From Clavelina lepadiformis (Eukaryota; Chordata; Ascidiacea; Aplousobranchia; Clavelinidae): DNA of 64,000 nucleotides. Under the pieces are notes generated by a model. That model saw only the letters and a program-made list of their open reading frames with translations. It did no database searches and was not told the DNA's origin. Below are positions 1 to 64,000 of this stretch, in pieces. The translations under genes and the position numbers were made by a program. The DNA lies in contig NC_135240.1 in assembly GCF_947623445.1 (NCBI RefSeq), forward strand, positions 18,972,001-19,036,000, in the 5' to 3' direction. The number at the start of each line of letters is the position of its first letter. Position 1 is the stretch's first letter.

Positions 1-65
1 TTGTTTCAGTCCTTCAATTAACAACCAACCAAACAATCGTTTCGTCGCGTATCTATTACTTAAAC

Positions 66-84
66 CAAAGAGATTTAAACACAT
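66..84 (+). repeat. Solo copy of the element-A terminal inverted repeat end
   Basis: The 19 bases starting CAAAGAGATTTAAACACAT match exactly the outermost 19 bases of the terminal inverted repeat of the P-like element at 41604-47492. I found no partner end in inverted orientation within the window, so this is a decayed or nonautonomous relative, or one end of a larger copy. Confidence 0.6.
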
Positions 85-140
85 TAAAACTAACCACTAC
101 AAAAAAATTCCTACATTTGGGTAGTACCCTACTATATGAA
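76..140 (+). repeat. Direct repeat, copy 1 (copy 2 at 1328-1397)
   Basis: Both copies share a TAACCACTA block, an A-run, TCCTACA, and GGGTAGTACCCT followed by TATGAAT. Copy 1 continues directly from the solo transposon end at 66-84, so the pair may derive from the same mobile element family. Confidence 0.5.
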
Positions 141-1327
141 TAAAAACATTGCATTACATTTATAACAAAATGTAATACCGTCTTATTCATACATAGTACA
201 CTTGTAGAGGTTGATGCCGACAGATGCAGATACAGAGTTTATCGGTCTTAGCTTACGTTACGTTATTGACTTAGTTAACCTACTACATTAGTATCTGACT
301 CTATTGTTGCGTGCGGTTAGAATTCTCTAACCTTTCTGACAGCCGAACGTTCGTATTATATTATAACAAATACCGTTTGCCAGAAAAGGCTTTTATTGTA
401 GGTGCTGTACACTTTCTCAACATTACAAATAACCAAGAACACAAGTCATGCGACTGTTTGCACGATGTCTACTGATTCACGTCTGCGTCACCGTTTGTGT
501 CTGAGGCTCTCCGGAGTCTCGCACAGAAGTTCGAGCTTATAAAACGTGCTGCGATGTGGCGGAAATATATGACAAAAAAAGCATGAACATTTCAAAGCGT
601 GTGAACGAGAAAAACAGTGCGTTTGCAGTTTCTTGGAAGCGACTTGGCAACGTACAAATAAGGAGCTTTCACACGAAATTATTTGTAGCAAGTTTACAAA
701 TATACCAACGGTAGTTTGCAGTGTTCTGAAAAGCAAGATTATAAACTCCAATTACTAGCTGGAAAACTCCTTCCTAAGAATGATGTGGCGAAACTGAAAG
801 TTTAAAAACTCCAATTGTTCTGGAAAACACATTTCTATGAAAGACGTAAGGATTTTACAAAAGCCAGCCAAGCCGCCACACACTTGTATTATATTAAATT
901 TCTTTTAGTATAGCTTATATTGGTATGTATTTTTGTTGTACAAACTCAGGTACATCAACAACGCCTTTCATTAGTGTTATGACCTCCAATCAATCAATCA
1001 TTTATTTCTTTTATGATAGGTTTTATTTTCCCATGCACTGATGTACAGCATTGAAGCGACTGTCATTCATCTGTTGCTTGAACACATCACCTGCTCGTCT
1101 GCTTAATTTCGCTTTTTTTAAGTTATATTTTATGGATTTAACTAATTATGGGTTTAGTGGACGTGCTAGTTTTTACCGGCAATTACTACATGAAATATTT
1201 TTTGTGCACGTTTTAAGCCTTTTTGGCTTCGTCACTTTTTCCCGTTTATTGACACGTTTCAGTAACAACAGGCTTGATTTTTCGTCCCCACCGTGCTTTT
1301 GACGATAAATAAAATGACTAATTCTTT

Positions 1328-1397
1328 GATTTACAACGTAACCTAACCACTATATTAAAAAAAATCCTACAATAGGGTAGTACCCTTACATATGAAT
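1328..1397 (+). repeat. Direct repeat, copy 2 (copy 1 at 76-140)
   Basis: Same order of blocks as copy 1, with small indels in the A-run. The orientation is direct, about 1.25 kb from copy 1. Confidence 0.5.
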
Positions 1398-1462
1398 TGT
1401 CACGTGTGCGACTACAGATTAGTGCTGATCAGGCCAGCTTTGTAGACTTTGGATTCTAAGAC

Positions 1463-1830
1463 CAGTGCTTCCCAACCTTTGAGTTGTATGTACAAAACAA
1501 AACGTAGTGCGAATGACGAACACGGTGCAGGCTCAAATCTCTGTAACTATTTTGAGACTTCATTATTGTAAATTTTTAATCTATTTTGTATTATTTTTTA
1601 TTTAAGCGTTTTTTGTTGTTGCATTGTATAGGTTTAAATCCGGTTTCGTTCTATTCTTTAGCGACGCTCATGATTGGTTGTGCAAGTTCGGCGTTTTCAC
1701 ACTTTACTTGCTGTCGTGCCATGGTCGAGGCAAGCTGTTTTGTACTGTACGTTGCGCAGGAATCAATAGGCAAATCCAGTTTCGTGTATATAGCCTAGGC
1801 CTATAGCTTCCATGAAAAAAATTGTTGGCC
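1463..1830 (+). repeat. hAT-like terminus and adjoining repeat, shared with 16321-16470
   Basis: Begins CAGTGCTTCCCAACCTTTGAG-like, a typical hAT terminal consensus (CAGNG start, CCCAACCTTT). An interior block around 1716-1810 (gccatggtcgaggcaagct, a gttgcgcag segment, and a tagcttccatga segment) recurs in the same order, more compactly, inside DDX27 intron 7. The two are members of one nonautonomous family. No transposase is visible. Confidence 0.5.
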
Positions 1831-2085
1831 TAATTAAAAAGAGAGTGACAAAATAATGAAGTGGCGAAGAAAGAACAACCGCAAAGCAACAGAGCATGTT
1901 GATATCAAATCCACATCATTATAAGGCGATGGCTTACATGCTTATCTCATTGCTTTATTTAGATGAAAAGTAGTGGCGTTCAATTTGTCTGTTACAGACA
2001 CAATTAAGCCATAGTGGAGCATGTTGCACCTGCATGCATGAGATTCATCAACATATGTTCCAAATATTTTACTCATCACGGCGAT

Positions 2086-2180
2086 TTATAATAAATAAAC
2101 AAAGAACTGAAGAATTAAGGCTTCAGTGAATGCCATCACACCAAAATTTGCAAGTTTGCACGTTTTCTCGTCGCTAACTT
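2086..2180 (+). repeat. Dispersed repeat, copy 1 (copy 2 at 63691-63785)
   Basis: TTATAATAAATAA, an AAAG/GAGG-type block, GGCTTCAGTG, GCCATCA, AAATTT and TTCTCGTCG appear in the same order and spacing near the other end of the window. No coding potential was seen, so this is a generic interspersed repeat of unknown class. Confidence 0.5.
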
Positions 2181-2778
2181 CTATACTTTCCATTGCAGCA
2201 ATTAAGGCTGTCTGCTTTTTTTGTATTTATGTAGAATTGGAAATTGTGGTGAAAAAGTGGAATAAAATTTTTTGAAATATTTGTTATTATTCGTTGTGTG
2301 CGATCCGACCATTAACTCCGTATCGTCTTGAAAATGGTCGAATGTTCCTCTAATTAACTTTCATGATTTGCTTATGGTGAAATCTTGCATGTTTTTAAAT
2401 GTGTACATTTAATTTAACTGCCAACTCCAGCCCTCAATGCATTTTCTTATGCACACATCGCCAACATGACATGCCTGAAGTACATTCTTCGGTGAAACCT
2501 TGGCAAATTTCAAGTAAAAGTCCTACTTCCTCTTATGGAAAATTAGTATAAAGCTATTTCGTAAAATATGAGTACCACCCGGTCACTCCAAAGGGTATTA
2601 ATGCATATTAGAACATCTATTGTTGACGGTTAACCACGCTCAATATAATAATGAGAAAATTCCTTAAATCGTTAATGACTTTAACTACGAAAAAAGTTCG
2701 ACAAGCTCACACTATTCAAAATAGGTTTAATCATTGCTTCCACAAAGCAAGATTGCATTTATGTTAATTCTTATAGAT

Positions 2779-3460
2779 CAGGGATGTCAAACTCAATCGC
2801 ACCAGGGGCCAAAATTCAAAACTTATGCCGTGGCACAGAGGTGGTTGAACATTACTTGGCAAGAGGAAAAGTGAAACAAGTTGCATTGGGGCATTTGTGC
2901 CTCCCATAAGTGCAACTTTACCTGAAAGGCTTTTACTGCATCATACATGTCACTAATCATACTGCCACGTCCCTAAGCTGAACGTTCAACACGATAAGAG
3001 GTTATGTCAGCCAGAAATGCCAAGTCGCATCTCCAGTTTTCACTACGAAGTATAGTAGCGTCTTTTTTGCTCTGTAGAAACTGACAGATTTCCTCACTCC
3101 GCTCAAATACTGTGTAGAGAACTTTTTTCCGGTTTAGCCATCTCACATTTGTATGATAAGGAAAGTCGCCAAACACTGAACCTAGCTCCTCCAGGTAAGA
3201 TGTAAATTGTAGGTGGTTCAAACCTTTAGCTCTGATAAAGTTTACGGTTTGTGTTACAGTGTTCATTATGAGTTCCATTTTTTGAACCTTTCTTGATGTA
3301 TGATGCAGTTATATGCTGTTAACTTACCAGAATAGTTCTCTTGCTACATTGTTAACCGCATCTTTCCCACCAATCCAGTTTACTCACCACACATCGTCTG
3401 TGCCCTATCTGTTGTAAGCCCAACAATTCTGTCCTACCAAAGGTTTATGCCAGTTAGACA
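2779..3460 (-). pseudogene. hAT transposase fragment (GTF2IRD2/ZBED-like)
   Basis: The clearest part, 2973-3278, reads on the minus strand as a 101-residue stretch with NFIRAKGLNHLQF, YHTNVRWLNRKKVL, and a WRCDLAFLADIT core, which are hallmarks of the hAT transposases from which GTF2IRD2 and ZBED proteins derive. Upstream on the same strand (about 3279-3460) a degenerate LTTDRAQTMCGE-type segment with stops continues the homology. A hAT terminus starting CAGGGATGTCAAACTCA sits at 2779-2795, just 3' of the frame. In-frame stops and truncation make this a dead copy. Confidence 0.7.
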
Positions 3461-3676
3461 TTGCAATGATTTACGTGCATTGATTGATTGATTTAATGCC
3501 CATTACCGGGCACAATTTCCAGAAAAAGCACAGTCGGTATTTTTGTACCTGCTTAGGTAACTGCCAAAGCTTGTGTAAATCAATAATTATGTGTTATTAT
3601 TTGTCACAGAACCCCCTAGGCCTCTTATACCTTGAGCTGAATTTCAAGTTAATATAAAAAGGCAAAGCAAGAAAAC

Positions 3677-6600
3677 ATGACTGATTTGATTGGGACAATA
3701 AAAGATGATGATGATGTTATGGTTGATACAGACAACAGTGATGTGGAAGAGGAGGTGAATATAACCAATTATAAATTAATTGAATGCTCGCTAAGTTAAA
3801 GTTGAAAGGATCATTTACACTCAGGGGTGCTCAAAATAATATTTATATTTATTCCACTTTTTCTTTTCTCGAAATAGATTATTTCCATTGAAGCTTTTAT
3901 TGAAATAAATAATTTACATCGAAGCTTTCAAAGAATAAATAATTCGTTCAGTGTTTGACAATAAATTATTCTTCACTAAACAAATTATTTTCTACAACAT
4001 GATTTATTCATCGTCGTCATTACCAACTACATTCATTATCTTGTTGACCTCACTGACTCCCCACAGTTGTTTGTTTGCATGTAGAAACAATTGCGACTCA
4101 AAGTTAGAAGGAGTGAGTCGTTTTGATGACATTGAGTTGTTTTGATGACATGGTTAACTTAAATTAACTTAATACCGTAACTTAAGTAAAATGAATTATT
4201 TTGAAGCTAGCCGAATAAATAATTCTAAAAGAAAAGAATGAAAAATAAATAATTCTGATCAAAAAAACAGAAAAATAAATTATTCTCGAGGAATTATTTA
4301 AATATATTTAAATAAAATATATTTTTGAGCATGTCTGATTTACACTATATCAAGTTTTTCGAAATTTCTGAAGCTGGCAAAATTGCAAGCAAAGCACATT
4401 AAAAAGTGACTGAAAAATAATATATGCATAACGTTTGCAATAAATTAATGCACATTTCTTCTAAGTCTTTTAGATAAAAACCTTAAAATTTGTTTGAGTT
4501 TAAATCAGTACCAAACGGTGTCATAAAAGTATCAAATGTACAATATAGCATTGGTAACATGCAACTGTTATCGCTGTTTAAGCCTAATATGGTTATCATA
4601 AACTATTGTAGTAACTTTGCTAGATTACTTGCTTTATCCCACTCTACTTAATTCACACTTAATTCACATTCGCACTTGTTTCTTTTAATTGTTACACATG
4701 CAGTATCTCTATAAAGTTAACTAAACGGTTTTAATCGCCTCAACTTGAGTTCTTAAATGCTATATATTATAGATGTAGCGATAGCATTTTTACCGATGTA
4801 TCGGCCCTTTTTAACATCGGCATGAGCCGATGTGTGTGACCTTTCACAAAAGCAACATTTAATGGGATGTGGTATTTTACTTGCTCGCTGCATCATGTAA
4901 TACACGTTTTTTGGTTTTTCCCAACCTTGACAGCTAACCTTCCACTTTTGCAGTTGTAAACCCGTATTTATACAGATGCACACAGTGTTTTGTTTTTGGA
5001 AACTGAAACTTTATATTTATATTTCAATTTAATTTATATTTCTGCAAATACAACAGAAAATTAGTGGTTACTGGTTAATTTTTAATATGTTGTGTTCCTT
5101 TAACATTTTTTAGCATTCGCCTAAGCAAAACCAAATAAAAACCATGTTCACTTTGCTAATAACACGTATTTGGAGTGACGGCTACTTTGAGCCTGTGATG
5201 TGTAATGCGTCTTTTTTAACGAAATTATTGGGCCAAAAAACAAGAGGGGTTTAAACGCCATACCAAAAGTCTGGTAAAAAATTTGTGTTTTATTGGCCGA
5301 ATTCTGTTCATGCGATAAATACACCACACATGATCATCTTTAAACAACAAAATTTAAGAATTTGTTTTTTTAATTGTTCAAGTCTGTTAACATGTTGCTG
5401 AAAATCATGAGCATCGACGTACAGGTAATTGAGATGTGTCTTGGCTGACATTCAATTTCCGTTTTTAACGTCATTGCATTTGTACTACACCTAATTTTAT
5501 GTTAAGTTTATTGGGATCACGTGAAGTGACCGTGAACAAATTCACCGGCGACAACTGGTAGTGGACAACTGACCGGCAACAAATTGGCCGGCGATCAAAT
5601 TAACCGTGACGTAAATTGGCCGGCGATGAAATTAACCGTCGATAAATTGGCCGGCGATCAAATTAACCGGCGACAAATTGGCCGTCAAAAGGTCAAAATT
5701 CTAATTCACTATCTAGTCGCTATCTAGTCACTATCCGACTATGACTTTGACTATGATGACCTCACAGTAAGTGGTTGCTTTTTTCATTTAAATCAAAATG
5801 TCAGGAAGCACATGCAGCAAATCGGACTTCAAAGAAGGTATCAAAATGATCCAGAATTTGCACTAGTGCTGCGTCACATAGCCTACCGGCTTTGGCATTT
5901 GTTCCAATACACTAATACAGCATCTGATTGAGGCTTTTGAAACATTAGAGGAAGTTGTGCCTGATGAAATGCTTCCGCTTCTCGACTACTTTGAGCGTAC
6001 TTACATCGGGCGTCGCTTTCGGACTCAGCTCCGACGAGACCCGCCATATTCACATGACTTCTGGGACGTCCATGTTCGGGTGTTAAATGGCGACGCCAGA
6101 ACCAACAACAAAGTTGAAGGTCACCACAATCTAATAAACAAGATGTTATCAATGCAACACCCAACCATTTGGAAATTTATAGAAGCTTTGAGGAAATTGC
6201 AGAACATAAACAAAAACAAGATTGAGGCGCTCTGTGCCCAAGGGTCTCCTGCCAAAAGGAGAAAATACAAGGATCTGGATGCGTGACTTCAAACCATCGT
6301 TGAAGATTTTGCAAACCGTGACATATTAGATTTTCTCAGAGGCATCGCCCACAACCTACAATTTGCGCAATAAACTTCCTTATTTGTCAAATAACAGTTT
6401 GTGTAAATTTTAGTGCCCTTATTATGTAGTGTCATATGTGTTTTGCAGTGAACGTCTTTTAATGTTGTTACTCGTATTTCCGGAAATATTTCTGTTTATT
6501 TCAATAAATGTTTCAATGTGTATTGAAATAAAAAAAAAATTTTGTTAAAAGCAAAGGAAATAGTTACAAACAAATATTTACTTTACATATCATATACTAC

Positions 6601-9600
6601 CATCAACTTAAACACAATAATTCAGCACTTGCACAGTCAATTTACCTCCCGGTCAATTTTCATTCCGGTAAGTCTGTTACCGGTTAGTTTGTTCGCGGTC
6701 AATTTACATCACGGTCAGTTTGCTCGCGGTCAATTTACGTCACGTTCAGTTGTCCCCGGTGAGTTTGTTCGCGGTCAGTTTGAATACTGTTGAAGGTCAT
6801 TGCAACTACACCATTTGATATCAATGTCTTTATTCGAAAGTAAATAATAAGACCAATGTCACAGTTTACCATTGACACTTTGAAGTGTCGCACTTGGCTG
6901 TTTTGTTGACCATGCTTCAAAACGATCGCTTTAATATAAACAATATTTAGGTGGGAATTCGGTCAAATTTTTCACCAAACAGAGCATCTCAGCTACTCGT
7001 GTTGACAATAAGGTGCTGCATTTGACATTTTGCTAAGGAAGTTAAGTAGCAGTAATGGAAGACTGTAACATGTACAGAACAACAGATTCAAGTGATAACA
7101 CTGCACAGAATAAAGATTTACAACAGTGTTAAATTACCAGGTCTTCAAGAGCGAAGTATAGACAGACGAAATAAGACTGGTTGTGATAATTTGTTATTTA
7201 ACACACGCTTATCTTGTGCACTGGCATATACGGTAGACGTTTTGCATTTGAAGTCAAAGAAATTTTATTTGATAAGAGTAAACGTTCTTCGATTACAGTT
7301 CCTGGTCAAAAAGTTTGGAATTAAGCAAAGTTGAATTGGGCTACAAATTTTAACTATATTCCCTGGTAGTTACACTGCTGAATATCCCAATGTATACTTT
7401 GCCAAGACCGTGTCTGTCCATTCAGTTATGTTATCGTTGGCCATCCAAAAGCATGCCATCTTCAGGGCATTTGTACAATGATTACTGGTCACAATTAGGG
7501 CCATCGATATTATATTTATGGAGCAATACTCTTTTGAGCTTTACTCAAGGAATTGATCAAGTGCTAATTTCAAAATCAATGTAGCAGCTTAAGCAGGCAA
7601 AGACATCTTTTCTGTATTTGCAAGACTTTTCAAACATTTTGCTAGGAAGTAAAAATTTAGTTCGTTATGCGTTGACCAGGATGAAAGCCACATTGTTTGT
7701 CTGCAAGGTGAGACTCAATTATTTCCTGACATCACTTTTCAAGACATTTGGAATAGCTTAGACCTTACCACTTAACTCAAGTGAACGTAGACTAAGCAGA
7801 TAGGATGCCTCAGTTGTTAAAACACTTCTTTTCACATTTTTGGTATTGTGGTATTAACATCCATCTGCTAGTCATGCAGTGGTTTACATGAACTCCATGT
7901 CACTTGCCAAAGATGAATAAGCCAGAAGCTTCCCCTTATTGCCCAGGACTTCAGCATTTCAGGCCAAATTTTATCACAACTAGCTTGCTTAACAGCTTTT
8001 AGAGATTTGAATTAAAGATTAGTTGTTAGGAAATATACTGCAGAAAGGATCAGTTACTAATATGTAGTGGTTAAGCAGTTATTGCCTTAAATATGTGGCA
8101 AAAAACGCAAATTCATCACTTAACTGTAATAATAAAGATGCCAGTTGTACGTCACAATATAAGAAACAATAGGGATGATTCAGGTATGTGGATGAAGTAT
8201 GAATAAGAGGTTTTGTGTGACTGACAAGTAAATCGTAATAGGTATTATAAAACATTGATTCAATGCCAACTTGTTTTGGGACATGCCGCTCACTTTAAAG
8301 CTGATTAATATGTTGCCTTATTTGACTTAAATAGCAAAATATAACTGTTAAACATTTTGCATTGTTTTAAAAAAGTTATAACGAAATGGTGATTAGGAGG
8401 AAATTTGTTTGAAAAATGTCCTTTATAGTAATAATAATTAATAGTTGTCTCTAGCTAAGGTAAGACACCAAACTAGATCATTGTCGTTCACCAACGTAAT
8501 TAAATTTATAGGTAATGCTGTATTCGAAATCAGTGTTAATATTGCCTGAATCTTCCACTCAGGCAACATTTTTTGGCTATTTTTATGGGTTTTGTCTTGT
8601 CCTTGCTAATATTACTTTATTTTGTTGATTAGGTGACTTTGGTGAATGCCAAACAACGAGAGAGAAAAAAGATGGAAAGCAAAGGTTTTAATGCTTCTTT
8701 TAGTTTCACTGAAGAAGGAGTCTCTGAATTGCAATGGTCATTGGATTCTGCGTTGGAATCAATCATAAAGAAAAAAGTAACCATTCTATTTTGAATATTA
8801 ATTTAGGCTTACTTATGGCACTGCTACTGTTATTAGTTACTATGGTTTCTATCAGAGATGTTTTGAAATCTTAATCAGAAATGCAAGTCAGAATGATAAA
8901 CAAGAGATTGATTCAATCTCTACATGGAACGAAATTGGAAAAACGCAATCATGTCAAAACTAAACAAAAGTGCATTTACCACAGTCTAAGATGACATGAA
9001 TCTTATAAGACAAAAATTAACCATATGACTAGGATGGCAGAAAATATGTCAGGGAGGTTGGGAAGGTTCTTAAAGTCTTCCATTCCATCTTAATGAAAGG
9101 GTAATACATTTCAAAAAAACACTGAATAAACTGTATTGTACAATTTATTAAAATAGGCTTGCCTAACTTGTGCCTGATTTTTTGTGTAAATTCAAATCCT
9201 TTATGTGTACAAGCATGTTTGAGAAAAGTACTCAGGCAGCCACAACAATTCCTTGCAACCCCAAAATAACATTTTCAAGAAAATGGCCCTGGTATTATTT
9301 AGCACAGGACATTGCGCATAGAAGTTGCATCAGTAACAATATCACAGCTAGTCACATAATTATGGCAGAGATCAACCACCATTTTGGTTCAGAGCCTGCA
9401 AACATTTTTCAAATAAACAAGTGCTTCGGTTACCGTGTTTCTTTGCACACACGAAACCGATGAAAAAGTATATATAAACCCTCTCGAAGTTAAAAACAGT
9501 GGCAGTTCACGTGTCAATGCAACGGCTCATGCCACTCACCTAATTGTCAAAAAAGTTTGTCTTAGTTCTGAAGTTCAGTCTAAAAGTGATTTATGGACTC

Positions 9601-12600
9601 ACATTTGCTAAGATAATGATGACTTGTTTAACTAAGATCAAACAACCAAGAAATACTGTTTTGATGTCTTTCATAGTCAACAATGCTACATAATAGAAAA
9701 CCACCTCAGTGCAAATTGGCTGAGAAATCTCTGCAATAGTTTCCCTCATTAAGCACAAAAAGCATGTTTCTTAAAATAGGTTCATCTCGAAAACCATTAG
9801 ACCTGTTTCAATAAATTTGTATTCGTTTTTTATAAAAAGACTTGTACTTTCATTTTATGAAGTTCCATCGCAATCTATTTGTTAGTAATGGTAGCAATTT
9901 TCAACAATTTTCAGTTACTTGACTTGGAATGATCCATAATTATGTTCATAAATATTTCTTACAGAAAGTTCATTCTACTCTAACAAAGAAGATAGAAGAA
10001 GTACGAAGGAAACGACTGTCTCAGTCTAAGGTATTTTTGTCTTACCCTACTGTATATGACTGAAAATGTAATGGTTATGTAATGACTGAACCAGTCCTTT
10101 TCAATCTTCTCAAAGTCTGTTCGCAAATTTTGTTGTCACCAAAATCTAATCTGTACATGGTACATTTCAAGTCGTAAAACGTTTGGCAAACTGACAATGT
10201 AGTCTATGTTTACTTTTTCTTGATAATTTAATCATAGGCGTCGATTTTTTAAAAGAGAATGAAAAAAATAGAAATAGAGAAAACTGAAACGAACTATTGA
10301 CTTTTAAATAGTTTAATTTTAAAGATCTTTACAAAGATTTGCAGTGTACACGAAATTGTCTAAAGTGACGTCTTGTGTCAATATTCGTAACATGAAAACA
10401 ACCCATACACAAACAAAATCACAACGCCCTTAACAGTCTTGGAACATCGTTTGATAGTTTTGCTTTGCACTATAAAGTGAATGTTACGTTAGGATTAAAC
10501 TACTCAAGACCAAATGTAAACTGGGTTCGATTCACATTTGTGTTACGTTTGTTATATCCTTGAGCAATGTTCTAACAACGCTTGCTTCTGTCCAGTGGTC
10601 CTGATAAAAAGTTCCAAATTCGGGCAATACATCTGAAGTACGTCTGATTCTGAAAATCTTTCACAGTATAGGGTTACTTAAACACGAAATATGGGAAACT
10701 TCCAAACATTATAACAGTATCTATGACATAAGACATAAACACAAACAGACTTAAGGAGAGAAAAAGATGTAATTGCACAAATTGTCCTAGATTCCACTAG
10801 GAGTCATTCCATGTATAATCAACCAATTTTTTTAAAATTTGTAACCACTACTCTTGGATTTTGATAATTTCAATATATGTTATAGACCTTGGAAAAAGCC
10901 GAAGATTAAAAAAAACATTTTGAAAATATCTCCAGGCGTTTTCGAGTTATTCAAGTTTGAAATTTTCGCCACACGATGGCTTTTGGCTAGTGAGCACTGG
11001 TCACGCTTTATGATTTTCTTTAATATCTTTATTTCTGAAGGTAGAATAATGAAACAAATGTTGAATTTACCATTTTTGGGGTCAAGGAATTCATTTAAGC
11101 ACATAAAAAACCTATATCACACCTCCTTCATGGAGTAAATTAAGTTTTTTCATTAATGTCAAAGTTCAAGTTTACGATGCAATTACAAAAATAGCAATCG
11201 CATTGGAAACATAATTTTTGCACTTTTGTGTAGCATGGTTCATGTATTTTCATGTATCCAAAAATTGGAAACTTGTTTTTTGTCCTTTAGGAATAAAGTT
11301 GGTTTTAAAAGCAAGCACTATTCTTAAGATTCTTATAAGATATAAAATGCAGATTTGAGCAATATCGTATAACTGGTCATGCATATATATGCAAGGTTGC
11401 AATTCCAAGGCACCTACTGCTAGTGTTTAAAGATTATTCACCAAAAACATTAATTACTGCCTGCTAAAGGTGCACTCTGAGAGAGGTTACAGTAAATTTG
11501 AGTTCCTTTTTTGAACTTGAATTTTGCCTACTCCTATTTTGATTCTTATTATTTTATTATTATTATTCTTACTATTATTTTGATTTCATTTATGTATGAA
11601 AATGATGAATTTGCCCGCCTAATGCCTGGAATTAAAGATTATGTAAGTGTTTCCAAAAATTTTCATAAGCAAAAGAAGCTCATTTTGTGCAATTTGAAGG
11701 AATTATATGCCACATTTTGTGAAAAATATCCCGAGCTGAAGATTGGATTCTCAAAGTTTTGTTCACTCCATCCCAAATGGTGTGTCCTCGTATCGTCCAA
11801 AGGCACTCATTCTGTCTGTGTGTGTGTATCCAACATCAAAATGCAATCATTCTGGTTGCTGCTGCCAACAACAATGAAACATACAAAACATTGATTGACA
11901 AAATAGTGTGCAGCACGGAGAACAAAATGTGCATGTTGCATCGTTGTGAACAATGTCCTGGGTCTCAAGCACTAGAAGGCTTTAGGCTTGGACAGTATGA
12001 TGAGAAACTTGATGATGAAGTCCAATGCCAATAATGGAAGTCTACAGACACGATGGATCTTATCACGGGGTTAATGATAAGATTTGAATAGATTCAAGAA
12101 ATTATAAGAGTTTTGGATGACCTTACAAAGCATTCATTCATAGCTAAATGCCAATCTAGATACTTAAACTCCAGAAAGAGTTCTTTAACAGGTGATACTT
12201 GTGTGATTTTGCTGGATTTCGCTGAGAATTACACTTTTACAATCTAAGATGAAGTACAAAGCTATCACTGGAACCAGCAGCAATGTACAATCCACTCCGC
12301 TGTTGTGTATTATATGCAAGATCACATCTGATCAGATGTAGGTCTTTGTAAGCTAGCTGTCTTAACCAGTCGTTTAACAGTACCTCCAACACCATCACAT
12401 GGAGATTTCCCGTGACTGGTTGCAAAAAAGGACCAACACGCTTCCTGGTTGAAATCACACTTGTGACGGCACAGATTCAGCATATTTTTATAATTTTTAT
12501 ACTGTCCAGCGCGACCGTCCGAGAAATATTCAACTTTAGTAATGGTGCTGGACAAGCTTGGAATCAATGCAGTGAGTTTGTACAAAAGCCCATGCACAAA

Positions 12601-15600
12601 AGCTGTCTCATGTGTTAAGTCATCTGAAACAATGCAAAATGACTGTTGGTATCATCTGTTAAAGAACTCTACTGGAGTTTAAGTATCTAGATTGGCATTT
12701 AGCTATGAATGAATGCTTTGTAAGGTCATCCAAAACTCTTACAATTTGTTGAATCTGTTCATATCTCATCATTAACACCGTGATAACATCCATCGTGTCT
12801 GTAGACTTCCATTATTGGCATTGGACTTCATCATCAAGTTTCTCATCATACTGTCCAAGCAAAAAGCCTTCTAGTGCTTGAGACCCAGCACATTGTTCAC
12901 AACGATGCAACATGCACATTTTGTTCTCCGTGCTGCACACTATTTTGTCAATCAATGTTTTGTATGTTTCATTGTTGTTGGCAGCAGCAACCAGAAGGAT
13001 TGCATTTTGATGTTGGATACACACAGACAGAATGAGTGCCTTTGGACGATACGGGGACACACCATTTGGGATGGAGTGAACAAAACTTTGAGAATCCAAT
13101 CTTCAGCTCGGGATATTTTTCACAAAATGTGGCATATAATTCCTTCAAATTGCACAAAATGAGCTTCTTTTGCTTATGAAAATTTTTGGAAACACTTACA
13201 TAATCTTTAATTCCAGGCATTAAGCGGGCAAATTCATCATTTTCATACATAAAGGAAATCAAAATAATAGTAAGAATAATAATAATAAAATAATAAGAAT
13301 CAAAATAGGAGTAGGCAAAATTCAAGTTCAAAAAAGGAACTCAAATTTACTGTAACCTCTCTCAGAGTGCACCTTTAGCAGGCAGTAATTAATGTTTTTG
13401 GTGAATAAATAATCTTTAAACACTAGCAGTTGGTGCCTTGGAATTGCAACCTTGCATATATATGCATGACCAGTTATACGATATTGCTCAAATCTGCATT
13501 TTATATCTTATAAGAATCTTAAAAATAGTGCTTGCTTTTAAAACCAACTTTATTCCTAAAGGACAAAAAACAAGTTTCCAATTTTTGGATACATGAAAAT
13601 ACATGAACCATGCTACACAAAAGTGCAAAAATTATGTTTCCAATGCGATTGCTATTTTTGTAATTGCGTCGTAAACTTGAACTTTGACATCAATGAAAAA
13701 ACTTAATTTACTCCATGAAGGAGGTGTGATATAGGTTTTTTATGTGCTTAAATGAATTCCTTGACCCCAAAAATGGTAAATTCAACATTTGTTTTATTAT
13801 TCTACCTTCAGAAATAAAGATATTAAAGAAAATCATAAAGCGTGACCAGTGCTCACTAGCCAAAAGCCATCGTGTGGCGAAAATTTCAAACTTGAATAAC
13901 TCGAAAACGCCTGGAGATATTTTCAAAATTTTTTTTTTAATCTTTGGCTTTTTCCAAGGTCTATAACATATATTGAAATTATCAAAATCCAAGAGTAGTG
14001 GTTACAGGGCCTGGTTGATTATACATGGAATGACTCCTAGGTAAGCTCTAACTTTTGTCATATACATCGTTTAAAGTTAAGGGCAATTCTAAAGAAGTCC
14101 ACTTTTCATCACAGAATAATTGACTTTAAGTACAATAAAACTGTAAGACAGTATAACGTTGAAAGAATTTTCCACCAGCTATGGTATCAAATCAAATTGT
14201 TGAGTCATGCATTATAGCTGCTGTTTGAATCAAGTGTGTTATTACTTATTAGTGGTAACGTGCCTAAGTGTTTTGCATGTAAAATGACCCCACAGGTACA
14301 CAATTAGCTGCAATTGATTTTTAATTTCGGGACAAAAATGCCAGAGCTGTAGCTTAGCATCCGCAGTATCTTTACAGATATATGTCATAATAAACTCCAA
14401 AACTGTATTTGTTGCAAATCAGTTTTGGCAATAACTGCTTAACCACATGATATTGACAAATTCTGTTTTCAATAGCCTGTATTTTGTTGATTTAAGGGTA
14501 ACTTGTTTTTGTTCATGTTCCTTGTTTTCCTGTACATGTCATTCCTAATCGTTTTTATAATTTATATACTTAATAGACATTCATTTCAATTTTTGTATAA
14601 TAATTGTGCTTAATAATTTAACCAAAGTGTTGTTGCTAATGTGTGTAGGTTGTTTTACAATATTCAAGCAGTGTAAGGGATAACAAAACCTCTGAGATGT
14701 GCTTACTTGATGAAACGAGTGATTCAGAAGACGAAATCAGTAATATCGGCAATGTAAAAGCAGGTGCCTAATTGTAATGCAGCGTAGTTGTAAGTTGTTT
14801 CAGCTTCAAGTTCTATTGTTTATGTAATGTGATGTAAATTGAAGATAGTGTTTCCTTTCCCTTTTATTTATATAAACTTAAAAAAGACAAAGAAAAAATA
14901 AGATATTTGCCAAATCACTTACAATTATTTTATTTATGATATCAATGATAGCTGCATCATTTCCTACTACATATATGGTGTGTATTATGTTTATATCTGC
15001 TGTTATTTTTAGTGTTATATTTATCTTGTTTGTAGTTTATTTGCTTTTATGTTTCTTGTATTTTCTTTGTTATGTTTTTAGATAAATTTAAACCTTTGAA
15101 AAAGAAGACTAAAAAGGAAGAAAATTCACAAAATTCAAATTTGGATGACAATGCGTTTCCTTTGCCACTTGCTGAAGTAAAAGACTCTGTTTATGGTGAG
15201 AAGTCTCATTCTTGGGACCCAACTCTTGGATTTCAGGTTAGTTACAATTAAACTCAAATTATCAAATCCCAGGTTTTGATGTTTATGATGATGTATTGCT
15301 GCAATAATATAATGTCAGTAATATGCATTTATGATATTTAGCAAATGAACTTATCTCGACCATTATTGAAATCCATAAGCAAAATCAATTATACTACCCC
15401 AACTCCCATTCAGCAAGCCGCTATTCCTATTGGTTTGCTGGGGCGTGATATTTGTGCTTGTGCTGCTACAGGAACCGGTAATTTTTTAAAGTCGTAATTT
15501 TAGCTAAGTTATTTTTATTTGTTTTTTTGTTCAGACTTAAAACTTATTTTTATCCAGAAGGGTTTGTATCAATATTATCATATGTATTTAACTAGATATA

Positions 15601-18600
15601 TACTTATATTCAATTTCAGGAAAAACTGCTGCTTTCATGCTTCCGGTTTTGGAACGTTTGCTGTATCGACCTAGTGCAACACCAGTCTCGAGGGTGCTGT
15701 GTTTAGTGCCCACTCGTGAGTTGGCAGTCCAAGTCTACAGTGTTACACAGCAGCTTGCTCAGCACAGCTCCATCAGAATATGCCTAGCAGCAGGTATATT
15801 AATAAATAAAATTAAAATAAATAAGAAAGGTAATTTGACGAGCTTTACATATAGTTTTAAACTGCTAATATACCTGCAAAATCACCCCATTTTCCAGCAT
15901 ATTGGTTTGAAACCCTTTTTTGACATGCTTCTCGCTTTTAAGCAGTAGCTCTAACCTAGGGTTTTTTATCGCAATTCATTACTACATGGATTGTTTATAA
16001 CGATATTAACATCTCCCAGTGACATTTAGTGGTGATCAACGTGGACTTCTTTCAGCAGTAGTCTTTGAGTTCATCAGTTTATGAGTTCATGAGCTCATGT
16101 TACTCACTAGGAAGGGCACCAAGTCATTAGAAAAGTGTTAAATTGGTCTTCAAACCTTGCTGCATTTACTGTTGGCAGTTAAAATATCTTTTAGTTAAAT
16201 TTAGGCTTGCTGCTTTACAAGGCATCTTTTCATCTCATTTACAACATAGTCAAGAAAACAAGATTGTCAGTTTTGCGAGCATAGTGGCACAAATGACTAA
16301 TCAATGAATATTGACTAATCCAGTGCTTTTCAACCTGTGAGACTGTATGGACTAGTGTCATGGGCCATGATCAAGGCAAGCTTATCCGTCATGGACATTG
16401 CGCAGTTATCACAAAGCAAATTCGGTTTTGTCGATGTAGCTTCCACGAATAAGTCTGCCATTAAGACGCCCTTTGGTAGTTTAACCCTTGCGTAACGTGC
16501 GCTTAAAGGATAGTAAAACTATCATATAATGTTTCAAAACTATGTTAATTATGTTGTAATTTGTTTCTATATGGCCATGGGTCGAATTGGGGTTACAAAT
16601 GCTGACATATATATGACATACGTATAAGCATTCGGGTACGGATTGTTTTATAAAATATCCAGTTTCAATAAGTAGTACCAAGCAAATGTGAACGATAGAT
16701 GTTTAAGAAACACTGGCTATTTCTTTTTCCTTTCATTTATTGATTGTTATAACTAAGACGATTCAACAAATGTTTTTGCTTAACCATATGATATATATTC
16801 TACTTAAATTGTACTGTTTATAATAATTAGGTGGTTTGGACATAAAAAGTCAAGAGGCTGCACTTCGACAAAGTCCAGATATAATAATTGCCACTCCTGG
16901 AAGATTGATTGACCATCTTCACAATACTCCTTCATTTGACCTACGGCTTATTGAAATACTTATTCTGGATGAAGCAGACAGGTATGGCAGGTTTTGAAAT
17001 TAAAGTCATTTTCATACACATCAGAAGCATCTGATTCTATGTTACATGTTATTTATCCTTGCCCTCCAAAAACGTTTAGAATGTTGGATGAGTTCTTTGA
17101 GGATCAAATGAATGAAATCATAAAGCTTTGCTCTCATCAACATCAAACTTTGTTGTTTTCTGCGACAATGACTGAGCAGGTAAAAAATACTGTTTAAATT
17201 AACACATTTTGTCTGTATTTACACAAAAATGTCATAAATGTTTGACGGAAAAGGTAAAACTAGTTCACCGGATATTTTCTCCAAAATGTGCATGCTACTT
17301 TCTGAAGTACAACAATACAGTATATTGTTTATTACAGGCCCAAAATGTATTTAACACCTGCCGTTTATTACAAATAGGTTCAGGAGCTAGTGACAGTATC
17401 TTTAAAGGATCCTGTTAAAATATTTGTGAATAGCAACACGGATGTTGCCCCTTATCTGAGACAAGAATTCATAAGGATAAGAGAGAATAGAGAAGCTGAT
17501 CGGGAAGCCGTAGTGGCCGGTAAATGTAACACAGTGTTTAGAGAAAAGTATTTTTCATGTCTATTTGATGAACATTTTCATTGATCTTTTACATTGCCAC
17601 ATTTACAGCTCTATGCAGTAGATCGTTTGTTTCTAACGTTCTGGTGTTCACACAAACTAAGAAACAAGCACACAGAATGCACATTGTATTTGGACTTTTA
17701 GGAATTAAGGTATTTAATGTATTTTTTCTTTGTTATTTACTATGTATTATTTGATTGCTTGTTTATTTTATGAAGTAACATAGCAAAATATGTCATAGGC
17801 GGGGGAGCTGCATGGGAACTTGTCACAAGGCCAGCGGTTAGAAAGTTTGAAACAATTCAAAACTGGAGAAATTGATGTTTTAGTATGTACTGATCTGGCA
17901 GCCCGAGGACTGGATATTGAAAATGTTAAAACGGTATGTATTAAACGTTTGTCGGTCAATTCAATCCAAGACGAGTAAACTCAGGACAATTCAACTCACA
18001 GATTTTGGTCGGGTTTTCCTGGGTTTAGTCGTTCTGGTTTACTTGTACCCAGAATGGACTGTACCCGGAACAGTATCAAACGATAGGAACTACTCACACT
18101 TACGTAATACAATACTTCGCATAGCACCTGTTAATTGTTGTGGATATCTCCCACTTTGGTACAACTCGTATCCATTGCTTTTCTAGGAATATTTAACAAA
18201 GTCTGTCTCTATCTTGCAGTAAAAGCTATCGTATCCTAATCTTGCATTCTGTCTTATTGTTACGTCCTTCTTTCGCTCTTATTTTGAAAAAAATTAATTT
18301 GACCCAATGCAACATAGAAAGTAGTAACAGTAATAACGATACTTTTTACTGAAACAATTTTTCGGAAACTGACTTAAAATATCAGTGGTAGCAGTATACT
18401 GGATGTGATTGCGTTGGCAAACAGGGAAGTTATCAAATAAAGCATAGCGATAATTTGAGCAATCTACCACTTGACTCAGAAAGTTTATGGGGTCAGCAAG
18501 AAAGCAAAAATCTTGCCCCCTCCAAACATATTTTCCGACTACACCCCTGAGGGGATTCGAGAATAAACACGGATATAAAACTTACCAAGTTCATAGAATT

Positions 18601-20191
18601 GATGTATGTAGTGTGTACATGATAATGGTGGTTGGTGGTCGTAACTGTCATCGTTACAGCGCACCATTGTTCTATTAAACATCTTGCACGTTTGATACTC
18701 TCTGGACTTTCTACTTTTTCTCCTACTAATGGCTATAAGCAGACTACTGTAGACAGTATTAAACATTTAAAACATGTTAATTTGAGATGCAATATCATTG
18801 TCTAAAACTAAGTTTCATTAATTAGCATGTTCTGGTTTAAATTAGCATGTTCTGTTCTGGCTTGGCGTACATAAATCTGATATATATTTTTGTACTGTGT
18901 TGTTTTGCTATAAATTTCAATAGCTTGAAGTCGTGTGTTAAAACTTAGGTTATCAACCTAACAATGCCCAATTCCCATCAACATTATATTCATCGGGTGG
19001 GCAGAACCGCCAGGGCTGGCCGAAGCGGGCGATCAGTATCGCTTGTCGGAGAAAGTGAAAGAAAATTATTAAAAGAAATCGTTAAGCTGTCAAAGAATCC
19101 AGTAAAAAGTAGAGTCGTCCCTACTGGTATGTCCTTCTCCATCTACTTCCATTCGATTATATGTTGTTCAAAGTAAATAAAAGGAATTGCCGACGCTATT
19201 AAATTACTCTTTACTTTACTTATATTTAATTTTCTGCCGATTTTAAAATGATTAGAGGTCATAGAAAAGTTCAGTAACCAATTGAATGATATTGAAAGCG
19301 AGGTTGGAGAAGTAATGAAAATGGAAATTGAAGAAAAACGCATTATTGCTTCTGAAAACCAAATCATGAAAGCGGAGAAGGTAATTAAAGGTGAAGTGCC
19401 AGAGAAACGAGCGTGGTTTCAAACAAAAATTCAACGTGAACTTGCCAGAGGTATGTTGCTTTTGGTATAAATTTTATGCTTTCGAAAAGAGCAAAGCTTT
19501 CAGCTTGAAATACAGAAATTCTTGCAAAAGTAATGCTAATTTCTTACAAATGGCACTTGTAGCTGATCGAATGTTGGGCACTCATTCGGAAGTGGCCAAG
19601 AAGCATGGAAAAAGGGTCAAGGGTAAAAGTCATGATCCATACAAATCATCTGCTTTGGATACAGTAAGCCAGTAACCTTAATTGCATTGTTTTTACAATA
19701 CTAAGCTATGTCAATGACCCTGTTTGTAATAAGTAGATTTTGGTAAAGTCCTAAACCATAGCCTACTAATAAGAGCAAACTGGTCGCTTCACGGTTTTGA
19801 GTGATATTTTCAAATTGATCTTGAAGATATCGTGACTTTGATCAACTATGTGATGTATTGATTTGTGCTAGGCCCAGTCTAGAATTCAAAAGGAGCTTGA
19901 AAAAACAAGAGAATTTCAACATCGGCAAGTAAAGAAAACTAGGAAATTAAAACGTGCCAGAGCGTGCGCTGAGCCAACAACTAAAGTAATTTCGAAAACT
20001 GTGAATAAAAGAAAAATGGGAAGTTTCGATGTTGAGATAAGTGGAAAGAAGAAGAGAAAGAATTTTAATGCAAGGTAACTAAACTACCTTACGTATGCTT
20101 GCATAAAAATAGATTCCAGTTTAGACCTAACACCGGGTATTTGTGGTTATTCTATTCCGTTTGTTGCAGAAAAAGACCCGGCAAATCTTGA
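3677..20191 (+). CDS. DDX27: ATP-dependent RNA helicase DDX27 (17 coding exons)
   Basis: Coding exons: 3677-3754, 8633-8776, 9965-10030, 14649-14763, 15082-15236, 15342-15477, 15620-15793, 16831-16981, 17080-17179, 17378-17519, 17609-17709, 17799-17933, 18949-19126, 19256-19450, 19563-19663, 19872-20074, 20170-20191. Phases join without a break to give 731 aa (human is about 765-796). Helicase motifs in order: Q motif ([10 protein letters not shown]), AATGTGKT split over exons 6/7, [67 protein letters not shown]. The start codon opens an acidic N-terminus ([10 protein letters not shown]); the basic C-terminus (KKKRKN, RKRPGKS) suits a nucleolar protein. DDX27 and its yeast orthologue Drs1 act in 60S ribosomal subunit maturation. 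Intron 3 carries a 3.2-kb foldback transposon and intron 1 a MULE and a hAT MITE, yet every coding motif is intact. Exon 1 rests on a weaker donor and is the least certain. Confidence 0.95.
3821..4337. mobile_element. hAT-like MITE in DDX27 intron 1
   Basis: Left end CAGGGGTGCTCAAA (from 3822) and right end, on the reverse strand, CAGACATGCTCAAA are imperfect terminal inverted repeats. The 8-bp sequence ATTTACAC flanks the element at 3813-3820 and 4338-4345, a hAT-size duplication. The interior is very AT-rich, with repeated AATAAATAATTC words, and contains no transposase. Confidence 0.7.
5523..6790 (+). mobile_element. MULE-type transposon with tandem-repeat terminal inverted repeats
   Basis: Each end is built of short degenerate units of the type AAATTGGCCGGCGA / AAATTAACCG, about 150 bp per side (5523-5695 and about 6640-6790), in inverted orientation: both ends read inward as tgaccg-gaacaaa-tcaccgg-gacaactg. 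Between them lies a transposase remnant. I could not identify a 9-bp target duplication, so the outer limits are approximate. Confidence 0.6.
5797..6286 (+). pseudogene. MULE/FLYWCH-type transposase C-terminal fragment
   Basis: Reads [11 protein letters not shown], then after a frameshift near 5880 LPALAFVP, then after a second shift a longer frame with [30 protein letters not shown] and [11 protein letters not shown], ending in a basic tail ([11 protein letters not shown]) and a stop at 6286. The NN-VEGxH-HP-IWKFI order is typical of animal MULE transposases. The N-terminal and DDE parts are missing and at least two frameshifts are present. Confidence 0.65.
6800..8632. other. DDX27 intron 1, distal part, nothing recognised
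   Basis: AT-rich intronic sequence. Small open frames here have no recognisable motifs, and I see no transposon ends with matched partners. Confidence 0.5.
11590..12310 (+). pseudogene. Unclassified DDE-like transposase, left-arm copy
   Basis: Reads [47 protein letters not shown], then (other frame) [28 protein letters not shown], and near 12200-12310 [12 protein letters not shown] and [23 protein letters not shown] plausibly carries the first catalytic Asp. It is broken by a (TG)n length change at about 11816-11829, and by stops near 12093 and 12244. The sequence ends abruptly at the centre of the foldback, before the SDG core. The family recurs in invertebrate genomes as uncharacterised proteins; I do not know a formal superfamily name. 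Confidence 0.6.
12322..13331 (-). pseudogene. Unclassified DDE-like transposase, right-arm copy with the catalytic core
   Basis: On the minus strand, 13331 down to about 12655 repeats the left-arm segments ([32 protein letters not shown]). It then jumps, without the DFAENY region, to [44 protein letters not shown] and [19 protein letters not shown], ending at LQRPTSDQM near 12322. The FSDG..QYKN and HGK.pCDGvGG.vKR motifs are the core of this family and plausibly hold the second acidic residue. The copy is frameshifted at the (TG)n run (about 13017-13030) and lacks the C-terminus. Confidence 0.6.
16321..16470 (+). repeat. hAT-like terminus and repeat in DDX27 intron 7
   Basis: Starts CAGTGCTTTTCAACCTGTGAG and continues with caaggcaagct, attgcgcag and gtagcttccacga blocks, in the same order as 1463-1830. 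It is a shorter nonautonomous relative. Confidence 0.5.
17934..18948. other. DDX27 intron 12, nothing recognised
   Basis: A 1-kb intron between helicase motifs V and VI. No coding or transposon motif identified. Confidence 0.5.
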
Positions 20192-20356
20192 ATACAACCT
20201 TGCGTTTTACACCGTATTGCCGGAAAGGTGTGACACTTTCTAATGGGACAGATAACGTTTTTTAGCAGCAGTTCTTAGAATATGAACAGTTCTAGCGAAA
20301 ATTCGCAAACATGTACACTTTTCAAGAACAGACAGCTAACGAATTCAAATGCTGAG

Positions 20357-20362
20357 AATAAA
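20357..20362 (+). terminator. Candidate poly(A) signal of DDX27
   Basis: AATAAA lies about 165 bases after the DDX27 stop codon, the first canonical hexamer downstream. Confidence 0.5.
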
Positions 20363-23212
20363 ACCTAGCATTAATCCTTGTGTTTACTGTTGACGATAGT
20401 TATTCTTACTTTCGATAAAATCTATTTTTGTGCATGTTTTTCCGATACCGTAACATCTTGAGAACAATGTCCATCCAGAACTTCATTTCTAAACGTGTCT
20501 CAATTAAGAAAATTGCTACGTATAATGTGTAACTAAAATGTAGCGGTCACAATACATTTTACCCGCATTGTAAGCCTAAAAACAAAATGGCGGATGGACA
20601 AGCAGAGTAGAAGTGCACTTGATCAAAGATAAATCCTACTCTTAGCTTAACTAGTCATTGCCAAAACGGTCTAAAATCGCTGTTAAACAAAAGTAACGAC
20701 TTTTCCGTTTTGCTAATGAGCACCCACTTGTAAGAAAGTTTGTCAATACTTTGTGTTTCTCCTTGGTCTTTTGCATTTCGTTTCGTTTGCATTAATTGCA
20801 TCTCGTACCGTCGGTACCGGCTTTATTCCAAGTGTGATATTTTTATACCAGTTATTTCATAAGTTAGGTCAAGATTGTATGTTTAGAATTCCAGTGTGCC
20901 CGCTTGTTGCGTTTCGACTAAGCAAAGTCCCAAAATTAAGCCCTTCGATCTTATTATAATTTGTTTAGTTATTGCTGAGAGGTGTAACAGCATGGTAGAT
21001 AAATAAAAAGAGCGTAATTGGCCTATAACGTTTCTTGTAAACTTAAATCCAAGTTTAAGGAAAATAATAGCTAGTCTACAGCCAAAATGAGTTACCATGT
21101 GTCCGGATTTTCCCGGACATGTTTGTGATTATCGTCATAAAATATGCATCAGGAAACTCGGAAAATATCCAAAATGTTACCGACACTATATAGGTCTTAG
21201 TCATCCAGAACTGAAGCAAAGTATTTCTGCCTAATTCGATCCGCACTCCGCAAGCATGGAAACGTTGTAAATTACAGGATTATAGTTTATTACTTATGAT
21301 AAACTCCTTTATTACGGGTTAAGTAACCATCTACAATTTATAACTTAGGACTCAGACCTAAAACATCAACGTTCTGTGGGTGATATGGATGTGACCAATT
21401 AAAATCCGTAAACGTTTGTTGAACAGTAAATTGCATTCAGAATGGAAACAATAGCAACTGTAAGCTTATGTTCAAATTGTCTTAAAATAAGTTTTTCCAT
21501 CAAGCTATAACTTCTGAAATTATTTTCATGCACAGAAAATAAATATAATGCTACTAAATATACGATCTTATTCCAATCTTTGCGGTCTTGCATCATTTTT
21601 TGATTTTGTTCCCATATTGATCTTATGTTTTGGATAAAATTATTATGTTGCAAGCTACTGTACACATAACTTACTACAATCGTAACTCGTAACCAAGTCA
21701 TCAAACTCGAACCGCAAGTAAAGTCTAGTCATTTACCTTTTAATACTCCAGTCGAGTCTTTCAGTAGAAGTGAGCCAAGTTGTTTGCTGACTCGTGTCAA
21801 GTCTAATCGATTAATATTCGAAAACAGCAAAAATACCATTTCTATCAACCACAAACTTTATAATTACAAAACTTGCTTCATTTGGCTGCATCGTACGCAT
21901 TCGTAGACAAATAAAATCATTTTAAGTTACACTTTAATGTATTCCGATCAGAGAATAGAGATTCGTTTTACCTTAATGCTGAAACGTAATAAAACCACTG
22001 ACTTAATCATTTTTATACTCTCTTAGAAACAGACTAGAGTCAAAACCGAATCTTTAGAAAAAGTGATTCGAGTCATTACGACTCGACATAACTTACTAGT
22101 ACTATCATGCATCATATATTTGAAAATCAATTTAGTAAACTAAGCTTGCAACCTTTTTCGTCTTGCTTCACGCAAGTTTTATCATCTTAATCCACGGTGT
22201 CACCAAATAAAATTTACCCCCACTTAAAAATTACTGATAATGTCTCTGAAGAAGTAGCCTATAGACTACAATATTTTGATAATATCTTACCAATGTGAGT
22301 GTTGATTGTCTCGGAAATTGGTCAATAATACCGACAGAAATATGTCAGGGATTGTGTCACTAATGGTTTAGTGAAATTGTAAGCCTATAAGCTAAATCGA
22401 TTAATTTTTTAGATGGCTTTCAACACGGTAAGCAAAAATTGCTATTTTAATACTATCTATATCTTATTTGAAAGATTAGCTTATTGCATTATCTTTTATA
22501 TAACACTAAATTTTGAAAATTGAAGCAACAAATTTTTGTCGACACAAATCTTGACAAGCATTCAAAATGCGACTTGTATGGCAATTGCTTACACTCTAAT
22601 AGTCTAATTGATGCAATAATAACAAGTAAAAACCCAACTACCGATTTGCTAACATTTATCTTTTTAACTAGTTGGGAAATACAGATCTAAATGCCATTTA
22701 GACAGTTACAGTAGTAATAATTAAATACTGGTAAGCGTACTCTTGCAGTTTCTTGAATGTTATAGCTGGTATTATATAACTTTTCTTATAAGCTAAACAA
22801 TTTTTGTATAAAACAATTAGTGCAGTCCCTTACCACCAAATTGTTAGGTAGTTAGCTGCTAATTTTTTTTAGTAATACTTTTCAGACTTAGTAGGTTATG
22901 GTGTTTTTTTATTTGTTGAATCTGACAAGAAATAACATCTGGTGCTCTGTGCATACCCATGGGAACAATTTAGAAGACGCTTTGCGTTCTATTGTCTTCA
23001 AACGGTTAGCCATTTGTAACATACAGTAAAGTATATAAGAATATAGCGTCTATACTCTATAAAGTCACCGCAACAAATGCGGCTGTGCGTATTCCTTCGG
23101 GATATGGAGTCAATTTCATCTAGTGATGATGAATATTACTAACACTGTTTTTTTGTGGTTGTAGTGAGAATAAGTGCATTGATACTGTTTTTGTTGTTAA
23201 GTTTATCACATT
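20363..23212. other. Intergenic, repeat remnants only
   Basis: No gene recognised. At about 21088-21125 there is GTTACCATGTGTCCGGATTTTCCCGGACA, resembling the hAT terminus of the element at 29215-30130. The 21700-22100 stretch has repeated GACTCGA/CGAGTC words of unknown origin. Confidence 0.5.
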
Positions 23213-25575
23213 ATGGGGTTGGCTTTGGCAACATTTATTCTTCCTGCAGTTAGTGGATTAGCATTTTTAGGTCCGTTTGCAGTCGCCTCTAAAAAGAAAT
23301 TGTATTCCGAAGCATTTCTCCTTGGCTTTACGACCTTCTTTGTGATTGTAAGTTACAGTATCCTATATATTTGTTCAAAGTACTTTACACATTTTATGTA
23401 TTCAGGCCAACTGTATATAGGTTGCAAAAGGAGTTAAATTCTGCTTACGTTAAAAATACAGCTATACCACTCAAAACTGCAGGTCCTACTATATTTTGCT
23501 ATTTACCTTGCTGCATGACTGCAGTACTGTTTATCTTGAACTTGTTTATCCTGTTTACAGCTTCATCATTTATGCCTTACGCCTGGATTATCTTTAATAT
23601 TTTGCTTGATGGGTGATAAGCTTTTGGAGTATTTTTCCACCTATGGCATATTACTTTCCGTATATTGTACTCTTGTTCAAATGACTTCTTTTTCCGCTGA
23701 GAAAAGGTAATAACTTCAATAAGCTGTGATAAACAGTTCAATAGATACACTCACTTTTTAAAGGAAATTTAGAACGAGTCTCTTTCTGGAATAATTACAA
23801 ACCCTATTTAGTGTAAAGGCAATCGGGCTACAGTAGGCTAAGATCTAAGTTAGATATTTTTTTATCTGCTATTTTCGCTTTAAATGCAACATGCATAAAA
23901 TTATATCCAGTTTGGTTTGACATATTTGCAGTAAGCTTCCTTTTTGTTATTATCTTATATATTGAAAATGACAAACTTGGCCCTGATGTTGGCTAGTCAA
24001 ACATATGAAACTAATCATTTAATTACTTAAGCTCCAACCAAAATTTTCTTTAACAATGAGTGTAAAGTTTAATTTTATATGACTTATATCTGCCGTGAAG
24101 CGATAACAAAGCGTGAGTCTTCGGTATAGTGATGCTAATCGTGTAAAATACTTAAAGTACCAAGATAAAATATTGATATTAGATTACGTAAGATCCTTAT
24201 ATAACACACTTTTTGGTTCTTATTCTAATTTAAGCATAATGGACGGCCGTATTAACTTCACCAAAAAAATGATATCAACAAAATCAAAAATATTGCAAAT
24301 ATACAATCGAAGAACGAAATAAAATCAATAGAAAATACAGTACAGACTGTATTTAATTAAGTAAAGAAAAAACATACAAGAACTAATGTTACACCAATGA
24401 AATATTTCAGGCCGTTATATTTTGGTGAGGCCATTATTTTGTTCTTAAAATAAAAACATGTCCACGCAATATGGTGTATTTAAATGTCTCAATTTAAACA
24501 TAAAATGTTGACCAAAATATTTTAATGTTTTAATATTTTAATATTTTAATTTAATGTGCTGCCAGGACAATAATACTGCCTGTAGTTTTTGAACCAACCA
24601 TTGATATAAGAGATATAACAGATTAATTGACTACTGTCTATAGCGCAAATGTGTTGAAAACATTGACTGGGAAATATAAAGATCACATTAACCGCAGACA
24701 CAGGAGTTATGGAAACGTTGACGAAAAGTGTATTTCGCTTTGACATCGCATCTTTATTCTGTAAAATACTTCATAGACACAACATATCAACATCAGGTGG
24801 TTTGCTGACAGCTGTGAGAGTATTCCAAACTACGGAAGGCTATGGAATATACGTGGCGCCATTGACAATAGGATTACTGATGGTAGTCTTGTCATGGGTA
24901 GGTTGTAAACAGTAGAATATTAATCAACTATCAGTGATACTTTATGAAGCAAGCTCAAGCTTGCGAAAGCTCGTGTCGTTTATTTAAAAATTAACCTTTA
25001 GAATGCTACCATATATTCCACCATTGTGTAGTTGGGATTCTTGTTATGATTGGATGATTGTCATGTTAAGATTAATGTGGGTATCCGTTAATTCACCCCT
25101 CGTTAATTCAATCTTTTGTTAACTTGATTATCACTTTATACTTGCGGAAACACGGTCAAGAGGTTGAGTTGACCTGACGTAAATTAACCGATCACCTTAT
25201 TAATTTTATTATAGGGGGAAAAAATGTGGCATACCAAAAGACTCTATCCTGAGAAGCAAAAGTGGATCAAACTCATACTTCCTGGATTTATGTTGCTCTT
25301 TGTTTCTCTCCTTTTGAAGTTTGCATTGCAAAGGTATTTCCTACAATAATGCCAACGACAGTTTAGGCTTTCTGTGTGGCTTGATTATCCATGCTGCACT
25401 GACTTCAAAATATTTCGTGATTTCTTTTAGCTGGTCCGTTCCTATTTCGCAAACGTTACATATCATAACAATGGCAACATCTATTGCTTTTTTGATAAAA
25501 GTTTCTGACGATGGCGAAGGAATTGATACAAAACCGAAATGCTGCAGTGTTACCACGGCATGTTGTTTGTGTTAA
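23213..25575 (+). pseudogene. Multi-pass membrane protein resembling TMEM86/YhhN, apparently broken
   Basis: Coding pieces: 23213-23347 (45 residues starting MGLALATFILPAVSG, hydrophobic, clean donor); about 23483-23703 (hydrophobic, includes SLIFCLMGDKLLEYF, with stops and a frame change inside); 24778-24897 (TSGGLLTAVRVFQTTEGYG...LLMVVLSW, good donor); about 25215-25575 (LILPGFMLLFVSLLLK, then a frame change near 25330, then FLCGLIIHAALTSKYFVISF and SQTLHIITMATSIAFLI). The number and order of hydrophobic segments, a GD after SLIFCLM, and the closing segment recall TMEM86-type lysoplasmalogenases, but that resemblance is weak. Two frame breaks and a missing middle exon argue for a decayed copy, unless very short introns explain them. 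Upstream it follows DDX27; downstream it converges on the membrane gene at 26503-30577. Confidence 0.35.
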
Positions 25576-26502
25576 TAACATGTAGTGTTTGGTATTCAAG
25601 AAAACACAAATTTACATGAAATATACCTTACTTATGAGGAATTTTCAGATACAATGGTTAATATCACATATTTATACAGTTTAATATTGGCCTCCATGTC
25701 TATATCTCCTTTGTTATTGTTATTTATTTTATGAGAGGAATATGGTTATAGGATAATATTTAGTTTTTCAAAATTATTGATAATTGTCAAAAATCATTAT
25801 TTGTCTGAACTCGTATATTCACCTGAATTGCAAATAAATAGCGGCAAAATATATATCTGAATTGCATTTATTTTTAAACATTAATTAACTGATCAATCAG
25901 CGTTTTGCATTTACTTCTGCATAGAGGAGTGGTTGTAGAAAATTTGCATGAAGAGTGTTTAAACTTGGACTGTCTCTATAGTGTCTTTTATTCTTGTTGC
26001 TTTACATTTTTCTTGTTTTTGTTATTTCTCTTAACTTTAATTGCAGTTGTGTATTTCAATTTATATTAAATCTTTTGTATTTGTTGACTTGGACGACCAA
26101 TCGGTATGGATTTAAAACCATATAGCCAAACCATGTTTTGATCTATGTGGTTGATGTCTATAGGCTTATTGAATATGAGTTTGATATAAAAATAAAAAAG
26201 AATATTTTACCACAAAAACAAATGTATGTGTGTGTGATGCAATGCAAATATTAGGCGGAAATTTTCATGACAAAAAATACGACAATGAAAAAATTTGTTT
26301 CTGATTTTGAATGTGATTTGTCTTATCCTTATGACTCATAAGTTTTGTCGAAGTCTATACGTTACATCCATAAAAACAAAAACTGAATGATTTAATGTGA
26401 TATGATGATCGTTTCAACCAATGATTGTGGAGTAGACCAAAGTTGCTATAATATCACGAAAGTACAGCTTACAAACAAATAATTATTTGAAGATACTTGT
26501 TC
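25576..26502. other. Intergenic between convergent membrane-protein genes
   Basis: About 0.9 kb of AT-rich DNA, presumably holding the 3' ends of both convergent genes. Nothing else seen. Confidence 0.5.
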
Positions 26503-29500
26503 TTACAAAACGGTTGTCACAAGGCCGTTCTTCCTCCTGGTAATGTCAACTTTGTGGGGAATAGTTTGTTCAATATAAAGAGGGTTTGTAAAACTGCGAA
26601 ATACGACCAAAGGAACACGAATTGTTATACCTAGAATTGATAGTCCGACCAAAGCAATGGAGGCAATAGTAACTGGAGACCACATAACGAAATTATTAGA
26701 CATCACACCGCATGCTATCCACACAACTGTAGGATAAAAAGTGAAAGTATAACGAAGCCAAGCATCCATAACTGCGATGTCAATAAAAATCCAAAGCGCA
26801 ACTAGTAATACAAATACACTCCAAACTACTGTGCTCGCTACTTGCATTTCCACTTTAGCCTTGAAAACTAATAAAATTATCTGAAACAAAAACATGTTTT
26901 TTTTTATAAATAGTTAAATGCAGTAGTTTATATATATAACCAATTAATCATATTATAATATTAGAAACGTAAAACTATAAGCCAAATTTGTTAATGTATA
27001 TTCTACTTTATCACATATTATTCACAAGAAGAATTTGTATTTCCCTCATTATTGCATTCTATAGCCTACTTCGTTATATCTTCTAACCAGACATGTATAC
27101 GAAACGAATCAATAAAGGCAAGTTACAGTGATGATATTGAACTATAGCATAAAACACCTTTAGGCAATTGTCTGTTATTTTGTCTATAGATGTAGAAGGA
27201 TAATATTGAATTAATGGTGACAGCAGATAAGTAATTTGACAATGCATCGACATTAGACAGCCTTGTAAGTAATTAAGTACGTACCAGATTAATTGAAAGA
27301 AGAAAAGTATTCCAAACTACTATTATTGTTATTCCGTTTTGCACTAGAGTTCTTGCTACCCAAAGATCCCAAGGTCTCCTGTATTGTAAAAGCGCGCCAC
27401 AGCTATAAAAGCAAAGTATAGCCGAGTTTAAATAAGTTTTAAAATAGTTGAACAATACATTTGGCCAACCGGATTAAGAGAAGCCTATGAAAATCAGAAT
27501 CCAAAAACTTTCAAAAACATTCAAAAACATGAAGATTACATTACAACGATTTCATGAAATATGACATAGACAAGATTTAAAAATCAATACAATTTATATA
27601 ACGACATCTTATGCTTAAGGTATAACCTAATCGATTACTTACCAACTTATCTTTTTGTGTGAGATTACAAGGCATGTAATGCATCCAGCAATCATGAAAA
27701 CCTGCATGAATAAAGAAGCAACAAAAGCTTCTCTATCCCATAGTAGCAACCACCCAGCGTGTGTAATAGAACATAACGACCATAAAATGTGAAAACTTGT
27801 TGGAAATATGTTAACGCACTGTGAAACATTTTCGCGTGCATTGTGTTTTGCTGCAAAAATTATCGCAAAGCCCTTATTTTGTTGTATAAACATGAGCTCG
27901 TCAACAGTGTACCTTATAGTTTTCTTTTGGCCTATATGTGGTATATGGTTATGCAAGCACAAATCAAAAATATATTCTCCATGATTTATATTGCATTAGC
28001 AATTGCATTGATATAAGTAGACTATATTAGTTTCCTTGAGAAAACACGTTTAATGTAAAATAAATGATTAAATGCACTCTTTACATACACAGTGTAACCT
28101 AAATTTAATACATTTTTTATAAGTTAAAAATAGATGATCATGTGCGGACCATTCTATATACCAAAATGTATAGCTAATGTAACTAAGGTATATCTATTAA
28201 TACCAAAATGTAGCTACTGTAACTAAAATGTAATTGCTAAATACCAAAATGTAACTAATGTAGCTATTGTAACTAATGTAGCTACTAAATACCAAAATAT
28301 ATTTACGCAATATTTACATTGCATTTACGCCTAGACAACGATATGCATTCCAGCTCATGGATAGACTACGATGTGCATTTAAGTCCGGGGAAAACAAAAT
28401 ATTTCAATGTGATAAAGATGAAATAATTATTAAGCAAAAAAGGTGTTATGCGTTGTAAAACTAAATACATTATGAAACGATACAAGAAAGCGATAGTTTC
28501 AAGCTTACGAAACGTTTTTCGGGCCAAGTTAATAAATTATTGTAATTTTAAATTTAAGGATGACATAGCTACAAATATAGCCTAAATGCAGTATACATCG
28601 AAAACAATTATAGAAAGAAAAAATATCTCTTAACACATTTATTTTTGGCACATCAAAGGAAATATATCCAGGGCTAAAACAACGCACGGGAATCAACATA
28701 TGTTTTACTTTTGAAAGTTTTAATTTATAACTTGTAGCCTTTACCAATAAAAATGTCTAACTCCGAATAATGAACATATCCTGATATCCATAAAATAAAC
28801 TGAAAAGCGAAGTTAACAAAACAAGGCTACATTTGCTACGCTATGGAGATAATAGCTGAACACCAAAATAAAAGACATTCACAGCCTCACTAACAGTCAA
28901 CAGTGACAGATTCAGTAGAATATTTAGAGCAAAACGACTCCACAACTCACAAAGATTTCAATTGTTCGCAACAGGATTGGCAGCTAGCTTTTGTGCGTAG
29001 CGAACCATTAAAAAACACACCATTTGAAACAACTCAATACAGTAGCATAAATACAAGATTTAGCCTACAACGTAAGGTTAACTACATTAGGTCATTTTGG
29101 TATTTTTTTACCTACCTTAGCTACACTAGTAACATTAGCTACATTTTGGTACTTAGTAACTACATTAGCTACGTTAGTTACATCATATTTTAGCTACATT
29201 TTGGTATATAGAATAGGGTTGCCATACGTCAGGATTTTCCCTGACATGTAAGGAAATGTAATGTTCAAATCTGTGTCACACAGAAATGCCTGCCTGAAGT
29301 GTTAAAAAATCCGAAATTTTTTCAAATTGTGTTTTAGTCCAAGTTTTTCTAGGTTGCCACCTTTTTTCCAACTTTTTCTAGGTCTCGAACATTCTCAGCT
29401 GGTCAAAACTGTCTGCAACTTGTTTATAACGTAAGTTGTTTAAGATGAACAGCATTAGGGTTTGGCTTATTCTAGTCGTTGAAGTAGTTTATGGAATGTT

Positions 29501-30577
29501 GCATCAGTGACGAAGAGTTTACTGCACTGCCAGCACATAAGAAATGGTGCAGGTATTTTCAAAAGTCAAAAAACGCTCAATGTCACTCAAAATTACCAAG
29601 TGTTGCCCAGTTTTTCTTTGCTGTGGCGCCATACAACTCAATTGTTGAGCGATGTTTCCACTGATGCAGAGTCAGTGGACGAAAGAAAGAAATAAGATGA
29701 CAATTGAAACAATGATAGGAATTTTAACACTTCAGTACAACTTCAAAAGCATGTCTTGTGGGGAATTTTATGTGTTTTTGAAGTCCAACAAGAGCTTGTT
29801 GAAAAAAATCAGATCTTCGGAAAAGAACGATTGGTATGAGGGAGAGTAGAGTATTGTTTATAAACTGCTATACGTTCATTACTTGTAATTACCTTGGAGC
29901 GTATTTTGTAAAGATTCTGTGCTAATTTTCGTTTTCATAAATGTTACTGTTTGAAAGAAAACTTGCATTCGTGTATTGCAGTGCAACATTTCTTTGCTGT
30001 TTTTGTATTGTTTCGTGTTTATCACAAAAAAGCAACGGCGGCAATGTACTTTGGTAATATTCTAAAGTTAGTCAATGCAACTGAGGTATATTTGTCAGGG
30101 ATTGCGCATTATCAAATATGGTAACCCTAAGATAGAATGGTCCGTCATGTGTTGCGCAGTTCCCAAAATGAAAGCTTAAAATCATCTTACTAAAACAGTC
30201 ACCTGGGGGGCACATATTTGCCACGCAATACACAACCCAAAGCATGTTCCAAGTGTATGTAAACGCCGACATAGAAAATGTCCATTTGGCTGGCGTTATT
30301 TCAGTCATCCACGAAGAATACACTGTGTAGCTTTTATTTTGGAAGATGGCTAAAATTGAATTTTGAAGACTTAATGTTTCTACAGCTTTATTTAACATAA
30401 ATAAAGCAGAATTACAACAAAACTTTTAGTTTTGAACTTACCGAATCGTAGATTGTTGAAACATACGCCGTTTGCATCAACTAAAATGCCAAGTACAACT
30501 GCTGCAAGCCACAAGAAAGCTGATGCAATTGCGCTAATCCCAGAGCAATAATCCGTATGTCCACTTTCACCAGCCAT
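26503..30577 (-). CDS. Uncharacterised multi-pass membrane protein (5 exons, 340 aa)
   Basis: Exons in transcript order: 30577-30442, 30385-30203, 27850-27643, 27402-27285, 26880-26503; all four junctions are GT/AG and phases fit, giving 340 aa. Intron 1 is only 56 bp. About eight hydrophobic segments are visible: near residues 14-34, 80-102, 120-140, 145-165, 195-217, 228-250, 256-275 and 281-300. Family-like motifs are TPAKWTFSMSAFTYTWNMLW, FPTSFHILW followed by WLLLWDRE, DLWVARTLVQNG, and RYTFTFYPTVVW; the W-rich pattern recalls TspO-like folds, and similar unnamed proteins exist in invertebrates. The N-terminus is a short hydrophilic stretch with no clear signal peptide; the C-terminus is basic (KVDITRRKNG). 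Function is unknown. Intron 2 (2.35 kb) holds two nested transposons. The frame is intact, so I call it a real gene. Confidence 0.75.
28151..29214. mobile_element. Foldback element with tandem-repeat inverted ends
   Basis: The outer 20 bases, ATTCTATATACCAAAATGTA and its reverse complement at 29195-29214, are perfect inverted repeats. Inside, each end is made of iterated units such as TACCAAAATGTAGCTA and AATGTAACTA (28151-28315), with inverted counterparts at about 29085-29214. The interior has no recognised gene. It lies within intron 2 of the membrane-protein gene. Confidence 0.75.
29215..30130. mobile_element. hAT element remnant, abutting the foldback element
   Basis: Left end AGGGTTGCCATACGTCAGGA and right end (reverse) AGGGTTACCATA... 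with TGTCAGGGATT inside form hAT-like termini. TATAGAAT at 29207-29214 and GATAGAAT at 30131-30138 match at 7 of 8 positions, fitting an 8-bp duplication. The left copy is the end of the foldback element, so this hAT inserted at or in that element's tip. Confidence 0.65.
29600..29849 (+). pseudogene. hAT transposase C-terminal (dimerisation) fragment
   Basis: Reads FFFAVAPYNSIVERCF, then after a small break WTKERNKMTIETMIGIL, LQYNFKSMSCGEFYVFL and a short charged tail to a stop. The VER-F/S...W..ERN...ET order is the C-terminal hAT dimerisation region. A stop and a frame change follow VERCF, and all upstream domains are absent. Confidence 0.6.
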
Positions 30578-32110
30578 ATCGTTGAATGATATATGTTTAA
30601 CGAAATTGATGTAGCAATTTTTCTACTGTTTACGTGATAAAAAGTAGGTAAACATGTTATTACGAAAGTAAAACTTACTTTTATACAGATTGCATTCTGT
30701 AAGCTGTATTTATCACATAGATGTTATTGCAAAAACCTTTCCCTTTTGGTGTTTTGTTTTAAGGCATTTATTTCGAAAATAGTTAGTCTTAAAGGCAAAG
30801 TTACAGATGAAACGTTCCTTCGTTATAAGTTCTACAATATATATACCGTATAGGCCTTTCGAAAAACCTAAACTCATGTTTTTTTGGCTCTCCATTTTTC
30901 ATAAAACCAAAACCTCTGTAGCCTACTGAAAGGTTTTCAATCAAGTCTGTCATGAAAAATGTCGCTGATCACGTTTACTAATCGCGTAAAAACCTGTGCC
31001 GTATGGCCGAATATTTCAATTCATTTTGTCGGAATTTTATCCCCCTAAATAGAAGCATACAATGGCTTAGCAAGATTAAAATCTCGATCAATCGCGCTAT
31101 TGTGCATTACCTCATTGAAGCGTGCTACTATAGTTGTAGGTTATTTATTTATTTGCTAAAATCAAATAAATGTTTTAAATTTGGATATTGTGTTTTTCTA
31201 CATACTTGTTGTATTCATAATTCTACATAATTCTATTCATACTTGATCCAAATACTACAGTCTTTTTCCATTCATTAGTGCATTCTAACCAGTAACGGCT
31301 CGTTTTAGTTTTCTATTCTTCTTTAAAAGCGATCAATATTTTTTATTACTTTTTTAATTGGAAGCACGGACAAATTGTGCCCCAAAATGTTTTGGTTTGT
31401 TGTTTTTCTTCGACTCACGGAAGGAAAATTCCCTTTTAACAAGTTGGTAGCAAAAATTTGATGGTTTGAGCTGCAAGAGTAACACCTCGAAGTCGTATAA
31501 AACTACGCAGCATGCCCTGGCTTTCTGCTGGTTTAATACAACCAGTTAACACTGGTAGTATACCAGAAGTGATATTGGATGACTTAACCAAATGCTACTT
31601 AAACAGGACCTTTCAATTGCCTTTCGAGTTAGTGCACGTAGTAGAGGCCAAGGCCTGAAGTTTGTGCTCAAACAGAGTGGAACTGGGTTCGCCTACAAGG
31701 AAAATATACAACCTTTAAAAAATCAAGATTTTTATCTCCGAAAATACAGTAGCACATACTAAAGCTTTCGTTGGGTTAGCCACACTCTCACACCCTTGTT
31801 TGACATAAAATTAGCCGTAAGCAATAGGCCTATATATAATATATACCTACGTACATTTTGAATGAGAGAGCGTAAATAGTTATTTGTGATTGCATATGTA
31901 CTTAAATTTTGCTGTCCGTCGCAGTTTCATTGCTCAAATGCAATATAAATCTTTGTTTAAGAACTAGCAGTGAAAAGACTCCCCCCGAGTTGCGGCCACC
32001 AGCTTGTTTTGCAATATCAGTTACGACCACGCGCCACACACCTATGCGCCAATGACGCATAGACCCGTTACTTCAAACGAAAAATCTCTCGCTACCCGAA
32101 AAAAAAAACC
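30578..32110. other. Intergenic, nothing recognised
   Basis: No coding exon or paired transposon ends identified in these 1.5 kb. Confidence 0.5.
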
Positions 32111-32115
32111 TTGAA

Positions 32116-32545
32116 TTTGCCAGTAAAATCATTATCAACAAATCCAACAACCTGCTTTTAGCAAACGGGTTTAATGTCGTACCTACACCACGCTGGACCC
32201 ACCAAGTGGTAATGAACGAAAGGGTTAACGCTCAATTCCACATTAGAAGAATAGAATGGACGGGTATAGTTCAAAATAAAGAACAGAGCTTATATACGTA
32301 TTCCCAAAACATCCAGGCCAAGCAGAGATGATCTGGTTAATAAGACCGTCGTATACACAAAAATATAGAATACCAAACTCCACAATTTGATCCCCAAAGT
32401 TAATTCATCCTACTACAAACACAGCAATATACCACCTGAATACAAACACAGTTTATCAAAACTCATAGACCCTGTAAAAAACAACAACATTGTACTGCAC
32501 TATTCAGACAAAGATCAAAAGGTGATTATCGTCAACGTCAACCAT
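32116..32545 (+). pseudogene. Penelope-like retroelement fragment (N-terminal region)
   Basis: Reads LLLANGFNVVPTPRW, QFHIRRIEW, then in another frame LNKTV-type and NLIPKVNSSYYKH segments, and NNNIVLHYSDKDQKVIIVN. The GlxFxPTP, IRRIEW and (S/A)DKgxxvvi order is that of the region before and at the start of the reverse transcriptase in Penelope-like elements. There are several frame changes and stops. It ends at a CCATGGGTGGGCAGTACCG repeat junction near 32543. Confidence 0.45.
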
Positions 32546-32764
32546 GGGTGGGCAGTACCGAATTATCGGTCGGTACGTTCAGTACCGACACCGATACCGT
32601 CGGTACTTTTGAAAAAAAGTTTATACCTTAACTGTTAGTTTTTATTGCCGTAATGTTTCTATTTTTTTATTAAATCTTTTGATGTTTGTGGTGTCACGAT
32701 TCGCCGTTAAAGTGATACGAACTTGGCTTTTACCTATTATTTATCGTGACACTCTCAAAACAAC

Positions 32765-34349
32765 AAGGTATTTCTCATCATCCATAACCATGAGTCGCAT
32801 TTCAGCGTCGAAGGAGTTGACTATACCTAAAAACAATGGGATAGTTTTGCTAACAGTGCCTCTGCATACCTCTAACGAACTTCAACCACTTGACAACACA
32901 ATATTTGGCCCATTTGAAACCTTTTTTTAACCCAGGCATTAATGATTGGATTAGTGGTCACCCAGGTCAACTCATCCCAATATATGATCTTCCATGAATA
33001 GCCATGCAAGCTTGGGACCGAGTTGCGACACCCATGAATATCAAATCGGGCTTTCTTTCCATCTGCATCTTTCCTTTTGATCAGAACATATCATCGGACA
33101 ATGACTTCTTGTGCTCTTTCCGATCATCCTGATCCTCAACCTGAAAATAGATCTTCAGTACCAGCGGAAGATTTATTGTTTGAAGAAGTCGCAGCAGTTC
33201 AAAAAGAGGCTTCTACGGATTCCAGCCAAAAACAGGAGTTTGATATAAACCCCAGTATCCAGCTTTCAGGACGATCCAACGTGTCCTGTTCTAGTACCAA
33301 CGTTACGCCAGAATGCGTAAGGTCATACCCTTTAGCTCATAGGTCGATAACCCGCGGCTCTGGAGCCGCATCCGGCTCTTTCATCTCTGTGCTCTGGTTC
33401 CCGCGACTAAGAGCCAATGGGTTCATTTAGGAAAACTTAATGTGAATAAATAACGGTGTTTATTAGTGTCACAATGTAAAAACTTAATGCGTTTGTCTGA
33501 TTAATTACTTATTATTCAAAATGTTTTATTCGGACGTGGAAAATCTTATATAAATACTACACAGTAATTTTCGTTGGCATAATATGCATGACTGCTTGCA
33601 ACTCATGTGATCCTAAGCTTGTTTTTGTTCGAGGTGGCATGTCTTGGATATTGGTATTTGTTTGGTGACTATGCGGATTGTCATCAGTGTAGTGAAAATT
33701 GTGTGAGGGTAACTACTGAAGTTTTTATGTGTAACTGTAAAGCATTAGTTCGAATTATATATGTAGCGTTAGGTTTTCTGTTATAAATAGTGAATTAGGT
33801 GTTCTGGCTCAGAGTAGGTTTTAGTTTGGCGGAAACAAGACCAAATGGCTCTTTCAATGCTAAAAGTTACCGACCTGTGCATAGCTCCACCACGACAACA
33901 AGCTTCAAGACAAGGAAGAAAAAGAGGTCGATCTTTAATTGCTTCCAAAACACAAGAGAAAGCGAGATCGGAAGAGGAAAATAAAATAAAAAGTTACTTT
34001 CCCAAAATACAACCAAAAAAGAAGGCAAGTAAAACGAAAAATTTTGGTCTAAAGCTCATCCAGTGACGAATCGTTGTCCTCTAAAACAACGCACTCAAAT
34101 GATGACGTGTCTAATGAAGATATTCCACCACCTATCCTAAAAGAAAAACCTAAAATAGGGGATTTTGTACTAGTTAAATATGATTCAAAAGGGAAGAAAA
34201 CGGTTTTCTATGTCGGCGAAGTGATTGACTATAAAGCCTCCGATGATGAAAGGGAAGAAGAAAATGTCGACATTAAATTCTATAGGGTCATTTCATATCG
34301 TTTCAACCAAGTAAATTTGGTCACATCTCAGATTTTGGTTATATTTTAG
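32765..34349 (+). pseudogene. pogo/Tigger-type DDE transposase, split by a hAT insertion
   Basis: From 32765 it reads LIIHNHESH, SASKELTIPKNNGIVLLTVP, HTSNELQPLDNTIFGPFE, then with frame changes FLSICIFPFDQNIFSDNDF, and DHPDPQPENRSSVP up to VTPECVRSYPLA near 33336. Past the inserted hAT element it resumes at 33880 with PPRQQASRQGRKRGRSLIA, KTQEKARSEEE, a lysine-rich stretch, and IGDFVLVKYDSKGKK...FYVGEVIDY to a stop at 34349. This is the second half of a pogo-type transposase (SDNHxSH to C-terminal domain). The catalytic Asp before NHESH is His here. No HTH or first Asp is visible upstream. Confidence 0.7.
33339..33879. mobile_element. hAT MITE inserted in the pogo transposase
   Basis: Ends read ATAGGTCGATAACC (left) and, reversed, CACAGGTCGGTAACT (right), matching the hAT CAGGGGTCGGTAACC type; GGCTCTTTCA appears near both ends. 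The flanks TTTAGCTC (33331-33338) and CATAGCTC (33880-33887) match at 6 of 8 positions. The coding sense of the host pogo gene resumes right after it, which confirms the insertion. Confidence 0.6.
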
Positions 34350-35531
34350 TAAATTGTTAAAAATATGTAAAAGGTGTTAATTTTGCAATTTTACCAATTT
34401 ATTTTAAGTATTCTTGAGATATGGGTCTCTGAATATGAGGTAGTAGTTTTTAGGGGGTATATACCATATTACTCCTTCATGTTTAACAAGCCATATCTCA
34501 GAAGTTCGTTATGTTATGACCTTGCTTCGTTAGACATAAAATAAAAAGTTAATGCACTTTTAAAAAAGCCGTGTGGGTCATCGTGGATTTTTTAATTTTT
34601 GTCGTTAATTAAAACTTTCACACATGTACTAATAAATGCCACATAGCTTGAATTTTGATCAAACCATTATTGATACAAAAAACGCTGACGAAAAAATGCT
34701 CGTTTTCATGATTTTCGAACACGATAAGCTGCTGCGTAAGACTGAGTGTTATGTTACAAGGTTTCAAAAACCTTTTTTGATAAATATGTGTAATATAGTC
34801 TGTTGGAATGTTAAAAAATGTATATTTTGTATGATACACAAGTAGCCTAGGTGGCACCAGCGAGTTAGCCATAACTACCATGTATAACTGTTGGTTAAGG
34901 AACTTGGTTTGTTCGCTAACTTTACCAATGAAGAAAACAGCTAACTTTTACCAAACTTGCTGCAAATGGTCATTAGCAATGAACATATATACATGTTCAA
35001 ATCCATTTCTAAATGATATAACTGCTACAGCTTTGCATGAAGTGTGTGATGGTGCCCTTCCACTACATCTCTACTCCTAATAAGATGTAAAGATATTTTT
35101 CATTGTCGGGACAACTTCGGCAGCAACTTAGCATGCAATTCTTTTAAAGGTAAGTTGCACACCAGCTTTTCAAACATTAGAACGAACAAGAGCTGGTACA
35201 AGTCAAATGCAAGGTCTTCGTTAAGTGTTGCCAAATTATATATACTTGGCGTTATACATAGTGTTGTAGTGGTCGTTGGGGTTTTTTTTAGTTTGTCGCC
35301 CTCGGGATGCTCCCAGCACGTGTTGATTTCCGCACTGTACGTTCGTTTACCACCCATTCGTTTTTGCACTGTCTGCGCGCAGGACATCAGTTCGAGTAAA
35401 GTCTTGAATTAAGAAGGTCGTGTTCATTTTACTTTAATATATGAGCGCAGTTGGCATACAACTAAAACAGCAACCTTCTGAGTAAAGGAGTCAACAACGG
35501 AACAACGCAACAACAACCTACCTTCGCCATA
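34350..35531. other. Intergenic, nothing recognised
   Basis: Likely includes the 3' part of the pogo-type element just upstream. No further genes or paired repeats seen. Confidence 0.4.
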
Positions 35532-35573
35532 GTGTAATCAACGATATAAAATTCTTTATATCGTTGGTGTAAT
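35532..35573. mobile_element. 28-bp P-like excision footprint with 7-bp target duplications
   Basis: GTGTAAT (35532-35538), then CAACGATATAAA-ATT-CTTTATATCGTTG-type sequence (35539-35566), then GTGTAAT (35567-35573). The 28-bp core is just the outer 12-13 bases of the two terminal repeats of element B (47652-49895), joined end to end. P-element transposase cuts about 17 nt inside the ends, and repair leaves such scars. Confidence 0.8.
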
Positions 35574-37446
35574 TATCGCATTTTTGTTTAATTTTGCTTT
35601 TTTTTAAAGAATGCTGGTTTAGGTTTTCCTTTGTCAGTAATATGGGTTTAATAGTTACAAAATAAGGGTATTCCAAAAAAAATGTTGCAAGAACTGATTA
35701 TTATAAAACCAAATCATTCATAGATCTGTAATGAAATGATTGTTATCGTTCCTTAGACCGTAAGGACGACCACTTCAATTACAATGTTTGTCTGTAGAAT
35801 TGCTTAATGTCCTCGAAGTGAAATGAGTCTCAGGTCGTTGTTTCGCTTCTCTTAATCTTAGAATCAATTGTATACCATGACAACTGTATAAACTGGTTAT
35901 ATTGTTTCTTGTTTAAACGATTACATTAAATAAGACATTGTGACAGCTACACAATAAAGTCGACCACTTTCTATGGTTAACTTCGTAGACTGTGACGCAA
36001 CGACTAGCTGCAAATGAAAGAATAACTCACGTCACGAATTATAACGATACACCGGAAGTCATGCATAGGCGACACGTAACGCAATGCTTTGCCGATTTTC
36101 GTAGTCTATGCGGCATTCGATTTGCAAGCAATTTTATAATATCATCACAGATCAAATAAATAACTGTAATTTAAATAGTCAGTCATATGTTAATCGCTGT
36201 AGTTTTATTTGAAAACGGAAAAATAATATAAGGTTTAGAACTGCCTAGCTAAGCTGCAGCCCTTCCCCTTCTATAACTCACAGGCCACCACTGCTAATAA
36301 CTGGCTTGAACGTTTCGTCCCCACCGCGCTTTTTACGACAAATAAATGATTGATTGTTTCGGTTATTCTGACGTAATAAGCGATGAATTTGGAACTTATT
36401 TATAACGATGACTGCTTAACCACTAAGTATTTGTACAAATCTTTTCACCAGTATATTTACTGACAACTACTCTTTGATTCATGGACAATTTGTTTTTGGA
36501 CTTTTCCCTCACTTTAAAGAACACATGCGTTTAAAGGGGGGAGGTGAACGTGCTTTTCAGCGTCTTCGGCAATCGGCACCCGTGTAGAATAAGGTTTAAA
36601 ACTGGGGCGAGTTGTTTTCTTGGGATTCGGTAAAAAACAACTTTCAAAAAAATGAATTTAATCGGCCAAACCAGGCATTGTATGGTACAAGTAATGCAAA
36701 TATTTCCATGGTAAAGTAACAAAGTTTATCAAAACGGCATATATATAAATAAACCGCGGCTCATAGACGAGGTAATCAAAGAAATACTGAAGTTGAAATA
36801 ACCTTTACTTCGGTGCAACTTCCGACAATACGGTACGGAAATGAAATACTTAGATTTCTCGTTAGATGCAATAACAATTCTACCAACGATTTCTATATTT
36901 TTTTCTGGAATGAAGAAATTGTCAAATAGATTTTGAAATCTGGAAATAAATTCCACTGATAACCGAATTTGGGAATTTTTTTCCGATTCCACATGTCCAA
37001 ATTCCAGAGTACCACCAATTAAGACATGACAAAACCATTTTATCGAAATTGGTATTTATGCAATTCACTTCAAATTTAATCGAATAGATCATTTGCATAA
37101 CGGCCCAAACTAAAAGAATATACAAATGAACACAAACTTAACTTGGTTCACTCAATCAGTTTTGATATTCATATCACTTTTAACTTTTGCTATTATTATT
37201 GCCAAAACATGCACACGTGTCATACAAATGTCAGGTTGCATCCAACACATCTTTTGTTAATCTATTTCCAGATGTATGATTAACACCGATTTAATTTTTC
37301 TTGTATATGTTATATACACATGACTGCATAGTCATCATAGTTTGCCAAAGTTTTAATAAAACAATGACTACGCAAAAAACTGGCCAGCTCTTTGAAGGCA
37401 ACACTGCTGGATGACATCAATGAAGGTAATCTTGAGAAGACTGAGA
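35574..37446. other. Intergenic downstream of RPB11, nothing recognised
   Basis: Contains the short repeat TTCGTCCCCACCG...AAATAAA at 36313-36348, also at 1280-1315. No coding exon found. Confidence 0.5.
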
Positions 37447-39894
37447 TCATTCAATTCCTTGTTGTCTTTCCAGTACTGCAACTTTAAATCTTTCTTCCAG
37501 TAATGAAATTTCGCTAATAACGTCCTTTATCGCATTTGTAAAGGCTTCTTGTGGACTATAATCTCCAGTTGTTTGAACGCGTAGAATGAATTTATGCTCC
37601 AGTGGATGGGGCACTTTGTAACCAGCAAATAAAACTTTGGGATCCTTCAATAGTTGACTGAAATAATGGGTTGATAAATAAACTGTACAGGTATATTAGG
37701 CAAACAGTAGTAATTTTAAAGTGCATAAACTCAAATGTAAACTTAATATAAAAGCATATTCACTCTAAAAACAACAATTGACAATACAACTTACGATCGA
37801 AGTAGGTTACCAAGTGTATGGTCTTCTTTGTTGACAGTGAAATGAGCAGCATTAGGCACTTTAGTGTCTTTTGCTATAGATATTCTAAAAAAATACATTG
37901 AAATGTAGTTCACTGAGATTGAGATCAAATCAGATTACAAAAACATAAATTAATGAGGTGATATCACCAGAATAACATAAAAAGACTTCCTGAAACGATC
38001 TAAAAGCATATGGTACTGATTTTAACAAAGCAATTATACATCTCCACCCTGATCGGAATAAGAAAACAAGAAAAGATTTAAAACTTGTTCAACAAATAAA
38101 AAGTTGTCCAAAATTCATCAGGAAAATACTTGGGCTAATTGGCAAAGGGTGCCACTAGATCAGGGGTCGGCAACCTTTTGCTAGTCACGGGCCAAATGTC
38201 GAGCGTACAACTCTTTGGCGGGCCGGAATTTTCATTAATACTATAATTCACACTCACTTGAGTATATTACGCCACATTGCTGCAATCTCAATCATACCAA
38301 TCACAAAAAGAACAAAATTTATGTATTCACACTTCAACAACACAGCATTAATGAGACACTTGATGCTGCTTGCTTTGTGAAAGTTTTTCAACATCTGGTG
38401 ACAAGTCAGATGAAGCAAGAACCAGAACATTTTCTAAATGGGCGTCAGAAATTCGGGATCTTAGCTTGCTCTTCGTGAATTTCATTGATGAAAACATTTG
38501 TTCACATGTGTACGTGCTACCAAACATCGATGCCATTTCTTTTGCATTGTTGGTCAAGTTGGGATAAAGACCACTTTCAAGAAGGTACTTTTTGTAAAAG
38601 TCAAGCAGCGATATGCCCTTTGTATGAAATTTTGCCTTCAATTCGTCACTGCATTGCATTTCAATAAGGTCCATTTGAAATTTTTCGGGAATGGTATTGG
38701 CGTCCACATCAAAGGGATTACTGATAAGCCTGAATTTATTTTGTAGAGAACGAATGTCGGCAAAGCGTGAGTATAAATTAAGTATTTCTAAAAGTGACAC
38801 ATTTCTAGAAATTCTTCTTGTTACGCCGCGCCGCCGCTGTGCGTGAAACCAGCTGACCGCGAGAAGGGAACGAAAGAGAATAGTTAGACGAGTTATTGGT
38901 GCGTAAATGAGTACTCCACAGACAATCTCGTACTGATTACGTCATTACGAGATACTAGTCTACCGCCTTCTCACCAGTTTTATGGCGTAACAATAGACTA
39001 GTTACTAGTACGACGTACTTATGGCGTAACAATACCACAATTTTTTCAAACAATGCTAACACTACAGTTTGAAACTCAATAAGACACGGCGGGCCGTATT
39101 CTTGTGATAACTAATTAATATGTCTCAGGCCGGACGATTTCGTATGGCGGGCCGGATCCGGCCCGCGGGCCGTAGGTTGCCGACCCCTGCACTAGTTGGT
39201 AAAGTGATAACTGATTAACTCATCCATAAATCATTGCACTAAATTTTAACATTTTATCTCCACTTCAACAATCAAAACCGCATGTTAACAAGACCATAAA
39301 TATAAATATTGGAATTTTTTTAATTCTTTATTGAGAGAATTTTTTCAATCTCAGAGCGTGATAAAACAAAACCTGTTCTCTAGCACTAGACGATAGACCT
39401 CATCAAGGAATTTCCATACGTAAAACTTTAATTTCATTAATGGAATACAAACAACAATATCGAGTAGACTTAAAATTTCAACTTTTCACTACTAGATGAT
39501 AATTTGGTACAAAGGGCAAACCAGCACCAAAGTCTATTGAGTTATGAACTTACACAAGCATGCAAAATTTAAAGATCATAGATCAAAGTTTTAAGTTATT
39601 ACCGACCAACCAAAGTTACCAAAAACAAGAATACCCATCAATCAACGAAAGGCAAAAACACTACTGTATATATGTAACAAAATCAAAGATTCTGTTGAAT
39701 CAATAAAAAATTATGTCTTTTTCATAATAATAAAATCACTTTAATTCCATAATAATAAAATCATTTCAAAAGAAAATAGGCTGCGTTTTGGTATTTCTAG
39801 TACTGTATAATAAACTTACTCATGCTTTTTCTAGCACTCACTTTTTTTCTCCTTCAAACAACAAAAATGATTCAAATGCTGGTGGGGCATTCAT
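37447..39894 (-). CDS. POLR2J: RNA polymerase II subunit RPB11 (3 exons, 117 aa)
   Basis: Exons in transcript order: 39894-39842, 37884-37795, 37657-37447. The junctions are GT/AG, the phases fit, and the product is 117 aa, the same length as the human protein. It starts [18 protein letters not shown], continues [52 protein letters not shown] and ends in RQQGIE. RPB11 pairs with RPB3 as the alpha-like heterodimer that seeds Pol II assembly in the nucleus; HTLGN and the LEHK region belong to the alpha-like dimerisation fold. Intron 1 is 1.96 kb because a 1.03-kb hAT element inserted in it; the other intron is 137 bp. The start is fixed by the exact length and the conserved first residues. No second copy is seen in the window. 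Confidence 0.97.
38161..39189. mobile_element. hAT element in RPB11 intron 1
   Basis: Terminal inverted repeats start CAGGGGTCGGCAACCT at both ends. CACTAGAT (38153-38160) and CACTAGTT (39190-39197) flank it, 7 of 8 matching, as expected for an 8-bp hAT duplication. At 1029 bp it is an internal-deletion copy that keeps only the 3' part of the transposase. Confidence 0.85.
38348..38800 (-). pseudogene. hAT transposase C-terminal fragment (150 codons open)
   Basis: Open from 38800 to the stop at 38348. It contains [16 protein letters not shown], a [16 protein letters not shown] segment and the dimerisation core [20 protein letters not shown] followed by [17 protein letters not shown]. These are typical of GTF2IRD2/ZBED-related hAT transposases. 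The zinc finger and catalytic domains are gone, so the element is nonautonomous. The frame is still open, which suggests fairly recent activity. Confidence 0.75.
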
Positions 39895-41596
39895 CTTAAC
39901 CAGTTTTTGAAATGACCACTTACTCGACAGAGAATGCTGGAATACAGTTAGTTAATACAACTTATTTTTTAACTTAATAGCAAAAGTCCTGTAAACATAA
40001 TTATTATGCTAATCATATTAGGGCTGGGTATTTAGTAAATATTCTTTAGTTGTTAAGGAGCCGTTTGCAGTCAAATCTCGTTACTATGTCACCTCGCTAC
40101 TATACCACTTTGATCCTCTACAACTATTTCCAACAATGGAAAATATATTTAATATGCCAACCCTTGATCTCGCTACTATGACACACATGAGAGTACTGTA
40201 ACTGTATTAATGAAACAAAAAACGCTACATTTAAATGTAATGTATTCTCCTAAGTTATCTAACTCAGACCAAAACTCTGAAGAATCGTCAGCTGGCGCTG
40301 GCCATTGTTCAGCTTTGTCAGGGAATACAGTTATTTATAAAAAAATTTTGCAGATAGCAATATTTCAGTATAGTGAAGTCAGTCATGAACGAGAAATAGA
40401 AGTTTATTAGTCAGCATCAAAAAACCAGAAAATTTTCTGTGTGAGTGTTTGTTTCTAAAACGACCAAGGTTGTAAGCGGTGATGTAAAAGAAAATGATCA
40501 CAGTAACGTTCCTTGATCTGGCAAAAAGAATACCAAATGTTTGCTAGATGCAGTGAAAATGGGTATTTTGCAAATAAAAACCATTCACCTTCTAATAACT
40601 TTCCATGTACAGTGTGTGGGACGTGCAAATGAACTGCGAATTCAATTGATAATTGACACTGGAAGCGTTGCTAAGCAGTTGAAGCAAACAAAGAATCAAC
40701 AGTGTTTAAAATGAATCCTTAAAGCAGTTGTACACCTGGGACGACTTGGGCTAGCTTTGCGTGGACACAGGGATAGTGGTGAGCTATCCGTTGACACAGC
40801 GTTTCCAGAAACTTTCGAGGTCTTCTCCATTTAATGATTCAATGCGAAAACATTCTCCTCGTGTTAACTGTTTTTTATGAAATTACATTGTAGGCCTATG
40901 AATATATTGAGGTGACCTTGACTTTAGTAGTAATAACATGTTGCGAGGATAATAATAAAACTATAATTCATTTCCAGGCCTTTTTGAGCGTTTTTAGACG
41001 TAAAAAGACAAAAATTTTGCACTCCGCGCATTTTGGCGAAAAGCTTAAAGGGCATGCACAAGAGTTTTAAATCTAAGACTAAAAACTCTTGGCTCCCCCT
41101 CAGGCCTCAACGCCATCCTAAATACGCCACTGGCCCTACACTACACCTCTGCTAGACATCAGTTTAGTCTGCCCCATGAAAACAGTTGCAGCATGTGTTC
41201 TGCAAAAGAATTTGCGCATTGTCTAAGCAAAGAGTAAAAATGCTGTTTGGTCTAAGTGTGCGATTCCAGCAGGGTCCTCCAAAATGCGCAGGTTTGCTTG
41301 GATCACTTGGTGCGTTTGAATCATAGATATCCAACAACAATAAAAACTTAAATAAAAGATATGTTTTTGTGCAGTGGCTGCCAACCGCCGGTCCACGTAA
41401 TTTTTTTGCCGGTTGGCAAAGTATCTTACTTTCTGCCAAGCTAGTTTTAATATGGAATCATAAGACATAAGCATTACAAAGTTGTTGCTCCTTGTAAAAC
41501 TCATTTTACGCTTGGCCGATTCACAGCAATAAAACTGGTGTATCACGCCTTCGTTGATAACGCAAAATTGTTTTATAATAGTAAAGGCTAACCTTG
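39895..41596. other. Intergenic between RPB11 and element A
   Basis: Upstream region of RPB11. Near 40070-40200 there are CTCGTTACTATG / CTCGCTACTATGACAC repeats of pogo/Tigger-terminal appearance, without a matched end. Near 41380 there is hAT-like CAACCGCCGGTCC. No gene recognised. Confidence 0.4.
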
Positions 41597-41603
41597 TGAT
41601 GAC

Positions 41604-41979
41604 CAAAGAGATTTAAACACATGAGTAGAAACTTCTCTTTTGCGCATGACGTCATGTTCGTTTCTTTTATTCTCTTGGAGCATATTCTACTTTCTCCACG
41701 GTCACGGTTCACTACATAACAATAAACATGCAGACGACGACAATGATTTTCAGATCTGTTTGCTGCTGGAACAGATTAGTCTTATTATTAGGGTGCAGTT
41801 ATTGGGATCCATTGGGTGTTAATTTTAATTGAAATTAATTATTGAAATCAGGTGAGAGTTTTAGGTTCAGCAATTAACTTAGTTTCAGTTCCTTGAACTG
41901 ATAATGCTGCTGTTTTGTATCAAGGCATGGCTTAGCCTACTTGAGTTGCGCGGGAAGATTTTTTCGTTCACCACATTTA
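41604..41979 (+). repeat. Left terminal inverted repeat of element A
   Basis: 376 bp. By eye it differs from its partner at about ten positions. It contains a palindromic TGACGTCA (CRE/ATF-type) site at 41647-41654. The plus-strand gene starts 136 bp after it ends. Confidence 0.9.
41647..41654. promoter_or_regulatory. CRE-type palindrome in left terminal repeat
   Basis: TGACGTCA, the consensus for CREB/ATF binding, is conserved in both terminal repeats. The role is inferred from sequence only. Confidence 0.35.
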
Positions 41980-42115
41980 TCTTCGACCAGGCAATTAGCA
42001 ACTAAACTCATTACTCATTAGCATAGGCCTTATGTTGCAGGTGTTGTGTTATTAAAATAGGCTACTGAAAGTCTGATTTCAGATCTTGTTATTGTGGTGC
42101 AGTTGTTGGGATCTA

Positions 42116-43325
42116 ATGGATGTCAACTTGAAGTTAATTATTGAAATAGATTGTGACCCAGAAGACGATGCAGCAAACTTCATGTAAGATACGATATGCC
42201 TATTAATCAATTAGCCAACTGCTGTTGAGCTTGTCCTGTATGGCGGTCACCCAGAGTGTACGTTCTCGCCAATTTATAATAAACAGCCAAGCAAAACAAC
42301 AAATTAATGTAAGTCGTAACGAGTATTTGAAGTAATACTGTACTGATATATTGATGTCATTTAATCTGATAATGAAAATATTTATTTGCAGATGTGGACA
42401 ATGTTTGCATAACTGCACAAGTAATGAAACTTTGCTGGCTCATCAAAAAACTGCTCACGGTATATTTGTTTGAAACTTATTTCATTTTGAGCTCTATCAT
42501 TGGCAGATTCCGATTAAAAAAATCAAACAAACTTAATTTTACACTTGTCTTGCAGAATCTTCTTGCAATAATGTTACAAGAGAAAAGCTGATGGAATGGT
42601 GGGAAACAGTGGGTGGCGTTAAAACAGATCTAACTGCAGATGCGGTTAACTATTTTATGAAGCTATTTTCTTCGTACAGTTCACCGGATGAACTGTTTCA
42701 TAAATTCTCCTGTGATGGAATTACGTGCATCCCATCACTATTTTTCTTGCCAAGAAAATTGTCACTATGTTTAACACGAAAATTGTTTGATGTATTTTTA
42801 TCACACGTTACCACTGTTGCACACAACAAAAAGGGGAAACACTTGACATTACACAAGTTAACCCGAGACGAAGAATTCATAATTCAGTACATAGGTGGTT
42901 ATATTTTGCAGAAACTCACTAAGCGCTGTATAAATCCGAGAGAAATAGATCTATTGTCTTGTTTAACTGATTATAGTAATGAAACCACTAATAGTTCCTT
43001 GATTTCCGCTTTAAATAATAACAATTATGGACATCTTACAGTTCCAGCGAAATTACTAGTGAAATTGTTGATGTATGTAGAAAGTGTCTTTAGGAAACAA
43101 GACATAAAGGAGCACATCATGGAAAGTTGCATGTCTTCTTTGAGTGTTTGTAACATAAAAGATATATTTGAAAATCTTGTTTTTGATGAATGTTTGCAAA
43201 AATTGTGCATGAAAATATGTAAATTTTACGTGAAGATTAGATGCTATCAAAAAGCCAATCATTTAAATTCAGTACTGCATGTAACCTCTGATCAAAATGT
43301 AAGTCTGAGAAAATCATTAAAATGA
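42116..43325 (+). CDS. Element A accessory gene: C2H2 finger + YIGGYILQKL protein
   Basis: Exons 42116-42183, 42392-42459, 42556-43325; both introns have GT/AG ends, phases fit, and the product is 301 aa. Residues about 23-46 form a C2H2 finger (CGQCLHNC...LLAHQKTAH). Then come WWETVGG, TADAVNYFMKLF, FSCDGI, TRKLFDVFLS, and LTRDEEFIIQYIGGYILQKL, a motif like the YIxGYVxxKL seen near the C-termini of several transposase families; a helical Cys-containing tail follows. It has no DDE residues, so it is not the transposase itself. A GTAAGT near 43299 could be a donor to a further exon. A homologue with the same first two intron phases lies in element B at 47893-48897. The frame is open throughout, unlike the transposase on the other strand. 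Function unknown; DNA binding at element ends or regulation of transposition is a guess. Confidence 0.75.
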
Positions 43326-43432
43326 ATGTACATTACATAGTTGTCTTCTTACATGTACTTCGTCAGTTTTAGCTCAAGAAGGATTAAGTGTTACTGTATT
43401 GTAAGCAGACTGTCAAAACACTCGAAATCAAG

Positions 43433-46400
43433 TTATTTTTTTCGCTTCGGCATTGGATCATCGCAAACATCACCATGTTTCCAGTCAATAACGTGATTTA
43501 CATTTGACCCCTTAAGTGACTTGATATTCTTTTTGCACATTATCACATTTTCAAATTGTGCATATTGGTGAATATCAGGCACTTCATTTCGACGGCCAGT
43601 TTGTCTCATATGACCGAAATAGGCCTCCAATGGGTCTTGGTTTAAGCGCTTAGTTAAGACGTATGAACCTTCTGGGCTGTTCTCCAACAAGAATTTCACC
43701 AATTCAGCAATGGCCATGGATGTGGAAACTAAACCGTCGTAGGTTTGATGGCTCAGAAACTGCTTTGACTGTTCGGAAACGGACCCAGTTAAACTGCTTT
43801 TCCATTGTTGTAACTCTGAAAGGAATGTATTAAGCCATTTCAGACGAGGATCATCAATCGTTGTATATGGTTTCAAGTCAGGGTTGTATGAATAATTTAA
43901 TCTGGTGTTCATGAGGTCAAACCAGCAAACCACGCACTCATCTTCATTTCTTCTCCACCACGACTCTTCATTAAACTGGAGACAGTTCCAGAGAGCAATT
44001 GTGCGGCATAGCAAACCCGCATTTTTGCGTAACTCTTATGGGAAAAATGGCCATCAGTCAACTTGCAACTTCTCAACTCTGAGCTTTCAAACAGGTAGGG
44101 AACATGGCAAAAATGCTTCCACAAAATGAAATGTTGATTGTACTTCATCATTCTAGCTCCACCTGGACGGCTGGATCTCACACAGTTACAGGCTGTCTTC
44201 AGCAAGTGTGGAGGGTCACTAATCAAATAAATAGGCATTTCTGGCTGATAAATATTAATGCACTTGTAGGGGACGGTCAAATTGGAATTATTGAGCAATT
44301 GGAACAATTTTTGATTGCAGGATGCACCATCAGCAACAAGTGCTAAGACTGTAAAACCACATCCGGCCAAGGATTCAACCACTTCCCAGAACATGCTAAC
44401 CAAGTGAAATGCCTTTGTATTCTTGGTGGCATAAAAAACAATAGGCCGGGAAAAATTGCTGAGGATACTCCTACCATAAAATTGTAGGGCATGTGTGGCA
44501 GGAGCTTCATTATTGTATTGTCTGTCGACACCCAGATCAACAAATCCTATTATTCGGTCTGTTGCTGCATTATACACAATATTTTCTTTCACTGTAAACA
44601 AAATAAGCAACAGGTTATATCTTGTGCATATACAGTTAATAACTTGTGTCATTGTTTTGTCATAAAGCATGAATAAGAATCTTACACAGTGTGATTAATA
44701 GTGTTAAAAATTCCAAGAAAAGTTTCACCTTTCATTTCATCGATTGATATAACGAGAAATCGTTCATGTGATGCTAGACTGAGACTTTTGGATTTCAGTT
44801 CTTCTAAAACATTATCTTGAATGCCAGGTGCAGTGCAGTAAACGTTTCTGAAAACAGTACAAAAGTGAGCAAGTGAAACAATTGCTCGTAGTTAGCTTGT
44901 AGTAGCCAAATTGCAGAGAACAGAACCCATACGCTACCGATAGTCATTTAGGGTGCGTGAGCTTGGTAGTCGTAAAATGCCACTTTGTCGTAATTCTTCA
45001 TAGGCGCTTTTACTTTTAGCAGCTAGACTCAAACAGAACCTATAGAGAAAATTGCAAGGGTTGATTTTAGCACGCTTTTACGAAATAAACAAAAATTGAG
45101 GTCAACTGAACTTAGTTACTCAGTAGTAGTTCAGTTCTGAACTTAGTAGTTATTCAGTAGTTTATTACTCAAGGAGACCTAAACCTACTTTATTAACTCA
45201 GGGTGATATCTTTCCCCATTTCTTTTCATACTATTTAGCTTTTGCTGCTCTTTCCAAAAGATTGAGTAGAAGTTATCAATTTTATCCTCATCTTGAGCTA
45301 AAAAAATGTATGATATTAACGTAAACTTCACAAAAACACACGACACAAAAAGACACAATCTTGCGAATGAGACTATTACTAATAGGATTACGAAGTGCAA
45401 TATCACCAAATTTCATTAGCAGTAAAGGTGGAGGTAATTCGAGATGGTAGGTTAAATGTTGGCTGCGCTGATCGTTTTAAAGGTTGATCTTTAACCATAT
45501 GGTAATAATTTAGCCTTTTCTGGTTGAGCCGTCCCTCCTTTTCATCTACACTACAACAACTCCTGCACTGACCACTTTCCTTGAGAAAAAGTTCACAACT
45601 TGCATTTCTAACAACAAGAAATTTGGTTCATTTAACAAGAAAAGTCACAAAATATGCCTAAGATACTGTGTACACTTTAAGTGCAATGCATTATCAGTGT
45701 TACCAAAAATAAGTAAGTATATGGTCACTAGCAGCATGCCATATTGACCCGTTACCGACATACACATAGGCTTATACATATGCTTGTTAACAACCAGTTC
45801 GCAGATGTCATTAAAATTCCAAGAACCGGTTCGCACGAACCGGCTGAATCCCACCACTCTATATGATTCATTCAATGTTAAATAATGATAAATTTCATTT
45901 ATGTAACAAATGCAATAGGCACAATTGAAAAACTAGTTTCACCTGTATGCAAGTTTCCTAACCGTTGGTGCATTTTCAGAACTGAATGGTGTCATAGATT
46001 TGGTGGTCATGTGTGGCAGGCCACTTCCAGAACTATACAATCCAGAACATATTGAAAACGATTCAATATCTTTTATGGTGCCGTGTAGTGTTTGAGTAGT
46101 TATATCCAGGGAGTAAATACAACTTGAGCGAGGTGCTTTCCAGCCATAATAGCATATCCTTAATGACATGTCATATAATACTCCAATCGAGTATTTAGGT
46201 TAATCACAGCCATCATAAAAAGAAAAAACAAGATTTTTGTTTTCAAATGACCTCTGCCAACCTTCCGGCAAGCGAGCAGATTTCAAGGACGCAACAGATT
46301 TGAAATGTACTTTTGTTTCAAAGATACGCTTCTTCGGCGGCTTTCTTGAATGTACCTGCGCCAAAGTCAGCTTAGGCAAAGACAAAGTGGGTACTGCTCC

Positions 46401-46935
46401 TTCACGTAATTCTTTACGGGAACCCTCTGCAAAAAAACTCTTATTTGTGCATACATGAACATTTTCAATTTTGATACTTGTAATGGTACATATATTAATC
46501 TGAAACCACAGTGAAGGTTTGCACTAATAGCTTGTCACAGATGCAGTGTTACGCTGTGCTCACTCGCTAGTAAATTTAATGAAGTTCTGCATCAAACCAT
46601 CTCATGGAAAACAAACACTGCATCAAACGCTAGATATGCCATTACATTAAATATCTTTCCTCAATACACTAGTTACACTGCATGTAAGTCTATGTAGAAC
46701 AAATTTTACTTAAAACAATGTCAGATCTTTCAAAATGCACTTCACACATTTTCACAGCATCTCGAGCAAATAGGTTTTTTATGTGCTCGTCGCTTCTGCA
46801 AGCCAGCACGATACACTCCAACCTTTCTGCCCAGCTTTCCTTCTCCTTTTTTACAAATTTTCTCGAAGGTATCTTAAACAGAGTCACGGCAGGTGACCTG
46901 TTGTTGCACATTGGTAAACAGCACAAATTTGCCAT
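43433..46935 (-). pseudogene. THAP-domain P-element-type transposase (THAP9-like), broken
   Basis: Exons in transcript order: 46935-46710 (THAP zinc finger: CCLPMC, FKIPS, SWAERL, CEVHF), 46426-45943, about 45607-45407, 45297-45189, 45039-44938 (FCLSLAAKSKSAYEELRQSG), 44847-44729 (ISIDEMK), 44591-43433 (FVDLGVDRQYNNE, LALVADGASCNQ, SDPPHLLK, LNQDPLEAYFGHMRQTGRR). The three acidic positions IDE, ADG and PLE match the DDE set of P/THAP9 transposases. Breaks: an in-frame TAA at about 46200, and a frameshift between about 43910 and 43990 before CWFDLMNTR. The phase of exon 3's donor is not settled. Intact length would be about 800 aa. THAP9-type enzymes bind and cut terminal repeats in the nucleus; this copy cannot make a full product. 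Confidence 0.85.
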
Positions 46936-47116
46936 TATTTCAGACTATTTAGCTTATTTCAATAACTTAAAGCCTGCAACATAAGACCTGTACTATTGAG
47001 TCTTAATCTGTAAAGTTTTTATTCTGCGCGTGGAGCGAAATTTTATGCGCAGATGAAACAATACAATATGACTCGGTCTATCTAAATTTTTCATCCATTC
47101 ATTTTATTTTTCACCT

Positions 47117-47492
47117 TAAATGTGGTGAACGAAAAAATCTTCCCGCGCAACTCAAGTAGGCTAAGCCATGCCTTGATACAAAACAGCAGCATTATCAGTT
47201 CAAGGAACTGAAAATAAGTTAATTGCTGAACCTAAAACTCTCACCTGATTTCATTAATTAATTTCAATTAAAGTTAACACCTATTGGATCCCAACAACTG
47301 CACCCTAATAATAAGACTAATCTGTTCCAGCAGCAAACAGATCTGAAAATCATTGTCGTCGTCTGCATGTTTATTGTTATGTAGTGAACCGTGACCGTGG
47401 AGAAAGTAGAATATGCTCCAAGAGAATAAAAGAAACGAACATGACGTCATGCGCAGAAGAGAAGTTTCTACTCATGTGTTTAAATCTCTTTG
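47117..47492 (-). repeat. Right terminal inverted repeat of element A
   Basis: Reverse complement of 41604-41979. Carries the same TGACGTCA site at 47442-47449. The transposase ATG (46935, minus) lies 181 bp inside it. Confidence 0.9.
47442..47449. promoter_or_regulatory. CRE-type palindrome in right terminal repeat
   Basis: Mirror copy of the site at 41647-41654, about 510 bp upstream of the transposase start. Confidence 0.35.
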
Positions 47493-47651
47493 TGATGACC
47501 TAGATTCTAGAATATCTTTGTGCCGTTTATGATAGTTTCGTCATAGCTTTCAAAAAATTTTGTAATACAAATTTCCCACTAACATTGATTTTGTTTGTAA
47601 ATAGATTGACAATTTGTTGTTTGAGTCGATTTGATTGCCGTTTTGTTCCAA

Positions 47652-49895
47652 CAACGATATAAAGAACATGATGGGAAACTACCTCCTCCTCGTTTCTTTC
47701 TTTTTTATGAGAAAAAAAGGTTTTGTTTCGCTCGCGTCACGCATGGTTGCGTACACTTACTCGCTGACACTTCGCCAGTCGTGGCGAAAACTTTTACGCA
47801 TTTGCATGGTTCGTTTGTCGATTACTGAGAAGTGAGGTTGCTGTTTACGTTGTTTTGACGATTCAAACGTGTGTAGCCTATCAGTTGCCCACATGTCGTC
47901 TGCACCAGCACTTACTGCAGAATATTTAATTGAAATCGTTGTCGACGATGAAGAGTGTAGAATCAAGCCTGTATCATCTTCTGCTTTGCAAGCTAATGAT
48001 CTCTTTCAGTAAGTTAAGAATTAAGATAGGCTGAGGCTACAAGCAGAGACCTTTTAAGTATATGGTGCTTATAGCTTTATATGATTTAGAAACTCTCTCT
48101 CACACCAGGAAAATAGAAGGTTGGATGCATTTAATGAGTTTACTTTTGCATGTTACTGGTTAGGTGTAAATACTTTGATGAAAAATTTAAAAGTCAGCGA
48201 GGTTTTGAAGGTCATCAAAAGGTCAAGCATCGTGGTTATTTAGGTAAGTCCTGTTGCCTTAAGGTTTTGTATATTTTTATAAGTTTGCATGTTTAGCAAG
48301 ATAAATTTGTGTGTATGCCAAATACAGGATTTTTCACAAGCTAACATTTTTTAAGGCCTTTCCTCTGAGAAGTGTTCTTGCAAAACAATTAAAAGTATGT
48401 GGGTTGAGGTATGTGAATCACCAGATGATTTGACGACAGAAGCCATTGATTACTTTATGAACATTTTCGCCACCAAACCAAATGGATCTGAGTTGTTGAC
48501 AACGTTTAGTATAGATGGCATATCTAGAATTCTTCATATTTTTGGCCCGAATGCAGATCGATGCAAATCACTTGAAGCCACAAGAAAAATGTTTAATCTT
48601 TTTCTCAGGTATATATTTTTATGATTTAGCTTAACATTTAATGTGATAAGATATTAATGTTGTATTATACTGATATTGAATGGTGTGGTAATATGTTCCA
48701 ACTTTCTGAAATCAATTGCAATAAGTTGGATTGTTTACTCTAGGAAAATACACGCAGAAAATAGAACAGAATTGCCATCAAGTAACCTTACTCCTGATGA
48801 AATTAGTATTCTCGAATATGTTGGAGGATATATTCTGCGTAAACTGAAACGCAATTTTAATTTGTATGTTACACATTTGTACACGTTTCGTCTTTAAATA
48901 AAGGTGGTGAGTCCACCCTGTGTGTAAATTCAAACGCAACAAAATGTTTATGATGTAACAAAGGCTTTGTTTGACTTGAATTGTAGATCATGAAATAATG
49001 CTTGCTATCTAGTTTTGATGGCAGGAGCTAGACGTGTAAACATTCAATTTATTTGCTTATCGCTGTAGTTAAAAGAAAAGCGATTACACGGTTCGAAAGA
49101 GGAATGTCCTGCCGTGTCAAAAATGTTTTAGTTGTCAAAATTGACCCATCGTACGTCGAGTAATTGTACAAATTTTAGTATTGGTTTTGCAAGCGTGGAT
49201 GTGCTTTTTTCCTCGCCTCTCGAATGAGTAGTAAATTCGTTGTTACTTTTTTGTTGAATGGGCGTTTGATAGTCAGTAAGTTGTTCAGGGGGCATTATCG
49301 GAAAAAAGTTTGGGAAACACTGGGTTAGACACTCAAAAATAATTTCAAAAAAAACTGCTTACTCATGATAATGTCTTCTTATACAAAATGCTCCTCACAG
49401 ATTTTCACTTGATCTTTGCTGTACAACTCTTGTATAAACTTGTCCTCTCGGTATGACAAAATTTTTCTTTGTAATACTTCTGCCCATGCTTCTTTTTTTT
49501 AATACAAAATTTTTTGTTTGGTGCACTAAACAAATTGTGCTGAGGTGGACATGGCAACAACATATAGGCCTACGTGGCATTTTTATATTGCAGTCTCAAT
49601 CTGCAAGCATACCTGTAGATATTTAGGTCTAGTTTCATCGAGTTTTAAAAATTTCGCACCATTGTAAACTTCAAAGTTAACCAAATTAAGCTAGGCCTAT
49701 AGGCCCTACTGATATATACGCTTACAAACGTCACCTTACTCTAATCATAGTTCTTTCTCCGTAAGGCTACACTAAGTCCAAGGCTCAATCTAAGTCAAAC
49801 GTGTCAAACGGATGTGTCAGCACTGAAGCGTAAAGAGGGCGAAATAAAAACGGTACTTCCCCTATCAGTTTCTTATCATGTTCTTTATATCGTTG
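47652..49895. mobile_element. Element B: 2.2-kb P-like element with 21-bp TIRs
   Basis: Perfect 21-bp inverted ends starting CAACGATATAAAGAACATGA (47652-47672, 49875-49895), flanked by GTTCCAA at 47645-47651 and at 49896-49902, a 7-bp duplication. It starts CA, as element A and Drosophila P do. It carries only a homologue of element A's accessory gene, no transposase, and has hAT-like debris at 49255-49325 (ends like CCAGTGTTTCCCAAACTTTT on the reverse strand). It begins 152 bp after the target duplication of element A. Confidence 0.88.
47893..48897 (+). CDS. Element B homologue of the accessory gene (truncated?)
   Basis: Exons 47893-48008, 48164-48243, 48356-48608, 48744-48897; GT/AG ends and matching phases give 200 aa. 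The first two introns lie at the same places and phases as in the element A gene. Matching blocks: LIEI near the N-terminus; a finger region CKYF...FEGHQKVKH in which the second Cys is Phe; TTEAIDYFMNIF; FSIDGI; TRKMFNLFLR; LTPDEISILEYVGGYILRKL. It has an extra intron not in element A, and the C-terminal 140 residues present in A are missing; a possible donor (TTTGTATGTT) just after KRNFN could lead to an exon I did not find. Because the finger is incomplete it may not bind DNA. Confidence 0.6.
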
Positions 49896-49902
49896 GTTCC
49901 AA

Positions 49903-50844
49903 CGACAACTTTGCAAAAAGATTGAAAAATGGAAAAAGATTAGAAATATCTGTTCTATTCACTACCATCTTTTGTTGACGGTCCGTAAACATTTTTTAAA
50001 AATCTTTACCGGTCCCCCGGTGAAGAAGGGTTGGGAACCACTGTTTTAGTATACAATATGAGGCGACTTGTAACGGAAAATGGGTATATGGCACCTGAAC
50101 TTGAGAGGTTTACCCACTTCACTACAATAAGTACTTGTTGAAATGTTTATTGCCGGAGATATTATATGAGTCTCATGAGATCGTTGTCTGTTTTTCTCAC
50201 CCTCAGACTTAATTGTTCACCTTAACGGCTTATTGCCTTGTGAAGAAGACGATAAAGTTGTCTATCTTGACACTGAACTGAATCAAGCGACAAGTGACAC
50301 TGAACTTGAATCAAGCGGTACCATTGGAACCACTTGATGGTACCACCACTAATTTCTATAAACAACCCTGATTTCTATATGTTTATAAAGACCAGTGATT
50401 ACAACTGGAACCACGTGGTACTATTCGAAACACTCGATAGAAACAGTATTTTTTAGTATTATCCCTGCTCGGTCCCTGTACGAAAAGAAATGTCTGCTCG
50501 TTTGACTTTGTCAAGCCAGCAGACAGTGTCTGCCAGAAGGTGTTTGCTGGCTTGACTCAGGTGTGCGAAATCTCTGTTGATTGGTTGATCAGCTGTCCAG
50601 GGAACCCATCCCAGGTTCCGTTTTGTTTACCAGCAATAGTATTTATGCAAATATGTCTCCTAATAATTTTTTGATTTCTTGCACTGTATGATGTGTAATA
50701 ATATTAATATAATAGGCTAGCAATACCTTAGAATATAATTTTAGTCTACTTTGAAGGCAGTATCCTATATTGGTTAATTGAGGCAGCTTAGGTTGTTGGG
50801 TGGCTGGGTATAAGTTGCTACTCAGACATATAGGCATACTAGCC
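49903..50844. other. Region upstream of SYNRG with hAT-like ends
   Basis: Near 50015-50045 CCGGTCCCCCGGTG...GGTTGGGAACCACTG is the reverse of a hAT-type CAGTGGTTCCCAACC end. Otherwise no feature; SYNRG promoter elements are not recognisable by eye. Confidence 0.45.
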
Positions 50845-53800
50845 ATGATGAATAAAGATCAAAGTGACCACAACTTTCAAGGAAATAGGTTTAATCCACC
50901 CATTGGCATGAACCCAATGAATTTTCTTCAAAGCCATCCTATTGATCAGGTACAGGTACCGTAGCCTATATGCTATAAAAAAAAAAATTTCCGTAATGCT
51001 TTAGGCCCGCCTAGCTGTATAGTAGCCTATATTAAGGCTATAAGGTTTAACCTATATCGGCTACTAGGCTAGGTTGATTTTAAGGGCCTCTTCTATTTTT
51101 GAACTCTCATATCAGGACAAGTATTGAGAAATTAATATGTCATAATTTTTTTCTAGTGATATTTAAATTCTTGTCATTGACGCTTTCAAGTTGTTAAATA
51201 GAAGTGCAAAAGTAAAATAGATCCAATTTTAATGGATATACGGTATTATCCCATAGTAGAAAGTGTGGTGCACCAATACACCCATATGACCAAACTGCCT
51301 AGCCTAGTTTGGCATAGGCACACTCAATAAATAATTTTATTCATGAACCTGGACTGCAGAGTTTGGCAGTTTACAGTAAGATCTTGGGTGCGCCAAACAA
51401 ATAAAACTGACAAATGTGGTGCACAAGAATGCTCAGATACAATGGAAGTACGTACTTAGTTCACAACTACATAGTACTGTACACAGTTTAACTTATTCCA
51501 TGTTTAAAACAATCAAAAATTGAGTGCACAAAAGTTATGTCCGAGTGATTTAGTTTGAAATAACGCACTTCAAGTGCGGTTCTGAAGCTCATGAAAAACA
51601 GATTTTATTGAGTGCACCTATGCAAAACTCTGCAATCAGATGTGAGCTTTGGCTACCAATTTTATATATATATATACGTATTATATAAGCATTACATAGG
51701 TGTAACGTAAATTTTTGTATTAGATTCATTGACGCATTTATCCAGTGCAATGAATGCAAACTTTCCAGTGCGGTTTTTGTGCAAATTAAATTATTAGATT
51801 AGATTAGCGGTTAGCGAAAAGAATTTTGATTCTAGCACCGTCTTGGTCCACAAGTTTGGATTGGAGTTAAAGAGTCCCATATTTTGTGTGGTGATTTTAA
51901 CCAACTTGATGTATTCGTGTGCAGTGTACAATACACAGCAGTTTTAAATGCAGGGTTTTTATCTCATTTTTTGGCATCCTATTTTATCTGCTGATAAGAG
52001 GAAGGTACAATAGACTCCGCTTATTATAAACACTTTGGGACCAGACCATTTTGGTCAGGTCTGAAACAACTGAAACTGTTATAGTACTATTTCATTAACA
52101 TTTTGCAGGAACATTAAATGAATGTAAATAGATGAAATTAGAATACATGGAACACAATTGCCACTGTCAAGTTGCATAATTGACAGAAAAAATTGAAAAA
52201 AAAACCTGAAAAAGTGGCCATAGTATCCAAATACTGGTCATAGTAAACAGAGAATTTTATATGGTGAAATTCAGACCATACCAAAATGGTTATATTAAAT
52301 GGATTATACTGTAAATAGTATTACATCCAGCGTTTTGCCACCAGCACTTTGTGACATCATAAAAGAAAGATACTGCCAGTCTGACACAAAAAAGCAAAGC
52401 GTTTAGCATTGCTAGCCAGGCAGTTTAGCATTGCTAGTTTTGTATGTATTGATAATTTAATACTTTCATGGCTAAGAATTTACTATAGTGAAAGTTATTT
52501 TGACATCGGTGAAAACGTTGCTCCACTATTATTAAGAAAATCTTGGTTTGTTTTCGGTTATCCTTATTTTGGGTTCCAAATAGATGGTATGATTCTCACC
52601 TCTACTGGAAAGTTGGTTTTATGTGCGAGATTTCTGTGGCTTAGAAAGTTTGCTTATATACCAATTATTTGCCGAACAATTGCCGTTTTGCCCTATATTT
52701 TATATTACAGTCAATCCGAACAACCGGAATCCTGCTATCCGTCATAAAACTGTAGGAAACGGACTTATTCCCATGCATTTTACCCCGCTGTCTGACTTTG
52801 ACACAGAATTTTCGGAAAAGGTGTGCTAAATCAATGGAAAAAAATCCGATAAACTAGATTGTAAAGTGCGGAGCGAAACAAATTGGTTGTAAATGCAAAT
52901 TTTTGTGCGTTTGTTGTAGATGACAAAAAAATTGCCAACCAAAACTCTATATGAATCGGAGAAAAGTAAACAGTTCAAGAAAAATTTATATCTTGATCTA
53001 AAATAATATTTTTGCCCAAAGAAACGATCTGCAAGACAAATACGGCACATTCCTAAAAGATTCTCTTGGAACATAACTGAGATTTTATTAAACCCCACCC
53101 ACATACCAGATTTCAAAAACTTGCAATGTTATTTAATAAACAGGAAACAGAAAAGGTGAATAGAAGAAAAAGAATAATGTGCAAAAGAATATCATATATA
53201 TCGAAATATAAATTTTGAACAGTAATAATAATCTCCAAAGCAAACCCAACATGCATAATTATCTACATAATTATATTTATCATGCTCAATTATCTACACA
53301 CAATAAAAGCAGCAGTCTCACTCCTGGGCTTCTTTACTTGGCTTGAGTGTCAAGTACAGTAGACATACGATCGCAGTTCAACAGTACGGCCTTGTCCACC
53401 CAATTTTTGCGCCCGTGCACATTGATCCTTTTTTAGAAAAATGTAATATTCTCTTGGCTTGCTAGCGTGACATTATATGCAGCATATTTCGAAATGTGTA
53501 GGCTATATTCATTAGCAGTATTGTTTGCGTTTTTAGAGCCAGTATCAACAGCAGTCGATGTTTGTTGGTGGTGTGTCAAACATGTATTCAAGTAATCCAC
53601 AAGCTGTCCTAGGTTCTATGAGCAATCCACATTTATATGCTAATCAAAACACAATGCCAGCTCAGCCCAAGCAGCATCTGGTCCATGAAAAACATGAGAG
53701 ATACAAGTTAGAACAGCAACAAAAGTTTAAAAGTTTTGGTATGCTTTTAATGACCACTATATGTGTTTTATGCTGTCTTCTGTTTTGACATGTTTGAAAA

Positions 53801-56800
53801 ATTTGTGTTATTGCAGGTCAGAATTACAAGCACACTTCTATTGAAAGCATGTTGTCAGACATAGTTGGTTCTTCTAGACAAGAGAAGAAAAAGGTTTTGT
53901 GTTTTATATTGACATACACTTTAATCTAAGTTTTAAATTTATAAAATATAAGTTTTGCAAATGAGAATTATTGCATTTTCTGCAATGCCGTAATTTTTCA
54001 TTATGGCAAACTGCATATGAAAGAAGTCCAACCCCTTGGCACATCTGGCTGGCGAACCCCCTGACCAACAAGTCAGATGACATAAAATTGAGGGATATTT
54101 GTAAATTTTACAAACAGTCTTTTTATTAAATTTTTTTCAAATAAAATCTGATAAGACTAACCAGGTACCAATGTCCAAACTAACTTTTGTTGCTTGTTAT
54201 TAAGCAAAAGATTTGATTGACTATTTTTTTGTCACATGTGACATTACAGAATAGTTTTATTATTTAGCCTTATGTCTGTGTCACACAAAAAGTTAGCCTT
54301 AAATTCGTCTTTCCAATGTTTTTTTTGTTTCTACCCATCATAAATTTTTTACAAACGAAATATTAAAATGAATGTTACATCACATCAAAAAAGTGGCAAA
54401 ATCTCATCAGCTTTTAGGCTATAATTCCTTCAACCATAAAATATTTTAAAAAAGTTTCTCTTCTTTGACTCAGTATCAATGTTGACTTAGTAGTCATCTT
54501 TAATGTTCAATTTTTACCAAGGTTAGTATGATGTTTGTCTCATAGTAGTCTCTTACAGGAATGTTTACAAGCTGAAGATGATTATGGAGATTTTCTGCAA
54601 GCAACACAGCCATCAGTTCCTGTCAATCCACTTCCTCCTGTTACTAATTTGAGCCATAATTTGTATGAATCTCACAGACAAGATAACAGTCATATAGTTG
54701 CCAGCTCTGCAGCAAGTGAATACTAAAATGTTAATTGTAAATTAGATAACTTTTATTTTAACATTTCAAGTGACTTTGTTCCGATTAATGTGGTCATTTT
54801 TACAGGCACTGATTTGCAATCAAAGATGTTGGAGTCACTTGACCTTAATGCCTCTCAGCCAAAATATATGAATTTCAAACCCATGCATACAATAGGAAGT
54901 CGTCATTCCCCAATGAAGTCTTTCCAACCTAGTGCAAAGGCTGCAGATTGGACATCCAAAAATCTAGAGGGTGTTGGTTTTCAAAGCAGTAAGTTGACCT
55001 TCAACAATACTGAAGATCATGTTGCAAATATCTGGTTGTGTTAGTGTAGGTATATGCTGCAATTGATCATTGAAGTGTACCAAACCAAATATTTCATTGT
55101 CAGCTGGTTACATACAAGTTGTTAAAATAACTAAAATAAATAAAGTTTTGTATGTGTTTTAGATGATCAGCAACTCAAGCCAGAAACAAGTAATTCGTTA
55201 GGTTTTTCTAATTTGTCAGCATCTTGGTTGTTGGATGTGGCGCAAGTTCCTTTGCTTTATAAACAGGTAGAAAATTGATGAGATGATGAAGCTTATTATT
55301 TTTATTTGGGCATTGCAATTGTTCTCTACTTTCCTTGTAATGATTCACAAAGTGCCACATGGGCCATTGCTACTTTGTTTCAGTTGTGTTGGAGTAATGA
55401 TTTTGCTTAGACATTTTTCTAATTTTTGATAATGAGATTAGTCTGAAGCATATTGTGTGAGGCATGTGTATAATGTATACTAGTGTATTGAAGTACACTT
55501 CTTATACTTATTACTTTGAAAGGTTTTTGAAGCTTGTGTGACATCAGATGGATTAGTGGATATCATGAAAATTCGCTCAATTTTGTTGTTGTCAAAACTT
55601 TCAAATGAAACTCTTGGGAATTTATGGGCGAAGGCAAATCAGGCTCTGCCTGGGAGGCTGAATCAAAGAGAGTTGTATATACTGCTAGGTCTCATTGCTC
55701 TAGCTCAGGTATAATCTCATAGATAATCTTCACGTGTCATGTATAAGTTAGAATAATAATAACTGGAATAACCAAATTAAAGTTTTGGTTTGCATTTTCA
55801 GAATGGACAACACAATCCCTCAGTAGATTACCTTCTAAATTTAACTTCAGCACCTATTCCTTGTTTGGATAATATGCAAAAAGTCAGTTTATCTTACACT
55901 CAAGAAACACCACTTCAAGAATCAAAATCAAGTGCAGTGACAAACAACACAGAAGACGAGTTTGATGACTTCCAAGATTTTCAATCAGCTCAGTTCTCAG
56001 AATCCTTGCCACCTACCACTAGTATGGCATGCAACAACCTGAAGCTGACTAAATTGGACATTCCGGAAATGTCTATGGGTAATTCTTCAATGGCAGTAGA
56101 AAACACTATATCTAGCAATATCTGCAATGTGCATCCAGTGTTTTCCACTGCTTCAATTGCAGGTAGTAAAGAAAGGCCACTGACTAATAAAACTCATGCT
56201 ATACCTTCTGAAACTTTTTTGTCTGGTCTCAATGTCCAGCAGACATTTAATCAAGTTAATGTGGACAAAACTCAACCTCTATCTTCAAATTTGCTGGGAG
56301 AAGAAGATAAGTATGCAGTTTTTCATGGTATGAATGATTTTGTTCAATCAGTACAAAGTGAAGTGCAGCCAGAAGTGTTACTGCAAAGTGGATTACCTGA
56401 TGTTGATCCTCCAAGCTACACCTCAGTTATAAACAGTCATGGCACATGGCAGGATCCTGTTAAACTGACTGGACAAAATGGTTTCACAGATTTTGTGTCA
56501 TCTTACAAAGCTGATCTTTTTGTATCAAAGTCAGCAGTTAATGATGATAGTGTACCATCAACCACAGCCACAGAAACAACCCTTACTGTAACACAAAGTC
56601 ATGCAAACTCTGATGTCAAAGAAAATCATGACAATTTACCATACTCAGAGAGAAAGACAACAGCAGATATTCAGGGTTTGTTGAAACATGATAGATATGC
56701 TGCAATAATCTCTGAAACTGACAACGTATCTACTCAGTCAGATAACGATTCTGTTAAAAGTCTTCAGTTCACTACAGCATTTCAATCCAACCCAAACCCT

Positions 56801-59800
56801 AATGGATTAACAGATAGTATCAAAATGGACAGTACGTCAATGTCAGTGAAGGGTTCCATCAAAAGCCCTATCCACAATTTGCGAAGTTTGCCTAGTTTCG
56901 AAGATGACTCACCTGGTTATTTTGAGCCACCACCAGATATGGTATTTTTTATATATGTAATTTACTTTATCTGTGTTCAAGCCTGGCAACTTCTGAAATC
57001 TTTTTAGATATGGAATTGAACTACCTGTTGTGCTGTTCGGAATATGTACTAGTAGTACTATATAACTACAAAATTTGTTATTATAATTATATATATATAT
57101 ATATATATCCTGCTTTGTTAGAGTTGACTCTTGGACACATGTAAAACAAACGTGTCTATTTTTTCGTTTTTGTTCAAAGTAATGCAGCGGTATAGCACCA
57201 CTCAAAATTATACGCAACGATAAAGCTGAGTTTAAATTTTTGTGTTACAATAATAGGGTTTAGATTCCTTTGATGAGTTTGATGAATTCCAAGAAGGGAA
57301 ATCGACACTTACCAATTTTGATGTGTTTGCTGATGTAAATCATCTTAAAAGCAAAACAGATCACAAGCAACACATAAAAGTAGATGAAGGTGAAGGTAAA
57401 AAAAACTACTTTGAAATGTAGTTTTACTTCTGAACTGAACTTATCCGTCACGTTTTTTGTACAGGCATTGATAGGATGACAAAGGAGCAACCTGTAAGTG
57501 AAGTTATTTCTAACTTAGATGAGGATTTTAACAGTCATGAATCATTAGAAAAATCGTCTGTTTCGATCAAAGAAACTGGTCCCTCGGATACAAGCATGAT
57601 CTCAATTACCGACAACACAAATGACCTAATACACCAGAAGGATGTCATCGGTAAGTACAGCAATTATTTATTTCTGGTAGTTAAGACTTGAGAAGATTGT
57701 GCCTCAAAACTGAAACCCTTTCAACACTTTGCAATGAGGTCAATAGTTTCACATAAACATTGCCAATTCCAGTTGGCAATGGTATAATTTGTGATAAAAT
57801 AAGTAGGAGAATCGGACAAAATGTATTTGCTCGCTTGTGCTACTTTTTCACAATTGTGTTTACTTTTAAGTATATTTACATATATATCAAAAAAAAACTC
57901 ATTTTTACCTTCAAGGATTTAATCAATGTGTTATGGACACAGTTTTGTTTGTTCTGATGACTGTGGAATATCATGTTGAGTATATTTGCTTAGTTTAGAA
58001 ATGGGTTGTTTGCTTAGCAAACACTTCTTTCTTCAACATTGTTTGAATAAATAGCACAAGGATGAGAACAATTGTGGGATAAGAGCACTCATATTATGAA
58101 GGAGCACAAATTTAATAGTACTCTTTAGCAGTGTGAAGTACATGAAAACTAACTTGGTCCTAGGTATTTTTTGCGTGTACAATAAAGCAGATGTGTATGA
58201 CATTAATTCGACTTACATCAATGCAGCGAAAGTATTATTTTGAAGGTGATTATTTAAGAATGTTGTTGAAAACTGCATTTGTTTTTTATGCTCTGCGTCT
58301 TGTTGCTGTAGTCGTTCAGGTCCTTAAAAAAGAATAATTTCAAATTTTGCTAGTAAATGTTTGATTATCGAAATGTTAAACTTTATATTTAGTATGCTAG
58401 GTATTTATTCCTCCTTATCCTCTGTATTCTTGAATATTCTGTAAGTTAAGTTAGTGCTGTAAATAACATGAAGTTACTGAAAGTGGATTATTACTGGATT
58501 TGTAATAACTAAAACAGTTTATTCAAGTTTCTATATGGAATAAACCGTAGGCATAAAAAAAGTACTATAGGCCTACCTTATTACTGTATATTAGTTTTCA
58601 AGGCTACAGTATTACCAGGGTTTGTATTTAATAAGGATGGACTGATACAAACCCAAATAGATTCGCCAAATATGGCCTGTGTGTAAGATTCGGGCGAAAA
58701 CGGATATTAACAATGGTGAACTCGAATACAAAATTACTTATAAATTTAATGACTTTCCTAAGAAATGATGATCTGGGTTTCTGGCCCAGCTAATATAGAG
58801 TCAACAGTACAACAGTTCTACTGAAGGTTATTTTCCTCTTTCAATCATTTTTAAACATTATTCTTTTCAAACAAAGCAATTTGTTGAGCGATTACGTCAT
58901 GTCACAAGCAAGATTTGGCAACTTTTCGATAAAATTTTACCGTTTCTTTCTGTTATGAATAGATTCGGGGTTCATTCGTGTCGACCTAAGGTGCAAACCC
59001 GAATATTGGCATATTTCTAGTATTTAATACACTTTTCACTACTCACTAGTGCAGTGGTTGTCCTTTTCTAATGTGCAAAAGTGACCAATACCTTAAAAAG
59101 GCTGGATTCATTTGCCTAAGCCAGGGTGAGGGAAACTTTTCTTAGTCAATTCTACATTTCTGTTAGGTTGCAACTATTAAACAGAACATTTCAAAGGTGG
59201 GTTTTTGTTCTTCGTTTTTTTTACTGCACAAAAGTTGCACATGGCCTTCAGGCCACACTTTTGAAACCCTAACCTAACCCTTTACTCTCCATTGCAATTG
59301 ACTAATGTCACAATGATTAGGGAACCAAACCTTGCTGCTGCTTGGGCTGATCCATGTCTGTAATTTAATCACTCTTACAAGAAAGTTTTTAATCTACTTT
59401 GTTGTTAACTATGGAAATTTTTGTTTCATGTCAGTTGTCAGTAAAATGCCATTCTTGTATGCCGGAGAGCTAGGTTTGGCTTTTCTAAAGGCATGATCTT
59501 GGTGAAACATAGCTTAGTTAAATCTTTCCTTGATTACTCATCAGAAATAATTATTATGAGGTAACCTAAGACCAGCACATGCAGTTTTATAAAAGGCATC
59601 ATTATGTTACCTCAAGCTTTAAGGAATGTTTTTGTGATAATATAATCTGTTTAGGTTGTTTGCTTTAATCTTGATAAACTGCAGTCTTCACTTCCGAGAC
59701 TCGTATTCGTTAAGTGAATTATATGCAACAATGCATTGCAAGCAGGGCTTTGGAGCAGGCGTAAATGTTAAATTGCTCCAGCTCCAACTTTGGAGCTCTC

Positions 59801-62652
59801 TTTTATCATAAATTAGCTCCAGCTCCGGAGCTCATTGATACCACTGCTCCGGCTCCGTTACGTCAAAAGCTGAGGTTTAAGGATGAACGCTCAATTTGGA
59901 ATATCTATCGTTTCAAAATAATCACAAACAAAACAACACAATCAATGAACACAAAACATTTATTTTGTTATTTTATTTATTTTAAATTATGTGAATTCAG
60001 CCAATAGTAGTAGGCTAGTAGCATAGCATCTTATGAAATACATCGGAGCCGGAGCTATTTTTCAAATAACTGGCTCCAGCTCCATTTGAATTTCACGTAG
60101 AGCTCCGGCTCCAGCTCCGTTGAAAATGCACGGCTCCAGGCTCTGGGTCTCCCGGCTCCGGCTCCAAAGCCCTGATTGCAAGGTTTCTAAATTCTAAAGA
60201 AAATATGTGTAGCAGTTATAGATCTTTTTAAATTCAAACCTAATTTGTTTTTCATGTTTTCTCTAAGACTTTTGTTTTATGAATCCTTTTTACATTTAAT
60301 TTTAACCTTTTTGTGCAAATGTTTGATTTAATAACCCATTTTATAGCCTACATTGTTGTTTTGTTTTCTGGTAAACAACCAATGAAATTATTCTTATCAA
60401 ATTGTTTCTCATGAGTAGTACTGTACTGTCATACATCTCGATTTGGCCACCTCATACTTATTGTAAGCATCTTGTTTAGAATTCGCCTAGATTGCCCATG
60501 ATTTGCCTTTATCTGTTTTTAAATCCTTTGAAGTTACCCGATACCAAATTATAACATGCATGGTCACCTTAAGTGCAGGCAGCCTTCATTGGGCAATATT
60601 TCTCGTTTGTCACATACCTTGTGCATAACTTGATGAACTTTTAGTAGGTGACAAATATCATTATGAAACCTTTTCAGGTATAACAGTATGTCGAAAAAAA
60701 TCTAGACCAGGTTGTCAATCAATTTTACTTGGCCGGCCCTTCCTTAAACCTAACTGGTTCTGGCATAATTTAAACATGAATAATAAAATATTTTGCAATA
60801 ACTTTGGATAATATTTTGAACTAATTTGATTCTTTCAACTTCAAGATGAGCTTCCAATGTATGTTTATTTATGTTTATGTGATATGACATTCATATAAAT
60901 AAACGTTGATGCCTTTGTCAAGCTGTACAGAGTAATATGATTAACTTGTTTTTGCAGAAAGCCTTGCGAGTAGTAAGGCAAACTGGCAAGTGGATAGCGT
61001 AACAGAGGGTGACAACACAGCTTTTGCTGAAAGTTGGGAGAAGTTACTGCAAACTTGTTTTTATATGATTTCAAAAGCTAATGATACACTTTGCTCGATT
61101 CAATCACCATCTATTTGCAATGAAGTCGTTTATTCATGCAAAGGACAAAGATATATTTCTGGTATGCTGTATAGTGTATAACATAGTTTACTTGCTTGCT
61201 GCAGAACATGCCTAAATAACTGTTACAATAATACACTTTATATTATACGTTGAGTTTGAAGCTAAAACATTTTTAATTGTAACTTATGTTAAACTTACTG
61301 TATTTATCTATATGACAGGCTGACGTTTAACAAGTTATTGTGATACTGCAAATTAAGCATAAAAATTATCAATGCCCAAGTAATAATAATTTTCTCACGC
61401 ATATATTATATTTGTTGCAAAGATTTAGGTGAAATCTACGGAATTGCCCGAAGAGTGTGTCACAGCATGCGTCTTGTTAAGATAGAAAAAAACCAACATC
61501 AGCAACTACATAAACAAATTGAACTAGCATGGAACAATTTAGTGGCTTTTTGCCCCAGTATCACTTTGGAGGTAAGACGATCAGTATGGGTTCAAGTTCA
61601 ACCTATTCAGGTTTATTGGTAATGGTAAATTTACCCCACTTACGTACCGCAGTAACGAAAATATATTATGGTATTGTACAGCAATGATGTTTGATTGGAA
61701 ATTTTAATGCATATTTGTTTTATAGTGGATTTAATATTTTAGCCAACATAACCAACACTCTTTTAATCCCAGAAGTTGTTAAATTCAGCCATTTAAGAGA
61801 GTCATGAAAGTAGTAACTTAATGGCCTATGCATTGTTTTACTATTGAGTGCAAATTGGGCGTGGGGCGAAAATAAACACTCAGTAATCCTAAATAGATAT
61901 CAGAAATAGCTGATAAATGATACTGAAATTTTTAGTATAAACAAGATACATGGTATGGTGAACCTTTTATGGTAGAACAGAAGTTAGTATATAAAGGAAC
62001 ACGTATCTTTTTACCTAGGGATAGGACAAGTTGCATCAAGTATTGATATACTTCGATTGTTATGTTGTTGTTATCAGTACAAAATCATTTTCAGTGCTCT
62101 TGACGTAAATTCATTTCGTTGTTTTGTGTAAGCCACACTTTGGAAAATCATGAAAATATGACAAAAAAGGCAAACAACAATCAAGAAAGGAAATTTTTTG
62201 GTTAGAAAATTTTTTATCGTTCACCAGGGGAAAGGTTATGATTTCGTTATAACCGCCTATTTTTAACATTGGGCTATGTGATTGTGATCTACACGGAGAA
62301 GTAGTCAGTTTTTATTTTTAATGGGTTGACTGAGTTTTGCCATAACCAAAGCATTGATCTTGAAACGTTTTAACTTTGTATGAAATTAATTGAATATTTA
62401 TTGATTGCAACGTCACTGGCATACTAGCGACTATTGACCATTTTTTAATCGTTTTTATGCTTTTAGGAGATGCATGAAATTGGAACGGTTAAGGATACTG
62501 TTTGTGGAGTTTGCCTTTCAAAAGCAAAAGGCAATCAAATCAGATACGCAGGAATAGATTATCATTCAACATGTGCAAACTTTTGGGTTAACTGTGTAGC
62601 ACCCGTTTTGCCTGCCCTGAAGATGCCTGCATTTGTTCAAGTGTCAAGTTAA
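50845..62652 (+). CDS. SYNRG: Synergin gamma (AP-1 gamma-binding, EH domain), 13 exons
   Basis: Exons: 50845-50949, 53537-53738, 53817-53893, 54559-54715, 54806-54988, 55163-55266, 55523-55708, 55802-56941, 57257-57395, 57465-57650, 60958-61161, 61423-61571, 62467-62652; all phases fit, 1005 aa. The EH domain spans about residues 262-365 (WLLDVAQVPLLYKQ, then DGLVDIMKIRSILLLSKL, LWAKANQALPGRLNQRELYI, LLGLIALAQNG). Acidic Phe motifs for the AP-1/GGA gamma-ear follow: DDYGDF (~136), EFDDFQDF (~395) and FDEFDEF (~723). The C-terminus has ESWEKLLQTC, a helical region, and a Cys/His set CGVC...YHSTCANFWVNC, as in vertebrate synergin gamma. The protein works with AP-1 on trans-Golgi and endosomal clathrin coats. 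Exon 8 (380 codons) is low-complexity Ser/Thr/Asp-rich, as expected for a disordered linker. Intron 10 holds a hAT MITE and intron 1 a pogo-type MITE. Confidence 0.93.
52008..52311. mobile_element. pogo/Tigger-type MITE in SYNRG intron 1
   Basis: Flanked by TA on both sides (52006-52007, 52312-52313). Ends read CAATAGACTCCGCTTATTAT and, reversed, CAGTATAATCCATTTAATAT; subterminal ACCAGACCATTTTGG and ACCATTTTGGTATGGTCTGAA blocks are inverted. No coding content. Confidence 0.65.
57087..57108. repeat. (AT)n microsatellite in SYNRG intron 8
   Basis: A run of alternating A and T, about eleven units. Confidence 0.9.
59743..60174. mobile_element. hAT MITE with GCTCC-repeat interior, SYNRG intron 10
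   Basis: Perfect 8-bp duplication ATTGCAAG at 59735-59742 and 60175-60182. Terminal inverted repeat CAGGGCTTTGGAGC at both ends. Subterminal regions are built from GCTCCAGCTCC / GCTCCGGCTCC words in an otherwise AT-rich intron. 432 bp, no transposase. Confidence 0.9.
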
Positions 62653-64000
62653 AGCAACTTTTGGAAACTTTGATTAAAGCTAGCTCGCATAGGGTAGTGG
62701 AATGGCAATTCCGGCGAGAATTCGTGCATTTCTTGGCAAAGGATCCTTTAGAAAGCACCTAACTTCTGTGTTTTTATTTGCCATAAAACTCACATTGGAT
62801 TTAGGAATAATTTCTACTGTATTAAACTGCAAAGGATTTGTACATTAAGCACATTCTTTCAAATTGCATAAAAATTAAGGCCTTGCATTGTAGATATTTG
62901 CTATGCTTTATTAATTATACAGTTCTTGTTTATTGTTTGCGGTTTTATTTCATATTCTAAAAATTGTGCAATAGAAATGTTTTTATTAATTTTGGCGCCT
63001 GTTGTTGAATGAGGTTTGCAGTTCTAAAAGTAACACGTACGGAACGAATTCATTTTATTCCAAATTTTGTGTTTATAGTAGGCCTACATTCGTTTGCCTG
63101 TATTGAACAGACGTAGTCCAGCCTGTAGTGACTTAAGGATGAGGCGGTTGCCAAGTAAGAAAATGTGGAAAAGAGTTGAAAATTCGTAACATGAATATAG
63201 CGTAACAAACTGAGATTTTTCAAACAAAGTGCACGCCATAATTCTCCCAACAAAAAAATTCAGAGCGTTGGGAAGTTCCAGTAAATACAGAATCAAGATA
63301 AATGGAAACTGGGAAAGCACTCAACGCATACCCTTGGGAAAGACATTTACCGCACTTGCTCATGTTCAGTGGATAGTTTTTAATTCGGGCAATACTGTAC
63401 AGAACACAAAAAGTCTAGATTGTTAAGCGGGCCTCGAACAAGGAGGAATCATCACCAGGTTCAAGTCGTGCAACGACTTTCCTCAATCTGAGGATAAATA
63501 TAACACCATACCTAAAGTGGTATCATAGAAATCTAACTTTCCAGTTGGGTGTTGGGTCCATAGTTGCCCGAATTCTTTTTTGGTTTATTTTTTTTTCGGT
63601 GTAAAATTAAAGAGTTGCAGCAGGATAATTAGCTAATTTATCACATAAATTTTGTTCTAGGCTTCACACTTTAATAAAATGGCAAAATTGTTATAATAAA
63701 TAATCAAAGATTTGAGGCTTCAGTGCTCGCCATCATACTAAAATTTTCATGTTTGTACGCACGAGTTCTCGTCGAAAACTGCCGTGATTTTCAAGTGGGA
63801 CGTCACCGTCGCGGTAATTACTTTAATTACATTGTGATACCCTTATTTGATTGCAAATCTTATACTTACGTAATATTTACCCTCGAGCAAATTGCATTTT
63901 TAAAAAGGACAGTATCTCTATCAGACACACCAAGTTTTTCAACTGAGAACTCAAATGTAGTACTAGTGTGACCAAGTTAAAATGTCGGGCTATTAACCCA
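62653..64000. other. Downstream of SYNRG, nothing recognised
   Basis: Presumed 3' UTR then intergenic DNA. I found no canonical AATAAA within 300 bases of the stop. The repeat at 63691-63785 matches 2086-2180. Confidence 0.5.
63691..63785 (+). repeat. Dispersed repeat, copy 2 (copy 1 at 2086-2180)
   Basis: Same block order as copy 1, in the same orientation, about 61.6 kb apart. Confidence 0.5.

Follow-up and report, generated by a model that had tools for sequence, protein, structure and literature searches.

In the window, the stretch of 64,000 nucleotides analysed here from the ascidian Clavelina lepadiformis (assembly G000, C1:18972001-19036000), lies a cut-and-paste transposon of the P superfamily whose transposase probably consists of two chains, each encoded by one of two convergent genes. 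The anatomy of the element, the pairing of its two genes throughout the genome and a layout that is kept between two element families were all demonstrated. DNA transposition has been studied with P elements as a model. The known fly enzyme is a single chain, and its C-terminal domain (CTD) grips both the transposon and the target DNA. Were the transposase naturally split at the disordered linker, this would demonstrate that a CTD may come from a separate source, and its role could be tested by simple complementation.

Ends, duplications and target sites

The features of the element, and of a second, related remnant close by, are as follows (positions are those of the window; TIR, terminal inverted repeat).

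41604..47492, P-superfamily element
41597..41603, left target-site duplication TGATGAC
41604..41979, plus strand, left TIR of 376 bp, aligned to the right end
42013..42064, plus strand, subterminal segment, inverted repeat of 46950-47001 (81%)
42116..42183, plus strand, accessory exon 1 (start codon at 42116)
42392..42459, plus strand, accessory exon 2 (C2H2 finger)
42556..43325, plus strand, accessory exon 3 (helical region and THAP9_C/CTD-like domain, end ...SLRKSLK; stop codon ends at 43325)
43433..44591, minus strand, transposase exon 8 (RNase H, GTP-binding insertion, DPLEAYFG motif, end ...PKRKK)
44729..44847, minus strand, transposase exon 7 (DEMK motif, first catalytic-type Asp)
44938..45039, minus strand, transposase exon 6
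45189..45297, minus strand, transposase exon 5
45407..45607, minus strand, transposase exon 3
45943..46426, minus strand, transposase exon 2 (in-frame stop in the window copy)
46710..46935, minus strand, transposase exon 1 (THAP domain, start codon)
46950..47001, minus strand, subterminal partner of 42013-42064
47117..47492, minus strand, right TIR of 376 bp, aligned to the left end
47493..47499, right target-site duplication TGATGAC
47652..49895, plus strand, neighbouring family-2 remnant, ends CAACGATATAAAGAACATGAT, duplication GTTCCAA (7 bp)

An earlier note on this DNA had described near-identical 376-bp terminal repeats and a perfect 7-bp duplication, and both were confirmed: the two arms are 98% complementary over 376 nt, and TGATGAC stands on either side. 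The 5′ flanks of the accessory and transposase genes are mutual inverted copies, over these 376 bp and over a further 52-bp stretch at 81%, a likeness that reaches near both start codons, which lie 512 bp (accessory) and 557 bp (transposase) inside an element end. The left TIR likely holds the accessory promoter and the right TIR the transposase promoter; since each gene starts just inside a near-identical end, twin promoters and joint expression are probable.

For a comparison of copies, 20 further regions were fetched on the strength of an accessory match; L056, whose right end was not recovered, was left out, and the 19 others (L039-L055, L057 and L058) were combined with the window to give 20 copies. 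All 20 begin with CAAAGAGATT and are flanked by an exact 7-bp duplication, each at a different site, and matches to the element are spread over contigs C1 to C9 and one small contig of the 209-Mb assembly. The TIRs and a target duplication in the range of 7 to 8 bp are those of the P superfamily; the 8-bp duplication of the canonical one-gene P elements was found at none of the 20 copies. Around the duplication there is a strict preference for T at -3 (20/20 copies) and A at +3 (19/20), set in a weaker palindrome, roughly TTR-GTTWAAC-TAA.

The transposase gene

The minus-strand gene had been taken for a THAP/P-type transposase, and the domain matches agree. Its exons match the TNP-like RNaseH_N profile (6.8e-19), the TNP-like GBD profile (2.3e-5) and the solved fly P transposase 6p5a (E 3.9e-5), while the THAP domain (PF05485) in the window exon gave an E value of 7.7e-5 at 23.8 bits, 0.1 below the cut-off of 23.9. 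In the relatives P0003, P0004, P0008 and P0011 the THAP domain lies above the cut-off (P0010 was not listed), and the N-terminal THAP domain that is expected of a P-superfamily transposase is present. The window copy itself is broken, as had been noted: exon 2 contains a stop, exon 8 has suffered a loss that shifts the frame, and exon 4, which is present in other copies, was removed here by a deletion of ~330 bp near 45354.

One copy of the 20, L049, has every transposase exon and splice site open, and its eight exons, with boundaries predicted from splice signals and open frames, join unchanged into a protein of 840 aa. The transposase of L050 is also open, but without 51 nt and the exon 4-5 junction. 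The L049 protein carries the motifs DEMK, VADGA, SDPPH and DPLE, and the acidic catalytic residues are conserved: D448, D537 and D573 are invariant and E780 nearly invariant in alignment A5 (P0004 numbering), the position of E780 being absent in P0003, which ends early. The 840-aa chain stops ~60 residues past the DPLE motif, and by the predicted exons no CTD follows the catalytic core in the same chain. Four other copies (L040, L041, L043 and L045) have lost transposase exon 2 and some of the THAP exon through one shared internal deletion; these are a non-autonomous subfamily that has spread.

The accessory gene and its CTD-like domain

A separate spliced gene on the plus strand, with a C2H2 finger and a YIGGYILQKL motif, had been described, and it was found as such: three exons with GT..AG introns encode 301 aa containing C-x2-C-x12-H-x4-H and YIGGYILQKL. 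NCBI gene LOC143471789 (protein P0001) is the same 301-aa model with 98% identity to the window accessory, and it shows 0 differences from the accessory carried by L054, a copy with an internal deletion that lacks transposase exons 1 to 7. In the 20 copies, which were picked by accessory match, the frame is free of stops and has its start codon in 17; L050 and L055 have stops and L052 has lost the start.

When structure models were compared, the best match of the accessory was the P transposase CTD, with residues 145-289 of the P0001 model matching the fly CTD; the model has the fold of the THAP9_C/P transposase CTD family, although helical models can score high by chance. The precomputed THAP9_C label (PF22824.3) is attached to P0001 and P0038, not to P0002. 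The local PF22824.1 profile matched neither P0001 nor P0002, and no local Pfam profile matched the accessory above the cut-off. A search of the Clavelina genome with PF22824 also gave no match, which is uninformative because 14 control genomes gave none either. Foldseek against the PDB returned nothing significant and a PDB sequence search no relevant match for the accessory, and its pairwise and profile comparisons with P0031 were marginal, though on the same motif. The identity of the accessory domain as a CTD was shown by two partly independent lines. The suggestion of an accessory DNA-binding or regulatory protein can be improved accordingly in one respect: the second gene stands, and is better read as carrying the transposase's own C-terminal domain.

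Pairing of the genes in two families

The genome was searched with the transposase, the 63 matches listed were clustered into 56 loci and accessory matches were sought within 4 kb; all counts are lower bounds. At least 38 of the 56 listed loci have such a match, and the genes are convergent in 37 of the 38; the lone exception, C5:5680156 (48%), has a family-1 accessory, its only one, 2.1 kb away, and family-2-like DNA adjoins it. When family-1 transposase loci are defined as pieces at least 89% identical, a convergent accessory lies within 4 kb at 35 of 36 among the matches listed, the remaining one being C5:16009668; the genes are also convergent at two less similar loci (59% and 50%). Besides C5:16009668, no accessory was listed near 12 remote P-like loci (22-25%) or near five short fragments (61-76%). 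At least 46 family-1 accessory loci are present in the genome.

The 35 include three loci (C2:15691268, C3:10315521 and C6:16251534) where the transposase stretches are 90-96% identical and the accessory match is a remnant of only 43 residues at 61-63%; they may form a subfamily whose accessory has been replaced or has eroded. The 12 remote P-like loci, among them C1:2885219, C3:6147501, C7:13899553 and C8:19352569, hold open frames of 296-797 aa. A butterfly CTD compared with the Clavelina genome gave one weak match across six stops (E 0.0017).

The same layout recurs in a divergent family. In L059 (C4:16742300-16747600) a transposase and a 318-aa accessory, with one intron more than that of family 1, lie tail to tail on opposite strands. 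Across 293 aligned codons the accessories of the two families share 35% identity; dN is 0.66 and synonymous change is saturated (pS 0.83), so only long-term constraint on the accessory can be claimed. Common to both families and to a Styela clava protein are the four finger ligands, Y-GGYIL-KL and a C-terminal SLRKSLK. The family-2 remnant in the window (47652-49895) sits 160 bp to the right of the family-1 element and retains the beginning of the family-2 accessory gene; no match to a family-1 transposase query is listed inside it, and its duplication, too, is flanked by T at -3 and A at +3. As had been proposed, the second gene truly belongs to this lineage: most full copies do not lack it, nor does it come from an unrelated transposon inserted in one copy, the two findings that the earlier note had named as speaking against its reading.

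Selection and host use

The open accessory frame beside a broken transposase had suggested that the accessory was kept by selection or by host use. In the sample of 20 the accessory was open in 17 copies, as against 1 with all transposase exons and splice sites, but this sample was picked by accessory match and its high share of open accessories is therefore biased. The contrast is gone in the genome-wide lists, in which accessory exon 3 is uninterrupted in 20/46 family-1 loci and a transposase stretch of similar length in 19/36 (strict) to 23/36 (short ends allowed), all lower bounds. An open accessory frame beside a broken transposase is, by itself, no sign of selection. Among the 20 copies pN/pS came to 0.56 in the accessory versus 0.63 in the transposase; when only changes confined to one copy were counted, the raw values were 0.57 versus 0.84, a slight lean towards selection on the accessory.

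No stand-alone host gene was seen among the matches of the accessory and its Styela relative that were read; apart from one unread match, C1:2255932, which is in neither family list, the matches fall within the two element families. Apart from the slight lean in the single-copy changes, host use or special retention of the accessory is unsupported by the genome-wide openness, the pN/pS values and the match lists.

Relatives in other organisms

The nearest transposases come from Ciona (among them the tail-less LOC144746139), Hydra (LOC124812779, likewise tail-less) and unplaced contigs; these too stop shortly past a DPLE-type motif, with the exception of P0003, which ends before it, and P0005, which extends ~115 residues past it. 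A protein search for accessory relatives gave 11 rows, namely eight from Clavelina, one from Styela and two unplaced, one of which resembles Clavelina family 2. Tail-less relatives together with so few accessory relatives imply either unrecognised partners elsewhere or loss of the domain. It is conceivable, if still doubtful, that there is an ancient second P-superfamily lineage, in tunicates and perhaps back to cnidarians, with an obligatory two-chain transposase (a tail-less catalytic chain and a zinc-finger CTD subunit, encoded by convergent genes between promoter-bearing ends). If so, a partner gene, so far unrecognised, would accompany each tail-less transposase in Ciona, Hydra and several unplaced contigs, and the lineage would parallel the RAG1-RAG2 pair independently.

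Scans of IMG/VR with the accessory and transposase alignments found no relatives, and a search of Rfam found nothing. Among prokaryote genome contigs one short contig, L060 (CALFDU010000058.1, filed under a Saprospiraceae MAG), carries a P-type transposase fragment, perhaps a eukaryotic contamination. P0023, of 908 aa on an unplaced contig, is a P-like transposase with C2H2-like zinc fingers in the same chain (weak Pfam matches), possibly a different joining of finger and transposase.

A proposed transposase in two chains and its alternatives

In the two-chain reading, the first chain (minus strand, eight exons, 840 aa if intact) would provide the THAP domain, the HTH region, the RNase H fold and the GTP-binding insertion, with the putative catalytic Asp, Asp and Glu held in the motifs DEMK, VADGA and DPLE. 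The second (plus strand, 301 aa) would provide the C2H2 finger, a helical region and then the P transposase CTD, the disordered linker having become a gene boundary in the Clavelina element. We infer that the two chains associate physically, that both are needed and that the ends act as promoters. The chains would join in the transpososome, where the separate CTD would have the role known from the fly complex, gripping target DNA and the ends of the transposon, and the finger may add recognition of DNA or of a partner, and twin promoters in the near-identical ends would bring about joint expression. As to origin, one may speculate that the CTD exons were inverted within an ancestral one-gene element and came under the promoter of the other end, which would explain the convergent layout.

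The accessory could instead be a regulator derived from a CTD, e.g., a trans-acting repressor from internally deleted copies, with the 840-aa transposase working alone. Many deleted copies with an open accessory (in the sample picked by accessory match), the annotation of LOC143471789 from L054, which lacks transposase exons 1 to 7, and the lower single-copy pN/pS of the accessory would all fit, and the fly P element makes a repressor without the C-terminal third (PMC7776569). That repressor, however, keeps the N-terminal DNA-binding part, the reverse of the Clavelina accessory. In the genome-wide lists, all lower bounds, the accessory has no larger share of open loci than the transposase; two families have conserved the layout; and in the fly complex the CTD contacts both transposon and target DNA at many points, all of which makes a mere regulator unlikely.

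Less probable by far is the view of the earlier note, a captured foreign DNA-binding or targeting factor unrelated to the transposase; the C2H2 finger and the lack of local Pfam matches above the cut-off speak for it, but the THAP9_C label on P0001 and P0038, the P transposase CTD as best structural match and the absence of just this domain from the 840-aa transposase do not. A host-domesticated gene, or the chance capture of a host gene in the window copy, would account for an open accessory beside a broken transposase there, yet it is barely credible given at least 46 family-1 accessory loci, 35 of 36 listed family-1 transposase loci paired, and matches that, other than the unread C1:2255932, fall in the two family lists; for the window copy it is contradicted by the genome-wide pairing. 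A transposase in two chains remains the preferred reading. Partners of transposases may hide as “uncharacterized” genes in annotations, LOC143471789 being one.

Comparison with known systems

The Clavelina element is like fly P (DmTNP, 6p5a), THAP9 and zebrafish Pdre2 in its THAP domain, HTH, RNase H fold with GTP-binding insertion, CTD and TIRs. Drosophila P and Pdre2 encode one chain including the CTD and have TIRs of 31 or 13 bp with 8-bp duplications, whereas the Clavelina element has two convergent genes, 376-bp TIRs and 7-bp duplications. Ciona P elements are, like the Clavelina element, tunicate members of the superfamily, and Kimbacher et al. in 2009 reportedly treated them as one-transposase elements. 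No two-gene P element was found in the open-access literature searched.

Within the P superfamily, Galileo of Drosophila shares the long TIRs, the mostly 7-bp duplications and the palindromic target motif, but it has a single transposase of 905 aa with a THAP domain and, at residues 251-884, a region like THAP9 (PMC4168063), whereas in Clavelina the CTD is on a second gene. The nearest analogy is the RAGL/ProtoRAG transposon with its convergent RAG1L and RAG2L, a catalytic and a partner chain lying tail to tail between TIRs, the partner being less conserved and harder to find (PMC7204232). RAGL belongs to another transposase family with 5-bp duplications, and neither its RAG1L/Transib-type core nor such a duplication is found in the Clavelina element; RAG2L is a kelch/PHD protein and, unlike the Clavelina accessory, no split-off piece of a transposase. 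If the split is real, it would be the second chordate case, beside RAG1/RAG2, of a transposase partner encoded by a convergent gene.
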